From Anaerolineae bacterium (lineage in GTDB: Bacteria > Chloroflexota > Anaerolineae > Aggregatilineales > Ch27), in NCBI GenBank assembly GCA_013178165.1, contig JABLXG010000008.1, positions 1-64,000 of the forward strand: 64,000 bases of DNA, in the 5' to 3' direction. A model generated the notes under the pieces. The model was not told the origin of the DNA. It worked only from the letters and a program-made list of their open reading frames with translations, and made no database searches. A program made the translations under genes and the position numbers. This document shows, in pieces, positions 1-64,000 of the stretch. The stretch's first letter is position 1, and each line of letters starts with the position of its first letter.

Positions 1-228
1 CTGACCGACAGCGACGGCGACGGCGTGGCTGACAGCGCGGACAACTGCCCGGCGGTGGCCAATCCTGATCAGGCGGATACGGACGGCGACGGGATCGGCG
101 ATGCCTGTGACGGGCTGACCGACAGCGATGGCGACGGCGTGGCTGATAGCGCGGACAACTGCCCGGCGGTGGCCAATCCTGATCAGGCGGATACGGACGG
201 CGACGGGATCGGCGATGCCTGTGACAGT
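1..228 (+). repeat. Two tandem 114-bp units encoding TSP3 repeats
   Basis: Bases 1-114 and 115-228 are tandem copies of the same 114-bp unit (38 codons). Over the first 111 bases I count two differences, both GAC to GAT and silent; only the last codon differs (GGG versus AGT). The array probably continues upstream, because the window starts exactly at a unit boundary. Confidence 0.85.
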
Positions 229-645
229 GCCAGCAGTAGCGGCAGACCTGAGCGGCCCTGGCAGGGCTGGAACCCCGGCGATGACCGCCTGAACCCACAC
301 CCCGCCGCGCCAACAGCGATCTACTACACTGGCGGTTTCCTGAATGTATACGCCATCGACCCCGCCAATGGTTCTAACGGCTATCTGGTTTTCAGCATGA
401 GCGGGGAGGACATCCTGGCGGCCTGCACCCCGACTCCGTCACAGCACACGCTCATTGGCTCCGGCGATGGAGGCCGTGTACGGCTGTACTGCCTGAACAC
501 GGGTGAACTGCAGATGAACACCCGCTACCGTAACGATGAGGTCGTCTACGTGTGGGATACGCTGCGTCCGACCTACCAGATCACCTACGTCTTCGATGTG
601 GCGACAGGCCAGTTGCTGGGCTACTACAAGGACCTCAACCCCTAA
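1..645 (+). CDS. Secreted protein with thrombospondin type 3 calcium-binding repeats (5' partial)
   Basis: The reading frame is open from the first base, so the N-terminus lies outside the window; 214 codons are visible. Residues 1-75 are two copies of a 38-residue unit rich in DxDGDGxxD and DNCP motifs, the signature of thrombospondin type 3 (TSP3) repeats, which bind calcium and are exported. The two units are almost identical at DNA level. A Pro/Gly linker follows ([16 protein letters not shown]), then about 120 residues that look beta-rich and have no recognised family. No membrane anchor or sorting signal is visible at the C-terminus (ending YYKDLNP). The likely role is a calcium-stabilised extracellular stalk plus a small C-terminal domain; the function of that domain is unknown. 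A strong hairpin lies downstream at 697-725. Confidence 0.8.
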
Positions 646-696
646 CACGGTGATGGCCGGGCGGAACATTGCCTGCCCAGCCAGTCGAGCAGACAA

Positions 697-725
697 CGGG
701 GCGGTCCCTCCCTGGGGCCGCCCCG
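697..725. terminator. Hairpin between convergent genes
   Basis: The arms 697-708 and 714-725 form a 12-bp stem with one G-T pair and a 5-nt loop. A short T-rich stretch (CTGTTTC) follows on the plus strand. It sits between the stop of the TSP3 gene (645) and the stop of the convergent membrane-protein gene (772), so it probably serves both. Confidence 0.6.
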
Positions 726-771
726 CTGGGCTGTTTCACCTCTGAAGGGGTAGGGGTGCTTCCAGTACCGA

Positions 772-1857
772 TCAAGCCGCCAGCATCCGCTGCAGCGCCC
801 ACTGGATCAGCCAAAGGATGAGCGGGAAGATCAACGCCACTCCAACGGCACGGGGAACTTCCGGTTGCCAGGGCCAGGTGGGTGCGTGGCGCAGGGTCTG
901 GAATTCCAGGTCCAGACTGTGGATGGTTTTGTAGAGGTTGTCCATATCGGTCATCTGGTCCTCATTGATCCGGCGATGCAGTTCCTGCCTGGCAGCCCTG
1001 GCGAAGCGTCCCGCCTGGGCCAGCCGCTCTTCTCGATCCTCTTTGAGCAGATTGTGGATGCCGATCAATGGGACGATGAAGATCAGCAGGCACACCAGGT
1101 TATACCCGATCATCCAGGAAGCCATGGCCGCATTCCTGAGTACCTCCGGCGCGGCCAGGGGCCAACTATAGGTCTGGAGGAGTGTACCGATAGCCATGCG
1201 CGCGCTGAAGTTGGAAAAGGCGTAGAGCGGCTGCTGGTTAAACAGATCGACCACCGTATGTTTCGCATAAATATGGCTGACCGTGCGTAGCTGGTGCCAG
1301 GCGTGATAGACCAGGTTGGTGGCAACCACACCAATGAGAATTGCCGTGCCCTGAATGAGGGGGCGGTGAATTGCTAGATCGGTGATCGGGATGCTCCAGA
1401 ACTGGGCATGTTCTGCTGGCGGGACAATTAGCAGCATGAGCAGGCCGATCAGGGCGCCGGCTATGGTGGCAAGCAGGGTGGGACCGCTGGGCATGGTAGT
1501 CAGCCGGTAACCCAGGGAAATATAGCTCTCCTCGTTACAGTTCAGGGCCGGGCGGAACCTGTTCAGCGCCAGTCGTGCCTGTCGATCCAGGTAGTGGATC
1601 AGCCACAGGTTGTAGAAGGGGGCAGCCAGGTAAACCGGCACAAACACAGGCGGCAGATCAAAGCTGCCATCCTGGGCGCGTCCGATCAGGTCGATAACCA
1701 CCAGCACCGCCCATAACCCGCCGTAAAATAGCCAGGGTGGGCCAGGCAGCCGATCGACCCAGGCGGTGAAACGATCGATCCAGCTTGGTGGATAGGGGCG
1801 CAAGACGCTGGTGGTCGGGGCAGGCAGTTCCGCTGGTAAAGTAGTAAGATCGGCCAT
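772..1857 (-). CDS. Polytopic membrane protein of unknown function (tandem paralogue 1)
   Basis: 361 residues. An upstream in-frame start at 2076 would overlap the preceding gene by about 150 bases and gives a low-complexity N-terminus, so the ATG at 1857 (MADLTTLPAEL) with an AGGGA upstream is preferred. I see six or seven hydrophobic segments. The first follows a conserved PSWxDRFxxWVDRLPGPPWLF motif, and the last is the C-terminal segment ending LQRMLAA. Between the last two membrane segments is a charged, probably coiled-coil stretch with ELHRR, DMDNLxKTI and a conserved PTWPWQPE. The neighbouring gene 1925-3001 shares all these motifs, so the pair is a tandem duplication. No enzymatic motif is evident. 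The function is unknown; a sensor, channel or envelope role cannot be distinguished. Confidence 0.75.
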   Translation of the reverse strand: MADLTTLPAELPAPTTSVLRPYPPSWIDRFTAWVDRLPGPPWLFYGGLWAVLVVIDLIGRAQDGSFDLPPVFVPVYLAAPFYNLWLIHYLDRQARLALNRFRPALNCNEESYISLGYRLTTMPSGPTLLATIAGALIGLLMLLIVPPAEHAQFWSIPITDLAIHRPLIQGTAILIGVVATNLVYHAWHQLRTVSHIYAKHTVVDLFNQQPLYAFSNFSARMAIGTLLQTYSWPLAAPEVLRNAAMASWMIGYNLVCLLIFIVPLIGIHNLLKEDREERLAQAGRFARAARQELHRRINEDQMTDMDNLYKTIHSLDLEFQTLRHAPTWPWQPEVPRAVGVALIFPLILWLIQWALQRMLAA

Positions 1858-1924
1858 CGAGTTGTTCCCTGAAGCTTTGTTGTCCGCTGTGATGAACGAG
1901 AGAAAAGCCTGTGCAGATGAGTCA

Positions 1925-3001
1925 TCATCCGCCCAGCATGCGCTGCAGATTCCACTGCACGAACCACAATGCGATGGGGAAGAGCAGTGCGGCAACAACA
2001 AGCTGGGCAGTCTCCGGTTGCCAGGGCCAGGTTGGTACACGGCGGAGCCACTTGAGTTCGATCTCCAGGCTGGCAATGGTCTTATTGAGGTTGTCCATGT
2101 CGACCATCTCGTTAGCGTCTACACGGCGGTGCAGCTCGGCGACGGTGGCATTGTAGCAGCGGTTGCTCTCAATGAGCAGGCGCTGCTTCTCGGCGTTGAT
2201 GGTCAGGTGCGCGCTGCTTAGCGGGAACACCATGGAGACTGCCGCCGCGACGAGCAGCAGGGCGAGGATCGCCGCCGGTACTGGCTGTGAGGTCAGTACT
2301 GGAGCGCCCCACAGCCAGAGATAGACGAAGGTGATCAGGCCGATAGCAGTGAAGGCGCTCATCCGGGAGAAGGCGTAGACAGGCCGCAGGTCAAAGATGC
2401 TAACCTGGGTGTGGTGGCGCAGAATGGCGCGGATGGTTCGAAATTTGTTGATGGTGTGCGCCATCAGGATCACGGCGATGATGAAGTCCGCCATCCCTAC
2501 TGCGTGGTTGTAATGGATGGAAGCCGCCGTGTTGGCCAGATAAAAAGCCTTAAGGCGGGCGTGCAGCGGAAAGACGGTCAGGAACAGCACACCGGCCACG
2601 AAGCCGATGATGGCTCCTACAACCACCATTGACTGGCGCATGGTTGTAAGGCGGTACCGCAGAAATTCGCATTCCTCATCATCGCAATCCAGTGCTGGCC
2701 AGAACCGCTTGAGCGAGCGGGTAGCCATGATGTCCTGATAGTGCATCAGTGCCAGGGCATAGGGGCAGGTGAGGGTGACAACGAAGTGGAAGGGCATCAG
2801 CCCTTCCTGGCTGGCTGTGATCCACTGGGTGAGAATCTGAATCAGCATAAGGACTGCCCAGAGGCCCAGGTAGAATAGCCAGGGTGGGCCGGGTAGGCGA
2901 TCAACCCAATCGAAAAACCGGTCGAGCCAGCTTGGTCGGTAAAAGGGTAGCAGCGGAATAGGGGGAGTGGTTGGCAGATGGCTGTCTGTGATGATGGTCA
3001 T
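1925..3001 (-). CDS. Polytopic membrane protein of unknown function (tandem paralogue 2)
   Basis: 358 residues, starting at ATG 3001 after AGGGGATGCCACC. It has the same architecture as the downstream gene 772-1857: a short polar N-terminus, the PSWLDRFFDWVDRLPGPPWLF motif at about residues 23-43, some six hydrophobic segments, a charged helical stretch (AELHRRVDANEMVDMDNLNK), the PTWPWQPE motif and a final hydrophobic segment. It is probably the first gene of a two-gene operon with a 67-nt gap. The pair has diverged widely in the middle but keeps its ends, so the N-terminal WVDRLPGPPWLF and C-terminal PTWPWQPE blocks are probably functional. No known family was recognised. Confidence 0.75.
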   Translation of the reverse strand: MTIITDSHLPTTPPIPLLPFYRPSWLDRFFDWVDRLPGPPWLFYLGLWAVLMLIQILTQWITASQEGLMPFHFVVTLTCPYALALMHYQDIMATRSLKRFWPALDCDDEECEFLRYRLTTMRQSMVVVGAIIGFVAGVLFLTVFPLHARLKAFYLANTAASIHYNHAVGMADFIIAVILMAHTINKFRTIRAILRHHTQVSIFDLRPVYAFSRMSAFTAIGLITFVYLWLWGAPVLTSQPVPAAILALLLVAAAVSMVFPLSSAHLTINAEKQRLLIESNRCYNATVAELHRRVDANEMVDMDNLNKTIASLEIELKWLRRVPTWPWQPETAQLVVAALLFPIALWFVQWNLQRMLGG

Positions 3002-3278
3002 GGTGGCATCCCCTGTGAATACAGTCCAACGTCTTATGTTTTCACGACCACTTGAGTAGTCAGGTTACCCTCCCGGTAGCTTGTTGTGCGCCTGATGACC
3101 GGTAAACGGTATTCCTGCGGAGGGAGGTATGGCCAGCGCTGTTGCTGAAGTTATTTATCCTATTTCCCCCTTGTGATCAAGTAGGATTTTCAATAGTATA
3201 AGGCTTTAGGGTTCGGCGTGCAAGCCACATTTGTCGGGTGCTAAAGCCCGCCGGTAGGCCGGTGCTTGGTGGTGGCAG
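3002..3278. other. Intergenic region upstream of the membrane-protein pair
   Basis: This 277-nt gap separates the start of the membrane-protein gene (3001) from the stop of the metallohydrolase gene (3279). It is locally AT-richer around 3160-3215 and may hold the minus-strand promoter. I see no RNA gene or convincing terminator. Confidence 0.4.
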
Positions 3279-5759
3279 TTATTGCCGGTGCGTATGCCGC
3301 CGGATAGCTTCAATGGCCTCGTGAAAGGGCCGTTCCAGATAGGCCCGGTGATCGGCTTCCCCGTGATGGTGGTTGACCGAGCCATCAGTGGTGAAGGGGG
3401 TGCGTTGCCGGATGTACTCCAGCCCGCCTTCCAGCAGGGTGAGCATGTACTGCGCGGTCTCCTGGCTGGCCATCCACCATTCCCCGCCTACCGCGATGTA
3501 GATTGGCGAGGTATGCGCCATGATGGGGCGTCCCCAGTTGTCAAAATGTACCCGGCCCGGTCCAAAGTAGCCAGGACCGCCAGCGCGCGCTGCCAGCCAG
3601 GTGTGGTGGTCGATCCTGAGACGGGCTTTCAGGGTCAGCCGGTCGGTCCCAAGTGGCTCCTCAGCGGAGGCGACGACCTGTCCTTCCTGCACGATCTGCA
3701 GCGTGTGGATCGGGAAGATGCTGCGTGCCTCGGCCTGGACCTCAACTGTGCCGCCGTTGCCGGGCAGATGCAGGGTGTCGCCGATTTGGGCGCCATCCAC
3801 AGTGAAGCGTAGCAGTGGCCCGCTGCTGATGAACGTCCGGCCCAGGCGCAAATGCCTGCACCAGGTCTCGTAATCAAACCCTTCGTCGGGTGGGATGTAC
3901 ACATAGGTGCGGTAAAGCCCCACCGGTACGTCAGCGGTCATTTTGTCGGTCCCACCTACCAGCGGTAACCGGTAACCGCCGTTCAGGTAGCGGTAATACT
4001 CCAGATGGGGGTAGTTCGCCTGGATGACGAATTCGACCGCGTCAGCCCGGCCAGTGGCGATCAGCGCGGCTGGCTCGCCGTTGGGCACGGGCATGTGCGG
4101 GATGACTACCGTGCCGCCCTGGGCATGGCAGGCGTCGGCCCAGTGAGAGAGAGTGGTCTCCAGCCCACCGCCCAGTTCTGCCTCGTCCGGGCCATCCGAG
4201 CACCAGGGCATCACCGGCTGCTTGAGGCCGAGCAGCGTCAGGTGTCCCAGCATGTGCTGCCGGTTCTCCTGGCTGGTATAGACGATGGTGCGCCCGTCCG
4301 GCGTTGGCACAGGCCGCCCAACGAATTCCTCTGTGCTGGTGAACAGGTGCCCCCACTGGGACTGCAGCAGGTTGATGACGTTCAGACCCTCTCCTTGCGC
4401 TTCAAGGTGCGCGCCGTGGGTAGATAGGAAGTGAACGTGCGTGTCGCCGCTGTACCAGCCTTCGGCGTTCAAGTCGGCCCGGTGCCTGAGCCGCAGCGTC
4501 AGCTCACGCTGGCCAGGCTGGACAGTTACGCGGGAACGCAGCGGCTCGTATTCGAAACCCCGCGCTACGTCCACCAGCACATCGCCGGTCGGTAGCCAGC
4601 CCTGGCAACGGCCGTCGATGTAGGCATAGGTTACATGTCCCAGGCGCAGGTCGCCGCCCAGATCAATGTGCCAGGTGCCCATATCAGACAGCAGGTGGTC
4701 ATGATGGCCATGCGGCTGGTAAGGGATGCCATCCAGGGAACGGAAATGGACCCGGCAGGGTAGCGGTTGCCCGGTCTCGTCGTCCACAACTGTCACGTGT
4801 ACCCAGTTCTTGCCATGTTCAGCCAGTTCGATGCGGGCGGCTGGCGTCTGCACGACGCCAGCAGTCAGCACATCACTCCAGGGCACGCTGGCTAGCTCCT
4901 CTGTGCCGGACTTCACGGAGAGGGTAGCCGAGGGCAGTGCCGCAACCTCAGCGTAGGCCGGGCTGTTGCGGTTGGAATAGGGTTGCCCCCATCCCCGCAG
5001 TGCATCGGCCAGGAAGGTATCAGCGTCCTCACGTGGCAGGGGGTAGGCGTAAGTGACTGTCCCCCGGTCGACTTCGACGGCCAGGTCAAAGGAACGGTCG
5101 GCTACTTCCTCTGCAGTGAGGGTGATTTTGATCGGGCGGCGCGGCTCACGGCCAAAAGGATGCTCGGCCAGCGCACTGAGGGTCACACCGCCGATGAGGA
5201 AGGCGCGATCCTGCGGTTCGATCTGGATGGTGCTCAGTTCCCGGTCAGGATACGGGTTGGCCCAGGCCCAGAGGAAAAACCGATCACCCGAAGCCTGCAT
5301 GGCTTCTATCTGCCTGATGCCAGTATGCTCCCAGCGCCCGGCTTCCCGCGCAAACAGATAGTCGAACCGATCTGGCACGGCCAGGAACGGCATCTGCCCC
5401 CAGTACTCCAGGCTCCAGGTAGCCGGGATGATGGCGATCTCGAAGCGCTCGCGGATCGGTACGGTCACTGCCTGGCCGTCGGCGAAGCAGAAGCGGTAGC
5501 TGGCGATGACCCTGCCCGGCGGTTCCCCCGTCTGCAAATGTGACTGGAGCAGGCGATGGGCGACGATCACCCAGCGCGCCCTGGACATGATAGGGATTTC
5601 CAGCGGCTTGAAATCATCCGGACCGAACCGAATCAGACTCACGTTGAACGGCAGGCCGCGCAGGACCTGCGAGCCGAGCGGTTCCAGTTTGCCGTCGGGG
5701 AATGCCTGGGGAAGCAGGTTTGACCAGCGGGTGAGATCAAGGGGGGTGTAGTCTGTCAT
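3279..5759 (-). CDS. CehA/McbA-family metallohydrolase (PHP domain)
   Basis: 826 residues, starting at ATG 5759 behind GAGG with 9-nt spacing. The N-terminal half (about 1-430) looks like beta-sandwich domains. The C-terminal half begins with GWYSGDTHVHF at about residue 440, the metal-binding entry motif (DxHxH) of PHP-type phosphoesterases in the CehA/McbA group. Further His residues follow in STHGAH and in VVIPHMP, and the NPHLEYYRYLNGGYR and GGTDKMTADVPVG segments are typical of the group. Characterised members hydrolyse carbaryl or are tied to microcin processing, but most relatives are uncharacterised, so the substrate here is unknown. There is no signal peptide. The gene is transcribed alone, divergent from the secreted-protein pair. 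The catalytic family is well supported; the substrate is not. Confidence 0.8.
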   Translation of the reverse strand: MTDYTPLDLTRWSNLLPQAFPDGKLEPLGSQVLRGLPFNVSLIRFGPDDFKPLEIPIMSRARWVIVAHRLLQSHLQTGEPPGRVIASYRFCFADGQAVTVPIRERFEIAIIPATWSLEYWGQMPFLAVPDRFDYLFAREAGRWEHTGIRQIEAMQASGDRFFLWAWANPYPDRELSTIQIEPQDRAFLIGGVTLSALAEHPFGREPRRPIKITLTAEEVADRSFDLAVEVDRGTVTYAYPLPREDADTFLADALRGWGQPYSNRNSPAYAEVAALPSATLSVKSGTEELASVPWSDVLTAGVVQTPAARIELAEHGKNWVHVTVVDDETGQPLPCRVHFRSLDGIPYQPHGHHDHLLSDMGTWHIDLGGDLRLGHVTYAYIDGRCQGWLPTGDVLVDVARGFEYEPLRSRVTVQPGQRELTLRLRHRADLNAEGWYSGDTHVHFLSTHGAHLEAQGEGLNVINLLQSQWGHLFTSTEEFVGRPVPTPDGRTIVYTSQENRQHMLGHLTLLGLKQPVMPWCSDGPDEAELGGGLETTLSHWADACHAQGGTVVIPHMPVPNGEPAALIATGRADAVEFVIQANYPHLEYYRYLNGGYRLPLVGGTDKMTADVPVGLYRTYVYIPPDEGFDYETWCRHLRLGRTFISSGPLLRFTVDGAQIGDTLHLPGNGGTVEVQAEARSIFPIHTLQIVQEGQVVASAEEPLGTDRLTLKARLRIDHHTWLAARAGGPGYFGPGRVHFDNWGRPIMAHTSPIYIAVGGEWWMASQETAQYMLTLLEGGLEYIRQRTPFTTDGSVNHHHGEADHRAYLERPFHEAIEAIRRHTHRQ

Positions 5760-6169
5760 AGGTGTTTACCTCAGTTTTGCTTGGCGGCGGCTTCACGGGG
5801 AAAGATGCAGCCGAATCGCGCCAGCACAGGGACAATGGCCGCGCAATCCCGGCCCGGGGAGCATGATGACGGAAGATGCTGATGGAAATAGTGCAGCAAG
5901 CTCAGGTTGCCCCGGAAGGTATTGCACCCTGCTGGCTGGCTCGGACGTTCTGGCTGGGCCGTTCCTGCGGGCATTGCGCTCACTATAGCCCCCCTGACCG
6001 GTCAAGGCAAACGGGCTGGTAGCGCACCTGCCGGGCGAACTGGCTGGTTCAGGCTTCGGATAGTACCTTCTTAAGGTTGCTTTAATATCCATTTTTCATC
6101 TATGATGGGTTTGTGCGGCGCGTCACAAAGGATTGTGGCTGTATGGCCAGCAGGAAGGAGAAAGGGGCC
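5760..6169. other. Divergent intergenic region
   Basis: This 410-nt region lies between the minus-strand metallohydrolase (start 5759) and the plus-strand secreted-protein gene (start 6170). Apart from the candidate plus-strand promoter at 6077-6106 I see no gene or strong hairpin. Open frames here lack ribosome-binding sites and protein-like composition. Confidence 0.5.
6077..6106 (+). promoter_or_regulatory. Candidate sigma70-type promoter for 6170-9810
   Basis: TTGCTT at 6077-6082 and TATGAT at 6101-6106 are separated by 18 nt, in an AT-rich pocket. They lie 64 nt upstream of the chosen start at 6170. The -10 matches the consensus at five of six positions, the -35 only partly. Confidence 0.45.
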
Positions 6170-7660
6170 ATGTGTCAACGCTTTCGGGCCGCGCTGATCG
6201 TGCTGGTAATCCTGCTGTTAGCTCTCATCCCACTTCAAAACAGGGTTGTGCACGCGCAGGGCGGCGGCACGCTGGCTTACGGGGCCAGGGTATTCGGGCG
6301 CATCCTGCCGGATACGCCGGTTGTGATGTACAGCTTCAACGGAGCGGCGGGTGACCTGGTGCAGGTCACGGCGCGTAACTGGGTCGGTTCGCTCGATCCA
6401 CACCTTGATCTGCTCGCGCCGGACGGGCAACTGGCGGCGGTGGCCGCCGTCAGCCCATTCGCCGAGGACGACCTGGAAGCAGCGCTCTCGCTCTTCCTGC
6501 CACAGACGGGCATCTACATGCTGCTGGTCAGCGCCGAGAACGGGACGACAGGTGAGTATATGCTCAAGTTGCAGGGGCGCGGCCCGGTCGAAGGCACGCC
6601 GCTGCTCTACGGCCAGGCGGTGACGCTGAATCTGACGCCGGACGCAGAGCCGCAGGTGTTCACCTTCGAAGCCGAGGAATGTCCCACGGCGCTGATTGTG
6701 GCTGATCTGAGCGAAGGGCTGCCGTTCACCTTCCCCTTCCTGGTCAGGGTACGCAATGAGCAGGGTGCTCCGATCGCCCTGCTGCGCGGGGGCGATGCCC
6801 TGGAAGATCGTGTGATTGTCGCTCCCCTGAGCGGGCGTTATGAAGTCACGGTGGAAGCTGATGATCCGGCGTCTGGCGGGACAATCGTCCTGCTGGTGAC
6901 CTGCCTGGATGGGGCGCCAGGGTGCGTTGGCGGTGGTGCAGCCGGCGGGCCATGCGGCCCGGCGGGTGAATCGCTGGCCTGCTATGAGGATGGGCCGTGC
7001 GGTCCCTTTGAAGTGACCGTCACACCGGGCGGAGACGGCCTGATGACCTTCACCTGGCCGGCGGTGGAAGGAGCCGAGTGGTACATCTTCAGCGTCATCG
7101 ATTCTTCCGGTGTGCTGCTGGCGGATTCGCCCCGCCTGCTGGAGGGGGAGACCAGCCATGTGTATCAGGTGCGTCCGGAAGATGTCAGCCGCGGGCCGTT
7201 TACGGCGATTGTCCACGCGGGCGGAGAAGGCGCCGTGCCCGGCACCGCCATTCGCTGCATCGACAACGTTACCTTCAGTCTCGACGGGCAGGTGACCGAC
7301 GAGTGCCAGGGGATCGACGTCCGAGTGGATTATGTACCCGGTGCGGATCGAAGGGTTGTTGTTTCCTGGAGTGCCGTGCCTGGTGTAGGAGCATACACCA
7401 TTCATGTGTACGGCTATGATGATGGCGGGCTGGTGGGCATCCGCGTTTTCACGGTGCCTGGCAGTGCTACAAGCTACCATCTTGAGGGCGTCTTCCCCGG
7501 CGAATACTCGCGGTTCAACATCGTCGTGAGGGCGTACACCAGTCCCAGCGGGGGCGGCGCTTTCGGGGATATGCCGACCGGATTCCTGTGCAGCGGCAGT
7601 ACCGATGTCGAATTCGGGCCAGCTGGAGCTGCACGCTGGATTCTGTCGCTGGGGTCCTGA
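6170..7660 (+). CDS. Secreted PPC/FN3-like multidomain protein (paralogue 1)
   Basis: 496 residues. The ATG at 6170 is chosen because AAGGAG lies 9 nt upstream and a clean signal peptide follows (hydrophobic core LIVLVILLLALIPL, probable cleavage after VVHAQ). Residues 30-125 (GGTLAYGARVFG...) resemble the pre-peptidase C-terminal (PPC) beta-sandwich, with the typical SFNGAAGDLV and GIYMLLVSAENGTTGEY features. A second beta domain follows (about 130-240). A Cys-containing linker leads to two fibronectin-III-like modules (about 265-365 and 385-475) with TFTWPAVEGAEWY and VVSWSAVPGVGAY, the usual Trp-containing strands. No catalytic motif or membrane anchor is seen. The gene is followed 17 nt later by a paralogue, so the two are probably co-transcribed. 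The likely role is extracellular binding or adhesion; this is inferred from domain type only. Confidence 0.75.
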   Translation: MCQRFRAALIVLVILLLALIPLQNRVVHAQGGGTLAYGARVFGRILPDTPVVMYSFNGAAGDLVQVTARNWVGSLDPHLDLLAPDGQLAAVAAVSPFAEDDLEAALSLFLPQTGIYMLLVSAENGTTGEYMLKLQGRGPVEGTPLLYGQAVTLNLTPDAEPQVFTFEAEECPTALIVADLSEGLPFTFPFLVRVRNEQGAPIALLRGGDALEDRVIVAPLSGRYEVTVEADDPASGGTIVLLVTCLDGAPGCVGGGAAGGPCGPAGESLACYEDGPCGPFEVTVTPGGDGLMTFTWPAVEGAEWYIFSVIDSSGVLLADSPRLLEGETSHVYQVRPEDVSRGPFTAIVHAGGEGAVPGTAIRCIDNVTFSLDGQVTDECQGIDVRVDYVPGADRRVVVSWSAVPGVGAYTIHVYGYDDGGLVGIRVFTVPGSATSYHLEGVFPGEYSRFNIVVRAYTSPSGGGAFGDMPTGFLCSGSTDVEFGPAGAARWILSLGS

Positions 7661-7677
7661 GCGGGGGAGGATCAATC

Positions 7678-9810
7678 ATGAACAGGCGAACAAACTGGAT
7701 TCGGCTGGCTCTGCTCGGGGCGGTGCTCAGCATGGTATTGCTCGGCCTTGTTGATAGTCCGGCGAACATTACCCTGGCGCAGACCGGTGGGACGCTCAGC
7801 TATGGCTCCAGGCTCTATGCTACCCTCTCAACTGAAGCGCCTGCGGCCACCTACAGCTTCACGGGCAACGCCGGTGATCTGGTGACCGTCCTGGTTGAAA
7901 GCTGGACCGGGACGCTGGACGCGCAGATCGATCTGATCGCGCCAAACGGGGTGATTCTGGCGGCCAGCGACCGGAACCGGCGCGATGACGAACCGCTGGG
8001 CGCGTACCTGGCGGCTGTGTTGCCGGACGCCGGTATCTACCTGTTGCGGATCAGCGGCCAGAACGGGACGACGGGCGATTTCCTGCTGACGCTGCTGGGA
8101 AGGGGCGCGCTGACGGCAACCGCGCTGGCTTACGATCAGCCGGTCGATGTCGCCATCCCGCCGGGCGCCTCGCCGCAGTATTTCTCGTTTGTCGTGGAGG
8201 ATTGCCCGACGACTCTGCTGGTCACCAATCCTGCTGAGGGGCTGCCCTTCACCTTTCCATTCCTGGTCAAAGTGCGTGACCAGCGCGGCCAGACAGTGGC
8301 GTTGCTGCGCGGCGGCGAGGAGCTGGAGGACTGGGTGACGCTGGCACCATACAGCGGGCGCTATGAGGTAGAAGTGAGGGCGGCGGATCCGGCAGTTGCC
8401 GGCTCGCTGCGCCTGCTGGTGACCTGCTCCAGTGACAACCCCGGCTGCCCGCCGGGCCAGCCGATCGCTGGTTTGCCGGGCGGCTTGGCCGGCCTGGAAG
8501 CATGTCTACCCTGTCCTGATCCTGACGATGAAGTGCCGGGTGGGGGCTGCCCTGATCTCAATTTCAGGGCGTGGCAGTCTGAAGGTAACCCACTGGAGAT
8601 CATCGTCCGCTGGGATGCTGCGCCCGGCGCGGATGGATATGCGGTCTATGTCATCGGTCTGTTGGGCGGTGGAGGGGAAGTTTACCTGACTCATAGTGTG
8701 TGGACGCCGGGCGATCCGCTGGTATTCACCGCGGTTCTGCCGGAAGGCTATGCCGGATTCCGGTTTATCCTGCGGGTCTACAGCGGTGACGTGACGATCT
8801 GCACGGCGGAGACTGAAGTGACCATTGAGGGCGGGCCGACGTGCGAGCGCTTTACGGCCTGGCTTGCCGAACAGACGGACACGTCGGTGACTGTCGGCTG
8901 GTCTGATTACCCCGGTGCGGATGGCTACTGGGTCGCCGTCGGCGACGCTGCTACGCGTATGCTTTTGCCTGGTTGGCCGGTTGTCCTGCCGCCCAGCGAG
9001 CACAGCACCAGTATCGCGGGCTTGCTGCCCGGTGATTACTTCGTTGCCGTGGCTCCCTACCTGCCTCGTGGCGGGCCGATCTGCATCCGGGAAGTGCCCT
9101 TCACGATTGGGGGAGGGCCGGGGGAGCAGTTCATCTGTACTATCAGCACTGACCGTCGTGATGTGCCGGTGCGCGTGGGGCCAGGATATACGCGGGCCAT
9201 CTTCGCTTTCCTGACACCTGGTATGGAATATGGGGTTGCCGGGCAGGCGACGGATGGCGACGGTAACCTGTGGTGGCAGATCGACAAGACGCTGATCCCC
9301 GGCCATGAGATGGTGATCAGCCTGTGGGTGGCTGCCGACGACGTGGAGGAGAATGGCACGTGGTGCGCCAACGTGCCGCCGGGCGACGTGCCGCCGCTGA
9401 TCCCCCAAGAGCCAGACCGACCGACCGGTCAGTGGCTGCCGTGCGGCTCATGCGACACCTGTGGACATCCGGCCAGCGAATGTGTCACTTCACCGGAGGG
9501 GGAGTGCCTGTGGGATCCAGCCTCTTGCGCGGGCGTTCCGCCGGATGACGGCAGCGGGTGTTATGCGGTCATAGCGGCAGTGGATCCAGGGCGGTGCCAG
9601 ACGCCTGTCTCAGCCATGCTCGACACGCCGCCGAACTGCGGCAGCCGCTATACGCCGGGCACGACGATCAATGCCCATGCGGTGGCAGTCGACCCCAAGT
9701 GCAATGTGGAATACTGGTCAGGGTGCGGCGCGTCGGGCACAGAGAACAGCATCACCTTTACACCGACCGGCAGTTGTACGATTACAGCGCATATGTACTA
9801 CGGCAACTAG
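7678..9810 (+). CDS. Secreted PPC/FN3-like protein with SH3b-like domain and Cys-rich tail (paralogue 2)
   Basis: 710 residues. The ATG at 7678 follows GGGGGAGG and opens a signal peptide (cleavage near LAQ/TGGTL). Residues about 35-275 match the first 240 residues of the upstream protein, including GTLSYGSRLYATL, SFTGNAGDLV, GIYLLRISGQNGTTGDF, EGLPFTFPFLVKVRDQ and SGRYEVEV. Two FN3-like modules follow (GADGYAVYV and GADGYWVAV strands). Next comes a bacterial SH3-like segment (VPVRVGPGYTRAIFAFLTPG, about residue 500) that may bind peptidoglycan or a protein. The tail (about 580-710) is Cys-rich (LPCGSCDTCGHP, GECLWDPASC) and ends in a small repeat-like beta domain (TPGTTINAHAV, NSITFTPTGSCTITAHM). 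No enzyme motif was seen. It is probably a disulfide-stabilised surface or secreted protein working with its neighbour. Confidence 0.75.
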   Translation: MNRRTNWIRLALLGAVLSMVLLGLVDSPANITLAQTGGTLSYGSRLYATLSTEAPAATYSFTGNAGDLVTVLVESWTGTLDAQIDLIAPNGVILAASDRNRRDDEPLGAYLAAVLPDAGIYLLRISGQNGTTGDFLLTLLGRGALTATALAYDQPVDVAIPPGASPQYFSFVVEDCPTTLLVTNPAEGLPFTFPFLVKVRDQRGQTVALLRGGEELEDWVTLAPYSGRYEVEVRAADPAVAGSLRLLVTCSSDNPGCPPGQPIAGLPGGLAGLEACLPCPDPDDEVPGGGCPDLNFRAWQSEGNPLEIIVRWDAAPGADGYAVYVIGLLGGGGEVYLTHSVWTPGDPLVFTAVLPEGYAGFRFILRVYSGDVTICTAETEVTIEGGPTCERFTAWLAEQTDTSVTVGWSDYPGADGYWVAVGDAATRMLLPGWPVVLPPSEHSTSIAGLLPGDYFVAVAPYLPRGGPICIREVPFTIGGGPGEQFICTISTDRRDVPVRVGPGYTRAIFAFLTPGMEYGVAGQATDGDGNLWWQIDKTLIPGHEMVISLWVAADDVEENGTWCANVPPGDVPPLIPQEPDRPTGQWLPCGSCDTCGHPASECVTSPEGECLWDPASCAGVPPDDGSGCYAVIAAVDPGRCQTPVSAMLDTPPNCGSRYTPGTTINAHAVAVDPKCNVEYWSGCGASGTENSITFTPTGSCTITAHMYYGN

Positions 9811-9838
9811 GCCGTAGCCGCTGTAACAACGCTGACAG

Positions 9839-9895
9839 GGCGACTCCGCGATCAGTCCCAGGCCTATCAACCGGGATGCGATCGCCGGAGTCGCC
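9839..9895. terminator. Long imperfect hairpin after the secreted-protein genes
   Basis: GGCGACTCCG (9839-9848) pairs with CGGAGTCGCC (9886-9895) around a 37-nt loop. The flanking CAACGC and GCGTTG can extend the stem. There is no clear T tract, so it may be a factor-dependent terminator or an mRNA-stabilising structure. Confidence 0.4.
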
Positions 9896-9943
9896 TTGGC
9901 GTTGTAGAAGCATGAGATTGGATGCGGAATTGTGCTGAAGTGC

Positions 9944-9952
9944 TGGTACAAT
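9944..9952 (+). promoter_or_regulatory. Candidate extended -10 (TGGTACAAT)
   Basis: TGGTACAAT lies 34 nt upstream of the ATG at 9986. The identical nonamer occurs in front of two other genes in this window (30662-30670 plus strand, 18253-18261 minus strand). No good -35 is visible, which fits an extended -10 promoter. Confidence 0.4.
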
Positions 9953-9985
9953 GGGTAGAAATACCTCACACCAAGGAGCGAGGCC

Positions 9986-10633
9986 ATGAACTCCCTACCC
10001 GCCGATACCCGCCGCGATTCCGAATCGATCCGCCTCTTTGAATCCGATTTCCTGGAATTCTTCACGCATATCAGTCCGGTGACCGTCCTGGTGATGTGGG
10101 TGCCGGTGACGATTCTGTTGCTGGCCGACGCGGCAGCCAATGCGCCGGCGACTGGCTTTCCATGGTACATCCTGGTAGCGGTGATTCTTGGCTGGGCGCT
10201 GTGGACGCTGACGGAGTACACCCTGCACCGCTTCCTGTTTCATTACAAGCCGCGCACGCCACGGTTGGAGCGTCTCTTCTTCCTGTTTCATGGCGTGCAC
10301 CATGCCCAGCCACAGGATAAAACGCGCCTGGTTATGCCCCTTCCGGTCAGCATCCCGCTGGCCCTGCTATTCTACGGGTTGTTCTACCTGGTGGTGGCGG
10401 AACTGCTCAAAGCTCCGCTGTGGGTGAATCCGCTGATGGCGGGATTTGTTTTCGGTTATCTGTGTTACGACATGATCCATTACGCGACCCACCACTTCCC
10501 CATGCGCTCGCGGGTGGCCAGGTTTCTCAAGCGCTACCACATGATGCACCACTACAAAGACCCGGACACGCGCTTTGGCGTCAGCGTGCCCATCTGGGAC
10601 TATGTTTTTGGGACGGTAGGGCAGGGGCGCTGA
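9986..10633 (+). CDS. Fatty acid hydroxylase/sterol desaturase superfamily protein
   Basis: 215 residues, ATG at 9986 with AAGGAG nearby. This is an integral membrane di-iron oxygenase family. The His clusters are all present: HRFLFH (about 82-87), HGVHH (about 100-104), HYATHH (about 168-173) and HMMHH (about 189-193). They are embedded between four hydrophobic segments. The length fits small bacterial members of the superfamily, which hydroxylate or desaturate fatty acyl chains, sterols or carotenoids in the membrane. The substrate cannot be told from the sequence. The gene appears monocistronic, with a TGGTACAAT element upstream, and it converges on the Mrp operon. Confidence 0.85.
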   Translation: MNSLPADTRRDSESIRLFESDFLEFFTHISPVTVLVMWVPVTILLLADAAANAPATGFPWYILVAVILGWALWTLTEYTLHRFLFHYKPRTPRLERLFFLFHGVHHAQPQDKTRLVMPLPVSIPLALLFYGLFYLVVAELLKAPLWVNPLMAGFVFGYLCYDMIHYATHHFPMRSRVARFLKRYHMMHHYKDPDTRFGVSVPIWDYVFGTVGQGR

Positions 10634-10738
10634 GTCGTTTCCACTCCAAATCCAAGAAGTAAGATGCCTCGGCCAGCCAGAAGACTTCAGCTGGCCGGGG
10701 TTGTGGAAAGGATTAAAGAGATCAGCAGACCCGCTGGT

Positions 10739-11158
10739 TCAGCGGGTACGCGCTCCCGCTTCAATAGCAGGCGTACTCCCATCTGCCTCGGAGGAGTCGC
10801 AGCGGCGGCTTTGCAGACGGTGGGTACGCCGATCGTACCGGTCGCATAGCTGGTCAACGACCGTGTTGGCCCACAGGGGGGTACCGTTGAAGTAGGCAGC
10901 GCGGGCGATCATATGGGTGGCGACCGGCGTGGTCAGCATGACGAACACCACGGTCGCCAGGGCCTGCGCGGATACGGTCAGGTCGCCAAAGAAAACCGCT
11001 GCTGCCAGCAACGTCGCGCCGACGCCCAGGGTTGCCCCTTTGGCGCTGGCGGACATGCGCATGAAGACATCCGGCATCCGCACCAGCCCGATCGCCGCGA
11101 TGACAATGAAGACCGACCCGATGATCATGAGCAGCGCGCTCAGGGTTTCACTGATCAC
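10739..11158 (-). CDS. mrpG: Mrp antiporter subunit G
   Basis: 139 residues from the GTG at 11158, which has AAAGGAG 8 nt upstream; a TTG 18 nt further out (11176) lacks such a site. It overlaps the end of mrpF by 11 bases. Three hydrophobic segments and the family features GLVRMPDVFMRM and ATLGVGATLLAAA identify MrpG/MnhG, the last structural subunit of the Mrp cation/proton antiporter. Residues beyond about 95 (ANTVVDQLCDRYDRR to the end) form a polar C-terminal extension rich in Arg and Ser that core MrpG proteins usually lack or have short. It is the last gene of the operon. Confidence 0.88.
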   Translation of the reverse strand: MISETLSALLMIIGSVFIVIAAIGLVRMPDVFMRMSASAKGATLGVGATLLAAAVFFGDLTVSAQALATVVFVMLTTPVATHMIARAAYFNGTPLWANTVVDQLCDRYDRRTHRLQSRRCDSSEADGSTPAIEAGARTR

Positions 11159-11426
11159 GGAGGGTGCTCCTTTCAATGTAGTAGGCGAAGGCCACCGTCC
11201 CCAGGAAGGAGAGCAGGGCGATCACCAGCGCCACATCCAGCATCAGGGATACATTGGTGGCGATGGCGTAGACGGCGGTCACACTGATTCCGATCAGGGA
11301 AAGGAAGTCCAGCGCCACAACGCGGTCCGGCAGGCTGGGGCCGCGCAACAGTCGGAAGAAGGCCAGCAACATCGCGCCAACCAGTAGCGGCAGGCTGATT
11401 AGCAGGGCCAGTAGACTCAGGTTCAT
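11148..11426 (-). CDS. mrpF: Mrp antiporter subunit F
   Basis: 92 residues with three hydrophobic helices. The RLLRGPSLPDRVVALDFLS segment is diagnostic of MrpF/MnhF, a small membrane subunit of the Mrp Na+/H+ antiporter. Its ATG at 11426 overlaps the mrpE stop in an ATGA arrangement, implying translational coupling. The order E-F-G is the canonical one. Confidence 0.92.
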   Translation of the reverse strand: MNLSLLALLISLPLLVGAMLLAFFRLLRGPSLPDRVVALDFLSLIGISVTAVYAIATNVSLMLDVALVIALLSFLGTVAFAYYIERSTLRDQ

Positions 11427-11896
11427 GCGAACAACTCCTTGATCCGGCGTTCGAAACCGTTCTTGATTTCCGCCCGGAAGGTTTCCACGCTCTCGATGTG
11501 AATGACATGCACGTAGAGTTCGCTCCGGTCATCGGAGATATCCAGCGAGAGTGTGCCAGGGGTCAGCGTCAGCAGGTTGGCCAGCAACGTGATCTGCAGG
11601 TCGGATGTCAGCTCCAGCGGGACAGCGATCACACCGGGCCGCATGTCGTAGCGTGGCTTGAGCACGTAATAGGCCATCCGCAGATTGGCCAGCAGTAACT
11701 CGGTCAGGAAGAATCCGGCAAAGCGGATAGCCAGCCAGAATTTGTGGAAGTACACCGGGCGCTCATCGCTGCGGCGTGTCAGCCACAGAATCAGGTAGCC
11801 CAGCCCGAAACCGATCGCCAGATTGCTCGCAGTGAACTGCCCGGTCAGGGCGATCCAGGCCAGGGCCAGCAGGATATTGAGCAGAAAAGTGGTCAC
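11423..11896 (-). CDS. mrpE: Mrp antiporter subunit E
   Basis: 157 residues. The start is a GTG at 11896 overlapping the mrpD stop (GTGA). There are two N-terminal hydrophobic helices ([15 protein letters not shown] and FGLGYLILW), then a soluble domain with [13 protein letters not shown] and [17 protein letters not shown], the hallmark of MrpE/MnhE. MrpE is needed for assembly or activity of the antiporter complex in the cytoplasmic membrane. The C-terminus is slightly extended and charged ([12 protein letters not shown]). Confidence 0.92.
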
Positions 11897-13392
11897 AGGG
11901 CGCCTCCCAGTACTGTCTGGATGTAAGCGGACGGGTCGATCAGTTGCTGCGCGGCGGCGGTCGCCAGCGTGAAGATCGGCTCCGCCAGCATGCCCAGCAG
12001 CACGGTCAGGCCCACCAGGGTTAACGCGGGCAGGAAGTAAAGCAGCCGTTCCCGCCCCTGCAGGACGTGGATCGGCTCCTGCACCGTGCGCGGCTTCCAG
12101 AACGCTTCCGTCCAGATTTTGGTCATGGAGAACAGGGTCAGGATACTCACACCCAGGCCGACAGCGGTGATGGCGTACTGGCCGGCTTCCAGCCCGGCGC
12201 GTACCAGGGCGAACTTGGCCCAGAAGCCGGAAAGCGGTGGCAGGCCGGCCAGCGACAGGGCTGGCAACAGGAACAACAGTGCCACGCCAAGATGGGACTG
12301 GTACAGCCCGCCGAGTTGCTTGAGATGATAAGTCCCCTGCAGGCGGTGCACGATTCCGCTGACCAGAAAGAGCGCCGACTTGGTGATGATGACGTGCACC
12401 ATGAAAACCAGCGTTGCTGCCAGCGCCAGCGGTGTATATAGCCCCAGCCCCAGCAGCAGGTAGCCGATCTGGCTGATGATGTGGAAGGAAAGCAGCCGCC
12501 GCATCTCCATCTGGGCCACTGCTCCCAGTACGCCGGTGACCATGGTCAGCCCGGCCAGGACCAGCAGAAGGGTATGCGTGTAGGCGATGTCCTGGGTGAA
12601 GAGCAGGGTGAAGGTGCGGATCAGGGCGTAGACGCCGACTTTGGTGAGCAGGGCGGCAAAGATGGTCGTCACCGGCAATGGCGGCGTATGGTACGAATCA
12701 GGCAGCCAGAAGAACAGCGGGAAGATCGCGGCCTTGATCCCGAAAGCAACCAGGAACAGCATCGCCAGCACGGTGATCAGCCCTGACTGACCCAGACGCG
12801 GGAGTTGTACAGCCAGGTCAGCCAGGTTGAGCGTGCCAGCCACGCTATACAGGATGCCCACCGCGCTCAGGAACAGCGCGGATGCGATCAGGTTCAGGGT
12901 GAAGTACTTGATCGCTCCGGCCAGTTGCGCCCGTTCGCCGCCCAGCACCAGCAGCACAAACGACGCAATCAGCAGCACCTCAAACCACACATACAGGTTG
13001 AACAGGTCGCCGGTCAGAAAGGCCCCGCTAACACCCATCAGCAGGATCAACAACAAGGGGTAGTAGCCAAACGATTCGCGGGCAGGGTCCATACTGACCA
13101 GTGAATACACCATGACCACCGCCCCCATCAGGCCGGTCACGGTGACCATGACCGCGCTGAACAGATCGGCTGCCAGCGTGATGCCGAATGGCGCAGGCCA
13201 ATCGCCGATCTGCAGGGCAAGGATTCCATCGTTGACTACACTGATCAGGAGCAGCACTGCTACCACCAGCAGGCCAGCGGCGCCGGCGAGACCCAGCCAG
13301 CGTTGCATCCGGCGTTGCCGCCAGGCCAGCAACGCCGCGCCCGCCGCGATCAGCGGAATAAGGATCGGAAGGACAAGAAGGTGATGCATCAC
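11893..13392 (-). CDS. mrpD: Mrp antiporter subunit D
   Basis: 499 residues, with an initial GTG at 13392 directly followed by ATG 13389; either could be used. It is about 14 hydrophobic helices long and belongs to the proton-pumping NuoL/M/N-like family. Conserved features are the Glu in [13 protein letters not shown], the Lys in [18 protein letters not shown], the following [12 protein letters not shown], and [10 protein letters not shown] near the end. MrpD is one of the two large putative ion-translocating subunits of Mrp. It lies between mrpC and mrpE as in classical operons. Confidence 0.93.
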
Positions 13393-13412
13393 TGACTTTG
13401 CCTTTCTGCCTG

Positions 13413-13754
13413 CTAGGTATCCGGGGTCCGGATTTTGTCCAGATCGACGCTGCCTACCGCCTGGTAAACCCGCTTGAACAGCACCAGTGCGAACGCCTGG
13501 ATGCCGAACCCGATCACGATCGCGGTCAGGATCAGGGCCTGGGGGACGGGATCGGTGGCAACGGGGGCGGCACCCTCTGCGGGCACCAGCGCCGGCGCGC
13601 CGCGGTTGAGGCCGCCGACCGTGAAGATCAGGAGGTTGGCAGCGTGGCCCAGCAGCACCAGACCGATGATCACTTTGACCATACTGCGCCGCATGACCAT
13701 GTAGAACCCGGCTGCGTACAGCCCGCCGATGACTACTGCCAGCAAAATCTCCAT
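13413..13754 (-). CDS. mrpC: Mrp antiporter subunit C
   Basis: 113 residues, three hydrophobic helices, NuoK-like. [18 protein letters not shown] and [20 protein letters not shown] are typical of MrpC/MnhC. The ATG at 13754 lies 4 nt after the mrpB stop, and its Shine-Dalgarno (GGAGG) is embedded in the last codons of mrpB, so translation is coupled. Confidence 0.93.
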
Positions 13755-13758
13755 CCGC

Positions 13759-14169
13759 CTATTCCTCCATCAGCGTGAAAATCATCATCAACGCAACGCC
13801 GATCACGACCAGGAACACGCCAAGGTCAAAGATCAGCGGCGTGCCAACCTTGCCGATGACCGGCAGTTCGACAGTGCTCCACAGTCCGGTCATGAACGGC
13901 TTTCCGGCTAGCAGGGCTATCAGGCCGCTGGCGGCGGCCAGTAACAACCCGATCGCAATGAAGCGGCGGGGCGAGAATCGTAGCACGGCCCGCGCCTGTT
14001 GCATGTCATGAGCGATGGCGTACAGGGCAAAGGCCGCCGCCACCACCAACCCGGCGATGAAACCACCCCCTGGCTCGTTGTGCCCGCGCACAAGCACAAA
14101 CAACGCAAAGAGGAGCTGCAAAGGCAGCAGGTAGCGAACCGCAACCGACAGAATGGCGGATTTGCTCAT
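13759..14169 (-). CDS. mrpB: Mrp antiporter subunit B
   Basis: 136 residues, four hydrophobic helices. The [13 protein letters not shown] motif at about 29-41 is diagnostic of MrpB/MnhB and of the equivalent domain in fused MrpA proteins. The start overlaps the stop of the upstream site-2 protease gene (ATGA), so the protease and mrpB are translationally coupled. mrpA lies on the far side of that protease gene, which is an unusual arrangement. Confidence 0.93.
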
Positions 14170-15296
14170 AGCTGCGGCTCCATTCTCACATTAAGCTGGG
14201 CGCGGACTTCCAGCAGACGGGTGACGTCTTCACGGGAAAGCAGACCCACCAGGCGGCCTTGTTCCATGACCGGGATGTAGACCCCTGCTTGACCCAGACG
14301 GCCCAGAACATCCATCAGCTTCATCTCCGGCGGTACAGCCTCCAGTCGATCCAGCGGCACGGCGATCTGCCCGACAGTAGTAAGGGGCCGCTGCGCTGCC
14401 GGGACATCCTTGATCTCATTGATGGTTAGCAGTCCTTCGATTCCATCGCCGTTAGTCACAACAAAGACGCGCTGACCGCTGGTGAGAATCTGCGTATCGA
14501 TCAGCGTCTGCAGAGATGTCAGGGGGGTGACACGCGGAAAACCGGTATTCATTGCCTGCGCTACGCGCACATCATGCAGGAGGTACCGCGTGCTGGTCTG
14601 GGCGTAATTCGCGGCAATGGCATTCTGCAGGAACCAGCCGATAAAGATCAGCCACAGGCCATTGAAGATGCTGCCGGTAAGCAGTGTGAAGATGCCCCAG
14701 GCGCTGAAGCCTAGCGCCACGACCTGGCCAATTCCTGAAGCGATCAGGGTAGCGCGCTGAAAGCTGCCGGTCCAGTGCCAGATCGCCGCACGTAGCATCC
14801 TGCCGCCATCCAGCGGGAAACCAGGGATCAGGTTGAACAGCGCCAGGATCAGGTTGATCCGGGCCAGCCACACGCTGGGCGCGGCCAGCAGCGGGATGGC
14901 GTGATCGATCAGAAAGAGCAGTTCAAAGGCGCCCGCCAGGGCAAAACTGGCTAACGGTCCGGCGATGGCGATGCGGAATTCCACACCCGGCTTGGTAGGC
15001 TCCTCGCTGATGTATGCTGCACCGCCGAAGATGAACAGCGTGATCTGCTGTACGGGCACGCCGTTGCGCAGGGCCACCAGCGCATGGGCCAGCTCGTGCA
15101 CCAGCACTGAGCCGAAGAACAGCAGGCTGGTCAGCAAGCCAAGTGCCCAGTGGGCCTGGAGGCTGAGTTGAGGGTACTCCGCCGGGAAGTAGCCTGTCGC
15201 CAGCGACCAGGTCACCAGGCCGAAGATCAAAAACCAGCTAGGATGCACCCCAATCGGGATATTCCACAGGCGTAACAGTGTGATCGTCCGTTCCAT
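14166..15296 (-). CDS. Site-2 protease (M50) with C-terminal CBS pair, inside the mrp operon
   Basis: 376 residues. The ATG at 15296 is chosen because AGGAGG lies 9 nt upstream and the conserved N-terminus [11 protein letters not shown]-like follows at once. The zinc protease motif HELAHA is at residues 67-72 in a membrane helix, and the second motif [10 protein letters not shown] (Asp ligand) is at about 160, both intact. Residues about 235-376 form a CBS pair ([20 protein letters not shown], then VPAQ to [19 protein letters not shown] and [18 protein letters not shown]). This is the Rip3/SpoIVFB-like subgroup of intramembrane proteases whose CBS domains may sense nucleotides. It is placed between mrpA and mrpB, overlaps mrpB by 4 nt, and probably belongs to the same transcript. 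The substrate is unknown; a regulatory membrane protein or an antiporter subunit is possible. Confidence 0.9.
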
Positions 15297-15346
15297 TTTG
15301 CAGTACCTCCTAAAACTCAATCCCTGGCGTCAGACAGTCCGCATGA

Positions 15347-17623
15347 TTATTCGGAAGGCTCGTCTTCAGCGGCCCGCAGCTTCAGCAGGGCGTACACGCC
15401 CAGCGCAGCAACGGCGAGCACCGTGATTTCACCCAGCGTATCGATCGCCCGGAAGTCGACCAGGATCACATTGACGATGTTGCGCCCTTTGGCCAGGTCA
15501 AAGCTGTTTTCTGCAAAGAAGCCCGCCAGCCGCGATGTCGTTGGGGAGCCAATCGCCACCAGGGCCAAAATGGTCATCAGGCCACCCATCGCCAGCGAGA
15601 TTGCTGCGTCGCGCAGGCGGCTGCTGCGCTTGGAGATGCCCATGTAGCGCGGCAGGCGGTAGAGTACCAGCACGAACAGAATGACTGTCAGGGTCTCCAC
15701 GGCGGCCTGGGTCATAGCCAGGTCCGGTGCGCTGAAGAGCAGGTAGATCATCGACACGCCAAAGCCCACCACACCCAGCGCGGCGATGGCTGCCAGACGG
15801 GAAGTGGCGCGTATCACCATCCAGGTCGCCAGCAGAATCACGGTCGCCAGCAGGGCTTCGTGGATATACAGCGTGGAGTCGGCTGGCGTGACTATCCCCG
15901 GTGCACTGTGCAGCCAGGCCCCGCCGACCAGCAGGGCGGTTGCTCCCACGATCACCAGCAGGTAGTAGCGGAGGTAGCCATGCTGCAACACACGGGTCTG
16001 GGCGCTAGCCAGCGCCAGCAGACCGCGCAGGCTGCGCTCATAGTTGGCCGCTGGACCGAATCGCTCCACCCATGCGGCCAGGGTCACAGGCAGGGCCAGC
16101 CGTTCCCGGCGGAAGTACAGCCCGGCGCCAGCGACCAGCGTGATCACGCTGAGCAAGAGTACCAGGTTGAGGCCATGCCACAGGGCCAGTTTGGCCGTTG
16201 CCGGTCCGCCGAGGACGGCTGAGAGCGCTGGCGTAATCAGACGATCTCCCACCGGTCCGGCCAGCAGCCCCAGCGTCACGCTCAGGGCTGCCAGCGTCAG
16301 CGGGCCAAGCCACAGCGGCCAGGGACCCTCATGGGGTGACGGTGGGGTCACCGCTGGCCGGGCAGCAAAGAACGGTTTGAAAACTGCCAGCCCTGCCGCA
16401 GCCACCGTCAGGATGTTCGTCGCCAGCGCCACACCGGTCGCCAGTATCGGCAGCGAGGTGCCCAGCGTCGAATCGTAGACGATCTCTTTGCCCAGGAAGC
16501 CCAGGAATGGCGGCAGTCCGGCCATCGACAGGGCAGCGAGCGCCCCGGCCAGGGCACTGATCGGCATCGCCCGGCTCAGGCCGCCCAGCCGGGTGATGTC
16601 CCGCGTGCCGGTCTCATGATCAATTGCCCCGGCGACCATGAAGAGCGCGCCTTTGTACAGCGCGTGAGCCAGCAGGAACACCAGCGCGCCCTTGACCGCC
16701 AGCGGCGTCCCGATGCCCAGCAGGAAGACCAGAGTCCCCAGCGCACTGACGGTCGAATAGGCCAGGATGCGCTTGAGATCACGGTGTTGCAGGGCCACAA
16801 AAGCGCCGGCCAGCATGGTGATCGCGCCGATCCCGATCAGAGCCGTCTGCCAGAGCGCAGTCCCGCCTAGCGCCGGGCTGAGCCGGGCCAGCAGGTAAAC
16901 CCCGGCCTTGACCATGGTTGCTGAGTGAAGGTAAGCGCTGACCGGCGTCGGAGCGGCCATGGCTCCCGGTAACCAGAAATGAAAGGGAAACTGCGCCGAC
17001 TTGGTGAATGCGCCCACCAGGATCAGGATCAGCGCCGGGGCGTAAAGGGCATGGGCGCGCAGCGCGTCCCCCTCCCTGAGCAGGGCAGATAGCTCCAGAC
17101 TGCCCCCGGCGATACCGAGCAGGATCAGGCCAGCCAGCAACGCCAGACCGCCCCCGCCGGTAACCAGCAAGGCCTGCAGGGCCGCCTGCCGCGAATCGGC
17201 CTTGGCGTGGTTGTAGCCGATTAACAGGTAGGATGTAATGCTGGTCAGTTCCCAGAAAATAAACAGTATGATCAGGTTGTCGGCAGTCACTACGCCCAGC
17301 ATCGCCACCATGAACAGGAGCACAATGACGTAGAAGCGGTTGAGATTCTCGTCTCCGGCCAGGTAACCGCTGGCATAAGTCACCACAAGCACACCGATGC
17401 CGCTGATGATCAAGGCGAAGAGCAGGGCCAGCCCATCGATGCGGAAGGCCAGTCTAACCCCCAGACTCTCCACCCAGGGGTAGCTGGCCGTCAGGGTTTC
17501 ACCCTGGCTGATGGGGGCCAGCATGCTCAGGAAGAGCGCGGTCAGGGTCAGTGGCAGGATGGCGGGCCAGACGCTGCCCGTCCGGCGCAGGCTCCTGGTG
17601 AGAATCGCTGCCATATCGGTCAT
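15347..17623 (-). CDS. mrpA: Mrp antiporter subunit A (with fused MbhD/MbhE-like C-terminus)
   Basis: 758 residues. The first 500 or so are the NuoL-like antiporter core, with the conserved Glu in FWELTSITSYLLIGY, the Lys in AFTKSAQFPFHFWLPGAM, the HSATMVKAGVYLLARL segment and GFLGKEIVYD. The C-terminal part carries an MbhD/DUF4040-like segment (LLFSAPDLAMTQAAVETLTV) and an MbhE-like segment (NIVNVILVDFRAIDTLGEIT). The MrpB-like domain is not fused here; it is a separate gene. MrpA is the large subunit thought to carry Na+/H+ exchange in the cytoplasmic membrane. Its ATG overlaps the CBS gene's stop (ATGA). Downstream, 50 nt separate it from the protease gene. Confidence 0.93.
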   Translation of the reverse strand: MTDMAAILTRSLRRTGSVWPAILPLTLTALFLSMLAPISQGETLTASYPWVESLGVRLAFRIDGLALLFALIISGIGVLVVTYASGYLAGDENLNRFYVIVLLFMVAMLGVVTADNLIILFIFWELTSITSYLLIGYNHAKADSRQAALQALLVTGGGGLALLAGLILLGIAGGSLELSALLREGDALRAHALYAPALILILVGAFTKSAQFPFHFWLPGAMAAPTPVSAYLHSATMVKAGVYLLARLSPALGGTALWQTALIGIGAITMLAGAFVALQHRDLKRILAYSTVSALGTLVFLLGIGTPLAVKGALVFLLAHALYKGALFMVAGAIDHETGTRDITRLGGLSRAMPISALAGALAALSMAGLPPFLGFLGKEIVYDSTLGTSLPILATGVALATNILTVAAAGLAVFKPFFAARPAVTPPSPHEGPWPLWLGPLTLAALSVTLGLLAGPVGDRLITPALSAVLGGPATAKLALWHGLNLVLLLSVITLVAGAGLYFRRERLALPVTLAAWVERFGPAANYERSLRGLLALASAQTRVLQHGYLRYYLLVIVGATALLVGGAWLHSAPGIVTPADSTLYIHEALLATVILLATWMVIRATSRLAAIAALGVVGFGVSMIYLLFSAPDLAMTQAAVETLTVILFVLVLYRLPRYMGISKRSSRLRDAAISLAMGGLMTILALVAIGSPTTSRLAGFFAENSFDLAKGRNIVNVILVDFRAIDTLGEITVLAVAALGVYALLKLRAAEDEPSE

Positions 17624-18075
17624 GACTTATCCACCTTCATGGCCACCCGGATCAGGTCCGAGCGGGAGATGATGCCAACCAGTTGCTTGCCCCGGACAAC
17701 GGGCAATGAGTGGTAGTTATGATAGGCCATCAGCGCGGCGATGCGTTCCATCTCATCATCCACCTGCACCAGCTCCATGTCACGGGTCATGACCTCTTTG
17801 ACGGGCAGGTGGCGCGTCTTCCAGTAGAAATCGGGCAGGTCGGAGATGTTCACCAGGGTATTGAACAGGTGAGCCATCCGCGTTTCGGAAAAGCGCATAT
17901 CCTTGAGCTTGGGGAAAAGCTCGTTGAGGCTGACCATGCCCACAACTTCCTGCTGGGCGTTGACGACCGGCACCGCATTGATCTGCCTGGTGATCAGAAT
18001 CCTGGCGACTTCCTCCACCGTGGCATCTTGATCGACCGCGATGACCTCCCTGGTCATGATCTGCTCAGCCTTCAT
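17620..18075 (-). CDS. CBS-pair protein leading the mrp operon
   Basis: 151 residues. The ATG at 18075 (MKAEQIMTREVIAV) is preferred: it has GAGGAG 9 nt upstream and starts directly with the CBS consensus. Two CBS motifs are visible, at about 8-60 (MTREVIAVDQDATVEEVARIL) and 93-148 (MTRDMELVQVDDEMERIAALM, then VGIISRSDLIRVAM). Free-standing CBS pairs bind adenine nucleotides and often regulate a partner. Here the stop overlaps the start of mrpA, so the two are made together and mrpA or the whole antiporter is the obvious candidate partner. That partnership is inferred from context. Confidence 0.9.
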   Translation of the reverse strand: MKAEQIMTREVIAVDQDATVEEVARILITRQINAVPVVNAQQEVVGMVSLNELFPKLKDMRFSETRMAHLFNTLVNISDLPDFYWKTRHLPVKEVMTRDMELVQVDDEMERIAALMAYHNYHSLPVVRGKQLVGIISRSDLIRVAMKVDKS

Positions 18076-18125
18076 GATGAGTGTCTCCTCTACTGACCGT
18101 TCTACTGGCGGCAGGGCAAATGAAA

Positions 18126-18172
18126 AGGCCGACGTCAAGCTCGCCCTCCAAGGGCGGGTCTGGCGTCGGCCT
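18126..18172 (-). promoter_or_regulatory. Hairpin in the leader of the CBS-mrp operon
   Basis: AGGCCGACG (18126-18134) pairs with CGTCGGCCT (18164-18172). Inside it CGCCCT (18142-18147) pairs with AGGGCG (18151-18156) across a 3-nt loop. On the minus strand it lies between a TGGTACAAT promoter-like element and the CBS start codon, so it would be in the 5' untranslated region. There is no T tract on either side. It could be a regulatory leader or a stabilising structure. Confidence 0.45.
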
Positions 18173-18252
18173 ACCCTGCAACCGGCCTGCTCAGCGGGAA
18201 TACTGAGCCTGCCTTTTGCCCTGTCTGCCGCACGTACTGTTTTCTAAAACAA

Positions 18253-18261
18253 ATTGTACCA
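18253..18261 (-). promoter_or_regulatory. Candidate promoter for the CBS-mrp operon (TGGTACAAT)
   Basis: On the minus strand TGGTACAAT occupies 18261-18253. A partial -35 (TTAACC, 18280-18275) lies 16 nt upstream. Transcription from here would give a leader of about 170 nt before the CBS start at 18075. Confidence 0.45.
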
Positions 18262-18365
18262 TGCCCGGCATGCTGGTTAAAGCCCGCTGGCATAAGAATC
18301 GGATAAGAAAGCGGAGAAAAGCTGTCGTCAAACCTGGCGGCGGGAACGCAACCGCCCAACCGCCC

Positions 18366-18740
18366 TCATACAGGTTTGCGGTCGAGAGGGGCGTCTACCG
18401 TCAGGATGATGACGCGCTCGTCAGCACGGATGCTGATGTCGGTGTGCATGCAGACCAGGCGCCCCCCGATCACCTGTCGGACAATCCCCTCAAGCTGGTC
18501 GCGCGCGCTTTCCATGAGTTGCTGTCGTGTCCGCTTGACCAGTTCGATCCCGTCCGGAGTTGTCGCCAGCCTGATCTCAGCCGGGGTCAGGATGCCCCGC
18601 AAGCGGATCACGATCATGTCGTCGACGAAGAATGTCCGGGCTTCATGAGGCCCGCGCCCCAGAAACTCTTTTTCCAGCTTGATGATGGCGCTGGTGATTT
18701 CAGCCTCCTGCTCGCCGCGAGTTCTTTTGGTCATGGTCAT
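18366..18740 (-). CDS. DUF2294 domain protein
   Basis: 124 residues, ATG at 18740 (a second ATG at 18734 is possible). The segment KRTRGEQEAEITSAIIKLEK, then the FLGRGP motif, the LRGILTPAE segment, ELVKRTRQQLMES and the central GRLVCMHTDIS match the small DUF2294 family found in many Gram-positive and Chloroflexota genomes. The biochemical role of the family is not established. It is soluble, with no signal or membrane helix. It lies 290 nt upstream of the CBS-mrp operon on the same strand, so a link to ion homeostasis is possible but not shown. Confidence 0.8.
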   Translation of the reverse strand: MTMTKRTRGEQEAEITSAIIKLEKEFLGRGPHEARTFFVDDMIVIRLRGILTPAEIRLATTPDGIELVKRTRQQLMESARDQLEGIVRQVIGGRLVCMHTDISIRADERVIILTVDAPLDRKPV

Positions 18741-18834
18741 GGCATCTTATCAAGGGGGCAATCCAGGCGCTAACCGGTCAGGCAGGGTACTTCCGGAAAG
18801 CTGATCTTATTGAGGGGCGGACCTGACTGACACC

Positions 18835-18863
18835 ATCATAGCGTATACCGGCTGGTAGTCCAA
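18835..18863 (-). promoter_or_regulatory. Candidate promoter for the DUF2294 gene
   Basis: On the minus strand TTGGAC (18863-18858) and TATGAT (18840-18835) are separated by 17 nt. They lie about 95 nt upstream of the start at 18740. The -10 is a five-of-six match. Confidence 0.45.
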
Positions 18864-18952
18864 GCGCTCCCGGCGTGTTCAGTTGTCATCTCCTGGCGCA
18901 GCACCGGGCCAGCCTTAGCGCGGACGCAAGCCCTTCAGGGGCGCGGGTGGCA

Positions 18953-18971
18953 CATCCAGCGCCCCTGGATG
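18953..18971 (-). terminator. Small hairpin after the sialate-lyase-like gene
   Basis: CATCCAG (18953-18959) and CTGGATG (18965-18971) form a 7-bp stem with a 5-nt loop, 12 nt beyond the stop at 18983. No T run follows, so termination here is uncertain. Confidence 0.35.
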
Positions 18972-18982
18972 CTGTCACAAAC

Positions 18983-19906
18983 CTATGCCGGAGTTCCGGT
19001 GGTTGGTTCCGGGGCAGTCAGGTGTACCAGAGCCATGAAGTCCTGCTGTTCCAGCGCGGCCCTGAGCGCTGGTTGTTGCGCGGCGGGCAGGGATGAGCTG
19101 GGCAGGCGCGGCTGGCCGCAATCGAAACCGAGCAGGCCGAGGGCGTACTTGAGCGCCGCCAGGACGCCGTACCGGATCAAGACGGTTGTCACCCGGTTGA
19201 TGCGCAGTTGCAGATCGTGCGCTTCGGCCAGTCGCCCCCCGGCAACCAGCGCTTTGAGCCGCAGGTAAGCCCCCGGCATCAGGTTAATGGTGGAGCCAAT
19301 GCAGCCATTGGCGCCCATCATGGCCGCATAGACGCATTGCTCGTCCATGCCGGAGAATACCGTCCATGGGCGGCCCTGCCCCATCTGGATGATCTGCCCC
19401 ATCTCGTACATATCCGGGCCGGTGTACTTGGTCCCGCCGATACCGGGAATCGGCAGCAGTGCCTCCATAAGCTGCAGCGGGGCGATCTGCGGGTGGATCA
19501 GGTAGGGCAGCAGGGGCAGGTCCGGGACTGCCTCCGCCAGCCGTTCGAAGTAAGCTCGCAGACTGTCGAGCGTCGTGTAATTGGCGGGCAGGATGCTGCT
19601 GATGGCTGCCGCGCCCTGTTCGCGGGCATGGATGGCCAGCGTTATCGCGTCGTGGAGGGCCAGCGCGCCCACATGCACCAGAACGGGGACGCGTCCGGCA
19701 ACCTGTTCCAGTACGGTCCCGGTGATCGCCTGGCGTTCGGCAACTGTAAGCGCAAGGCCTTCGCCGGTGGAACCGCACAGGTAAAAGCCATTGACACCTT
19801 TGCTGAGGTGATACTCCACCAGTGCGCGCAGCACGTGGAGGTCAGGCTTATCATCCGGGGTGAAAGGGGTGACCAGCGCCGGCATCACCCCGCTGAATGT
19901 GCGCAT
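18983..19906 (-). CDS. Dihydrodipicolinate synthase/N-acetylneuraminate lyase family aldolase
   Basis: 307 residues. The ATG at 19906 (MRTFSGVMPALVTPF) is chosen because it aligns with the conserved family start and has AGGAAGG 9 nt upstream; longer forms run into the permease gene. The TIM-barrel class I aldolase features are present: GSTGEGLALTVAER (substrate carboxylate loop, about 44-57), the Tyr in LLPYLIHP, and the Schiff-base Lys in GGTKYTGPDMYEM (about 160). KYTGPDMYEM resembles the KFTSNDLYEM-type segment of N-acetylneuraminate lyases more than that of dihydrodipicolinate synthases. A catabolic keto-acid sugar lyase is therefore more likely than lysine synthesis. It is the last gene of a putative operon with a Dpp-type transporter, which supports uptake and cleavage of a sialic-acid-like sugar. 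The exact substrate is unproven. Confidence 0.82.
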   Translation of the reverse strand: MRTFSGVMPALVTPFTPDDKPDLHVLRALVEYHLSKGVNGFYLCGSTGEGLALTVAERQAITGTVLEQVAGRVPVLVHVGALALHDAITLAIHAREQGAAAISSILPANYTTLDSLRAYFERLAEAVPDLPLLPYLIHPQIAPLQLMEALLPIPGIGGTKYTGPDMYEMGQIIQMGQGRPWTVFSGMDEQCVYAAMMGANGCIGSTINLMPGAYLRLKALVAGGRLAEAHDLQLRINRVTTVLIRYGVLAALKYALGLLGFDCGQPRLPSSSLPAAQQPALRAALEQQDFMALVHLTAPEPTTGTPA

Positions 19907-19968
19907 ACGAGGACACCTTCCTGAGAGAATGGCCATGTCAAGGGTATAAAGCGCGGTTTTCCCACACG

Positions 19969-20898
19969 CTACAGCACCATGGTGGGGTCGGCGGCGTCGC
20001 GCAGGCCATCGCCGATGAAGTTCACGAATAGTACCGTCAGCACGGTGAATATCGACGGTGGAATCCACATCCAGGGCAGTTCGCGCAGGATCTGCAGGTT
20101 GCGGGCTGCTTCCAGCATATTGCCCCAACTGGGCGTGGGCGGGGCGACCCCCAGCCCCAGAAAGCTCAACCCTGCCTCGGTCAGGATGGCGTTGCCGACG
20201 GTGAAGCTGACCATGGCCACCAGCGGTGCGATCACATTCGGCATGATGTGCACGAAGATGATCCGCCGGTGACTCAGCCCCAGGCAGCGCGCCGCGGTGA
20301 CAAACTCCTGCTCCCGCAGGGAGAGGAACTGTCCCCTGACCAGCCGGACCGTCCCCGGCCAGCTCAGCCCGCCGATGACGGCGATCAGCGTTAACAGCGA
20401 ACGTGGCAGAAACGAGGCCAGGGTCAGCATGATCACTATCGGCGGCAGGGTGAGGACGATATCGGTGAAGCGGCTGATGATCCAGTCCGCCTTGCCGCCG
20501 TAGTAACCGGCTGTTGCTCCTAGCGTCACACCGATGACGGTGGAGAGCAGGGTGGCCGCGGCGGCCACACTGAGCGAGACTCGCCCGCCATGAATGGTGC
20601 GGCTCCAGATGTCGCGTCCGGTGCGATCCGTGCCGAACCAGTGCGCGGCGCTGGGTGGCGACTTGGCTGCCCGCAGGTCCATCTGCTCATAGGGATAGCG
20701 CTCGATCTGGGCGGCGAAGACGACCAGCAGAATCATGGTCGCCAGGCCGGCCACCCCCACGATGGCCAGCCGATTGCGCAGGAAGCGCCGCAATGTCCGC
20801 CGGGTCAGCGATTCCGGGCGGGCGCGCGAACCGGTCAGTTCAACCACGGCCGTTGACCTGTCCGGTGTGTGGGTTGGAGTGGCGGGCTGGCTAGTCAT
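19969..20898 (-). CDS. Dipeptide-type ABC transporter permease (DppC-like)
   Basis: 309 residues. A long polar N-terminus precedes the first helix (VGVAGLATMILLVVF), as is usual for DppC/OppC. Family motifs are HWFGTDRTGRDIWSR (about 86-100), the EAA loop (EFVTAARCLGLSHRRIIFVHIMPN) and the C-terminal GDGLRDAADP. It overlaps the DppB-like gene by 8 bases. It forms the inner-membrane channel with that partner. No cognate ATPase gene is in the window. Confidence 0.9.
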   Translation of the reverse strand: MTSQPATPTHTPDRSTAVVELTGSRARPESLTRRTLRRFLRNRLAIVGVAGLATMILLVVFAAQIERYPYEQMDLRAAKSPPSAAHWFGTDRTGRDIWSRTIHGGRVSLSVAAAATLLSTVIGVTLGATAGYYGGKADWIISRFTDIVLTLPPIVIMLTLASFLPRSLLTLIAVIGGLSWPGTVRLVRGQFLSLREQEFVTAARCLGLSHRRIIFVHIMPNVIAPLVAMVSFTVGNAILTEAGLSFLGLGVAPPTPSWGNMLEAARNLQILRELPWMWIPPSIFTVLTVLFVNFIGDGLRDAADPTMVL

Positions 20899-21847
20899 AG
20901 CGGATCCTCGGATCGATCATGCCATACGCCAGGTCGGTCAGCAGGTTGGCCGTGAGCACAACGATGGCGATCACCGTGTTCATGCCCATGATCAGGGGCA
21001 CATCTTTGGAATTCACGGCGTCCAGATACATGGTGCCCATGCCAGGCCAGCTAAAGATGGTCTCGATGAAAACCGCGCCAACAACCAGACTGGGCAGGCT
21101 CAGCCCGATCACCGTGATCACCGGCAGCAGGGCGTTTGGCAGGGTATGCCGCCAGATTACGACGCGCTCGCGCAGCCCTTTGCCCCTGGCTGTTCGCACA
21201 TAGTCGGTATGCAGCACCTCTAACATGCTGAAGCGCGTGTAGCGCATGAACGTGGCGATATACGCCAGGCTGAGGATGCCCGCCGGCAGGATCAGATGGT
21301 GCAGGGTATCCCACACCGTCGGATCGCGCTGCACAGGGCGCATCCCGCCGGAAGGGAAAATCTTCCACTCGATGGCGAACAGGTACATCCCTAGGATGCC
21401 GGTGATGAAGGCGGGCATGGAGATGCCTACAAAGGAGAGAGTCGTCAGGGCAAGGTCCCAGAATGAGTATTGTCGCAGCGCCGTGAAGACACCCAGGCTC
21501 ACGCCAATGATCGTGCCGACCAGCAAGGCGGTGCTCATCAGCAACAGGGTGTTGCCCAGCCGGCGACCGATGGCCGCCAGCACCGGCTCGCCGGAGACGT
21601 AGGTCAGGCCAAAGTCGCCCTGTACGGCGTTGCCCAGCCACTTGAGGTAACGCACCGGGGCCGGCTGGCCCAGCCCGAATCGCTCGCGGATAGCCTCCAG
21701 GGTTTCGGCGGAATAGCCGATTTCCGGGTTGATGAAGTTGTCCGCCACATCACCGGGCGCCAGTTCGATCAGCGCGAAGATGATGATGGTGACGCTGATC
21801 AGCACCGGGATGCTAACCACGATGCGTCGGATCAGATACTTGAACAT
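20891..21847 (-). CDS. Dipeptide-type ABC transporter permease (DppB-like)
   Basis: 318 residues, six hydrophobic segments. The N-terminal RRIVVSIPVLISVTIIIFAL, the PGD motif in ELAPGDVADNF and the EAA loop in YVRTARGKGLRERVVIWRHTLPN identify the DppB/OppB class. It follows the binding-protein gene after a gap of about 95 nt that contains a strong hairpin, and overlaps the DppC-like gene. The peptide/nickel family also includes transporters for oligosaccharides and sialic acid, so peptides are not implied. Confidence 0.9.
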   Translation of the reverse strand: MFKYLIRRIVVSIPVLISVTIIIFALIELAPGDVADNFINPEIGYSAETLEAIRERFGLGQPAPVRYLKWLGNAVQGDFGLTYVSGEPVLAAIGRRLGNTLLLMSTALLVGTIIGVSLGVFTALRQYSFWDLALTTLSFVGISMPAFITGILGMYLFAIEWKIFPSGGMRPVQRDPTVWDTLHHLILPAGILSLAYIATFMRYTRFSMLEVLHTDYVRTARGKGLRERVVIWRHTLPNALLPVITVIGLSLPSLVVGAVFIETIFSWPGMGTMYLDAVNSKDVPLIMGMNTVIAIVVLTANLLTDLAYGMIDPRIRYD

Positions 21848-21881
21848 CTGTGTCCGCCCTCGTCGCTATGCCTTACGATGC

Positions 21882-21913
21882 GGGTGGAAGCCAGGCCACC
21901 CCGGCCTCCACCC
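21882..21913 (-). terminator. Hairpin between binding-protein and permease genes (Dpp-type)
   Basis: The arms 21882-21892 and 21903-21913 form an 11-bp stem with one mismatch and a 10-nt loop. It lies 30 nt after the binding-protein stop and before the permease start, with no T tract. It is suited to protecting the 3' end of the upstream message or to partial termination. Confidence 0.55.
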
Positions 21914-21942
21914 CCATTATCGCCTATCTCAGGAGCAAGCCG

Positions 21943-23550
21943 TTATTCCGCTACCGCCCACAGTTCTGGATGATCTTCATACGGGCCGCCGCCGGGAGCG
22001 GGGAACCAGTAGAAGTCCACCAGATCGGTCGAGGCGACTCCAAAGCGCAGGGCGGTCCACATGTAGGCTTCGATGGCGTTTTCGTTCTGGAAGGCGCAGA
22101 TTTCCTGCAGGAGTTCGGTGTAACGATCGGGGTCGGCTTCCTGGCGGGCTGCGGCGATCAGCGCGTCAAGCTCCGGGAAGGACTGGCCCATCAACGTGCC
22201 GGTGTCGCCGACCGCGTTAGGATAGCCGCCGGTCTCATAGAACTGGAAGGGATAGTTGCCGGGGTTATTGCCCAGCCCACGGTAGGAAATCTGCCAGCCT
22301 TCGCCTGTGTAGAAGTAAGCGTTGTAGCCGTCAGCATCCACCCGCGGCACGACATTAATGCCCACATCGGCCAGGTATTGCTGCTGGGCGGCCATCGCAT
22401 CCATGTGAAACTGGCTGCTATAGTAGGTGACCAGCTCGATCGGTTCAGTTTGCTGCCAGCCTGCTTCAGCCAGAAGCTGGCGGGCCAGGTCAGGGTTGTA
22501 GGCGTAGTCGTTGTATTCCGCCGGCCACATGTTGGGGAAAGCGCCAAGGCAGGGCACAACCTGCGCTGTGCCGCCCAGGATCACCTCGGCAATGGCCTGG
22601 CGGTCGATGGCGTAAAGGAAAGCCTGCCGCACGCGCACGTCCTGGAATACCGGGTTGCGGTAGTTGAAGATGAAGTAGTTGGTCACGCCGGAGGGGCCTT
22701 GATGCAGCGTATAGCCCTTCTCGCCCAGTTGCAGGGCGACATCGCCACTGGCATAGGTGAAGTGAATCTCGCCAGCTTCCAGCGCCAGGATGGCGGCGGT
22801 TTCATCCTCGAAGTAGCGGTTGATCAGGCGGTCCAGCCTGGGCGCGCCGTTCCAGTAATTGGGGTTGGGCACAACAGCCCAGAACTGATCCCGCACAAAC
22901 TCCTCATGCATGAATGGGCCGGTGCCAACTGGATTGGTGAACCACCAGTCAGTAGTGGCGATCTCTGATGGCGCGAAATTGACGGCATGGGCTGGCAGGA
23001 TGTAAGAGTCGACCAGCTTGAAGGGGAAGCGCGGGTTGGGAGCTTCCAGTTCAAACTCGACGGTCAGATCGTCTACGACCCGCACGCCAGCCAGCTCCGC
23101 CGCTTCCCCGGCATTATAGGCCCGCGCGCCGAGGATGGTGAGCGCCGCAGCCTGGGGCGGCCCGGAGAAGGTGGAGCCGGGGGAGAGCACAAAGTCGAAG
23201 GTGAACTTGACGTCTTTGGCGGTGAATGGCTCGCCATCGTGCCATACCACGCCCTCGCGCAGGGTGAACGTCCAGATGGTATTGTCCTCGTTCGCCTCCC
23301 AGGCCACAGCCAGCTGAGGAGCCAGGCCGCTGACGTCCTCGTTATAGCTCACCAGTGGACTCCAGATCTTGCTCAGCCATGTGTTACCCGCTGTCTGAAC
23401 CCACGGTACGGTCTGCGGCAGGCCGCCAGGGCCGACATCAAATCCGCCGATCAGGGTGCCGCCTCCCTGAGCGCTGGCTGTCGCCGTGGAGAACGACAGG
23501 ATCATCGCCATCGCCAGCAGGGTCCACCACAACTTCTTTTGTCCGCTCAT
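21943..23550 (-). CDS. Family 5 extracellular solute-binding protein (Dpp-type)
   Basis: 535 residues. The ATG at 23550 (MSGQKKLWW) is preferred: AGAGAGG lies just upstream and a signal peptide follows (AMILSFSTATASAQ). There is no lipobox Cys, so it may be released or periplasmic rather than lipid-anchored. Family 5 features include NTWLSKIWSPLVSYN, WTFTLREGVVWHDGEPFTAKDV (about 95-117), VRQAFLYAIDRQAI and a C-terminal TELLQEICAFQNEN. It delivers substrate to the DppB/C-like permeases encoded downstream. The leader (23551-23690) carries an unusual perfect AAGGAGGTGA element shared with the binding-protein gene at 41621. A sialate-lyase-like gene in the same operon suggests a sugar acid rather than a peptide as ligand, but the sequence alone does not show this. 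Confidence 0.88.
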   Translation of the reverse strand: MSGQKKLWWTLLAMAMILSFSTATASAQGGGTLIGGFDVGPGGLPQTVPWVQTAGNTWLSKIWSPLVSYNEDVSGLAPQLAVAWEANEDNTIWTFTLREGVVWHDGEPFTAKDVKFTFDFVLSPGSTFSGPPQAAALTILGARAYNAGEAAELAGVRVVDDLTVEFELEAPNPRFPFKLVDSYILPAHAVNFAPSEIATTDWWFTNPVGTGPFMHEEFVRDQFWAVVPNPNYWNGAPRLDRLINRYFEDETAAILALEAGEIHFTYASGDVALQLGEKGYTLHQGPSGVTNYFIFNYRNPVFQDVRVRQAFLYAIDRQAIAEVILGGTAQVVPCLGAFPNMWPAEYNDYAYNPDLARQLLAEAGWQQTEPIELVTYYSSQFHMDAMAAQQQYLADVGINVVPRVDADGYNAYFYTGEGWQISYRGLGNNPGNYPFQFYETGGYPNAVGDTGTLMGQSFPELDALIAAARQEADPDRYTELLQEICAFQNENAIEAYMWTALRFGVASTDLVDFYWFPAPGGGPYEDHPELWAVAE

Positions 23551-23626
23551 TGTCTGCCTCTCTTTGCTTGAGGATACACTCCTGGCAATCGAGCCTGCGC
23601 GGGTAAGTACGCCGGGCGCCTCCCGC

Positions 23627-23690
23627 GCCTGCATAGAACAGGGCACAGAAGCCTGAGGGTTGTGCTCTGGTGACTCACCTCCTTTCCAGT
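23627..23690 (-). promoter_or_regulatory. Shared leader element upstream of the Dpp-type binding protein
   Basis: On the minus strand AAGGAGGTGA (23684-23675) is a full match to the complement of the 16S rRNA 3' end, yet lies about 125 nt before the gene start at 23550. After 24 nt follows a block (23650-23627) of the form TTCnnGyGCCCTG, a variable loop, then ATGCAGGC. The same two blocks, 26 nt apart, occur at 42976-42967 and 42940-42917. CCTG and CAGG can pair to form a small stem. The second block is about 75 nt from the true ribosome-binding site. Confidence 0.5.
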
Positions 23691-23734
23691 CTGTGGTACA
23701 GACGGCCTGCTAGCGGGCCATATGGCCAGTCGGG

Positions 23735-24499
23735 CTAGCTGCCGGAGTAACCGAGTCGTTCGGAGATAGCATGTGCCGTGCGTCTGACGGCGATGCTGAG
23801 TTCCTGGTCACGGGCTGGCCTCATCCGCGCTGCTGGCCCGGAGATGCTGACGGCGGCAATGACACGCCCACTGTAGTCGCGGATGGGCGCGGCCACACAG
23901 CGCACGCCCGGCTCCGATTCCACGTTGTCGATGGCGTAACCCTGTTCCCGTACCTTCTGCAGTTCGGCGGCAAAGGCTTCCGGGTCAACGATGGTGGCCG
24001 GGGTGCGCCGGGGCATGCCGTGTTTGGCAATGGCCTCGCGCCAGACTTCTTCCGGCGAAAAGGCGGCCAGCACCTTGCCCAGCGCGGTGCAGTGAATGGG
24101 GCCGCGCTTGCCGATCTGGGTGAACATCCCCTGCGTTTGCAGGCCCTCCACCCGATCGACGTAGACCACTTCGCCATCATTCAGGACGGCCAGGTGTACG
24201 GTTTCGTTGACACGGTGCATCAGCAGTTTCAGATGCGGCATGGCCAGGGCAGCCAGATTGAGCCGTCCGATGACCTGGCCGCGCAACTGCAGGAAACGCA
24301 GCCCCAGCGTGTACTTGCGCGTATCGGGGTCCTGTTCGATGTACCCCAGCGCGATCAACGTGTGCAGCAGGCGGTGCGTCGTTCCCAGCGGCAAGCCGCT
24401 GGATTCGGCCAGCTCGGAGATGCCCAGTCCACGCTCAGCCTGGCCCAGCAGTTCGAGCAGTGTGAAGGCCTTCTGGACGGCGGCAACTTGCTTGGTCAT
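23735..24499 (-). CDS. IclR-family transcriptional regulator
   Basis: 254 residues from ATG 24499 (a GTG at 24514 would add five residues). The N-terminal winged helix-turn-helix is at about 10-65 (GLGISELAESSGLPLGTTHR, then YIEQDPDTRKYTLG). The C-terminal effector domain (about 75-250) has the family blocks HCTALGKVLAAF, GYAIDNVESEPGVRCVAAPI and GRVIAAVSISGPAARM. IclR proteins usually control nearby catabolic genes in response to a small acid or sugar. Here it sits between a ROK/SIS/aldolase operon and the Dpp-type transporter on the same strand, so either or both are candidate targets. An inverted repeat just upstream of its start (24518-24534) may be its own operator. Confidence 0.92.
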   Translation of the reverse strand: MTKQVAAVQKAFTLLELLGQAERGLGISELAESSGLPLGTTHRLLHTLIALGYIEQDPDTRKYTLGLRFLQLRGQVIGRLNLAALAMPHLKLLMHRVNETVHLAVLNDGEVVYVDRVEGLQTQGMFTQIGKRGPIHCTALGKVLAAFSPEEVWREAIAKHGMPRRTPATIVDPEAFAAELQKVREQGYAIDNVESEPGVRCVAAPIRDYSGRVIAAVSISGPAARMRPARDQELSIAVRRTAHAISERLGYSGS

Positions 24500-24517
24500 A
24501 GGCGTTCTTTCCACCAG

Positions 24518-24534
24518 GCAGAAAACGCTTCTGC
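24518..24534 (-). promoter_or_regulatory. Inverted repeat upstream of the IclR gene
   Basis: GCAGAA (24518-24523) and TTCTGC (24529-24534) are perfect inverted arms around 5 nt, 19 nt upstream of the start at 24499. The position suits an autoregulatory operator. I did not find a second copy near the adjacent operons. Confidence 0.35.
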
Positions 24535-24590
24535 AATTATCACCTTAGCATCCGCTTTCGAACGTCGTCAACAAAAGTTTCCGTACCGTG

Positions 24591-24632
24591 AAAAAAAACG
24601 ATGCGCCCGCGCCAGTATCCCGGTCGCGGGCG
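24591..24632 (-). terminator. Rho-independent terminator of the aldolase-SIS-ROK operon
   Basis: CGCCCGCG (24604-24611) pairs with CGCGGGCG (24625-24632). On the minus strand the stem is followed by an unbroken run of eight T (24598-24591). It lies 21 nt after the ROK stop at 24653. This is the clearest intrinsic terminator in the window and it separates the operon from the IclR gene. Confidence 0.85.
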
Positions 24633-24652
24633 TATCAGCGGGAAGGGAAGGC

Positions 24653-25633
24653 TTAATGTGAGGGTGAGGCTTGCGCTTCGGAAGCGATCGCCAGACTGGC
24701 GTAATCGCCAACCTGTTCGCCCAGCCCGGCGGGGACGATCGCGCAGACGGCCAGCGCCCCCGGGAGCGCTTCCGCCCGCAGAGTCTCCAGCGCGGGTGGT
24801 TCCAGCAGCGAACGCTGGCGGCCAAAAATGCTGCCGATGATGATCCGTTCCGGATTGAGGATATCCACCAGCACGGCTAACCCGCGCCCCAGCGCCTGAC
24901 CGGCGATGCGGTAGACCTCCAGGGCGGTGGGATCGCCCTGCTGCGCGGCTGTTCCGATCGTCTCAGCGGTGATCCGGGGCAGTTCCGCCGGGGTGGGGCA
25001 GTAAGCAGGCGGGCAGCCGGCGGCCAGGCGTTGTTCCGCCAGCGTCCGGGCCAGATGGGCGATCCCGCCGCCGCTGCAAAAACCTTCGAACGATCCGGCT
25101 TTGCCATAGCCGATCGGCCCATCGGGGGCCAGGCGGATGTGGCCGACCTCACCCGCCAGATCGTTGGTGCCGGAATACAGCCGTCCATCGAGGATCAGTC
25201 CGGCGCCCATGCCAGTGCCAAAGGTCAGGAAGATAATATTGCGGTAGCCGCGCCCGGCGCCCCACTTCCATTCAGCCAGAGCGCAGGCATTGGCATCATT
25301 TTGCAGGGTCGCGGGCACGCCAAAACGCGCCTGCAATGGCCCGATCACATCCACGCGATCCCAGCCCGGCAGGTTTGGCGGGGAAAGCACCAGCCCGGCC
25401 CGGCTATCCAGCGGTCCGCCACAACTGACGCCAATGGCAGCCAGTGTGTCGCGTGGATGCCGCGCCAGCAGCGCTTCCAGGCTGGCCATGATCTGCTCCA
25501 GGGTCTGGGCAAAGGTGGGCGGAGTGGGGAAGCGCGTCTTGGCGAGGATGGCGATCTCGTCGCCGGTGGGGCGGCCCAGGACAATAGCGCACTTGGTGCC
25601 GCCGATATCGACGCCTGCCAGCAGTGCAGTCAT
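24653..25633 (-). CDS. ROK-family sugar kinase (zinc Cys motif absent)
   Basis: 326 residues from ATG 25633, overlapping the SIS gene stop by 4 nt. ROK kinases phosphorylate glucose, N-acetylmannosamine or related sugars in the cytoplasm. The ATP loop GVDIGGTKCAIVLG (about 8-21), the catalytic Asp in NDANACALAEWKWG and FGTGMGAGLILDGRLYSG are intact. GHIRLAPDG keeps the zinc His, but the usual CxCGxxGCxE motif is replaced by IGYGKAGSFEGFCSG, so the structural zinc site is probably missing. This is a variant, not a frameshift. It ends an operon with a class II aldolase and an SIS isomerase. With the nearby lyase-like gene it could act as an N-acetylmannosamine kinase analogue, but substrate specificity cannot be read from the sequence. 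Confidence 0.88.
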   Translation of the reverse strand: MTALLAGVDIGGTKCAIVLGRPTGDEIAILAKTRFPTPPTFAQTLEQIMASLEALLARHPRDTLAAIGVSCGGPLDSRAGLVLSPPNLPGWDRVDVIGPLQARFGVPATLQNDANACALAEWKWGAGRGYRNIIFLTFGTGMGAGLILDGRLYSGTNDLAGEVGHIRLAPDGPIGYGKAGSFEGFCSGGGIAHLARTLAEQRLAAGCPPAYCPTPAELPRITAETIGTAAQQGDPTALEVYRIAGQALGRGLAVLVDILNPERIIIGSIFGRQRSLLEPPALETLRAEALPGALAVCAIVPAGLGEQVGDYASLAIASEAQASPSH

Positions 25634-26265
25634 GCGAAGAAAGCCTCCTCCAGCAGCGCGCACAGGGTGTGGTAGATCGGCAGGTGGCGTTCCTGGATGG
25701 CCGGTGTGCTATCAGCAGGAACACGGATGGTGATATCGCACACAGCTTTCAGGCGACCGCCATCTCGCCCGGTCAGGCCGATGGCGCTCAGGCCGAGCGC
25801 CCGGCCAACCTGCACGGCATGCAGGACGTTGGCGGCGTTGCCGGAGGTGCTGATCGCGATCAACGTGTCGCCGGGCCGCCCGTAGCCATAAACCTGCTGG
25901 GCGTAAACCATGTCGGCGGCCACATCGTTGGCAAAAGCGGAAAGCAGGGCGCTCTGGCTGACCAGCGAAATGGCGGGCAGCGCGCCCTGCAGGTGATCGG
26001 CCAGGTAAGCGCCCTCTGCCGGCCAGGCTTCCAGAATTCGGCGGCGGGTTGCGTCCGGCAGCGGGCGGGGCAGGCGATAGCCTTTCATCAACTCGCCCAC
26101 GATGTGCTCGCTGTCGGCGGCGCTGCCGCCGTTGCCGCAAACCAGGACTTTGCCGCCCCGCTGGAAGGTGGCTCGCAACAGGTCAAAGGCGGCCTGGATG
26201 TCAGCCAGGCAGGCGGCCAGTTCCGGGTAACGGGTTACCAGGGTATGCAGAAGATCGTCGCTCAT
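25630..26265 (-). CDS. SIS-domain isomerase, GmhA-like
   Basis: 211 residues, the normal length for sedoheptulose-7-phosphate isomerase (GmhA). The SIS fold motif VCGNGGSAADSEHIVGEL is at about 42-59 and TLIAISTSGNAANVL further on. The C-terminal QERHLPIYHTLC carries the Gln/His metal ligands typical of GmhA. The enzyme would isomerise a ketose phosphate to an aldose phosphate in the cytoplasm. No lipopolysaccharide or heptose nucleotide genes are nearby; instead it is flanked by, and overlaps by 4 nt, a class II aldolase and a ROK kinase. A catabolic role in an unusual sugar-phosphate pathway is therefore more likely than heptose synthesis. Confidence 0.85.
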   Translation of the reverse strand: MSDDLLHTLVTRYPELAACLADIQAAFDLLRATFQRGGKVLVCGNGGSAADSEHIVGELMKGYRLPRPLPDATRRRILEAWPAEGAYLADHLQGALPAISLVSQSALLSAFANDVAADMVYAQQVYGYGRPGDTLIAISTSGNAANVLHAVQVGRALGLSAIGLTGRDGGRLKAVCDITIRVPADSTPAIQERHLPIYHTLCALLEEAFFA

Positions 26266-27176
26266 GACTTCACCTTGCCAGCTTTTCCGCTACTGTGCAG
26301 GAAGTTCTGGATTTTGTCCTGCACGACACCGCTGACCGCCTGGCGGGCGGCGAGCAGGGCTTCCACCGGGAGCGCGCTCATCTCGGTATCCAGCAGGTAG
26401 TGGCTGCGGCCCAGAGCGCCCAGGGCGGCCAGTTCCAGCTCGGTGGCGATGTTGACCTTGCTCACGCCACCGCCCGGCAGGCTGATGGCCTGCTCGACCA
26501 TGGCGGCGGGCACGCCTGAGCCGCCGTGCAGGACGAGGTGCACTGCTGTCCTGGCCCGGATGGCCTGCAGCCGGTTGTAGTCAATGCGCGGCTGGCGGAC
26601 GACATAGACGCCGTGCGCTGTGCCCACCGAGACCGCCAGAGCGTCGACGCCTGTTTCGGCGACAAAAACGCCGGCCTCTTCCGGATCGGTGAACATCTCG
26701 GCGTCGTCTTCCGTCTCCACGTAATCGGTGGTCGTAATCCGCCCCAGTTCGGCTTCCACGGACACGCCGTGCCGGTGAGCGTAGGCCACAACCTGCCGGG
26801 TGATAGCAATGTTTTCGGCGAAAGGTCTCTCGGAGGCGTCGATCATGACAGAGGTGAAACCAGCGGCGATAGCCTCCTCGATGATGGAGAGTTCGCGGGT
26901 GTGGTCCAGGTGCAGGGCAACGGGCACTGTGATCTGCCCGGTTTGCATCTCGGTATAGAAGGCGCTGGCGAAGCGGGCCGGTGTGATCTGGGCGCGGGTT
27001 AATTCGCGCTGGGAAATCTGCACGATGAGGGGGGAGTTAAGGGCCTGTCCTGCCTGCAGCACAGGCTGGATCATGGCCGTGTAACGCGGTGAGAACGCAC
27101 CAACGGCGTAACCGCCACGCTCTGCTGCTGCCAGAAGAGGGTTAAGGTTACACAGAGCGGGGTGCTCGACTGGCAT
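26262..27176 (-). CDS. Class II fructose-bisphosphate aldolase family protein
   Basis: 304 residues from ATG 27176, with GGGAGG upstream. Zinc ligands are visible: HLDHT (about 90-94), the Glu in SVEAELGRI, GTAHGVY (about 190) and VLHGGSGVP (about 220), followed by the phosphate-binding SKVNIATEL. The length and motifs fit the GatY/KbaY/IolJ/FbaA superfamily, which cleaves ketose (bis)phosphates to dihydroxyacetone phosphate and an aldehyde. It is the first gene of a three-gene operon with an SIS isomerase and a ROK kinase. The set could convert an imported sugar by phosphorylation, isomerisation and aldol cleavage. Which ketose phosphate is cleaved is not determinable. Confidence 0.88.
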   Translation of the reverse strand: MPVEHPALCNLNPLLAAAERGGYAVGAFSPRYTAMIQPVLQAGQALNSPLIVQISQRELTRAQITPARFASAFYTEMQTGQITVPVALHLDHTRELSIIEEAIAAGFTSVMIDASERPFAENIAITRQVVAYAHRHGVSVEAELGRITTTDYVETEDDAEMFTDPEEAGVFVAETGVDALAVSVGTAHGVYVVRQPRIDYNRLQAIRARTAVHLVLHGGSGVPAAMVEQAISLPGGGVSKVNIATELELAALGALGRSHYLLDTEMSALPVEALLAARQAVSGVVQDKIQNFLHSSGKAGKVKS

Positions 27177-27594
27177 AGATGCCTCCCTGTACGGGCCAGA
27201 CGGTGCGCTGGCCGGAGCAAACCGGATCGATGCGGCGAGCCAGCATATGCTGCCGGGGCGCATCGCTGGGCCGCCATATTATCCACTCCTGGTATTTGTT
27301 GCCAGCAGTCGTTTGCAGGGGTATGTGCTCTGTGCAAATTTGGTGTACGATATAGGCAAGTGATACAAGCCTGTGCGTGATTAACCATCATAGCAACCCT
27401 GCGGCCTCCGCCTGGCGGGGGTTGTGTTGCCAGTGATCTGGCGTCGCAGGTTGCCGCCGGGGAAGGGGATGCAGGGCGAAAGAAAGGGGGTGAGCTCGGG
27501 GCAACGGAAAGAAGCAGGCTTTACATACAGTTCTCAGCGTCCAATTGAAGTCTATTTGCTTCCAGTATGTCATGAGGAGAAGGAGAAACAGGTT
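27177..27594. other. Divergent intergenic region between two sugar operons
   Basis: This 418-nt region separates the minus-strand aldolase operon from the plus-strand ribose-type transporter. It is locally AT-rich around 27310-27390, where promoters probably lie (for example TACGAT near 27347). At 27481-27495 AAAGGGGGTGAG resembles the AAGGAGGTGA leader motif of two other transporters. I see no separate gene, although the frame upstream of 27595 stays open. Confidence 0.45.
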
Positions 27595-28566
27595 ATGAAG
27601 AAGTTCTCGATTCTGATGGTCATCGCCATGCTGGCGCTGGCCCTTGCGCCGACGACCGCCCAGTCTGACCTGCCCAAGATCGGCTTCCTGCCAGGTGTGG
27701 TAGACCCCTTCTATGAGGTGATGGAACTGGGTGTCAACCAGGCGGTTGCCGACTTCGGTCTGGAAGTGGTTACGCAGTTCCCGCAGGACTGGGGGCCTTC
27801 CGAGCAGACGCCGATCCTGGACGCGATGGTTGCCCGTGGTGACCTGGATTACCTCATCATTGCGCCGACCGACAAGGAACAGATGATCGCCCCGCTGCAG
27901 GCGGCTGTTGACGCTGGCATCAAGGTGATCACCGTCGATACGTTCCTGGGCGATGGCGATTATGTCAATGGCCCGGTGACCTTCCCGCTGTCGTACATCG
28001 GCTCGGATAACGTGGAAGGCGGCCGGATCGCGGCCCAGGCGCTGGCCGATGTGCTGGGCGGCCAGGGCAAGGTCTACGTTCAGAACACGAACGTGGGCGT
28101 GAGCACCACCGAACAGCGTGGCCAGGGCTTCATCGAGGGTATCTCTGCCTATCCGGGCATGCAACTGGTCGGTATGGATTACAACCTGGATGACGCCAAT
28201 ACTGCCGCTGAGCAGACCGCTGCGGTCCTGCAGCGCGAACCCGATCTGGCCGGTATCTTTGGCGTGAACGTGTTCAGCGCTCAGGGCGCCGGTAACGCCG
28301 TGATCAGCGCCGGGCTGGGCGGGCAGGTTCAGGTTATCGCCTTCGATGCGACCCAGTTCGCCATCGAGCAACTCCGCGAAGGCGTCGTGACGCTGGTGAT
28401 CGCCCAGAAGCCCTTTGACATGGGTTACCTGGCTGTCACCTTTGCCATGGCCGACTGGCGCGGCGTGACCAGCCTGCCGCATCGCGTCACCACCGGTTAC
28501 GCGGTCATCACCGCGGAGAACGTCGACGATCCTGAGGTGGCGCGCTTCATCTATCAGGTCCCGTAA
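27595..28566 (+). CDS. Ribose/fructose-type ABC transporter periplasmic binding protein
   Basis: 323 residues. The ATG at 27595 is chosen because AAGGAG precedes it and a signal peptide starts here (MKKFSILMVIAMLALALAP, cleavage around TTAQS). The mature protein has the periplasmic-binding/LacI-like fold (Peripla_BP_4): KIGFLPGVVDPFYEVMELG, YLIIAPTDKEQMIAPLQAAV, YIGSDNVEGGRIAAQAL and the hinge-region VIAFDATQFAIEQL. There is no lipobox. With the downstream permease and single-domain ATPase it forms a complete carbohydrate importer. The sugar is unknown. A 12-bp hairpin follows the stop. Confidence 0.9.
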   Translation: MKKFSILMVIAMLALALAPTTAQSDLPKIGFLPGVVDPFYEVMELGVNQAVADFGLEVVTQFPQDWGPSEQTPILDAMVARGDLDYLIIAPTDKEQMIAPLQAAVDAGIKVITVDTFLGDGDYVNGPVTFPLSYIGSDNVEGGRIAAQALADVLGGQGKVYVQNTNVGVSTTEQRGQGFIEGISAYPGMQLVGMDYNLDDANTAAEQTAAVLQREPDLAGIFGVNVFSAQGAGNAVISAGLGGQVQVIAFDATQFAIEQLREGVVTLVIAQKPFDMGYLAVTFAMADWRGVTSLPHRVTTGYAVITAENVDDPEVARFIYQVP

Positions 28567-28585
28567 ACGCATAGGGTTGTGTTGT

Positions 28586-28617
28586 GCATGAGGGCGCTCC
28601 CCTGGGCGCCCTCATGC
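28586..28617 (+). terminator. Strong hairpin between binding-protein and permease genes
   Basis: GCATGAGGGCGC (28586-28597) pairs perfectly with GCGCCCTCATGC (28606-28617), with an 8-nt loop, 19 nt after the binding-protein stop. No T tract follows. It is well placed to stabilise the upstream message and reduce permease expression. Confidence 0.65.
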
Positions 28618-28655
28618 CCTGCTGTAACGTCCCGTAGCTTAAGGAGAGAAAGCCA

Positions 28656-29798
28656 ATGGCGGTGGACAGTCAGACTGGCGCCACTTCCCAGCCGGTAGGG
28701 GGCAAGCGGCTATCCAGCCAGCAGCGGGCCATCCTGCTGTTGAGCCGGGTCTGGGGGTGGGTTTTCCTGGCGCTGCTGATCGTGTTCTTTACGATCTCAG
28801 CGAGCACTTCACAGGGTGTGAACTTCCTCTCTCTGCGCAACTCGCAGAACATCCTGGTGGCGATTACCCCTATCTTGCTGATGGGCCTCGGCCAGACGTT
28901 TGTCATCATCGCCGGTGGCATCGACCTGTCGGTGGGCTGGGTGATGGGACTCTCGTCGGTCGTGGCGGCGATGGCCATGCGCGATCTGGCAGCTGCCGGC
29001 GGCGTTTCCGAGCCGATCATGCTGATTATCGGGTTTGTCCTGGCGGTCAGCGTGGCGGTGCTTACCGGCCTGGCCAACGGCCTGGTCATTGCCAAGCTGC
29101 GCGTTCCGCCGTTCATTGTGACACTGGGCATGTCTTTCATCGCCCGTGGCATTGGCTTTTTGCTCTCCGGGGCGAATGTCGTCGGGGGCCAGCCGCGGAT
29201 TGTCCGCGACTTTGGCAATGAGGCGCTGATGTACTGGATGCCAGGAGGGAGCGGAGGTCTCTTTTTTCTGCAGCGGCCGGAGGTCGCCACTGAACAGTTG
29301 CGCGTACTGGAGCGGATCTTCCCCTGGCCCGTGGTGGTCACCGCCATTCTGGTTTTTGTGACGATGTACCTCTTGCACCTGACGCAGTTCGGGCGGCACA
29401 CTTACGCCATCGGCGGCAACCGCGAGTCGGCCATCCGCGCCGGGGTGCGGGTGGATCGTCACACCATCCTGCTGTACATGCTGTCTGGCCTGACGACCGG
29501 CGTAGCTGGTTTCCTGCATACGACCCGTTTCAATGGTGGGTCGGCCATTGCCGGGGAGACACTGTTGCTCTCGTCGATTGCAGCGGTAGTGATTGGCGGG
29601 GTGAGTATGTTCGGCGGGGAGGGGCGCATCAGCGGGACGGTGATCGGCGCCCTGATCATCGCCGTGCTACAGACCGGGCTGGTCATGCTCAATGTGCAGC
29701 CCTACTGGCAGTACATTGTGGTGGGCGTAATTGTCATTCTGGCCGTGCTCATTGACCAGAGCCGTGACCTGATCATCGGTCGTGCGGAGGCGGGATAG
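28656..29798 (+). CDS. Ribose/fructose-type ABC transporter permease
   Basis: 380 residues, ATG 28656 with AAGGAGAG upstream. It is a BPD_transp_2 (RbsC/FrcC) permease with about nine hydrophobic segments. Family motifs are GQTFVIIAGGIDLSVGWVMG (about 87-106), NGLVIAKLRVPPFIVTLGM, YAIGGNRESAIRAGV and SSIAAVVIGGVSMFGGEGRISG. It forms the membrane channel for the binding protein upstream. The stop is 4 nt before the ATPase start. Confidence 0.93.
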   Translation: MAVDSQTGATSQPVGGKRLSSQQRAILLLSRVWGWVFLALLIVFFTISASTSQGVNFLSLRNSQNILVAITPILLMGLGQTFVIIAGGIDLSVGWVMGLSSVVAAMAMRDLAAAGGVSEPIMLIIGFVLAVSVAVLTGLANGLVIAKLRVPPFIVTLGMSFIARGIGFLLSGANVVGGQPRIVRDFGNEALMYWMPGGSGGLFFLQRPEVATEQLRVLERIFPWPVVVTAILVFVTMYLLHLTQFGRHTYAIGGNRESAIRAGVRVDRHTILLYMLSGLTTGVAGFLHTTRFNGGSAIAGETLLLSSIAAVVIGGVSMFGGEGRISGTVIGALIIAVLQTGLVMLNVQPYWQYIVVGVIVILAVLIDQSRDLIIGRAEAG

Positions 29799-29802
29799 CA
29801 CC

Positions 29803-30567
29803 ATGGAACCGTTGCTGGCTGTACGGGATATTGTCAAGCGCTTTGGCGGTTTGACCGCGGTAGATCATGTCAGCATGGATGTGTTCCCCGGCGAGGTGAT
29901 CGGGCTGGTGGGGGATAACGGCGCCGGGAAATCCACGCTGATCAAGATCGTCTCCGGCGTCTACCAGGCCGATGAGGGCCAGATCTATTTTGACGGGCGG
30001 CCGGTCCACATCTCCCGCCCCTCTGACGCCCGTGATATGGGGATTGAGACGATCTACCAGGACCTGGCGCTGGCAGGCAACCTGAGCGTGAGCGCCAACA
30101 TCTTCCTGGGGCGCGAGGTCAAGCGGAACTACCTGGGCGGGCTGGTGCGCACGCTGGATGAGAAGCGGATGCTCAGCGAATCGCAGCGGGTGCTCGACCA
30201 GCTGGATATCCGTATCCCGGCCATGATGCAGAAGATCGAGAATCTCTCCGGCGGGCAGCGGCAGGCAGTCGCCATTGCCCGCGCGATTTTCTGGAACGCC
30301 CGGCTGATGATCATGGATGAGCCGACGAACAACCTGGGCGTCACTGAGCAGCGCAAGGTGCTCGACCTGATCCGCACACTGCGCGACCAGGGCGTGCCCG
30401 TCATCCTGATCAGTCACACCATGCACGATGTGTTTGCCGTCTCGGATCGCATTGTAGTGCTGCATCGAGGCCGCAAGGTAGCCGAGAAGCGGACCGCAGA
30501 AACCGATCCGGAGGAGATCGTCCAGTACATGATCGGGTTACGTGACGATACCCGACCGGCGCAGTAG
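29803..30567 (+). CDS. Sugar ABC transporter ATPase, single-domain (FrcA-like)
   Basis: 254 residues from ATG 29803. Walker A is GDNGAGKST (about 37-45), the signature is LSGGQRQ, Walker B is LMIMDEPTNNLG and the switch is LISHTMHD. Ribose-type RbsA usually has two fused ATPase domains (about 500 residues); this protein has one, as in the fructose transporter FrcA, and would act as a homodimer. It closes a complete three-gene transporter operon, which ends at the hairpin 30588-30629. Confidence 0.93.
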   Translation: MEPLLAVRDIVKRFGGLTAVDHVSMDVFPGEVIGLVGDNGAGKSTLIKIVSGVYQADEGQIYFDGRPVHISRPSDARDMGIETIYQDLALAGNLSVSANIFLGREVKRNYLGGLVRTLDEKRMLSESQRVLDQLDIRIPAMMQKIENLSGGQRQAVAIARAIFWNARLMIMDEPTNNLGVTEQRKVLDLIRTLRDQGVPVILISHTMHDVFAVSDRIVVLHRGRKVAEKRTAETDPEEIVQYMIGLRDDTRPAQ

Positions 30568-30587
30568 CTCCCGGTTACAGATACCCC

Positions 30588-30629
30588 CGACAGCGCCCTG
30601 GTGTGCTCCGTGCTATCAGGGCGCTGTCG
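30588..30629 (+). terminator. Hairpin ending the ribose/fructose-type transporter operon
   Basis: CGACAGCGCCCTG (30588-30600) pairs perfectly with CAGGGCGCTGTCG (30617-30629) around a 16-nt loop, 21 nt after the ATPase stop. It lacks a T run but is long and stable. Confidence 0.55.
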
Positions 30630-30661
30630 ATTCAGGCACTGCCCCTCGGCGCGGCGACTTC

Positions 30662-30670
30662 TGGTACAAT
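30662..30670 (+). promoter_or_regulatory. Candidate extended -10 (TGGTACAAT) for the M14 peptidase
   Basis: This is the second plus-strand copy of TGGTACAAT, about 105 nt before the start at 30776. No convincing -35 is seen. Confidence 0.4.
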
Positions 30671-30775
30671 CGCCGCTGTCCTGACTTCGCTGTTGTGTTG
30701 TTGTTATCCCCGACAGCTGATCCGCTCGCCAGGCGTGATTCTGTCGGGGACCGCGCTAACTGGAAAGGATGACTT

Positions 30776-32467
30776 ATGCCTGCCGTCAGGTTCGACCGTT
30801 ATTATCGCTATGAGGAGCTTACGGCGCTCCTGCACGCCTACGCCGAGGAGTTCCCCGATCTGGTCAGGCTGGAAAGCCTGGGCAAGAGTTACGAAGGGCG
30901 GGATGTCTGGCTGGCGACTGTCACCAATTTTAAGACCGGACCTGCCGAGGAAAAACCGGCGCTGTGGGTCGATGGCAATATCCACGCCACCGAAGTGTCA
31001 CCTTCTAGTGCGTGCCTGTACCTGATCGAGCGCCTGACCACGGGCTATGGCCGGGAGGAGACCGTCACCCGCTGCCTGGATACGCGGGCCTTCTATGTGT
31101 GCCCCCGCGTGAACCCGGATGGCGCGGAGTGGATGCTGGCGGACGAACCGCGCCTGATCCGTTCCAGTACGCGGCCTTACCCGTATAATGAGGACGCTCT
31201 GGAAGGGTTGGAGGAAAAGGATATCGATGGCGATGGCCGGCTGCTCTGGATGCGGATCAAGGACCCTAACGGCCCCTGGAAGGTGCATCCGGATGAGCCG
31301 CGCCTGATGGTGCGCCGCGAGCCGGAAGATGTTGAAGGCGACTTTTACTGGCTTTTCCCTGAGGGCGCGATCAAAAACTATGATGGCTACCTGTTCAGTG
31401 TGCCGCCCAAGAAACAGGGACTTGACCTGAACCGCAATTTCCCCTCGGAATGGCGACCGGAGTTTCAGCAACCAGGGGCCGGACCTTTCCCGACCTCGGA
31501 ACCGGAGGTGCGCAACCTGACGGCGTTTGTGGCATCGCATCCTAACCTCACCGGGGCGGTCACCTTTCACACCTACAGCGGTGTGCTGCTGCGCCCATAT
31601 GGCACCCGCCCTGATGACGAGATGCCCGCCGAGGACCTGTGGACGTACCAGAAGATCGGCCAGAAGGGGACGAGCATCACCGGTTACCCGCATGCCTCCG
31701 TCTTTCACGAGTTCAAGTACCATCCCAAAGAGGTGATCACCGGCGACTTTGATGGCTGGTGCTACGAAGAGCGTGGCATCTTCGCCTGGACGGTTGAGAT
31801 CTGGAGTCCGCAGCAGCAGGCGGGAATCACGGAGTACAAGTTTATCGACTGGTACCGCGAGCATCCGCTGGAAGACGACCTCAAGATGCTGGCCTGGAAC
31901 GATAACGTTCTCGAAGGAAAAGGGTACATTGACTGGTATCCGTTTGATCATCCCCAGCTGGGGCGAATCGAACTGGGCGGCTGGAACACGCTATACTGCT
32001 GGCGCAACCCGCCGCCGGCCTTCCTGGAGAAGGAAATTGCGCCTTTTGCCGAGTGGCTGATCTGGAAGCTGATGCTCTCGCCGCGGCTGGAGCTGTACGC
32101 GCTGAAGGCTACCATGCTGAGCGAGGGGGTGTATCGCGTCACGCTGGTAGTGGAAAATACCGGCTGGCTGCCGACCTATATCACTAAGAAGGCGCTGGAA
32201 AAGAAGCTGGTTCGGGGCGTGATCTTCGAGATCGCGCTGCCGGAGGGGGCTTCCCTGGCGGTTGGCAGGGAACGGGAGGAGACGCGGCAACTGGAAGGCC
32301 GCGCCTATACCCAGGCGCTGGCTTCCCCCTGGGCGGTGGGATCGGCCAATATGGATGCCCGGATCAAGCATGAGTGGGTGGTCAGGGCCGCGCCGGGTAC
32401 AGTGGTTACGGTCACGGCCCGGCATGATCGCGCCGGGAAGGTGCAGCGCCAGATCGTGCTGGAATAA
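30776..32467 (+). CDS. M14-family zinc carboxypeptidase
   Basis: 563 residues, ATG at 30776 behind AAAGGA. The catalytic domain (about 1-400) has the zinc motif NIHATEVS (His70, Glu73), the third zinc ligand in VTFHTYSG (about 264) and the catalytic Glu in WTVEIWSP (about 340). LDLNRNFPSEW and the preceding Arg-rich segments shape the carboxylate pocket. An acidic insertion EEKDIDGDGRLLWMRIKDP (about 145-165) looks like a calcium-binding loop seen in some bacterial M14 members. Residues from about 430 form an extra beta-rich domain. There is no signal peptide, so it probably acts in the cytoplasm or is exported another way. It would trim C-terminal residues from peptides or peptide-like substrates. 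It is monocistronic. Confidence 0.88.
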   Translation: MPAVRFDRYYRYEELTALLHAYAEEFPDLVRLESLGKSYEGRDVWLATVTNFKTGPAEEKPALWVDGNIHATEVSPSSACLYLIERLTTGYGREETVTRCLDTRAFYVCPRVNPDGAEWMLADEPRLIRSSTRPYPYNEDALEGLEEKDIDGDGRLLWMRIKDPNGPWKVHPDEPRLMVRREPEDVEGDFYWLFPEGAIKNYDGYLFSVPPKKQGLDLNRNFPSEWRPEFQQPGAGPFPTSEPEVRNLTAFVASHPNLTGAVTFHTYSGVLLRPYGTRPDDEMPAEDLWTYQKIGQKGTSITGYPHASVFHEFKYHPKEVITGDFDGWCYEERGIFAWTVEIWSPQQQAGITEYKFIDWYREHPLEDDLKMLAWNDNVLEGKGYIDWYPFDHPQLGRIELGGWNTLYCWRNPPPAFLEKEIAPFAEWLIWKLMLSPRLELYALKATMLSEGVYRVTLVVENTGWLPTYITKKALEKKLVRGVIFEIALPEGASLAVGREREETRQLEGRAYTQALASPWAVGSANMDARIKHEWVVRAAPGTVVTVTARHDRAGKVQRQIVLE

Positions 32468-32501
32468 CTGCCGCGTAGCCTGACAGTCTGCGAACAGCAA
32501 A

Positions 32502-32528
32502 ACAGCCAGCCGGTTCAGGGCTGGCTGT
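32502..32528. terminator. Bidirectional terminator
   Basis: ACAGCCAGCC (32502-32511) pairs perfectly with GGCTGGCTGT (32519-32528), with a 7-nt loop. A run of A precedes it and ATGTTTTG follows, so it can terminate the M14 gene and the convergent hydrolase gene. Confidence 0.75.
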
Positions 32529-32571
32529 ATGTTTTGAGCGGTCGTCCGGTCAGTGGAGGGGCAGAGGCAGC

Positions 32572-33441
32572 TTAGCCAAGCGACATCACGAACCAGTCAG
32601 CCGTTGTCCGGATCACGGCGTTAGCCATCGTCTGGTCCTCACCCAGGACGCCGTAGATATGATCGGCGCCCTTGATCAGGTATGCGGCCTTGAGTTCGCC
32701 CTGCGCATTGTCCATGAACCAGTCCACATACGCGCCGGAGAAGTCCTCGGTGCCAGCGACCACATAGAAGGCATTCGGGTACTTGAGGAATTCGGCCTCG
32801 ACATCCAGGGCGGAAAGACTCTCGAAGAAGCCCGCGCCAAGCGTCACCTCCCGCCAGCCAAGATCAACCGTGACCTTGCCTTCAGCGGCGGCGGTGTCAA
32901 GCTGCTCCTGCGTGAAGCCGTCGAGCATCTCCTCGGCCAGGTTGCCGCCCCATGACCAGATAGCGACCGACTTGTACCACGACGGGTTTTGCCCGGCGGA
33001 AGCCAGCGATACCGCCCCGCCCAGACTGAAGCCGACCAGGCCGATCCGCGCCGGATCGACAAACGGCTGCTCCAGCAGGTAGGCATAGGCGGTTGCTGCG
33101 TCCTCTACCATCCCGGTGACGGTGCTGTTTTCCATGCCGCCGCCGCTTTCGCCCCAGCCGCGGAAGTCGATGCGCAGCGAGGCAATGCCGCGTTCGGCCA
33201 GCGCCGCCGCCAGCCGCTTGTACATATCGCCAACTTCATCTTTCTGGCTGGCAAAGCCATGCAGCATCAGCACAGTGGGGAAGGGGCCTTCGCCCGCTGG
33301 TTCGACCACAATCCCGGCGATCTCGCCTTCCAGCGTGACGGCGTATTCCCGCGCTGCTTCGCCCTGGGCAAGTGCGCCGCCCGCCAGGGCCAACACCAGA
33401 CCGACAACCACAAGAGCAGATATCCCCTGCAAATATCTCAT
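32572..33441 (-). CDS. Secreted alpha/beta hydrolase
   Basis: 289 residues, ATG at 33441 with GGAGG upstream. It has a typical signal peptide (LVVVGLVLALAGGALAQ). The hydrolase fold shows the oxyanion/His-Gly segment VLMLHGFASQKDEVGDMYKRL, the DFRGWGESGG loop, the nucleophile elbow GFSLGG (Ser at about 141), and a C-terminal His in GADHIYG. This places it with the dienelactone hydrolase/prolyl oligopeptidase-like serine esterases or peptidases. It would act outside the cytoplasmic membrane on esters or peptides. Neighbours on either side are not obviously linked. It has its own TGTACAAT promoter-like element at 33551. Confidence 0.88.
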   Translation of the reverse strand: MRYLQGISALVVVGLVLALAGGALAQGEAAREYAVTLEGEIAGIVVEPAGEGPFPTVLMLHGFASQKDEVGDMYKRLAAALAERGIASLRIDFRGWGESGGGMENSTVTGMVEDAATAYAYLLEQPFVDPARIGLVGFSLGGAVSLASAGQNPSWYKSVAIWSWGGNLAEEMLDGFTQEQLDTAAAEGKVTVDLGWREVTLGAGFFESLSALDVEAEFLKYPNAFYVVAGTEDFSGAYVDWFMDNAQGELKAAYLIKGADHIYGVLGEDQTMANAVIRTTADWFVMSLG

Positions 33442-33550
33442 CGCCCAGCCTCCTGTTCAATGATCCTGCTGACGTTCAGGGGGGCGCGCCGGGCTGTCCG
33501 GCGGCAGTGAGTGGCTTCCAGAGCATGCCGCGAGCGCACCTCTGCCCTTC

Positions 33551-33590
33551 ATTGTACAGCGGCATCGGGATGCGTGTCCGATGCCGCTGT
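33551..33590 (-). terminator. Terminator of gdhA abutting a promoter-like element
   Basis: ACAGCGGCATCGG (33556-33568) pairs with CCGATGCCGCTGT (33578-33590), 13 bp with a 9-nt loop, just after the gdhA stop at 33599. Directly adjoining on the minus strand is TGTACAAT (33558-33551), a -10-like element about 110 nt before the hydrolase start. Confidence 0.55.
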
Positions 33591-33598
33591 GTTTCCGC

Positions 33599-34891
33599 TC
33601 AGGCCCACCCGCGCAGGCGAACGGCTTCCGCCACCCGCTGAACGGCCACACAGTATGCAGCCATGCGGTTGTTCACCTTCAGCCGCTGGGCGGTTTCATG
33701 CACGGCATGGAAGGCCGCTGTCATCTTCTCGTCCAGCCGCTGTTTGACCGTCTCAGCGTTCCAGTAGTAGTTGTAGGCGTTTTGCACCATCTCAAAGTAT
33801 GACACGGTAACACCGCCGGCGTTGCAGAGAAAGTCGGGGATCACGTAGACGCCGTTCCTGTACAGGATGTCATCGGCTTCAGGCGTTGTTGGCCCGTTGG
33901 CCAGTTCCGCGCAGATCTTGGCGCGGATGTTGGGGGCGTTCTGCGCGTTGATCTGATTCTCCAGCGCGGCAGGAACCAGGATGTCGACATCCAGCTCAAG
34001 CAACTCCCGGTTGGAGATCGGCTGCGCACCGGGGAAACCGCGCACCGATTCGGTCGTCCGCTTGTGAGCGACCACAGCGCTGGCTGGCAGGCCATCCGGC
34101 GCGTAGATGCCACCCTTTGAGTCGGAGACAGCTACCACCTTCACCCCCAGCAGTTCCTCGCCCAGCAGGGCGGCGTACTGCCCGGCGTTGCCAAAGCCCT
34201 GAATGGCCATCGTCTTGCCTCTGGTATCCATGCCCAGCAGGCGGGCTGCCTCGCGGATGCAGCTCATACCGCCGCGCGCGGTAGCGTCTTCGCGCACTTT
34301 CGAGCCGCCCAGTCCCAGCGGCTTGCCCGTGATCACACCGAAATCGTTGTGGCCCTGCAGGACGGAATATTCATCCGCCATCCAGGCCATGATCTGCGGG
34401 TTGGTGTACATGTCCGGGGCGGGGACATCCATCTCCGGCCCCAGGATGCGCCCGACCTGGCGGATGTAGGCCCGGCTGAGGCGCTCCAGCTCCCCGGCGG
34501 AAAGTTCGCGTGTGTTGCAGACAATCCCGCCCTTGCCGCCCCCCAGCGGGATGTCAACGACGGCGCATTTCCAGGTCATCCAGGCGGCCAGCGCCCGAAC
34601 CAGATCGATGGTCTCATTGGGATGGAAGCGTAACCCGCCTTTCGTCGGTCCGCGCGCGTCGTTGTATTGAACACGAAAAGCTTTAAAGACGCGGACGGTC
34701 CCATCATCCATGCGCACGGGCAAGCTGACCTGCATCTCACGCAGGGGTTCACGTAGGAGGGCGTGAATCTGGGGGTCAAGCCCCAGGATTTCCGCGGCTG
34801 CGTCGAGCTGGGCCTGAGCCATGGCGAAGGGGTTGAATTGACCATTGGCGGAGACGGATGTGGATATAGCGGACGGTACCTGTTGGCTCAT
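33599..34891 (-). CDS. gdhA: Glu/Leu/Phe/Val dehydrogenase family (glutamate dehydrogenase)
   Basis: 430 residues from ATG 34891, with AAGGAGG 8 nt upstream. Family motifs are the catalytic-Lys region [10 protein letters not shown] (about 85-95), [12 protein letters not shown] (about 115-126), the [14 protein letters not shown] loop and the NAD(P)-binding [13 protein letters not shown] (about 225-237). The length is the usual one for bacterial hexameric GDH. It interconverts glutamate and 2-oxoglutarate plus ammonia in the cytoplasm. It is monocistronic. The residue pattern favours glutamate over branched-chain amino acids, but this is not certain. Confidence 0.9.
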
Positions 34892-34938
34892 GCCGGAGGC
34901 CTCCTTATCCTGCGGAACTGGCCGCAATGGTGGCGAAC

Positions 34939-34959
34939 GGCAACCTGGTGCGGGTTGCC
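34939..34959 (-). other. Small hairpin upstream of gdhA
   Basis: GGCAACC (34939-34945) pairs with GGTTGCC (34953-34959), with a 7-nt loop, 48 nt upstream of the gdhA start. It would lie in the untranslated leader. Its role is unknown. Confidence 0.35.
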
Positions 34960-35053
34960 TGGTAGCATCCTATCATGGGCGTTTTCGATATACATCATGC
35001 ACTTTAGCTCAAATTGGATGACCAACGATCCCAAATAGGAGGCGCTGGAAAGC

Positions 35054-35081
35054 AAAAGGCGCCGCCTTACAGCGAGCGCCT
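35054..35081 (-). terminator. Terminator after the oxidoreductase gene
   Basis: On the minus strand AGGCGC (35081-35076) pairs with GCGCCT (35062-35057), followed by TTTTGCTTT. It lies 44 nt past the stop at 35125 and ends the transporter/GH130 operon. Confidence 0.5.
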
Positions 35082-35124
35082 GGGGGAAAAATTGTCGCGG
35101 TGGATGGTGGTAGAAGACCAGCGC

Positions 35125-36180
35125 TCAGCATGCTGGCTGGACGGCCATCACCTGCGCCCGGCAGGCCATCGCCAGGCTGTCCAGGCCCTCCTGCCCGGTG
35201 ACCCGCAATGGTTCCTGACCCTGGATGGCCCTGACCAGATTACGCAGGCCAGCCTGGATGCTGGCGCGGTAGACGGCGGATTTGCCTTCCGGCGCGCGGG
35301 CCATGGCATGGAAGCGACCGTTAGGGTGCGGCGCCAGCGTAACCTCGCCCGGCAGGAGCGACTGCCACCCGGCGGGAGGAACCGGCGTCAGTAACTCCAG
35401 CGATGTCGGCACCCATTCCCGCAGGGTCACATACCCGCGCTCAAAGGTCAGCATTACGGTGGTTTGCTCGGTCGCGCCAGACTGGTCGAAGGCGTGGTAG
35501 AAGTGGGCGGCGGTCGCGCCGTAGCGGGCTAGCGCCTCAACGCGGTCGATCGCACCGCTGGGCCGGGCGAAGGCCTGGGAAGCCGTGATCTCGCCCGGCT
35601 GCCCGGCTACCCAGGCAAAAGCGTCGAAGAAGTGCACGCCATGCTCGATCCAGATGCCGCCGCTCTTTTCGGGCGCCCAGAACCAGTGATCGTCCGGCAG
35701 GTCCAGCCCGGCGGCGTGATTGGCCAGATCCATGTGGCGTAACGCACCCAGTGTGCCTGATTCGCGCAAGGTTGCCACGGCAGCCCAGAACGGGTTGTGG
35801 CGCATGACGTAGTCGACTGTGAGCAGGACACCGTGCTCGTCAGCGGCGCAGATCAGCGCCGCAGCTTCGGCCTCGGTCAGCGCCAGGGGTTTCTCGCAAA
35901 AGAGATGTTTGCCTGCCCTCAGGATGGCCAACCCTTGCGTATGGTGCAGGTAAGGCGGCGTGTTGAGGGCCACGATCGCCACATCAGCGTCGGCCAGCAG
36001 ATCGGCCAGGTTGCCATATGCTCGCGCCCCGTACAGGGCGGCTTGCTCCCGCGCCCGCGCACTGTCAACGTCGGCTACGGCCACGATCCGCACTTCCGGC
36101 ATGGCGGCGAAAGCCTTCAGACAGAATTGCCCGAAGGCCCCCGCGCCAACCAGCCCGATGCCAGTGAGGGTATCCATCAT
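35125..36180 (-). CDS. Gfo/Idh/MocA-family oxidoreductase
   Basis: 351 residues. A TTG, ATG, ATG run marks the start; the ATG at 36180 overlaps the GH130 stop by one base (TGATG). The N-terminal Rossmann fold has GIGLVGAGAFGQFCLKAF, and the family EKP motif is present (CEKPLALTEAEAA, about 96-108). The catalytic-type His segment follows (HGVHFFDAFAW). These enzymes oxidise or reduce sugars, inositols or glycosides with NAD(P). It is the last gene of the LacI-controlled operon after a GH130 enzyme, so a sugar released by that pathway is the likely substrate. Confidence 0.9.
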   Translation of the reverse strand: MMDTLTGIGLVGAGAFGQFCLKAFAAMPEVRIVAVADVDSARAREQAALYGARAYGNLADLLADADVAIVALNTPPYLHHTQGLAILRAGKHLFCEKPLALTEAEAAALICAADEHGVLLTVDYVMRHNPFWAAVATLRESGTLGALRHMDLANHAAGLDLPDDHWFWAPEKSGGIWIEHGVHFFDAFAWVAGQPGEITASQAFARPSGAIDRVEALARYGATAAHFYHAFDQSGATEQTTVMLTFERGYVTLREWVPTSLELLTPVPPAGWQSLLPGEVTLAPHPNGRFHAMARAPEGKSAVYRASIQAGLRNLVRAIQGQEPLRVTGQEGLDSLAMACRAQVMAVQPAC

Positions 36181-37058
36181 CAACCGTTCCTGGCAAAGTC
36201 CAGCACCTCAGCAAAGGGCGCTGTGGCCAGCCCGATCAGCCGGTCGGAACCGCCATAGTAGAAGTACAGTTGATCGCCGACGACCAGGGCGGCAGAACTG
36301 AAGATCACGTTGGGCACGTCGCCGCGGATTTCCCATGTCTCCTGCGGTTCCATGATGAAACCGCGTGGGCGGTGGATGACCCGCGACGGGTCTTCCAGGT
36401 CAAGCAGGGCCACCGACTGGCGGTAGACGATCGGGCTGGGATAACCGTGGTAAAAGAGCAGCCAGCCGTGTTCGGTTTTGATCGGCACGCCGTTCGCACC
36501 GATGCGCACGGAATCCCAGTCATTGTCCGGGCGCGGGGTCATGATCACGCGATGATCGGTCCAGGTGCGCAGATCGTCGCTGAAGGCGATCCAGATGTTT
36601 GGGGGGCGGCGGTGCAGGATGGCATAGCGGCCCCCGATTTTCTCCGGGAAGAGGACATGATCCTTGTTTTCGGCGCGCTCCAGCGGGCCGACATCTTCCC
36701 ACGTGATCAGGTTCTCCGAGCGGGCGATCATGGGGAAATAGCTGTTGGCCCCGTATGCGGTGTAGGTCATGTAGAAAGCGCCGTCCAGCGGCGTGACGCG
36801 GGGGTCTTCCACACCGCGGTAATCGTCGCGGTCCTGGTGTGGGGCCAGCACCGGCTTTTCCAACCGGTTCCATTCCAGGCCATCGGCACTGACAGCGTAA
36901 CCGATGCGCGAGACGAAGTCCACGCCCTGGGCGCGGTAGTGCATATGAAACAGGCCGTTGTGGTAGATCACCGATGGGTTGAAGACATTCAGCGCTTCCC
37001 ACTGGTGAAGCGGGTTGGGGTAAAGCAGTGGGCTGCGCGGGTGTCTGGTCAGACGCAT
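36180..37058 (-). CDS. GH130-family glycoside phosphorylase/mannosidase (copy 1)
   Basis: 292 residues. Five-bladed propeller family GH130 acts on beta-mannosides, either by phosphorolysis (for example Man-GlcNAc or Man-Glc) or by hydrolysis. The key motif GVEDPRV is at residues 82-88, with [18 protein letters not shown] before it and [20 protein letters not shown] after it. Members with short N-termini and no oligomerisation helix, as here, include exo-mannosidases as well as phosphorylases, so phosphate dependence is open. It is intracellular (no signal). It lies between the CBM9 protein and the oxidoreductase in the LacI operon. Confidence 0.88.
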
Positions 37059-37088
37059 GGCACTCTCTCTTTCGTGTGGATCAAGCGG

Positions 37089-39497
37089 TTACGGGGCCAG
37101 TTCAACCAGTGCGCTCTGGCCGGTCAGCGTGTTGTAGGTCAGCTCAAATTGCCGCCCATCTGGCAGGGCGAACACCCGCCGGGGGACAGCCGGTTGCAGG
37201 TAGAAAGCGTCTACTTTGGCCAGCCCTGGATTCTGTGCGGAGCCGCCCTCACCGGCGTACTCGTAGCGCAGGGTATGCGTTCCGGCTTCCAGGTAGACTG
37301 GTTCAGCAGTGACGAGGTCAAGCCAGAAGTAGTCGCTGTCGGGTGAGATGGTCTGGGGGAGCAGCACCGGATCGCCGTCGTCAAGCCGCACCCGGAGGGT
37401 TACCTCTGGTGCTGCCAGACTGTCAGCGGTCAGCTCCGGGGTGGCCAGGACAAGCGCCAGCAGGTTAGCGGGCACATCCGGGTCACGCCCGGTGAGGTCC
37501 ATAAAAGAGTTGCCGCCGATGCCGCGCCCGGCCTCAAAGCCGATGCGCCCGCCGGCCTGTGGCGTGACGCCCAGCGACTCCCAGGGGATGCTGGCCTCGT
37601 AGATATAGCCGCCCTCCAGCGGGGTGAAAGCCAGTTCCGCGCCGCGCAGGAAACGTGTGTGAATCCAGTCCCAGACCTGCGGGCCGTCCGGAGTCTGGGC
37701 CAGGGTGAATTTGGCGGAGAGCGTACGGGCGTCCGGGGCGGCGGTTACGTAGAGCCACAGGGTATCGCCCTGCCAGGCGGTGCTGAGCGTGTAGGGCTGG
37801 TCGTGCACCGGGTCGCGCACGGTCGCCGCGATATACAGGCGGTTGGCATCCCAGAGCAGCCGCACGGCATGGCTATCGACCTCCGGGCCCTGCCACAGCC
37901 CGGCTCCGCGCAGGAACTGGCGCTGAGTGTTGGACTCAAGGGTGGGCAGATCATCCGGCCAGTCAGCCAGATCGCCGTCGATGACCGGCGGCGAGTCGGT
38001 CAGCCGGATGGTGAAGGCAGTGCTGCTGGCGGCCTGGTGCAGGTGGGCTGCGTAGAGCAGATAGTCGCTTGCCTGGTCGATCTCGAACTGGAGGCGCATC
38101 CGCTGACCTTCGCCCAGGCCGACATAGCGCCCGGCGCTGACATAGCCTTCGCCCGTCCACGTGGCAGAATAGTACACCGGCGTGCCCAGCACACGCTGGC
38201 CATCCTCGGCTTCCAGCAGGCGGTAGCTCGGCGTGCCGCCGGCTGAGCGGGCGCCGAGCATCTCGACCGCCAGCGGCTCATCAGCCAGGACGATCAGGCT
38301 CATCAGGCCCTCGATGGTCGATTCCGCGCCGCTGTTGCGGTTGACGCGCCAGGCGACCGGCCCGTTGATCCCATCGAACACACGCCCGGTGGCGAGATCG
38401 ACCATCGGCACCCCAGCCATGTTGTTGCCGAAATACCAGCTTCCCGCCAGCCCGGCGTAACGGGCATAGCGCGGTTCGCCGGTGGCGCGGTAGAGGGCCA
38501 TGTACGCCTGAACAAGCATATTCGTCCCGTAGGCGATCTGGCCCAGGCGGTCGGGCACCACGCCGATGTTGCGGAAGCGCTCTAATACCAGGTGGCGGAG
38601 CAGGAACGAATCGGCTTCTGCCGCCGCCGAGTCAATCCAGTCCTGGCGGTTGAGGGCCATCCCGGCCTCGACCAGGACGTGGGTCATGTGCGCGCCCCAA
38701 TCATGCCAGAAGCCGGGAGCGTTGGCCCGCACGGGGTGCATCCCGAAGGGGTACGTGGCATGATTGCCCAGGCGCAGTGCGGCAATCCCGTCGGCCAGCG
38801 CGGTCATGATCGCCGCCGTCTCCGGGTTAGGGCGGGCGCGGTAGTAGGCGGTCAGGCCCAGCAGGCCGATGGCCGAGACATCGGCCTCTCCGCCGGGCAG
38901 CCAGGCGGGGAGCTCAAAGCCGTGAACAGTGATCGTTGCGCTGGCGTCGCCCACTGTAGCTGCCAGCGCAGTCTCGGTTCGCCGGTAAGCCTCTGCCAGC
39001 ACGTCAGCGTAGGCCGGGTCAACCCGGTCAAAGACGCGCACGCCTTCCCCCAGCGCCCACAGACCGCGCATGGCCCACCAGCCGAGGCTCTTGTAGCTGG
39101 TACTTCCCTGCCTGTTAATCGTGCCTTGCCGGTCGTAGACGAAGTTGTAAAAGGCTCCGTCTTCAGCCTGCATATAGCGCACGAATTCCAGGGTGGCACG
39201 GGCCAGTTCCAGCAGGGCCGGATCGTCGGTGCGCTCGTACTGCCACAGGTAGACGATGGCGGCGCGGGCGACGTCATCCACGCAACTGAGTCCCTCCCCA
39301 GCGGCATCGACCCACTCGTAATCCGGATACTCGGCGTAAATGTGCACCAGGGCCATCTCCCGGCCGTTGATCGTGACCGGCTCGGTGAGATAGATCAGGT
39401 GATCCAGGTTAACCAGTTCGGTTTCCTCCTGGGCCAGGCCCACGCCCGGCCAGAGAGCCGCCAGTAACCCAGCAATCAGCAGCAATCGTAGCGCCAT
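37089..39497 (-). CDS. Secreted (alpha/alpha)-toroid protein with C-terminal CBM9-like domain
   Basis: 802 residues, starting 3 nt after the permease stop. It has a signal peptide (LLLIAGLLAALWPGVGLAQ). Residues about 30-400 are helical repeats with Trp/Tyr-rich segments (SCVDDVARAAIVYLWQYERT, YKSLGWWAMRGLWALG, GFWHDWGAHMTHVL) typical of six-hairpin glycosidase-like toroids. No assigned GH family was recognised. Residues about 490-690 are a CBM9/DOMON-like beta-sandwich (SPPVIDGDLADWPDD, RLYIAATVRDP, IPWESLGV), which binds reducing ends of sugars in characterised members. A short beta tail follows. It is the only obvious extracellular polysaccharide-active protein of this operon, so it may bind or process the glycan before import. 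A catalytic residue pair could not be assigned. Confidence 0.75.
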   Translation of the reverse strand: MALRLLLIAGLLAALWPGVGLAQEETELVNLDHLIYLTEPVTINGREMALVHIYAEYPDYEWVDAAGEGLSCVDDVARAAIVYLWQYERTDDPALLELARATLEFVRYMQAEDGAFYNFVYDRQGTINRQGSTSYKSLGWWAMRGLWALGEGVRVFDRVDPAYADVLAEAYRRTETALAATVGDASATITVHGFELPAWLPGGEADVSAIGLLGLTAYYRARPNPETAAIMTALADGIAALRLGNHATYPFGMHPVRANAPGFWHDWGAHMTHVLVEAGMALNRQDWIDSAAAEADSFLLRHLVLERFRNIGVVPDRLGQIAYGTNMLVQAYMALYRATGEPRYARYAGLAGSWYFGNNMAGVPMVDLATGRVFDGINGPVAWRVNRNSGAESTIEGLMSLIVLADEPLAVEMLGARSAGGTPSYRLLEAEDGQRVLGTPVYYSATWTGEGYVSAGRYVGLGEGQRMRLQFEIDQASDYLLYAAHLHQAASSTAFTIRLTDSPPVIDGDLADWPDDLPTLESNTQRQFLRGAGLWQGPEVDSHAVRLLWDANRLYIAATVRDPVHDQPYTLSTAWQGDTLWLYVTAAPDARTLSAKFTLAQTPDGPQVWDWIHTRFLRGAELAFTPLEGGYIYEASIPWESLGVTPQAGGRIGFEAGRGIGGNSFMDLTGRDPDVPANLLALVLATPELTADSLAAPEVTLRVRLDDGDPVLLPQTISPDSDYFWLDLVTAEPVYLEAGTHTLRYEYAGEGGSAQNPGLAKVDAFYLQPAVPRRVFALPDGRQFELTYNTLTGQSALVELAP

Positions 39498-39500
39498 CGC

Positions 39501-40412
39501 TTACCCCTTTACAGCCCCGATGTTGATGCCTTCTAGGAATTGCTTCTGGGCGAGGAAGTAGAGGATCAGCACCGGCGTGGCCATCATGGTCGCCATGGCC
39601 ATCATGTACTGCCACTGCGGCGCTTCTTTGGAAAGGGACTGGTCAAAGAAGCGCATGGCCAGCGCCAGCGGATACTTTTCCGGCGTGGTCAGGTAGATCA
39701 GTGGACTCTGGAAGTTGTTCCAGTTGCCCTGGAAGGAGAGGACGGCGATGGCCAGCAGGATGGGGCGAATCAGCGGCAGCATGACATACCAGTAGATCTG
39801 GGCGACATTGGCGCCGTCCAGGATGGCGGCTTCTTCGATCTCGCGGGGCACAGTCAGGTAGAACTGGCGCATCAGGAAGACGTACAGTGGCCCCCAGGCG
39901 AAGAGCGACGGCCAGGTCATGGGATCGTAAGTATCCAGCAGCCCCAGATGCTTCCAGATCAGGAAGGCGGGCACGCGGGTGATGATCCCCGGTATCATGA
40001 CCGTGCTGAGCATGATGGCGAAGAGCACGTTGCGCCCCCGCCAGCGGAAGCGGGCGAAGCCGTAGGCGACTATCGAGGCGCTGAGGATCTCCCCGAACAT
40101 GGCCAGGAAGGTGATGAACAGAGTGTTGCCGATGATGCGGCTAAAGGTCATGCCTGGTTTGATCGAATTGAGCTTGGTCCAGACTTCCAGGTAGTTGCCG
40201 GGGACGGCTGGATTGGGGATGAAATTGACCTGGCCGGTGAAAAGCTGATCTTCGGTCTTGAGCGACGTGGAGATCATCCACAGGAAGGGGATCAGCACCA
40301 GCGCCGCACCGAGCAGGAGCAGGCCATAGACGATACCCTGGCGCACGAGATAACCGCGCCCGGCGCCACGCGCCGACCAGACCGCTGATGTTCCAGAGTT
40401 GGTGGTAGTCAT
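39501..40412 (-). CDS. Carbohydrate ABC transporter permease (MalG-like)
   Basis: 303 residues, six hydrophobic segments. The EAA loop EIEEAAILDGANVAQIYWYV, then the LPLIRPI segment, identifies the CUT1 (MalG) class. The start overlaps the MalF-like stop (TGATG). It pairs with the MalF-like subunit to import oligosaccharides. No MalK-type ATPase is in the window, so an ATPase encoded elsewhere must energise it. Confidence 0.92.
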   Translation of the reverse strand: MTTTNSGTSAVWSARGAGRGYLVRQGIVYGLLLLGAALVLIPFLWMISTSLKTEDQLFTGQVNFIPNPAVPGNYLEVWTKLNSIKPGMTFSRIIGNTLFITFLAMFGEILSASIVAYGFARFRWRGRNVLFAIMLSTVMIPGIITRVPAFLIWKHLGLLDTYDPMTWPSLFAWGPLYVFLMRQFYLTVPREIEEAAILDGANVAQIYWYVMLPLIRPILLAIAVLSFQGNWNNFQSPLIYLTTPEKYPLALAMRFFDQSLSKEAPQWQYMMAMATMMATPVLILYFLAQKQFLEGINIGAVKG

Positions 40413-41533
40413 CAGGCTTTCTCCTCGCGGGCGCCCTGGTAAAAGACCCAGGCTTCGGACGAACGGAAGATCAGGGCGGTGAGGGCCAGGATGATCAGCA
40501 GCATGATCCAGGCCATGGCCGAGGCCAGCCCCATATGCCGCAGGTCAAACGCCTCCCGGTAGATCAACCAGTTGAGGAAGGTGCCGACTGAATCGGGGGT
40601 CTGGATGAAAGCCGCCACTTCAAAGACCTGCAACGCGCCAATAGTGGACGTGACCAGGTTATAGAACAGGGCTGGGCTGAGCATGGGGATGGTCACATGG
40701 CGGAACTTGCTCCATTCACCCGCGCCGTCGATGGCGGCGGCTTCGTACAATTCCATCGGGATGCCCTTGAGGCCGGCCAGCAGGATCACGGAATTGGCGC
40801 CGAAAACTCCCCATAGACTGATGATAATGAAAGCGGGCATGGCCAGCGCCGGGTCAAAGAACCAGTTGGGCTTGGGGATGTTGACCAGCGCGTAGAACGG
40901 CGCGAAGGCGCTGTTGAGCAGGCCGTTCGGGGAGAAAATCCACCGCCATAGCAGGGCGGTAGCGACCGCGGGCAGGATGGCTGGCATGTAGTACAGCACC
41001 CGCCAGAAGCCCAGGTAGCGCACATGCTGGTTGAGCAGCAGGGCCACCCCCAGCGCCCCGGCCAGCCCCAGCGGAACGCTCAGGAAGGCGTAGGGCAGGG
41101 TCAGCTTGATCGAACGCCAGAAGGCTTCCTCTTTGGCACCCAGCACAAAGCCGCCACTACCTGTTTCCACACGGATGATCTCGTCGTAGCGGCGGGGCAG
41201 GGCGTCTGAACTGCGCTGGTTGGGTGATTCCAGAGGGGCCAGACTCAGGCTGAAAAGCTGCTCGTAGTTGGCCGTGCCAACCCATTCCGGAGCCTTAAAG
41301 AGGTTGTATTCGGTAAAACTTAAGTAGAGCGAAGCCCCAATCGTGAACACGTTAAAAATCAGAAAGCCGACAACCCAGGGGACGACCAGCGCCCGACCGG
41401 TAGCTGCCTCCCGGTTGATGCCCAGGGCGATCTGCAAGCGGTAAACGGCGATCATCAGCACAACCAGACCGATCGCGACGCCAGCATAGCGTGCCAGTGT
41501 TGGCAAATAGGTGGCAAGCGGACCTGGATCCAT
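40412..41533 (-). CDS. Carbohydrate ABC transporter permease (MalF-like)
   Basis: 373 residues from ATG 41533 with GGAGGAGG upstream. The EAA loop MELYEAAAIDGAGEWSKFRHV plus IPML is at about 255-278. A periplasmic loop of about 65 residues with charged sequence (SPNQRSSDALPRRYDEIIRV) separates early helices, somewhat longer than in the smallest CUT1 permeases. An additional N-terminal helix (VAIGLVVLMIAVYRLQIALG) precedes the usual set. It functions with the MalG-like subunit and the binding protein. Confidence 0.92.
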   Translation of the reverse strand: MDPGPLATYLPTLARYAGVAIGLVVLMIAVYRLQIALGINREAATGRALVVPWVVGFLIFNVFTIGASLYLSFTEYNLFKAPEWVGTANYEQLFSLSLAPLESPNQRSSDALPRRYDEIIRVETGSGGFVLGAKEEAFWRSIKLTLPYAFLSVPLGLAGALGVALLLNQHVRYLGFWRVLYYMPAILPAVATALLWRWIFSPNGLLNSAFAPFYALVNIPKPNWFFDPALAMPAFIIISLWGVFGANSVILLAGLKGIPMELYEAAAIDGAGEWSKFRHVTIPMLSPALFYNLVTSTIGALQVFEVAAFIQTPDSVGTFLNWLIYREAFDLRHMGLASAMAWIMLLIILALTALIFRSSEAWVFYQGAREEKA

Positions 41534-41578
41534 AGGGGCGATCCTCCTCCGGAAAAGGGCTTGGCCAGCCGTAAGAGG

Positions 41579-41604
41579 GGAGGCCGCCCGACCGGGCGGC
41601 CTCC
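41579..41604 (-). terminator. Hairpin between binding-protein and MalF-like genes
   Basis: GGAGGCCGCCC (41579-41589) pairs perfectly with GGGCGGCCTCC (41594-41604), with a GACC loop, 17 nt after the binding-protein stop (41621). No T run follows, so it is more likely an mRNA-stabilising or partial-termination structure than a full stop. Confidence 0.7.
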
Positions 41605-41620
41605 GGTGTAGCCAGTGATT

Positions 41621-42883
41621 CTATTCGGGCAGAGTCTCTTCCAGCTCGGGCCGGACTTCAGCGGCCAGTTCCGCCGGGGTCAGGTCGGTCTCGTTGTTGA
41701 TCAGCGGACCCCAGAACTTCGACCAGAAGATCGAGTCAAATTCGGCGTAGTTGCCGAAGATAGGCAGCGCACGCATCTCCTGGGCGGCAGCGACGATTGC
41801 CTCGGCGCTGGCAGCCTTGCGCGGTTCCGAGGATACCAGGTGCTCCACAGTGGCCTGCGAGATGCGCGGCGAGACGATCTTCCAGTGATGGATGCCCTCG
41901 GTCACGGCCAGCAGGGCCTTGCAGGCCAGGTCCGGATGAGCAGTGTTGGCGGAGATGACGGTGCTGGCGTTCCAGGCGAAGGTGACATGGCTACCGGTCC
42001 GCGGATGGCCGGGGACGCGCACCACGCCCACATTCAGACCCTCGACGCGGTCGAGGTCGTCAGCAGCGCCGCCCATGAACATGGCGATCTTGCCAGCCTT
42101 GAACATCTCGCTGAAGCCCTGCTCGGCGATGATTTCGCGGCTGGGGGACATCTCCGGGTTATAGGCGGTGCTCAGATAGAACTCGAAGCCTTCCAGGAAT
42201 TCGGGTGTGTCGATCGGGGCCTCGGTGAAATCGGGGCTGATTAGCTCACCACCGGCCTGCCAGACGAAGATGAAGGGGGGCGGCCAGCCGTTGTTGGTGA
42301 AGCCCCACTGGTCGATCTCGCCATCGTCGTTGGTATCCAGGGTCAGGGCCTTGGCCATAGCGACAAAATCGTCCCAGGTCCAGTCCGGGGTGGGGTAGTC
42401 CAGCCCGGCGGCGTCGAAGAGGTCCTTGTTGTAGTAAGTGACGACTGGCTGAGCGATCCAGGGCAGGCCGTAGACTTCGTCTTCATAGATATTGACGGCC
42501 AGGATGCCCGGATAGTAGTCGTTGACATCCCCGGCGGTGCCCGGTTCGGCGCTCGCCAGGCAGTCAGTCAGCGGCAGGAAGACGCCTTCCGAGGCCAGAG
42601 CCATGTTGTTCTGGTCAATCCAGTACAGATCCGCGCCGACTCCACCGGCGATCTGCGTCTTGACCTGGGTGTAGTAATCCGAGGGGATGGGCGAATGGAC
42701 GATCTGATACTCGTTCTGGCTGGCGTTGATCTCGTCCAGGATGACCTGCAGTTCGGCGGCTTCGTCAACACCGGCCCAGGTCGAGATCGTGATCGTCACC
42801 GGCTCGGTTTGAGCCAGCGACGGCAGCGCTCCCAGCGCCAGCATCAGGGCGACGGCTAACAGCACCAGGCGATTCCTTGACAT
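41621..42883 (-). CDS. Carbohydrate ABC transporter substrate-binding protein (MalE/UgpB-like)
   Basis: 420 residues, ATG 42883 behind AAAGGAG. It has a signal peptide (LVLLAVALMLALGALPSLAQ) and no lipobox Cys. Family 1 binding-protein features are VTITISTWAGVDEAAELQVIL, DLYWIDQNNMALASEGVFLPL, YGLPWIAQPVVTYYNKDLFD (about 135-154), DWTWDDFVAMAKALT and GKIAMFMGGAADDL. It captures an oligosaccharide for the MalF/G-like permeases. The gene follows the LacI regulator on the same strand; its leader has the AAGGAGGTGA element at 42967-42976. The glycosidases around it suggest a mannose-containing oligosaccharide, which is an inference. Confidence 0.92.
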   Translation of the reverse strand: MSRNRLVLLAVALMLALGALPSLAQTEPVTITISTWAGVDEAAELQVILDEINASQNEYQIVHSPIPSDYYTQVKTQIAGGVGADLYWIDQNNMALASEGVFLPLTDCLASAEPGTAGDVNDYYPGILAVNIYEDEVYGLPWIAQPVVTYYNKDLFDAAGLDYPTPDWTWDDFVAMAKALTLDTNDDGEIDQWGFTNNGWPPPFIFVWQAGGELISPDFTEAPIDTPEFLEGFEFYLSTAYNPEMSPSREIIAEQGFSEMFKAGKIAMFMGGAADDLDRVEGLNVGVVRVPGHPRTGSHVTFAWNASTVISANTAHPDLACKALLAVTEGIHHWKIVSPRISQATVEHLVSSEPRKAASAEAIVAAAQEMRALPIFGNYAEFDSIFWSKFWGPLINNETDLTPAELAAEVRPELEETLPE

Positions 42884-42916
42884 GTCTTTCTCTCTCCTTT
42901 AGCGTAAATCTTGACT

Positions 42917-42980
42917 GCCTGCATCGGCAGGGCGCGTGAAAGCGATCCGACGTGTAGTGTGGGGTTTCACCTCCTTCTCC
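42917..42980 (-). promoter_or_regulatory. Shared leader element upstream of the MalE-like binding protein
   Basis: On the minus strand AAGGAGGTGA (42976-42967) is followed after 26 nt by TTCnnGyGCCCTG, a loop and ATGCAGGC (42940-42917). The arrangement matches that at 23627-23690. CCTGC and GCAGG form a small stem. The genuine ribosome-binding site of the binding-protein gene (AAAGGAG, 42900-42894) lies further on. The element begins 18 nt after the LacI stop codon. Confidence 0.5.
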
Positions 42981-42997
42981 GGGCCAGCGCGGCCTGG

Positions 42998-44017
42998 TTA
43001 TCCGGCGGGTCTGGCGCAGGTATCGCGCTCGACCAGCTTAACCGCTACGCAGATTTCGGTGGGCATCAGGCTGCTGTCCTCGAGCAAGGCCAGCAACCGG
43101 CTGGCGGCTTCCTTGCCGATCTGATGCTTGGGAACGTCAATGGTGGTGAGCGGCGGGCGGTTCAGGCGCGCCCATTCAATGTTGTCGAAACCGATCACGG
43201 AAAGATCGTCCGGCACCCGGCGACCGGCGGCCTGAGCGGCCTGGATGGCGCCGATGGCCATCGAGTCGTTAACCGCACACAGCGCGGTGACTTCCGGGTG
43301 TTGCTCCATCAGGCGGGCATAGGCCTCTGCGCCCGAATCGATGGTTGTCCGGTCCATATGGATGACATGTATGGGTAATCCGGCTTCTTCCAGAATCTGC
43401 CGGTAACCGCGCACGCGGCGGGTATTGCTAGGCCAGGTCTGCGGCCCGGCCAGGATACCGATCCGGCGGTGGCCGAGATTCAGCAGATATTCGGCGGCCC
43501 TGGCCGCGCCGCCGGTATCGTCGCAGTTGACACAGTTGACGGGCTGGTAATCCAGCCGGTTGTCTACCAGCACAACTGGCAGATCGGTGTGCAGCATGGC
43601 CATGATGAATTCGGCGGGGATATCCGGGCCGGCCAGGATCATCCCGTCGACCCGTCCCTCCCGCACGAAGCGGAATTGCGCCGGCTTGCTGAGAATATCG
43701 GCGGTGAGGGTAGCGATGGCCACGTGGTAATCAGAGCGGGCGCAGACCTGCTCCACCCCGTGCAGAATCTCGCCATAGAAGGGGTCTGTCTGGGCGGCCA
43801 GGCCAGGCTTTTCCCGTACAAAGAAGCCCAGGGCGAATGTCCGGGCGGTGGCCAGACCTCGCGCGGTCACGCTCGGCGTGTAGTTCAGCTCCCGTGCCTT
43901 TTCCAGGATGCGCTGACGTAACTCCGGGCCAACACCGGGTTTGTCGTTGAGCGCCCTGGAGACGGAGGCGCTTGAGACGTGCAGCGCTTCGGCAATCTGC
44001 TGGATAATAGACGGCAT
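42998..44017 (-). CDS. LacI-family transcriptional regulator
   Basis: 339 residues from ATG 44017 (a GTG at 44023 is also possible). The N-terminal helix-turn-helix is IIQQIAEALHVSSASVSRAL, followed by the hinge-helix region ARELNYTPSVTARGLATAR. The periplasmic-binding-like effector domain (about 60-339) has VDGMILAGPDIPAEF, HRRIGILAGPQTWPSNTRRV and SVIGFDNIEWARL. It lacks a membrane segment. It is the first gene of the operon with the MalE/F/G-like transporter, CBM9 protein, GH130 and oxidoreductase. A palindrome at 44033-44058 overlapping its promoter is the likely operator, so autoregulation and control of the divergent genes are plausible. Confidence 0.93.
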   Translation of the reverse strand: MPSIIQQIAEALHVSSASVSRALNDKPGVGPELRQRILEKARELNYTPSVTARGLATARTFALGFFVREKPGLAAQTDPFYGEILHGVEQVCARSDYHVAIATLTADILSKPAQFRFVREGRVDGMILAGPDIPAEFIMAMLHTDLPVVLVDNRLDYQPVNCVNCDDTGGAARAAEYLLNLGHRRIGILAGPQTWPSNTRRVRGYRQILEEAGLPIHVIHMDRTTIDSGAEAYARLMEQHPEVTALCAVNDSMAIGAIQAAQAAGRRVPDDLSVIGFDNIEWARLNRPPLTTIDVPKHQIGKEAASRLLALLEDSSLMPTEICVAVKLVERDTCARPAG

Positions 44018-44032
44018 AGCCACTCAAGTCAG

Positions 44033-44058
44033 AGTTAACGTAACCGCTTACGTTCACT
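44033..44058. promoter_or_regulatory. LacI-type operator (near-perfect 26-bp palindrome)
   Basis: AACGTAA (44037-44043) and TTACGTT (44048-44054) are perfect arms around CCGC. The symmetry extends outward through AGT (44033-44035) and ACT (44056-44058), with one mismatched pair between. It sits immediately downstream of the minus-strand -10 and upstream of the divergent plus-strand genes, the classical place for repression of both. Confidence 0.7.
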
Positions 44059-44085
44059 ATATAGTAAAATAGAGTCGCTTGTCAA
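44056..44085 (-). promoter_or_regulatory. Sigma70-type promoter for the LacI-transporter operon
   Basis: On the minus strand a perfect TTGACA (44085-44080) is followed after 18 nt by TATAGT (44061-44056). The start of transcription would fall inside the palindrome 44033-44058. ACTATATAGT is itself symmetric, so the same segment can serve as a -10 for the plus-strand gene, with TTAACG at 44035-44040 as a weak -35 17 nt before TATATA. Confidence 0.65.
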
Positions 44086-44119
44086 GACCTTGCACAACCG
44101 TGATTGGGCAGGCTACACC

Positions 44120-46186
44120 ATGAATACTTTCATCAGCGGGGACCTGCGGCTGGAATGCCGCTTCGAGGATGGCGCGGGCTTTCACTTCGTCACGTATGTC
44201 AGGGCCGGGGGGGATGCTGGCGACTGGCGACCGGCTGCCCGCGGGCCGAGTGTGCCAGTCCGGGGTTGGATGCCAGACCGCCTGACCGCCGATGGCCTGG
44301 CCGGGGAAGGGCCGGGCTTCGCCTGGCAGACCAGCATCATCCCGTGGGAGGGGGGCTTCTGGCTGGAGACGACGCTCACCGCCGACGCCCCGGTTGACCT
44401 GCCGGTAGCCCTGCTGCTGTGGCTGGGGCCGCTGGATAACCTGGATGACCGCCAGGCGCATACCTGGCGGCAGACCGTTCTGCGCGCCCCGACGGTCAAC
44501 GCGCAGGGGCTGGGCGGCAACGACCTGATGGCGGGATATCTCTATGATGATCATTCGCGTGTGGAGACCATCGTCTACTTTCCGCCGGATGCTTTTGCCT
44601 GGGCGCCGCACCGCTTCTACAACTTCAGCGTGCGCGAGGCGCTGCTCTACCGGCCAGAGGGGCGCTATGGCTTCGGTCTGGTGCCGAATGTGCCGGAAGC
44701 GCCGTTCCACTTCCCGCCGGGGACGCATCGGCTGGCCTGGTGGTTCACTCAGCGCCCACGCCAGGGCACGCCATCGCCCTGGGCTGCTCAGCGCGTCCTG
44801 CTGGAAGCGGTCGCGCCGCTGTTTGACCCGGTTCCCGCGCCAGTGAATAAACCGCTGCCCTGGGAGGAGATGGCCTGCCGGACGCTGGCCGACCTGGAGG
44901 ATGAGGCCTGCTGGGTTACCACGCAAGGTGTGTCTGGTTTGCGGGCCTATGTGCGGGGTAGTTCGGCGGTTGGTCGGGATGCCGCGCCCGGCTTCGAGTT
45001 AATGACGCAGCTGGACGTGCTGTGGCCGCTGCTGTTGTGGCAGCGGGCTACCGGCGACGCCCGCGCTGACGGCCTGGTTGCCCGCCTGCGGGCGACGCTG
45101 CCGCGCTTTGCACGGCCAGAGTGGGACTATGTGGCCAACAACTATCCTCCCCGCGCTGGCGACAGCTTCATGGACACCTGGTACTTTCTGGAAAACGCCC
45201 TGATCAAACTACCCTGGGTGGCCTATCTCACCGGCGATCCGGCGCTGCAGGAGATGTTCTTTGCCGCGCTACGGGGGGCGGAGCGGCTGGCCCGGCGGAC
45301 AGGCTATGTGTTCCCGCTGTTTGCGGATGCCGCTGACTGGCAGGCGCGGGGCAGCCTGCTCAATCCCGGCGTCGGCGGGCTGTATGCAGCGGGTTGTGTC
45401 CTGGCGCACCAGTTAAGCGGTGGCGCAGAGGTCTACCTGGATGAAGCGGCAGATGCCCTGCGCGTGATTCACAACCTGCCGCCCGCCATGCTCACCCACG
45501 AGCCGCAACAACTGTCGTTCGCCGCCGCAGCCGCCAGTTACCTGGCCGACGCCGGTTACCGCCCGGATATGGATTGGGACGGCATGATCGGCGATTATCT
45601 GTACCTGGTGCTGCGGATGGGCTACTGGGGCGCGGACCCGGCGGCATCCTATTACGATCCGCGCGGGATGTTCCAGGCCTGTGCGTCGCTGTGCTACCCG
45701 GCCTATAAGGAAAACGTGGAGGCCATGATCGCCTGGCCGGAGGTGCTGCGCGGGCAGCGTGGCCCGCTGGTACTGCTGAGCGCCTTCGCCAACCTGCAAC
45801 GGCGGCATAATTACGCCTTCTTCGATCCCTGGTTGCCTGCCGAATGGCGCCGCGGGCCGTGCCCGGCCATCCCGTATGAGGACCTTTCCACGGCTGAGTT
45901 TGATCGGATGGGGCGGCTGGGCAAAGAGATTTACGGCGCAGGCGAGGTCTTCTGGAGCGCCCTGCTCTTCGGTGTGCTGGGGCGGGTGGATGATCCGGAG
46001 GTGTTGTGCCTGAGCCTGGATGTGCCGTGCCTGCGTCTGCATGATTTCCCCGCCGTTCACGAGCGGCGGTTCCTGCTGTACAATCCCACCCCGGAAAGGC
46101 GCACATGCCTGCTGCATAGCGGCTCGGTAGCGCGCCCTGTGACGGTGGAAGCGCGGGCGGTTTGTTTTGTAGAGGCTGGGAGCTGA
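44120..46186 (+). CDS. Large predicted helical-toroid protein, glycoside-processing context
   Basis: 688 residues from ATG 44120 (a TTG at 44090 would add ten residues and has no better ribosome site). The first 240 residues or so look beta-rich (GDLRLECRFEDGAGFHF, WETTLTADAP-type strands). Residues about 270-600 are helical with Trp/Tyr-rich repeats (SFMDTWYFLENALIKLPWVAY, GGLYAAGCVLAHQ, YLYLVLRMGYWG), like an (alpha/alpha)6 toroid. This two-part layout is common in glycoside hydrolases and phosphorylases, but no catalytic motif or GH family was recognised. It lacks a signal peptide, so it should be cytoplasmic. It is followed 4 nt later by a GH130 gene and is divergent from the LacI operon across a shared operator. 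A role in the same glycan pathway is inferred. Confidence 0.7.
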   Translation: MNTFISGDLRLECRFEDGAGFHFVTYVRAGGDAGDWRPAARGPSVPVRGWMPDRLTADGLAGEGPGFAWQTSIIPWEGGFWLETTLTADAPVDLPVALLLWLGPLDNLDDRQAHTWRQTVLRAPTVNAQGLGGNDLMAGYLYDDHSRVETIVYFPPDAFAWAPHRFYNFSVREALLYRPEGRYGFGLVPNVPEAPFHFPPGTHRLAWWFTQRPRQGTPSPWAAQRVLLEAVAPLFDPVPAPVNKPLPWEEMACRTLADLEDEACWVTTQGVSGLRAYVRGSSAVGRDAAPGFELMTQLDVLWPLLLWQRATGDARADGLVARLRATLPRFARPEWDYVANNYPPRAGDSFMDTWYFLENALIKLPWVAYLTGDPALQEMFFAALRGAERLARRTGYVFPLFADAADWQARGSLLNPGVGGLYAAGCVLAHQLSGGAEVYLDEAADALRVIHNLPPAMLTHEPQQLSFAAAAASYLADAGYRPDMDWDGMIGDYLYLVLRMGYWGADPAASYYDPRGMFQACASLCYPAYKENVEAMIAWPEVLRGQRGPLVLLSAFANLQRRHNYAFFDPWLPAEWRRGPCPAIPYEDLSTAEFDRMGRLGKEIYGAGEVFWSALLFGVLGRVDDPEVLCLSLDVPCLRLHDFPAVHERRFLLYNPTPERRTCLLHSGSVARPVTVEARAVCFVEAGS

Positions 46187-46190
46187 CCCC

Positions 46191-47240
46191 ATGTTTGTCC
46201 GACATCCGCACAACCCCCTGATTACGCCGGCCACGATCAGGCCATCCCGGCCCGATCTGGAGGTGATCGGCGCGTTTAACGCCGGGGCGATTCTGTACCG
46301 GGATGAGGTGTTGCTGCTGGTGCGTGTGGCGGAGCGTCCCATCGCGCTGGCTGAGGACTGGGTGCAGTGCCCGTACTACACCCCGCAGGGCGATCTGGCC
46401 ATCCGGCGCGTGCGTCGCGACGATCCATCCTGGGACCTGAGCGACCCCCGCGTAATCCGTCACCGTGCCACCGGCGAACTACTGCTCACCAGCGTCAGCC
46501 ATCTGCGGCTGGCCCGCAGCCGGGATGGCGTCCGGTTTAGTGTGAGTGAGATGCCCTGGCTCACCCCCGCTTCGCCCTACGAGGCATTTGGTGTGGAAGA
46601 CCCGCGCATCACCCGCATTGGCGATCGCTACTACATCAATTACACCGCAGTCAGCCCGCACGGCATCGCCACCGCCCTGGTTTCCACGCCGGATTTTGTG
46701 CAGATCCGGCGGGAAGGGATCATCTTTCCGCCGGACAACCGCGATGTGGCCCTGTTCCCGGAGCCGGTAAACGGGCAGTACTACTGTTACCACCGGCCCA
46801 TGCCGGGCATGTTCAGGCAGATGAGCATCTGGCTGGCCGCCTCGCCGGACCTGCGTCACTGGGGAGATTCGCGGCTGGTGCTGGCGGGACGGGCCGGCCA
46901 GTGGGATGCCGGGCGGGTAGGGGCTGGCGCGCCGCCCATTGCCACAGCACGTGGCTGGCTTTCGATCTATCATGGCGCGGATGAACGCGACCGCTACTGC
47001 CTGGGCGCTTTCCTGACGCCCTATGATGAGCCGGGGCGGATCATTGCCCGCAGCGCCGGGGCGGTACTGTGGCCGGAAGCGCCTTATGAGGTGGATGGCT
47101 TCTTCCGGAATGTCGTCTTTACCTGCGGGGCAGTAGTCATGGCGGGGCAGGTGCGGTTGTACTATGGCGCGGCGGATGCAACCGTAGCGCTGGCGGAAGC
47201 GCCGCTGGATCAGCTTCTCGATAGTTTGCTGGCGTGTTGA
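46191..47240 (+). CDS. GH130-family glycoside phosphorylase/mannosidase (copy 2)
   Basis: 349 residues, starting 4 nt after the previous stop. The GH130 motif GVEDPRI is at residues 134-140, and RHPHNPLITPATIRP begins the first propeller blade. FNAGAILYRDEVLLLVRVAE and the late segment GAGAPPIATARGWLSIYHGADE complete the pattern. It is about 55 residues longer than copy 1 (36180-37058) and clearly a different subgroup, so the two probably handle different mannosidic linkages or chain ends. There is no signal peptide. It would act in the cytoplasm on imported oligosaccharides, possibly on products of the preceding gene. Confidence 0.9.
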   Translation: MFVRHPHNPLITPATIRPSRPDLEVIGAFNAGAILYRDEVLLLVRVAERPIALAEDWVQCPYYTPQGDLAIRRVRRDDPSWDLSDPRVIRHRATGELLLTSVSHLRLARSRDGVRFSVSEMPWLTPASPYEAFGVEDPRITRIGDRYYINYTAVSPHGIATALVSTPDFVQIRREGIIFPPDNRDVALFPEPVNGQYYCYHRPMPGMFRQMSIWLAASPDLRHWGDSRLVLAGRAGQWDAGRVGAGAPPIATARGWLSIYHGADERDRYCLGAFLTPYDEPGRIIARSAGAVLWPEAPYEVDGFFRNVVFTCGAVVMAGQVRLYYGAADATVALAEAPLDQLLDSLLAC

Positions 47241-47276
47241 GCCACCGGATGTAAAGGGACGCCCGAAAAAAAGCAT

Positions 47277-47398
47277 CGACCCCGCCGGTGCGCCTGATGA
47301 GGGAATGTCAGGCTGGCGGGGTCGGTGGCCCGGCTCACCGTGATCGGGTTGAGCCAGGTTTCCGCCCGTCCCTGTTCGCCTGGAACGGGGACGGGCGG
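47277..47398. terminator. Two hairpins between convergent genes
   Basis: The first pairs CGACCCCGCC (47277-47286) with GGCGGGGTCG (47315-47324), with an inner GCCTGA/TCAGGC stem. The second pairs CCGCCCGTCCC (47362-47372) with GGGACGGGCGG (47388-47398). They lie between the GH130 stop (47240) and the convergent permease stop (47407). An A run (AAAAAAA, about 47266-47272) beside the first serves as a T tract for the minus strand. Confidence 0.65.
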
Positions 47399-47406
47399 TC
47401 GGTGAT

Positions 47407-48390
47407 CTAGGCGCGGATTTCCTGCCGCTGGAAGAGCACATAGGCCGCCGTGAACAGCAGGAGGGTCACTGCGATCAGGCTGGTCAGGTGCGGCCAGATC
47501 AGCAGGACGCTTTCCCCCAGGGGCAGCGGCGAACCCAGCAGCGCGCCCTGTAGCTGGCTGGGCAGCACCAGGCCGAACGAGCGCGTGGTTGGGTTGAGCA
47601 ACCCCATCGTCGCTTCCACGAAGAGCGTGTTGGGCGAGATGCGCGTCAGGTTCTGGATCAGCTCCGCCTGAGCCAGGACTTCATCGAGCAGGCCCAGCCG
47701 GATCGGCGCCAGAGCCTGCGCCAGCATGCTGGCCAGCATGCTCCAGAACACCATGAAGAACAGCCACACTGCGATCGAAGCGAGCGCAGCGGTTGCCGGC
47801 TGGCGGAAGATTGTGGAGAACAGCAGAGCCAGCGCCAGCCAGATGCCACCATAGAAGATGGCTACCAGCAGGAACAGCAACCCACGGGCGACTTCCTCCC
47901 CGCTGGGCGCGATCCCCAGACTGAAGATCCCCAGGCCGGTGATCAGCAGCCAGATGGCTACCAGCACCAGGGCCATGGTGAACAGCCCGGCCAGGAACTT
48001 GCCCATCAGGAAAGCGTCCCGGTAGATCGGCTGGGCCAGCACGCGGGAGAGCGTCCGCTGGTTGAACTCACTGTTGACGGCGTCAAAGGCCAGCGAGATG
48101 GCGATCAGGGGAATCAGGAAGCCCAGGAAGCCAACGAACGCTGGCAGCGGATCCGTTGACGTCGTGAACAGCTTCAGGAACAGAAAACTGTCGCCCCTGG
48201 CGGAGCGGATGCTCTGTAACGCGCCGAAGACGGTCCCACCGGCGGTGATCAGGATCAGAAGCTCCAGAATCTGCATCCGCACACTGGTCAGATGGTCGGC
48301 CATTTCTTTGGCCACGACAGCCCAGAGGCCAGTCCACGGGGAGCCTTCACGGCCGGGCTGCGCAGGAAGAGTCTCATGCTGCTGTGCCAT
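47407..48390 (-). CDS. ABC-2 type transporter permease
   Basis: 327 residues, six hydrophobic segments. The N-terminal [20 protein letters not shown], the large first extracytoplasmic loop and [33 protein letters not shown]-type core (only partly quoted) are typical of ABC-2 permeases of the NatB/YhaP-like kind. It overlaps the ATPase gene by 17 bases. With that ATPase and the NEW3 protein it forms an export or membrane-remodelling system. The exported substrate is unknown. Confidence 0.88.
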
Positions 48391-49321
48391 GGCTCACCCC
48401 CTTGAAGTACTGTTCGTAGATTTCGTCGAGATTGGCGGAGACGATATCCATCCGCTGGAGTCGCCCTCCTTTGTGGACGACAGCGGCGGCAGCGTCAGCG
48501 CGGACATCCTCAGACGCTTCCAGCACATAGAGGCTGCCATCGTGATGCACCCTGGTAACGCCGGCAAGCGCCTGCAGGGCGGCGGTCACCGCTTCGGTCG
48601 GCTGTTCCACCTGGATGTTGACGCGGTAGGCTCCGCCGAGCACCTGGCGGGCCAGCTGCGGTACCGAGCCTTCCAGCACGATTTGCCCCTGGTAGAACAG
48701 GCCGACGCGGTCGCAGGTTTCCTGTACCTGGTGTAACAGATGCGACGAGAGCAGGATGGTGATGCCATCGTTAGCCAGGTCGCGGATGGTGCCCAGGAAC
48801 TGGTGCGCCGCTTCCGGGTCCAGCCCCAGCGTTGGCTCGTCCATGATGATGATCTCCGGTTGTTTGAGCAGCAGCTCGGCGACACCAAGCCGCTGCCGCA
48901 TGCCGCGGGAGAACGTCTTGACCTTGTGATCGGCCACATCCTGCAGGCCCATGCGCTCTAGCACCCTGGCGATGCGCTGGTCAGCTTCAGCGCGGCGCAG
49001 GCCGTTCAGCCGGGCGATATAGGCCAGGTTCTCGGTCGCGGTCATGTTGCCGTAAAAGCCCACTTCATCGGGCAGGTAGCCCACATGGGCCTTGAGGCTG
49101 AGGGGTTGGCGTGCCGGGTCAAAGCCCAGCACGCGCACCCAGCCAGAAGTAGGCTCGGTCAGCCCCAGGAGCATCAGGATGGTCGTGGTCTTGCCGGAGC
49201 CGTTGGGTCCCAGGATGCCGTAGACTTCGCCGCGCTTAACCTGCAGATTCAGGCTGTTGACAGCCACAAAATCGCCGTAGCGTTTGGTCAGGTCTTTTGC
49301 TTCAATCACGTAGTCATCCAT
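48374..49321 (-). CDS. ABC transporter ATPase (ABC-2 type exporter)
   Basis: 315 residues. Walker A is GPNGSGKTT (about 39-47), the signature region is [15 protein letters not shown], Walker B is [14 protein letters not shown] and the switch is [13 protein letters not shown]-terminal extension of about 85 residues ([21 protein letters not shown] onward) is typical of CcmA/NatA-like exporters. It is the middle gene of the NEW3-ATPase-permease operon, with 21 nt between the NEW3 stop and its start. Confidence 0.93.
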
Positions 49322-49342
49322 AGGACACTCCTCTGGAACGGA

Positions 49343-50524
49343 CTAGCGGCGACCAAAGCGCGAGACCGCCAGGCTGACCGCCCCGATAGCGATAGCGATA
49401 AGCGCCAGACCGGCCAGCCCCCACATGGTGGAGGTGCGCAGGGTCACCCGGTATTCCACCGAGGCATTAGCCCCTTCTTCCGGACGGGCGCGGAAGGTCA
49501 CATTGTAGTCGCCGGAGAGGGCCTTTTCGGCGGGCTTCAGGTGCGCGGTGACCTCGATCTGCTCACCGGCGGCAATCTCCGGGAGTTCGGCTGGCTCAAA
49601 CGAGGTGGTCCAGCCGCTGGGGGCGGTCGCGCTCAGGGTGACGTTGCGGGCGGCGGCAGTACCGGTGTTCTGGACAACCAGGGTGACGGTCGTCTCTTTA
49701 CCCGCTTCTGCATCGCCGGAGAGACGGCCATCGGGCGTGGTCAGGTTGATCACGGACAGGCCGATGATCTCGGCGGAGAGGTCAGTGCTGGCGGCAACAT
49801 CGCCACTGCGAGCCTGGATCGTGATCGGGTACGTGCCCGCGCGGATGTTGTTGATCAGGGATTTCACTTCGATGGTCAGCCGTTCCGTCGAGTTAGCCTT
49901 CACCGGCAGGGTGACGACTTCGTTGCTACCGGACTTGAACACGACGTCGAAGACCGGCGCAGCCTGCGAGGACAGGTCAACCAGCAGGTCTTCATCGCCA
50001 GCGTTGCGCAGCGTCACATTGTAGCGGAAGGTCGAGTCGGCACGCGCGCGCAGGATAGGCAGCTCCACCTCAAAAGCCAGGCGGGCCGGAGCACGTTCCT
50101 GGATGGTCAGCTCAACTGGCAGCTCAGCCTCTTCGCTGTCGCTGCGGGCGACCACAGTGAAATTGTACGTGCCCGATTCGACATCCGCAGGTGGTTCCAG
50201 ACGCAGGTCAACCGTGGCATCCTGCTCCGGCTGGACAAATACCGACTTCACGATCCGGCCACCGCCACGGAAGGAAGCGGTCCAGTTTTCCGGCAGGTCG
50301 CGCACATCCAGCGCCACAATCTGCGGGCCGGTCGTCGTGCGCACGGTGAGCGTCAGCGAGGCCGTTTCGTTGGCGCCAACCACCTGCGACGGATAGGTGG
50401 TGAAGATCTGCAGCGGTACAGGCTGGGATGTGGTGCTGGTTTCACCGCTCTGGGCAGCGGCGATCGCTGCCGTGCCGCCAATCAGGGCCATGCACACCAG
50501 GAGAACGACGAACGCTTTTTTCAT
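49343..50524 (-). CDS. NEW3-domain surface protein of an ABC exporter operon
   Basis: 393 residues, ATG at 50524 with GGAGGG upstream. It has a signal peptide (FVVLLVCMALIGGTAAIAAAQ), then three Ig-like NEW3 modules (about 35-135, 140-240 and 250-350). Each has the NVTLRNAGDED or LVVQNTGTAAARNVTLSA type of strand and a Trp or aromatic core (PENWTASF, PSGWTTSF). It ends with a single transmembrane helix (GLAGLALIAIAIGAVSLAV) and a positive tail (RFGRR). The module row would therefore be outside and the tail inside. It precedes the ATPase and permease genes, a gene order I associate with uncharacterised ABC exporters. A role as an accessory or adaptor subunit is inferred. Confidence 0.85.
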   Translation of the reverse strand: MKKAFVVLLVCMALIGGTAAIAAAQSGETSTTSQPVPLQIFTTYPSQVVGANETASLTLTVRTTTGPQIVALDVRDLPENWTASFRGGGRIVKSVFVQPEQDATVDLRLEPPADVESGTYNFTVVARSDSEEAELPVELTIQERAPARLAFEVELPILRARADSTFRYNVTLRNAGDEDLLVDLSSQAAPVFDVVFKSGSNEVVTLPVKANSTERLTIEVKSLINNIRAGTYPITIQARSGDVAASTDLSAEIIGLSVINLTTPDGRLSGDAEAGKETTVTLVVQNTGTAAARNVTLSATAPSGWTTSFEPAELPEIAAGEQIEVTAHLKPAEKALSGDYNVTFRARPEEGANASVEYRVTLRTSTMWGLAGLALIAIAIGAVSLAVSRFGRR

Positions 50525-50822
50525 CGAACAACCCTCCTTCTTGGTAAACTGGTGTACTGCGGTTTAGTTACCGCGAATGAACCCCCTGTACAGTGACGAC
50601 AGGCCGACCAGTATCGCTACCGGGCTGCCCGTCGATTCCAGTAGACCAATACGTCGATCGGGCGGGGGCGGCTTTATCCCGGCGCGGGCTGGTGGGAATT
50701 TCTAATGCAACTCTTATATGCGCTGCCGGAGCCAGGCGGGATGTCCGTTTCAGGGGTCTGGCGGTAGAATTCACGATATCTCCCGGTAAGGCACTGGCCG
50801 ACGCTGTTGCCAGGACCCGACG
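50525..50822. other. Divergent intergenic region
   Basis: This 298-nt region separates the NEW3 operon (minus) and the ECF sigma factor gene (plus). A locally AT-rich stretch around 50697-50720 (TTTCTAATGCAACTCTTATATG) may hold a promoter. I see no clear ECF-type -35/-10 pair. Confidence 0.4.
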
Positions 50823-51416
50823 ATGTCCCTGGACTATTCGAAGCTCTGTGATGAGTCGCTGCTCTACCTGATCCGCAGACGCCATGAGGCGGCGCTGGGG
50901 GCGCTGTATGACCGCTATAACGGCCTGGTCTTCAGCATCGCGCTGGAGATCGTGGGCGATCGTCACATCGCCAACGATATCCTGCAGGACGTGTTCGCCA
51001 GCGTCTGGCAGAAGGCGGATAGCTACCGGGTTGATCGCGGCCAGGTCAAAGTGTGGCTGGCCAGCCTGGCTCGCCACCGGGCAATCGATGTCAAACGCAA
51101 ACAGACACGCGATCCAGAAGGCCACAGTGTTGATCTGGCCGCGATGGATTTTGGCCTGACCGCCGATACGCCGGACCCTGAAGATACGGTCGACGTGGCT
51201 TTGCAGGGCCAACGGTTACATGAGGCGCTCAGTGCGCTCCCGCCTGAGCAGCGGCAGGCCCTGGAGATGGCTTACTTCGGCGGGTTGACCACGAAGCAGA
51301 TCGCTGAGCGGCTGGGCGAACCGCAGGGGACGATCAAGACTCGCATCAGGCTGGCGCTGCTCAAGTTGCGTCAGGCGTTGCTGGTTAACCCGGAAGCGCA
51401 AAAAGAGATCCCTTGA
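50823..51416 (+). CDS. ECF-type RNA polymerase sigma factor
   Basis: 197 residues. Region 2 (about 25-95) has LYDRYNGLVFSIALEIVGD, then the DILQDVFASVWQKADSYR segment and VKVWLASLARHRAIDVKRKQ. Region 4 (about 135-190) has LPPEQRQALEMAYFGGLTTK, then the helix-turn-helix IAERLGEPQGTIKTRIRLAL. There is no region 3, as usual for extracytoplasmic-function factors. It is followed 38 nt later by a gene for a zinc-type anti-sigma factor, the standard pairing for stress-responsive SigK/RskA-like regulators. Its target promoters were not recognised. Confidence 0.94.
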   Translation: MSLDYSKLCDESLLYLIRRRHEAALGALYDRYNGLVFSIALEIVGDRHIANDILQDVFASVWQKADSYRVDRGQVKVWLASLARHRAIDVKRKQTRDPEGHSVDLAAMDFGLTADTPDPEDTVDVALQGQRLHEALSALPPEQRQALEMAYFGGLTTKQIAERLGEPQGTIKTRIRLALLKLRQALLVNPEAQKEIP

Positions 51417-51454
51417 TGGGCTGTGTACGTAATAGTCTTAAATGATGGTCTGCG

Positions 51455-52243
51455 ATGCGCGAACAAACGATGGCTGCTGAACCCCATGTGACGGATCAAC
51501 TGGCGGAATACGCTCTGGGCGTCCTGCCTGAAGATGAGGCAGTTGCCGTCATCGAGCATCTGGCGGTCTGTGCCGGGTGCCGGGGCGAACTAGCCCGTCA
51601 TCAGCAGGTCGTTGCTGCCCTGATGCTGTCTGCGCCTCCCCATTCGCCGGCAAGGGAGACTAGAGGGCGGCTGATGGCGCGGATTGGCGGGCAGAAAGCC
51701 GCCCCGCCCAGGCGGACGTCCCCGCTCCGGGCGCTGCTGGATAGCCGCATGCCGGGATGGGTGGGCGTTGCTCTGGGCAGCCTGGTGATTGTCCTGGCCA
51801 TGCTGCTGCTTTTCCATTATCCTTTGTCGGTGCCGCAGCAGGCCCTCCAGGCTCCGCTTTATCCTCTAGCGCAGGAAAACGCTGAGTCCAACCCCTACCT
51901 GGTCAAGCTGGAGGCGACTGACCGCATGCCGCGGGCCAGAGGGGCGCTGCTGATCAGGACGGATGGCCAGCATGCTATCCTGATTGTCGAAGGGCTGGAG
52001 CCATTCGAAAACCAGGACTATCAGTTGTGGTTGAACCGCGACAACAATCCGGTGAGCGCGGGCTACTTTTCCGTTTCCGATTCAGGCCTGACGGCTATCC
52101 CGCTCACCATGCCCGACCTGGTCTTCACCTACTTTGACATGAAGCTGACCCTGGAGCCAAGTGGCGGTAGTATACTGCCGACGGGCGTGCCGGTCATGCG
52201 TGGCTTCCTTGACCTGGTCGAACTGCTGCGCCTGTTTGAGTAA
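51455..52243 (+). CDS. RskA-like anti-sigma factor
   Basis: 262 residues. The N-terminal anti-sigma domain has LAEYALGVLPEDEAVAVIEHLAVCAGC (partly quoted), with the HxxxCxxC zinc motif as EHLAVCAGC at about 41-49. One membrane helix follows (about 110-130, GVALGSLVIVLAMLLLFHY). The extracytoplasmic part (about 150-262) is an RskA-like beta domain with LVIVEGLEP-type and YQLWLNRDNNPVSAG strands. It would hold the upstream sigma factor inactive at the membrane. Release normally needs regulated proteolysis, in which a site-2 protease such as the one at 14166-15296 could take part, though nothing here shows that. A second start at 51470 is possible. Confidence 0.9.
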   Translation: MREQTMAAEPHVTDQLAEYALGVLPEDEAVAVIEHLAVCAGCRGELARHQQVVAALMLSAPPHSPARETRGRLMARIGGQKAAPPRRTSPLRALLDSRMPGWVGVALGSLVIVLAMLLLFHYPLSVPQQALQAPLYPLAQENAESNPYLVKLEATDRMPRARGALLIRTDGQHAILIVEGLEPFENQDYQLWLNRDNNPVSAGYFSVSDSGLTAIPLTMPDLVFTYFDMKLTLEPSGGSILPTGVPVMRGFLDLVELLRLFE

Positions 52244-52261
52244 CAGGCAGCAGATGTCCGG

Positions 52262-54850
52262 TCAGCGCCGATCCTCAGGTCGTGGCAACAACGCCAGCCG
52301 CCTGGCATTCAGGGCGCTGATTTCGATGCAGCGCTCCTGCGGGGGGACGCCCTGCCAGGTGATCGCCACTTCGCAGGTTTCGGCGGGGAACAGGCAGACA
52401 TGGTTGGTGGAAAAGGTGGCGTAGCCCCTCGCAGTGACTGCCCGGCCATCTTCCAGCCAGACGAACAGCGCTGTCTGTGACCCGGTGTTGGTGATCGCCA
52501 GCATCCAGGTGTCGCTGTACTCCTTCTGGCGCACATCCAGCGTGGTTGGCGGGGCGGCCAGCAGCGGGGCCAGGTTCGCGGCGCGGGTGAACACATAGCG
52601 GCTGGCGGCGACCATCCCATCCGCTGAATCGTCGAGGGTCAGGTCGAGAAAGAAGATCGGGCTGTCCAGCCGGGTGAGCGGAGCGGCGACGCTCAGTAGC
52701 GTTGTGGCCGCGTCAGCCGGTGCGGATACAACCTCACTCCATTCCGCCCGGACGCTCCCATCCAGGTCAATCAGCCGGGCGGTCAGACGGGCGTCGCTTA
52801 CAGGAGTTTCCAGCGCGTTGTGCAGCCAGACCCCGGCTTCAAAGTTCTCCCGGCCTGCCCAGGCCAGCGTCGGAAAGCGGGCGGAAAGCTGCAGCGGCGC
52901 ATAGGCGTGAGCGACGGCATAGTAGGCCGGTTTAGGCCGCCCGTAGTAGTCGACCGCTGATGGGCAGGCGGCCATTGGGTACGGCTCGTTGAACTGCCAG
53001 GGGAGAGTTCCGCTGTTGCGATACTTGCGGCGACGGTCAGCTTCTAGAGCGTAGCGCAGCCCTTCCGCCTGCATGAGCTGGGTGGCCCGCACCAGCGTCT
53101 CCAGATCGCCGATCTCCCCGAAGACCGCTTGCCAGGTTGGCTGGTGGACCCACCACGCACCCAGGTGATGCCATACCGGGCTGTCCAGGGTGACCGGCCA
53201 GCGGTGCTCTGGAGCGATGGTCGCCTGCAGGGTCTTAAGGTTCGTCAGTCCTTCGACGCCGAACTCGCTATGTAGCAGCGACGCACCCCGGTTGTAGAGC
53301 GTGCACTGCCCTTCGACGCCCTGGTATTCCCAGGGGCCATGGACGTCATGCAGGCCCTGCGGGTCGCGCTCGCTATTCGCCAGTGAATAGCTGAACAGCC
53401 GCCCGCTGGGGGAGGTAGGCAGCCACAACCGATCCGGGTCAAGCCGGGCGACTGTCGCCTTCAGGGCGGCCAGGAGCGGCTGGTCGTCGTCGGCGGGTTG
53501 CTCCGGGCCGAGGGTTAGTTCGTTGCCGCCACACCACAGGATCAGCGCCGGGTGGTTGCGCCGGCGCGGGATGATCTGCTCGGCTTCGTGTACCATCCGG
53601 GCGATGTATTCGGGCGAGTCCGGCGGGGTGTTGTCGATCCCGGAACTGGACTGGGTGAACTCCTGCCAGACCATGATCCCCAGTTCGTCACAGCGGTTGT
53701 AGAACGCCTCAGTCTCGATCAGCCCGCCGCCCCACACCCGCAGCAGATTGACCTGAGCCTGGCGGGCCAGCCCCAGCAAATGCGCCAGTTTTTCCGGGCG
53801 CGGGACGCCGTAGAGCACATCCAGCGGCACCCAGTTCCAGCCCTTGATGTAGATCCGGCGGCCGTTAACCACCAGCGTATAAGGCCGTGCGGTAGCTTCT
53901 GCGCCTTCATTCGGGATCAGCTTGACCTGGCGGATGCCGAAGCGGGTCGTGCGAACGTCGGAGAGCAGGCCGGTTTCTGCGTCGGTGATGCGCACTTCGG
54001 CCTCGTAGAGGGGTTGCTCGCCGTGACCGTTGGGCCACCACAGCTGCGGCTGGACAACCGGCAGGCAGACGTTCAGACAGGTCTGGCCGGGGGCCAGGGC
54101 GTGACAGGTACGCTCCATGGCGATGGTAGCACTGTCCAGACGCAACAGTGTCTCAACCTCAACAATCCCGTGCTGGCGCGAGTCTAGCATGATCGATACG
54201 GAGACATTGGCCTGCCGCAGGCCGGGCGCCAGTTGCGGGCGGACAAATACGTCCTCGATGCGTGTTGGGCCGCTGACTTCCAGGAAGACGTTATCCCAGA
54301 TGCCGAGGTGGATCATGCGCGGGCAGAAGTCCCACCAGTAGGTCATGCGGCTCTTGTGGGTGCGCACCCGGCTTGTCCGGCCTACCTGTGGCTGTTCGGG
54401 TGGAGCGGGTTCGATGACTACGGCCAGGGTATTCTCTGCGCCGTAGTGCAGCCGGTCGCCGATCTCGAACATCGCCGGGGTGAACATGCCGGTGTGGGTT
54501 CCCAGCGACTCACCGTTGAGGAAGAACTCGGCCTCGTAGTCCACGCCCTCGAAGATCAGCTGGACACGTCCGCCCTGGATGGCTGGATCGACGGTGAACG
54601 TCTTGCGGTAAACCCAGGTGCGGGCCGGGACCCATTCCAGCAGCAGGCTATTGCGCTCGAAGTACGGGTTGGAGATTTCTCCCGCTCGCCACAGATCATG
54701 GTGGACACTGCCGGGCACGCTGGCGGGAAACCAGTGGCGGGTATCGCGGAGGGTGGGGCGGTGTGCATCCCGCCAGCGCCAGTCCTCCCCGTAGTAGCCT
54801 TTGCACTGCCAGTCAGCGCCATTGAGGCTGATGCGACCGGGCGTCACCAT
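52262..54850 (-). CDS. GH2 beta-mannosidase
   Basis: 862 residues, ATG 54850 overlapping the GH38 stop by 7 nt. It has the GH2 order: sugar-binding domain (about 15-170), Ig-like domain (about 200-310) and TIM barrel (about 320-640). The barrel contains YIKGWNWVPLDVLYG, the proton donor in WCGGNEL (Glu at about 443) and the nucleophile in LHSEFGVEGL (Glu at about 529). Beta-sandwich domains follow. GWNWVPLD and LRVWGGGLIE are characteristic of beta-mannosidases rather than beta-galactosidases or glucuronidases. It would release terminal beta-1,4-mannose, for example from mannan or from the N-glycan core. There is no signal peptide. It is the last gene of the minus-strand glycosidase operon. 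Confidence 0.93.
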   Translation of the reverse strand: MVTPGRISLNGADWQCKGYYGEDWRWRDAHRPTLRDTRHWFPASVPGSVHHDLWRAGEISNPYFERNSLLLEWVPARTWVYRKTFTVDPAIQGGRVQLIFEGVDYEAEFFLNGESLGTHTGMFTPAMFEIGDRLHYGAENTLAVVIEPAPPEQPQVGRTSRVRTHKSRMTYWWDFCPRMIHLGIWDNVFLEVSGPTRIEDVFVRPQLAPGLRQANVSVSIMLDSRQHGIVEVETLLRLDSATIAMERTCHALAPGQTCLNVCLPVVQPQLWWPNGHGEQPLYEAEVRITDAETGLLSDVRTTRFGIRQVKLIPNEGAEATARPYTLVVNGRRIYIKGWNWVPLDVLYGVPRPEKLAHLLGLARQAQVNLLRVWGGGLIETEAFYNRCDELGIMVWQEFTQSSSGIDNTPPDSPEYIARMVHEAEQIIPRRRNHPALILWCGGNELTLGPEQPADDDQPLLAALKATVARLDPDRLWLPTSPSGRLFSYSLANSERDPQGLHDVHGPWEYQGVEGQCTLYNRGASLLHSEFGVEGLTNLKTLQATIAPEHRWPVTLDSPVWHHLGAWWVHQPTWQAVFGEIGDLETLVRATQLMQAEGLRYALEADRRRKYRNSGTLPWQFNEPYPMAACPSAVDYYGRPKPAYYAVAHAYAPLQLSARFPTLAWAGRENFEAGVWLHNALETPVSDARLTARLIDLDGSVRAEWSEVVSAPADAATTLLSVAAPLTRLDSPIFFLDLTLDDSADGMVAASRYVFTRAANLAPLLAAPPTTLDVRQKEYSDTWMLAITNTGSQTALFVWLEDGRAVTARGYATFSTNHVCLFPAETCEVAITWQGVPPQERCIEISALNARRLALLPRPEDRR

Positions 54851-57261
54851 TCCAGCAAGTCCGTTTCTACCACAGCCTGAGCCGGGTTGCGCGGCACGCG
54901 GAAGGTCTTGATCTCGCCGGGGAGGAAATACGCCGTGATGGTGCGACCCCAGTGAGGCAGATCGATGGTTGCCCGGGCAGCGATCTTCGCGGTTTCGTAG
55001 GCGCGCACGATCAGATCGTCTCCGTCTTCGGCCTGCTTGAGCACGGTCACCATCACGTGATCCGGCTGCACGGCAATGAACGAGTCTGCCTGAGGCAGTG
55101 TCCCTTCTGGATGGAACGACTCATGCAGGATAAACGGGCGCTGGTTCAGTTCGGCGGCACGGCGCACCGTCCCGGCCTGTTCCCAGCTTCCGGTATGAGG
55201 GAGCAGCGCGTAATGGAAGCGCTGGATGCCCTGGTCAATGAAGCTGTACAGGCCGCCCGGCTTGAGTACAGAGGGCATATGGTTGGCGTAGGCCGGACTG
55301 CGCAGGACGGTCAGGCCAATGTCGCGTACGGAGACATCGTGGCTGTACTTGCCGTCGTTCAACAGGCTGAGGCCGTACGCGACTTCCCGGTCGCGGGACG
55401 TGCCGGAGACATCGACCCAGCTCTGGAAGGGAGTCTCTTCCCCGTTAGCGGTCTGTTCGATGTGGCCATAGGGGATTTCGTGGGTGACCTTCATGAACTT
55501 GACGTTGACCGGGAAGCGCAGTTTGAGCGCCTTAAACTGCTCCTGCCAGTTGACGACCACGCTAACGTCGATCTGGTCGCAGCCCGGATACATGGCGAAG
55601 TCCTGGATCAGGGTCGACTGGCCGTAAGTGCTGGTCACGCGGATCACGGATTTGACCGGCCCATGTTCGACCAGCCGGACACTGGTCGCCCGGAATTCAC
55701 CGATGACCTGGTCAAAACGGAACACATTGTGCCCCCACGTATCAGACGGATCGTCAATGACGACGGGCCGGGCGGCTGGCCCGGAAAAGACCTGAACCCC
55801 TGCCTGGCGGTCGTACAGGCTGGCGATGCAGCCGGTTTCCGGGTCGAACTCCAGGCGGAAACGCTCGTTCTCCAGCACGCCATCCGATGCCTGGATGGGG
55901 GTTGCTGCCGCTGGAGCGCCCTCCGGCACAAGGCGGTAAGTGCGGTAGCCCAGCGCAGGCAGATCGGCCATAAAGCTCAGCCGGACACGCCCGGTCGAGG
56001 TGACCGACTGCACCTCCTGGTGTGGCACAGGCCGATCCTGATCGTCCAACAGAACAGCGCCTGCCGGCCAGCGATAGGTCTCCAGTTCCACATTGGTCCG
56101 GACGGGCCAGGTGAGCGGATTGAAGACAACCATGGGCCGCACGCCTTCCTGAAGCGGGATGTGAATCTGGCGGGAAAACGATTGCATGGCAGCGTTCAGG
56201 GCGCGGTCGGCAACAGCCATCGCCTCGCCGTAGGTGTCGCGGGCGTCATCGTAGGCGCTTTCCAGGCTGGTTCCGGCCAGAATGTCGTGGAACTGGTTGA
56301 AAAGCACATTCTTCCAGGCGTGGTTGAAGTTGGTCGGGTAGGGCAGCCCGGTTGTCCACGCCGCCAGTAACGCCCACTTTTCCGCAGCCAGCAGGCGGTT
56401 TTCTGCCAGGCGGTTCCAGCGCTTGACGCCGGAATGGGCGGCATAACAGCCGGAGGCGTGTTTCTGCAGGTCGCCGTGCACCACCGGCAGCGGCAGTTTT
56501 TTGGCTTCGATGGCGGTGAAGAACGCCTCCGGAGAGCTGCAGATAATGCGGGGATAGCCGGGATCGGCGTTCAGGCGGTGGATGCTCTCGATGTTGGCTC
56601 TGGTCGGGCCGCCGCCGTGATTACCTACGCCATAGAAGCACATGAACTCGTCCAGCGGCGGCTTCATCTCGTCGGCGCAGCGCCGGACGTGATGATCCAG
56701 TTCCTGGCCCCAGGAGAGATACTCAAACGGGATGCGGAAGGCCAGCACGCGGGAGCCGTCGTCGGCCTCCCACCAGAACAGACGGCCCGGCAGACTCTTT
56801 TCGTGTGGCATGGGCCGCAGGAAAGTGTAGTAGTCCAGCCCGCTTTTCTTGAGGATTTGCGGCAGCGATCCGCTGTGACCGAAGCTATCGATGTTGAAGC
56901 CGACGCGGGCTGTGCGACCGAACTTCGCCTTGAAGTAACGCTGACCGATCAGGCCGTGGCGGACGAACGATTCGCCGCAGGGGATGTTGCAGTCCGGCTC
57001 CACCCACCAGCCGCCGACAAGCTGCCAGCGTCCTTCAGCCACGCGCTGGCGGATCTCCTCGAACATGGCCGGATCGGCGTGCTCTACCCATTCGTAGAAG
57101 GCCGCTGAACTGGCCACGAAGATGAAATCGTCGTATTCGGCCATGCGGTCCAAAGCTGAGCGGAAGGTTGCCCGGATTTCCTGGAAGCCTTCCTGCCAGG
57201 GCCACAGCCAGACGGGATCGATATGGGCGTTGCCGATCATGTGCAGGGTGGTGTCTTTCAT
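54844..57261 (-). CDS. GH38 alpha-mannosidase
   Basis: 805 residues, ATG 57261. The zinc and catalytic sites of GH38 are intact: NAHIDPVWLWPW (His13, Asp15), the EPDCNIP loop (about 88-94) and FNIDSFGHSG with the nucleophile Asp125. A further His is in NHGGGPTRANI. The central helical and C-terminal beta domains follow (VFNPLTWPVRTNVELE onward). It is shorter than eukaryotic class II enzymes and resembles bacterial alpha-mannosidases such as MngB. It acts in the cytoplasm on alpha-mannosides released from imported glycans. Its pairing with a beta-mannosidase and two GH130 genes supports degradation of alpha-mannosylated, N-glycan-like oligosaccharides. Confidence 0.95.
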   Translation of the reverse strand: MKDTTLHMIGNAHIDPVWLWPWQEGFQEIRATFRSALDRMAEYDDFIFVASSAAFYEWVEHADPAMFEEIRQRVAEGRWQLVGGWWVEPDCNIPCGESFVRHGLIGQRYFKAKFGRTARVGFNIDSFGHSGSLPQILKKSGLDYYTFLRPMPHEKSLPGRLFWWEADDGSRVLAFRIPFEYLSWGQELDHHVRRCADEMKPPLDEFMCFYGVGNHGGGPTRANIESIHRLNADPGYPRIICSSPEAFFTAIEAKKLPLPVVHGDLQKHASGCYAAHSGVKRWNRLAENRLLAAEKWALLAAWTTGLPYPTNFNHAWKNVLFNQFHDILAGTSLESAYDDARDTYGEAMAVADRALNAAMQSFSRQIHIPLQEGVRPMVVFNPLTWPVRTNVELETYRWPAGAVLLDDQDRPVPHQEVQSVTSTGRVRLSFMADLPALGYRTYRLVPEGAPAAATPIQASDGVLENERFRLEFDPETGCIASLYDRQAGVQVFSGPAARPVVIDDPSDTWGHNVFRFDQVIGEFRATSVRLVEHGPVKSVIRVTSTYGQSTLIQDFAMYPGCDQIDVSVVVNWQEQFKALKLRFPVNVKFMKVTHEIPYGHIEQTANGEETPFQSWVDVSGTSRDREVAYGLSLLNDGKYSHDVSVRDIGLTVLRSPAYANHMPSVLKPGGLYSFIDQGIQRFHYALLPHTGSWEQAGTVRRAAELNQRPFILHESFHPEGTLPQADSFIAVQPDHVMVTVLKQAEDGDDLIVRAYETAKIAARATIDLPHWGRTITAYFLPGEIKTFRVPRNPAQAVVETDLLEW

Positions 57262-57284
57262 AGTTTCTCCCTGTGCAGAGGGGT

Positions 57285-59087
57285 TCAGGAGATAGTGCCG
57301 GCACTGAGCAGAGCTTCCGCCTGCTGGCCAAAGCGACGGCCGGCGATGGTCAGATCGACGGCGATTCGCGCCCGGCGCTCCGCAAAGCCTGCCGGCGGTG
57401 TCACGCAGAAGCTGGCCGTCCCTGTACCGCTGGGTGGGAGCGCCAGCGCCAGCGGCCCATCGCCCTGCCAGCCAGCAGGGACAACGATGGTCAGCGTTGC
57501 TTCAGCCGGGCGCGGGAACGGATTGCGCACTTCCACCTGGAAGGTCACCGCCTGTCCGCTGTGGGCAAGGGCCTGGTAGGGCGTCAGACGCGCCAGGAAG
57601 CCTTCCGCCCCCAGGTCCGGCTCAAGCGGTTGCAGGTCGCGGTGCAGGGCATCCAGTTCGGCCCCCATCGCTTCCAGCTGGTCGAAGTAATCCGGCGTCA
57701 CCCACAAGGGATTCCAGTGGCCGGAGAGGATGATATCCGGTCTGATGCGCCGGTAAAGCGCCGCGCTCTGCGCGTAATCGCCAAGGCGGAAGCGGTTCGG
57801 ATACACGTAGTTCAGTTCCAGTCCGTCGTCGCCCTGATACTGGTCGCCGGTGGCCAGGACACGGTGGCCATCCACCTCGAACTCGATGGCGACCGCATAC
57901 AGGGTATGGCCGGGCAGAGGGTGCAGAGTCAGTGTGTATTCCTCCCACTGGATCGGCGTCTCCAGCGGCAGGTGGCGGTCGACCGGGATGGGGTCGTACC
58001 ACAGGCAGGGCAGATCGTAGCGAGTTGGGTTTTCCAGCACGTCAGCGAAGGATTCCGCCGCCCAGTGTTCGGTCTTTTCCACCTGCCGCAGCAGGTTGAT
58101 CCCGGCTACGTGATCATCGTGGTAGTGGGTCGGCATGACCACGGCGATCCGATCCACACCGAACTGCGCCTTGAGCGCCGGCAGGGTATGCAGCCAGGGA
58201 CGGCGCGAGGCGCGATCGCTGCCGGAGGCTTCGCCGGTTACGAAGTCATAGCCGAAATCGATCAGCAGCGCCGTGCGCCGTTCGGAGAGCAGTACGTAGG
58301 TGTTGGCGACCGAAGCCCGGTGTTGTAGCAGGTGGGGGGTGATCGTCCCGTAGGGGTGCTCGTGTAGCTCGAACAGGCGCGGGTTCTGGCCGCGCAGGCG
58401 CAACAGCCGCCAGAAGCGCTCGATCAGCAGGTCAATAGCCGGGCCCGGCGTGGTAATCGGGTCGCCGTGGGAGGGTAGGAGCGTAGCCGGCGCCTGCGCT
58501 TTCAGGTCAAGCAGCGCTGGGATGCTGGCGGCGACGCCCTCCGCACCGTTGTATGACCACTGAGTAGCGGCCATGCTCCAGACCTGGCCGGGCGCGGCGA
58601 TCAGATCGCCGGTGAAGGCGACACGCCGCCCGTTGATCTCAGCCAGCAGGGTGATTGAGCCGGTGGTATGCCCCGGCGTGGGCAGGATGGTGAAGCGCAG
58701 ACCGCCGAATTCGTACTCCGCGTAGTCCTGGAGCGTCCCAGCGATGGGGACAGATTCCAGCAGCGAGAAACGATCCTGGCGCATGTTGTAGTTGTTGAAG
58801 ATCGGGCGGGCCTGCCAGTGGGCATCTACCGCCCGGAAGAGGTCCTGCTCTGTGTGGGGAACCCAGATCGGGATGCCCGCCGCAACCGCCCGCGCCAGGC
58901 CCTGCCCCTGGTCGCGGTGGTGGTGGGTCATCAGCACGGCGGCTACCTGGTTAACACCGAGTGTGGATAGGTGATCAAGAACATCGCCGTTCCCAAAATC
59001 CACCAGCACGGCCGTTTCTCCACTACGGATCACGTAGACGTGACAGGTGTCTTCAAAACGGAACAGGTTTTCCAGGATGGCTTGCAT
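57285..59087 (-). CDS. Tandem metallo-beta-lactamase-fold protein
   Basis: 600 residues from ATG 59087, AGGAG 8 nt upstream. Two metallo-beta-lactamase domains are fused. The first (about 1-240) has MTHHHRDQGQ at about 53-62, where the last His of the HxHxDH motif is replaced by Gln. The second (about 265-480) has a canonical THYHDDHVAG at about 322. Each domain has a downstream TGDL/TGDQ-type Asp and a later His (LSGHWNPLW). The last 100 residues or so form a beta-sandwich (VTFQVEVRNPFPRPAEATL). There is no signal peptide. The substrate is unknown; one domain may be catalytic and the other altered. It is placed between GH38 and the UroD-like gene, within the glycosidase operon. Hydrolysis of a lactone or ester in sugar metabolism is only a guess. 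Confidence 0.85.
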   Translation of the reverse strand: MQAILENLFRFEDTCHVYVIRSGETAVLVDFGNGDVLDHLSTLGVNQVAAVLMTHHHRDQGQGLARAVAAGIPIWVPHTEQDLFRAVDAHWQARPIFNNYNMRQDRFSLLESVPIAGTLQDYAEYEFGGLRFTILPTPGHTTGSITLLAEINGRRVAFTGDLIAAPGQVWSMAATQWSYNGAEGVAASIPALLDLKAQAPATLLPSHGDPITTPGPAIDLLIERFWRLLRLRGQNPRLFELHEHPYGTITPHLLQHRASVANTYVLLSERRTALLIDFGYDFVTGEASGSDRASRRPWLHTLPALKAQFGVDRIAVVMPTHYHDDHVAGINLLRQVEKTEHWAAESFADVLENPTRYDLPCLWYDPIPVDRHLPLETPIQWEEYTLTLHPLPGHTLYAVAIEFEVDGHRVLATGDQYQGDDGLELNYVYPNRFRLGDYAQSAALYRRIRPDIILSGHWNPLWVTPDYFDQLEAMGAELDALHRDLQPLEPDLGAEGFLARLTPYQALAHSGQAVTFQVEVRNPFPRPAEATLTIVVPAGWQGDGPLALALPPSGTGTASFCVTPPAGFAERRARIAVDLTIAGRRFGQQAEALLSAGTIS

Positions 59088-59103
59088 GACCGGCGCTCCT
59101 GTG

Positions 59104-60237
59104 TCAGTCGTAGCGTCCGTACGTTCGGGCAACTTCAATCAGGGCGAAGATGTTTTCGTCCGGGGTATCGCGGCCGCATTGGTCGCCAGTGGACAGGATG
59201 AATCCGCCGCCCGCGCCCGCCGCGTCGATGGCCGCCCGCGCCGCGCGGGCTACATCCTCTGGCGTCCCAAGCAGCATCACATCAGTGGTATGCAGGTTGC
59301 CCATCAGGGCGATCTGGTGGCCGTGGGCCTGTTTGATCTCGGCCAGGTCGCAATCTCCCATCGGTGGGACTTCCAGTGGGTTGATGCAGTTGAGGTCACT
59401 CTCTTCCGCGCACCAGCGGACCAGCTCGCGTTCCTTGCCACAGGAGTGGAGCATAGTTGGTACCCCAGCCTCGCGGGCCATGCGCGTCAGCTTCTGGATG
59501 GTGGGGAAGGAAAGTTCACGGGCGATCCGGGGCGATTGCAGGGTCAGCGTGCCGGATGCGCCGAGCAGGACGAAGTCTGGCCGCTCGTCCAGGATCATTT
59601 CCATCTGCTTCAGAACCTGGCGCTCGTGAAGCTCACGCAGGCGTTCGATGGCCTCGTGGTTGTAGTAGTACCACAGGCTGAGGTCAGTCAGGCCACCTTC
59701 AAAGAGATCCAGCCAGGCCTGAAAACCCGGATAGCCAATGCTTACGCCGAAAGCGCCCAGTTCACCCAGCTCCTGGCGCTGCCGCCGCAGGAGATCCGGA
59801 TTGTAGCCAACCGGCGGCGCGAACCACGCCTCCAGCAGCGGCCACATCGTATCAATATCGCGGACAGGCCTGCCGGTGCGGGTGGGCGGATCGGCGATGT
59901 AATATGTCGTCTCGGTATAGTAGCGGTGACCGTCCTTCTGGCTGCGGGTACGTACAACCCACATTGTCTCCGTCTTGCGCATGTCCTCGACCGCACTGGA
60001 GCGTTCCCCCGGCCACTGGTACTGCATCGCGCCTTCGGTAAACCAGCCGTCGAACCCAAAGTATTTGACGGCTTCAATGTACGCCCGCCAGAGGGGCGGG
60101 TCGGCAAAGTAGTAGATCTCCCAGAATGGCTTGCCGGTCAACCGGCAGGGAATCATGTTGGAAATATCCGGCGCCACCGGCACCCGATCAGGTTGCCGGT
60201 TGGTCATGGCCGCGATCATCCGCTCGCGGGAGGTCAT
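59104..60237 (-). CDS. Uroporphyrinogen decarboxylase/MtaA-like family protein
   Basis: 377 residues from ATG 60237; MTSRERM is the conserved start of this family, although an ATG at 60258 would also be in frame. It has the URO-D TIM barrel: PDRVPVAPDISNM (about 16-28), LGASGTLTLQSPRI, and the metal-type site LHSCGKERELV (about 245). A later Cys is in STGDQCGRDTPDENI. HxC followed by a distant Cys is the zinc arrangement of MtaA/MtbA-type methylcobamide methyltransferases rather than of heme-synthesis HemE. No other heme or corrinoid gene is nearby. Relatives of this kind occur in carbohydrate clusters of Chloroflexota and Planctomycetes (general knowledge, not checked here). Its role in the operon is unknown. 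Confidence 0.82.
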   Translation of the reverse strand: MTSRERMIAAMTNRQPDRVPVAPDISNMIPCRLTGKPFWEIYYFADPPLWRAYIEAVKYFGFDGWFTEGAMQYQWPGERSSAVEDMRKTETMWVVRTRSQKDGHRYYTETTYYIADPPTRTGRPVRDIDTMWPLLEAWFAPPVGYNPDLLRRQRQELGELGAFGVSIGYPGFQAWLDLFEGGLTDLSLWYYYNHEAIERLRELHERQVLKQMEMILDERPDFVLLGASGTLTLQSPRIARELSFPTIQKLTRMAREAGVPTMLHSCGKERELVRWCAEESDLNCINPLEVPPMGDCDLAEIKQAHGHQIALMGNLHTTDVMLLGTPEDVARAARAAIDAAGAGGGFILSTGDQCGRDTPDENIFALIEVARTYGRYD

Positions 60238-60242
60238 GGTGC

Positions 60243-61556
60243 TTATACCAGTTCCCATCCATCCTCCGTGGCAAAGGCCCTGACCTGGCCGCGCTCGACG
60301 GCGTCAACCGCGTAGAGGTACATGGCCGCTGACCAGGACTGTCCGGCAAAGCCCATCGGGCGGCCTGACTGGCCGTGGAACCATTCGTTGAATTCCCACT
60401 CCTGGCGGATGCCCTGCTGGTTCATCCTGGCCAGGCGGCTAAGCTGGCAGCGGGCTTCCTCCAGCCGTCCGGCCCGCACCAGCGCCGCCACATAGAATCC
60501 GCCGATGAACGGCCAGGCTCCGCCATTATGGTAATGGTGTGGCAGGTTGAGGTTGCGGACGCGGAAGTAATCGCGCCAGTCCCGATCGCCGGGGTTGATG
60601 ACAGGGTAGAGCGCACGCACCGGGTGTGGCTCATTCAGGCCAGTGTTATGGATGTAATCCAGGATCAGGTTGGCCTTGCGGGAGTCGGCCACGCCGAACA
60701 GGATGGCCAGCAGGTTGCCAAGCGTGTCGAAGCGATCGGCATACTCGCGGAAGCCCATGTATGGCAGGTAGAAGGGTCGCACAACCAGTTCGGTTTCCAC
60801 GCGGTGCAGGGGATACAGCCATTCTTGCCGCTCGCGACGCACCCAGTCCCAGTCTTTTGGCTCCTCCGGCCCGACCCACAACAGGATGTTGATCTTGCGC
60901 CGGATGTCTTCCGCAGTACGGGCGTATTCATCGGCGGGCAGGCCCAGGGCGGCGGCCAGGTGCCCCATCGCCTTCCAGACGGCGAAGTACAGCACGTTGT
61001 CGTACAGGACGTTGTAGTGATTGGAAAAGAGATCGGCCCAGTCCATCGCTTCGTGGACTTCCAGCAGGCCGCATTCGTTGGAATCCTGGTAACGCAACCA
61101 CAGCAGAGTCTTTTCCAGGCTGGGCCAGGCGTGCCGCAGATAGGCAACATCGCGCCCCAGGATGAAGTGATAGTAATGGCCCAGGATGTACCACAGGTTG
61201 CTGTCCACACAGCCGGCGTGGGTGGTATCGGTGACGATGCGCCTGCCATTGGCGTCTGTGCCCAGATGGCCGCCCAGGGCGACCAGCGCCGGATCGTTGA
61301 TGTTCGTATAACCAACATTGTGCGGGATTTTGCCAAGCGCACTCTGGAACTGGCGCAGCGTGTCCAGCGAGCGCCGGTGAATCGCCCGGCCTTCGTCGTC
61401 GGGGCACAGCTCCAGCCCCAGACCGGCGATCATGCTATCCCGCGCCCAGACCTGCCGGTACGCCTGGCTGGAGCCAAGGATGCCCAGTTCGTCGCCATTG
61501 CCGATCAGAATACGTTCGGCGATATCTTTGCCGTGTTGAATCAGGTCGGTGTCCAT
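60243..61556 (-). CDS. (alpha/alpha)6-barrel glycosidase, amylo-alpha-1,6-glucosidase/GH100-like
   Basis: 437 residues, ATG 61556. The protein is helical, with Asp/Trp-rich motifs of an inverting (alpha/alpha)6-barrel hydrolase: YRQVWARDSMIAGLG (about 32-46, likely to hold a catalytic Asp), VDSNLWYILGHYYHF, MDWADLFSNHYNVLYDNVLY and the late YHNGGAWPFIGGFYVAAL and EWFHGQSGRPMGFAGQSW. The closest families I recognise are glycogen-debranching GDE-C domains and GH100 invertases. The assignment to either is tentative. It is soluble and lies in the glycosidase operon. TACAAT at 61617-61612 (minus) is a possible -10 for this segment of the operon. Confidence 0.72.
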   Translation of the reverse strand: MDTDLIQHGKDIAERILIGNGDELGILGSSQAYRQVWARDSMIAGLGLELCPDDEGRAIHRRSLDTLRQFQSALGKIPHNVGYTNINDPALVALGGHLGTDANGRRIVTDTTHAGCVDSNLWYILGHYYHFILGRDVAYLRHAWPSLEKTLLWLRYQDSNECGLLEVHEAMDWADLFSNHYNVLYDNVLYFAVWKAMGHLAAALGLPADEYARTAEDIRRKINILLWVGPEEPKDWDWVRRERQEWLYPLHRVETELVVRPFYLPYMGFREYADRFDTLGNLLAILFGVADSRKANLILDYIHNTGLNEPHPVRALYPVINPGDRDWRDYFRVRNLNLPHHYHNGGAWPFIGGFYVAALVRAGRLEEARCQLSRLARMNQQGIRQEWEFNEWFHGQSGRPMGFAGQSWSAAMYLYAVDAVERGQVRAFATEDGWELV

Positions 61557-61611
61557 ATCATCCTGTTTTCAAAGAGGTGCGCGCCGTGCCGCTATCATCT
61601 GAACGCGCTCG

Positions 61612-61617
61612 ATTGTA
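61612..61617 (-). promoter_or_regulatory. Candidate -10 (TACAAT) upstream of the debranching-like gene
   Basis: On the minus strand TACAAT occupies 61617-61612, 56 nt before the start at 61556 and downstream of the GH35 stop (61718). No good -35 is seen. If active it would split the GH operon into two transcripts. Confidence 0.3.
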
Positions 61618-61717
61618 CTGTGCTGTACCCCGTTAGTGACCTATTGCTTTTGGCCGTTCTTTGTCAGGCAAGGGGCTTAAGCCGCCTGCCTGTCGCCTAT
61701 GCCTTTTATTCACCAGC

Positions 61718-63781
61718 TTACGAATGCTCAGTTGGCCGGCGCATCAGCAGGGCGACGCCATCCTTGCGTGGCAGTTGTACGGTCAGCATACTGGCTGCCG
61801 GGAACGCCACCATGGTTGGTTGGCCGCCGGTCAGATTCTGGATCAGCCAGCGGCCTTCCGCCAGCAGACCCGGCTCAAGCTCGATTTCTGCTGCTTTGGC
61901 TTCATCGCCGGGGTTGACGGCAATCAGGATTGCCTCTTCCCCGCGGCGGAAGAAAGCCGTGTTCACGCCGGGCGTCCGCGACCGGCAGACGAGCGGCACA
62001 TCGGCCCAGCGGTGCAGCGCCAGCAGCGCCTCCGGCGTGGGTTGCAGATGGAGGACGGTCAGGCGGCCCTGACCGCGCACCTGCGTGAAGCCGATGGTGT
62101 AGCGTGTTCCAGCCTGCAGGTTGAACTGCAGAGCCAGTTCTTCCGAGGACAGACTGACCAGTGGCAGGCGCTCGGCCACAACAGGCTGGCCGGGGACGGT
62201 CGCATAATGGCCCAGCCAGGGACTTTCGATAATCTGGCCATCAAACAGGGACAGGCGCAGCGTGGCCGCCACGCCGGTCAGGAAGCCGTCCGGTGCGGGA
62301 ATCTCCAGCAGATTCAGGTGGCGCAGATGCTCGTCATAGTGCGGGTAGGCGCCCAGGCAGATCAGGTGGCCGCCGCCCTCAACGTACTCGACCAATCGCC
62401 GTTGCCCGGCTTCGTCAAGCCAGGGGCCGCCCGCGTACAGGGCCAGCGGGGCGTCTGTTGAACTGCGGCTGACATCCCAGAATTCATAGTCGATATCCGC
62501 TTCATAGAGGCTGTGCAACAGGAGGCGGCCCGGTCGCTCTGTACCGCGCTGGAGCGGGTCAAAGGTGACCGCGGTGCGAACCTGCTTGAGCAGGGCGGGC
62601 GGATCGATAGCCCGGTAAAGGTCGGTGATCTGGCGGAAGGCGGCAAAGAGATCGGGGCGGGTGCGGCCCCATTCGTTGATCGGACTCTGCGTCCAGTTAT
62701 CGCGGTTGACCAGCATGTACCAGTTCCAGCCAGCGACCCCCGCCAGCAGGGCGGAAAGGGCCATCAGGCGGTAGTGATTGGGCGGCAGCGTGCCCACATC
62801 AGCCAGCCAGTCGTGCCAGATGCCCGCTTCGAATTCCGGGATGTAGGGCAGCTTTGAATAGGTGCGGGTGTAGCGGACGGCTTCCAGCAGGTGGCGGTGT
62901 TCCTGGTGCCGCAGGGCGAATTCCCGCGAGGGATAGATATCCGGCCCGGCCAACCCGGCAAGCGCCTCAAAGTCAGCCCAGCGCTGCACACCCGTGCCGC
63001 TATAGGCGTTGAGCAGCATCGGCACATCAACACCCAGCCGACGGTAGGTATCTACTGCCCAGCGGGCGGCCCGGCTGGTGTACCAATGCAGGAAGGCACG
63101 GTAGTCGTGATAGCGGGCCTGCAGAGCGGGATCATCAGCGCAGGCGTCAGTTGTCACGGCGCGGGCCTCATTAAAGGAACGATAGGCGGTGTTCCAGGCG
63201 GCGTTGAGCGCCGCGATGTCTCCATAGCGTTCCTGCAGATATTCCTGAAAAAGGCCGCTTCCCTGGCCGAGACCAAGCGGTTCGGCGTAGAACTGCGGCC
63301 AGGGGTCGATTTCGTTGTCAGCCTGCCACAGGATGATCCGGCCGCCCTGGGTGGCCAGGTAAGGGCGGGCAGTCTCGGTGACGGCAGCCATGTAGTGCTC
63401 CGCCAGGGCCAGGTAGGCCGGGTGCAGGCGGTGATAGCGGGCCGCGTGATCGGGCACGCCGTTGTTCGACCATTCGCTGTAGATGTACGGTCCCGGTCGC
63501 AGGATAATCCAGAAGTCTTCCGCGGCCAGTAGCTGCAGAAAGCCAACCAGATCGCGTCGCGGGTCCGTCCGCCCGGTGAAGTCGTAGAGGCCGGGCGCGA
63601 CCTCATGAAAGTCCCAGCAAACATATGTAGCGACCACCTGCAGGCCAAGCTCTCTGACCCGCTGCAGGATAGGCCGCCAGTTGGCCGGGTCCAGCCGCCA
63701 GTAGTGAACTTCGCCGCTCAGCAGGGCGATGGGCTGGTCATCCACCCGGACCCTGCCTGCGGAGATGGTGACATTGGCCAT
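61718..63781 (-). CDS. GH35 beta-galactosidase-like glycoside hydrolase
   Basis: 687 residues from ATG 63781 (GGGAGAG upstream). The barrel (about 10-340) has GEVHYWR (23-29), the GPYIYSEW segment (97-104), the proton donor in WQADNEIDP (Glu157) and the nucleophile in IPEFEAGIWHDW (Glu at about 316). The central and C-terminal beta domains follow. The motif GEVHYWR with Asp-Asn-Glu instead of Glu-Asn-Glu differs a little from classical GH35 (QxENEY). GH42-like or other clan-A relatives are possible, so the exact sugar is uncertain; a beta-galactoside or glucosaminide is likely. There is no signal peptide. The start overlaps the stop of the gene upstream by one base (TGATG). Confidence 0.82.
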   Translation of the reverse strand: MANVTISAGRVRVDDQPIALLSGEVHYWRLDPANWRPILQRVRELGLQVVATYVCWDFHEVAPGLYDFTGRTDPRRDLVGFLQLLAAEDFWIILRPGPYIYSEWSNNGVPDHAARYHRLHPAYLALAEHYMAAVTETARPYLATQGGRIILWQADNEIDPWPQFYAEPLGLGQGSGLFQEYLQERYGDIAALNAAWNTAYRSFNEARAVTTDACADDPALQARYHDYRAFLHWYTSRAARWAVDTYRRLGVDVPMLLNAYSGTGVQRWADFEALAGLAGPDIYPSREFALRHQEHRHLLEAVRYTRTYSKLPYIPEFEAGIWHDWLADVGTLPPNHYRLMALSALLAGVAGWNWYMLVNRDNWTQSPINEWGRTRPDLFAAFRQITDLYRAIDPPALLKQVRTAVTFDPLQRGTERPGRLLLHSLYEADIDYEFWDVSRSSTDAPLALYAGGPWLDEAGQRRLVEYVEGGGHLICLGAYPHYDEHLRHLNLLEIPAPDGFLTGVAATLRLSLFDGQIIESPWLGHYATVPGQPVVAERLPLVSLSSEELALQFNLQAGTRYTIGFTQVRGQGRLTVLHLQPTPEALLALHRWADVPLVCRSRTPGVNTAFFRRGEEAILIAVNPGDEAKAAEIELEPGLLAEGRWLIQNLTGGQPTMVAFPAASMLTVQLPRKDGVALLMRRPTEHS

Positions 63782-64000
63782 CAGGAGTCTCTCCCTGTAG
63801 TTTGGGCACGCCACCGCATCCAGCTTTCACGAATCAGGCTGTAATCGGCCTCGGTCAGTGGCTCGCCGGTGGTGTCAATGTGGGTGGCGTAGTACAGCGA
63901 AGGCACGCCCAGCTCTGGTTGAAGCGCCACATATGCCCGCCAGGTGGCTTTGTCGGTAATCGGCCAGTTGTCGGTGTCGATGATCGCTTCGGGGCAGGCC
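63781..64000 (-). CDS. 3' end of a gene entering from the right edge (product unknown)
   Basis: The minus-strand frame is open from the window edge to a TGA at 63783-63781, which overlaps the GH35 ATG by one base. About 72 codons of the C-terminus are visible. It contains ATWRAYVALQPELGVPSLYY and IDTTGEPLTEADYSLIRESW and ends in a charged tail. No family was recognised. The tight TGATG junction indicates that it is the gene before GH35 in the same operon. Confidence 0.7.
   Translation of the reverse strand, partial: ACPEAIIDTDNWPITDKATWRAYVALQPELGVPSLYYATHIDTTGEPLTEADYSLIRESWMRWRAQTTGRDS

Follow-up and report, generated by a model that had tools for sequence, protein, structure and literature searches.

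The window, i.e., the whole 64-kb stretch of DNA analysed here, is part of a MAG (4.19-Mb assembly, 52 contigs) and contains two ABC substrate-binding-protein (SBP) genes, both on the minus strand: one of the SBP_bac_5 family (Dpp/Opp-type; 21943..23550; Pfam PF00496, 290.6 bits) and one of the SBP_bac_1 family (MalE-like; 41621..42883; Pfam PF01547, 92 bits). On the same strand, an IclR-family regulator gene (23735..24514; Pfam PF01614 and PF09339) lies upstream of the former and a LacI-family regulator gene (42998..44023; Pfam PF13377 and PF00356) upstream of the latter. The open reading frames thus delimit two intergenic minus-strand leaders, 23551..23734 and 42884..42997. The Pfam matches agree with the first-pass annotation, in which the leaders of two binding proteins of unrelated families directly followed an IclR and a LacI gene. 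An ordinary ribosome-binding site (RBS) precedes each SBP start on the minus strand, AGAGAGG at 23557..23563 for the SBP_bac_5 gene and AAAGGAG at 42894..42900 for the SBP_bac_1 gene.

Further upstream, both leaders carry the two sequence blocks that had been described for them, at the positions given there and beyond shuffle expectation. Block 1, AAGGAGGTGA, is found twice in the window (0.07 expected from shuffles), and the block 2 pattern, GCCCTG N{3,12} ATGCAGGC, likewise twice (0.03 expected); all of these matches fall in the leaders of the two minus-strand SBP genes and nowhere else, so that block 1 precedes both SBP genes found in the window. It ends 125 nt before the start codon at 23550 and 84 nt before that at 42883, the range given in the annotation. 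The 16S rRNA of this genome ends in GGCTGGATCACCTCCTTTCT, so block 1 is an exact complement of the anti-Shine-Dalgarno (anti-SD) sequence of its own ribosomes, as had been claimed. In the SBP_bac_5 leader, the complementary run extends over 12 nt, GAAAGGAGGTGA (23675..23686, minus strand), and is conserved in the G001 orthologue; in the SBP_bac_1 leader it is AAGGAGGTGA (42967..42976, minus strand), retained in orthologues. We refer to these sites as far Shine-Dalgarno sequences (far SDs). Block 2 (23627..23650 and 42917..42940, both minus strand) is a real match in both leaders, judged below to be a local resemblance outside the recurrent element.

Throughout the genome AAGGAGGTGA occurs in 11 copies, six of them far upstream of SBP genes from three Pfam families (four SBP_bac_1 genes, the SBP_bac_5 gene, and one Bmp/PnrA-like gene). 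The remaining copies were found once each before a gene for a secreted multihaem cytochrome, antisense in the 16S gene, at a real RBS, in a gene interior, and before a short open reading frame. With the limit set at 7 nt or more, far SDs precede 22 of the 39 SBP_bac_1 genes of this genome. In the 864-kb sample of the genome, AAGGAGGTG was encountered at the RBS position in no case; the longest SD sequences in this genome are therefore mainly leader elements. An origin of block 1 as a 16S-derived fragment was considered and rejected: in the SBP leaders the homology ends after GGTGA, and the sole antisense 16S copy is that at L019.

Two further loci were observed in this connection. The cytochrome gene (L112:13311-15179, G000:C23; Cytochrome_C7, MtrC/F-like) has the same far SD 125 nt upstream, so the element is not confined to SBPs. 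At L016 / L119 (G000:C26 near 20,900-21,100, minus strand), a promoter-like sequence is followed by AAAGGAGGTGATCCAG, a 16-nt complement of the 16S 3' end, a 10-codon open reading frame, a strong hairpin, and a terminator-like hairpin; Rfam gave sub-threshold matches only (CC2171, ar14), and the locus looks like a small RNA or a leader-peptide attenuator.

The association with SBP genes was evaluated on 864 kb sampled from this genome together with about 0.65 Mb of sequence surrounding SBP genes in 14 relatives from its order; eight families were represented. To count as a far SD, a run had to be 8 nt or longer, lie in an intergenic region, and be 45-190 nt upstream of the start; other genes with a comparable leader served as controls. 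Far SDs precede 61/129 SBP genes and 11/707 other genes (odds ratio 57, Fisher p = 1e-44), with genes called by a home-made script and related genomes counted repeatedly. They were found in all eight families of the order and before SBP genes of several unrelated protein families; about half of the SBP genes are without one. Among the 11 other genes, some are in fact SBPs outside the families searched, e.g., a Peripla_BP_4 protein in L118. The consensus is the extended Shine-Dalgarno sequence GAAAGGAGGTGA, with runs of 8-14 nt complementary to the 16S 3' end.

An unbiased comparison of 6-8-mers in SBP leaders (116) and in leaders of other genes (661), with the sister species left out and Bonferroni correction, led to the same element: AAGGAG is present in 58/116 SBP leaders and 19/661 others, and every k-mer surviving the correction is a fragment of, or overlaps, the GAAAGGAGGTGA site. 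No k-mer unrelated to the far SD passed Bonferroni against the leaders of other genes, i.e., no second shared leader motif was found in this comparison. ACCGTT and CCTGA look over-represented between far SD and RBS relative to shuffles, though not significantly so relative to other genes' leaders.

Block 2 behaves differently. Its k-mer GCCCTG is present in 9/116 SBP leaders and 63/661 others, which is no enrichment. In the sister species of the same genus (Chloroflexi MAG S1bins113), CCTG..CAGG is kept at both loci and the remainder of block 2 is changed (GTCCTGTGCTACGCAGG at the IclR locus; GCCCTGCCAATACAGG at the LacI locus); in the next close orthologue, from Anaerolineae bacterium CFX9, and in other more distant orthologues block 2 is absent. 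As a conserved element it was thus rejected, being neither enriched in SBP leaders nor conserved outside the genus. The annotation had also proposed a cis-regulatory RNA, which would consist of block 1 and a block 2 hairpin. Such an RNA would account for the likeness of block 2 in the two window leaders, which is unlikely by chance in shuffles but was picked after the fact, and for the retained CCTG..CAGG with altered loops in the sister species; the lack of k-mer enrichment and the loss from CFX9 and other orthologues speak against it. The leaders gave no match in Rfam, and the two window leaders fold no better than shuffles (z-scores 0.08 for the SBP_bac_5 leader and 0.74 for the SBP_bac_1 leader). 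A structured cis-regulatory RNA or riboswitch was consequently discarded as a candidate, and the two-block RNA is largely refuted and very improbable. Since block 1 recurs genome-wide and order-wide and block 2 does not, the pair of blocks is better described as one recurrent element and one local resemblance: of the shared two-block leader first proposed for SBP genes, block 1 stands and is general across the order, and block 2 falls away.

The far SD is conserved beyond its surroundings. Between this genome and its sister species, its presence or absence agrees in 14 of 15 orthologous SBP genes, and 9 of 13 orthologues across the family, at 45-91% protein identity, have retained it. In eight leader pairs, 87/88 far SD positions are identical versus 509/574 for the remaining leader, a comparison that is biased upward because the pairs were picked for having the site. 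At the LacI-MalE locus, orthologues of 98, 79, 57, 58, 48, and 42% identity (compared were L299, L300, L301, L302, L305, and L306) carry a far SD 81-105 nt upstream, in leaders that are otherwise unrelated beyond the sister species. In named genomes retrieved with a MalE query, far SDs of at least 7 nt precede 13/24 Chloroflexota SBP genes versus 1/44 in other phyla, counts in which the orthologues are not independent and the starts were set by script. In Chloroflexota outside the order the element is rarer, about 3/22 SBP genes (judged by eye; at least 8 nt, 45-150 nt upstream).

The far SD resembles a translation start signal, and start codons are depleted behind it. In 78 leaders, ATG follows the far GGAGG at 3-11 nt in one case versus 9.6 in slid controls; for ATG, GTG, and TTG together the figures are 6 and 26. 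The possibility raised at the outset that block 1 begins a translated small gene fails on this depletion. The related proposal, that it serves as RBS for a leader peptide missed in annotation or for a longer SBP form, has in its favour that the site is an SD sequence; it is highly unlikely, given a four- to ten-fold depletion of start codons at the right distance and given the downstream start itself, where the SBPs have their signal peptide and usually a shorter SD of the ordinary kind. The anti-SD core CCTCC, which could mask the far SD, is missing from the leaders (0 versus 4.2 in shuffles); additional accessibility of the far SD was not found (unpaired probability 0.427 versus 0.431 in shuffled context). 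Recognition by a GGA-reading RNA-binding protein, for instance CsrA, would suit the GGA-rich motif, but the CsrA family PF02599 is absent from this genome (controls E. coli, B. subtilis, and T. maritima were positive) and conservation spans the full anti-SD complement GAAAGGAGGTGA, which leaves this explanation with hardly any weight. Taken at the level of the sequences, block 1 is well supported as a recurrent, selectively maintained, non-initiating SD in front of SBP genes.

The spacing between the far SD and the real start, measured from GGAG to the start codon for 126 SBP genes, has a lower limit. The interval of 25-69 nt is empty, and that of 70-150 nt holds 53 far SDs (p = 5e-14); the distribution has a sharp onset at 72 nt and a peak at 77-93 nt, and most sites fall within 72-135 nt. 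Judged by ribosome footprints in general, this distance would be just about enough to hold both a 30S subunit docked on the far SD and a ribosome initiating at the start codon. We infer that the minimum may reflect the space needed for a parked subunit and an initiating ribosome to be accommodated simultaneously.

This spacing also bears on ribosome standby, which had been suggested as a function of the leader. Here the far SD would be a loading platform that captures the 30S subunit and passes it to the real start, raising the rate of initiation and not the lifetime of the mRNA. Standby sites help a structured RBS and act without strong SD pairing; the far SD shares with them a ribosome contact upstream of the real start. 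The same sequence facts would be expected under standby as under a STAB-SD-like reading, and SBP genes are of the strongly translated type, with better ordinary RBSs (mean run 5.3-5.5 versus 3.9 nt). However, the RBS behind a far SD is no more structured than that of genes without one (unpaired probability 0.465 and 0.463, respectively), which makes standby less likely, and a hard minimum of 72 nt with no site at 25-69 nt is the opposite of what short-range sliding would give. Standby is accordingly disfavoured, and we regard it as unlikely, though the most plausible of the alternatives. The broader proposal, that unrelated binding-protein genes share a leader element with which ribosomes engage, has strong support for block 1 from its recurrence, the start-codon depletion, the spacing, and the k-mer comparison.

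Transcription of the site was approached through promoter-like sequences. Strong sigma70-like promoter sequences, recognised in a few leaders, lie upstream of the far SD in 11 of 12 matches, among which one promoter is counted twice, in two sister species; the far SD should therefore be transcribed in these cases. The predicted transcription starts are 16-252 nt upstream of the far SD, which would put some far SDs well away from the primary 5' end. As a group, the leaders gave no signal for a common -10 box immediately before the far SD. In some leaders, perfect operator-like palindromes are located just upstream of the far SD (TTGTAAAAGCGCTTTTACAA in L243; GGGTGTAAAAGCGTTTTTACACCC in L233; TGATAAAGCGATTTATCA in L267; TTGAACCGGTTCAA in L200); these probably serve sugar ABC operons as LacI-type operators. 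The pattern is broken at L014 (G000:C14 near 43,900, minus strand), an apparently truncated PnrA/Bmp-like SBP gene (96 aa) with a far SD, where a promoter-like TTGACG-17-TAGACT is situated between the far SD and the start.

The far SD is often found 0-60 nt past the stop codon of a same-strand upstream gene, an arrangement that fits an SBP message outliving the regulator message. It would also fit a model in which 30S subunits stay on the RNA after terminating at the upstream cistron, so that translation of regulator and SBP would be coupled or insulated; of 70 upstream genes, 61 share the strand of the SBP gene. Yet in the nine cases with an oppositely oriented neighbour the far SD is 136-746 nt away from it, and the neighbours of SBP genes lacking a far SD are arranged in much the same way (51 on the same strand, 17 on the opposite one), so that retention appears improbable.

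The reading that we prefer, with a probability of about 0.57, is that block 1 is a STAB-SD-like site at which a non-initiating 30S subunit would block 5'-3' decay by RNase J and so favour SBP mRNA over its neighbours. A 30S subunit would dock at the far SD without initiating; like the long cry3A transcript, the RNA would first be trimmed by the exonuclease as far as this subunit, where decay would halt. The SBP mRNA would then outlive the RNA upstream of it (regulator read-through or a long leader), and more SBP would be made relative to the products of neighbouring genes. The enzyme required is encoded in this genome (TIGR00649, 581 bits, catalytic motif HGHEDH), and TIGR00649 scores above cut-off in 28 of 31 genomes. 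Recurrence, anti-SD match, start-codon depletion, minimum spacing, conservation among orthologues, and the presence of RNase J are the components for which the sequences themselves provide the support; the decay-blocking mode of action is proposed by analogy with cry3A. A wider proposition, to which we would give even odds, is that about half of the Chloroflexota ABC SBP mRNAs, of whatever family, have a 30S subunit parked upstream of the initiating ribosome and no nearer to it than a conserved minimum distance, a stability amplifier that would lift the binding protein above regulator and permease and would represent a general use of STAB-SDs outside the Bacillota.

A transporter needs its binding protein in excess, and only for a few models is it understood how operons bring this about. 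A simple anti-SD complement at a distance of 72 nt or more upstream would offer a portable means of raising the binding protein. If the STAB-SD-like reading is true, ribosome protection against RNase J would reach beyond a scattering of Bacillus genes and cover an entire class of genes in a different phylum, and the costs and benefits of non-initiating ribosome binding would become testable. The far SD would also provide a rule by which any RNase J-containing genome could be scanned at the sequence level; for gene finders, it is a warning that a start codon need not follow the strongest SD of a leader. In the open-access literature, most subscription papers being outside the scope, we found no earlier report of a far SD in Chloroflexota or of one as a rule for a gene class.

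Among known systems, the REP hairpins after malE of E. coli confer differential mRNA stability inside ABC operons. The far SD would meet the same need, more binding protein than permease, by other means: the REP elements are hairpins on the 3' side, and the far SD is a single-stranded SD on the 5' side. In the hbs mRNA of Bacillus subtilis, a ribosome on a strong SD stops RNase J1 and sets a stable 5' end (Daou-Chabo 2009, as cited in PMC5419742); in that mRNA the protecting ribosomes initiate translation of the gene itself, whereas the far SD has no start codon. In Bacilli, a strong SD without a start codon stabilises long stretches of downstream RNA, and in E. coli such protection at a distance is much less efficient (PMC3997798). 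The closest counterpart is cry3A of Bacillus thuringiensis, in which an SD-like sequence about 129 nt before the start does not initiate, binds 30S subunits, and stops RNase J1 (PMC4113751), the STAB-SD [Agaisse and Lereclus 1996, in the form in which it is reviewed in PMC4113751]. For the far SD, stabilisation of the mRNA and a processed 5' end are predictions. The cry3A STAB-SD and the far SD are both leader sequences that can pair with the 16S 3' end and lack a start codon behind them, in cells that possess RNase J, and their distances to the start are comparable (about 130 nt for cry3A; mostly 72-135 nt for the far SD). They differ in distribution: STAB-SDs of the cry3A type are known from cry3 and a few other Gram-positive genes, whereas the far SD occurs in Chloroflexota, in front of about half of the SBP genes and with a sharp minimum spacing.
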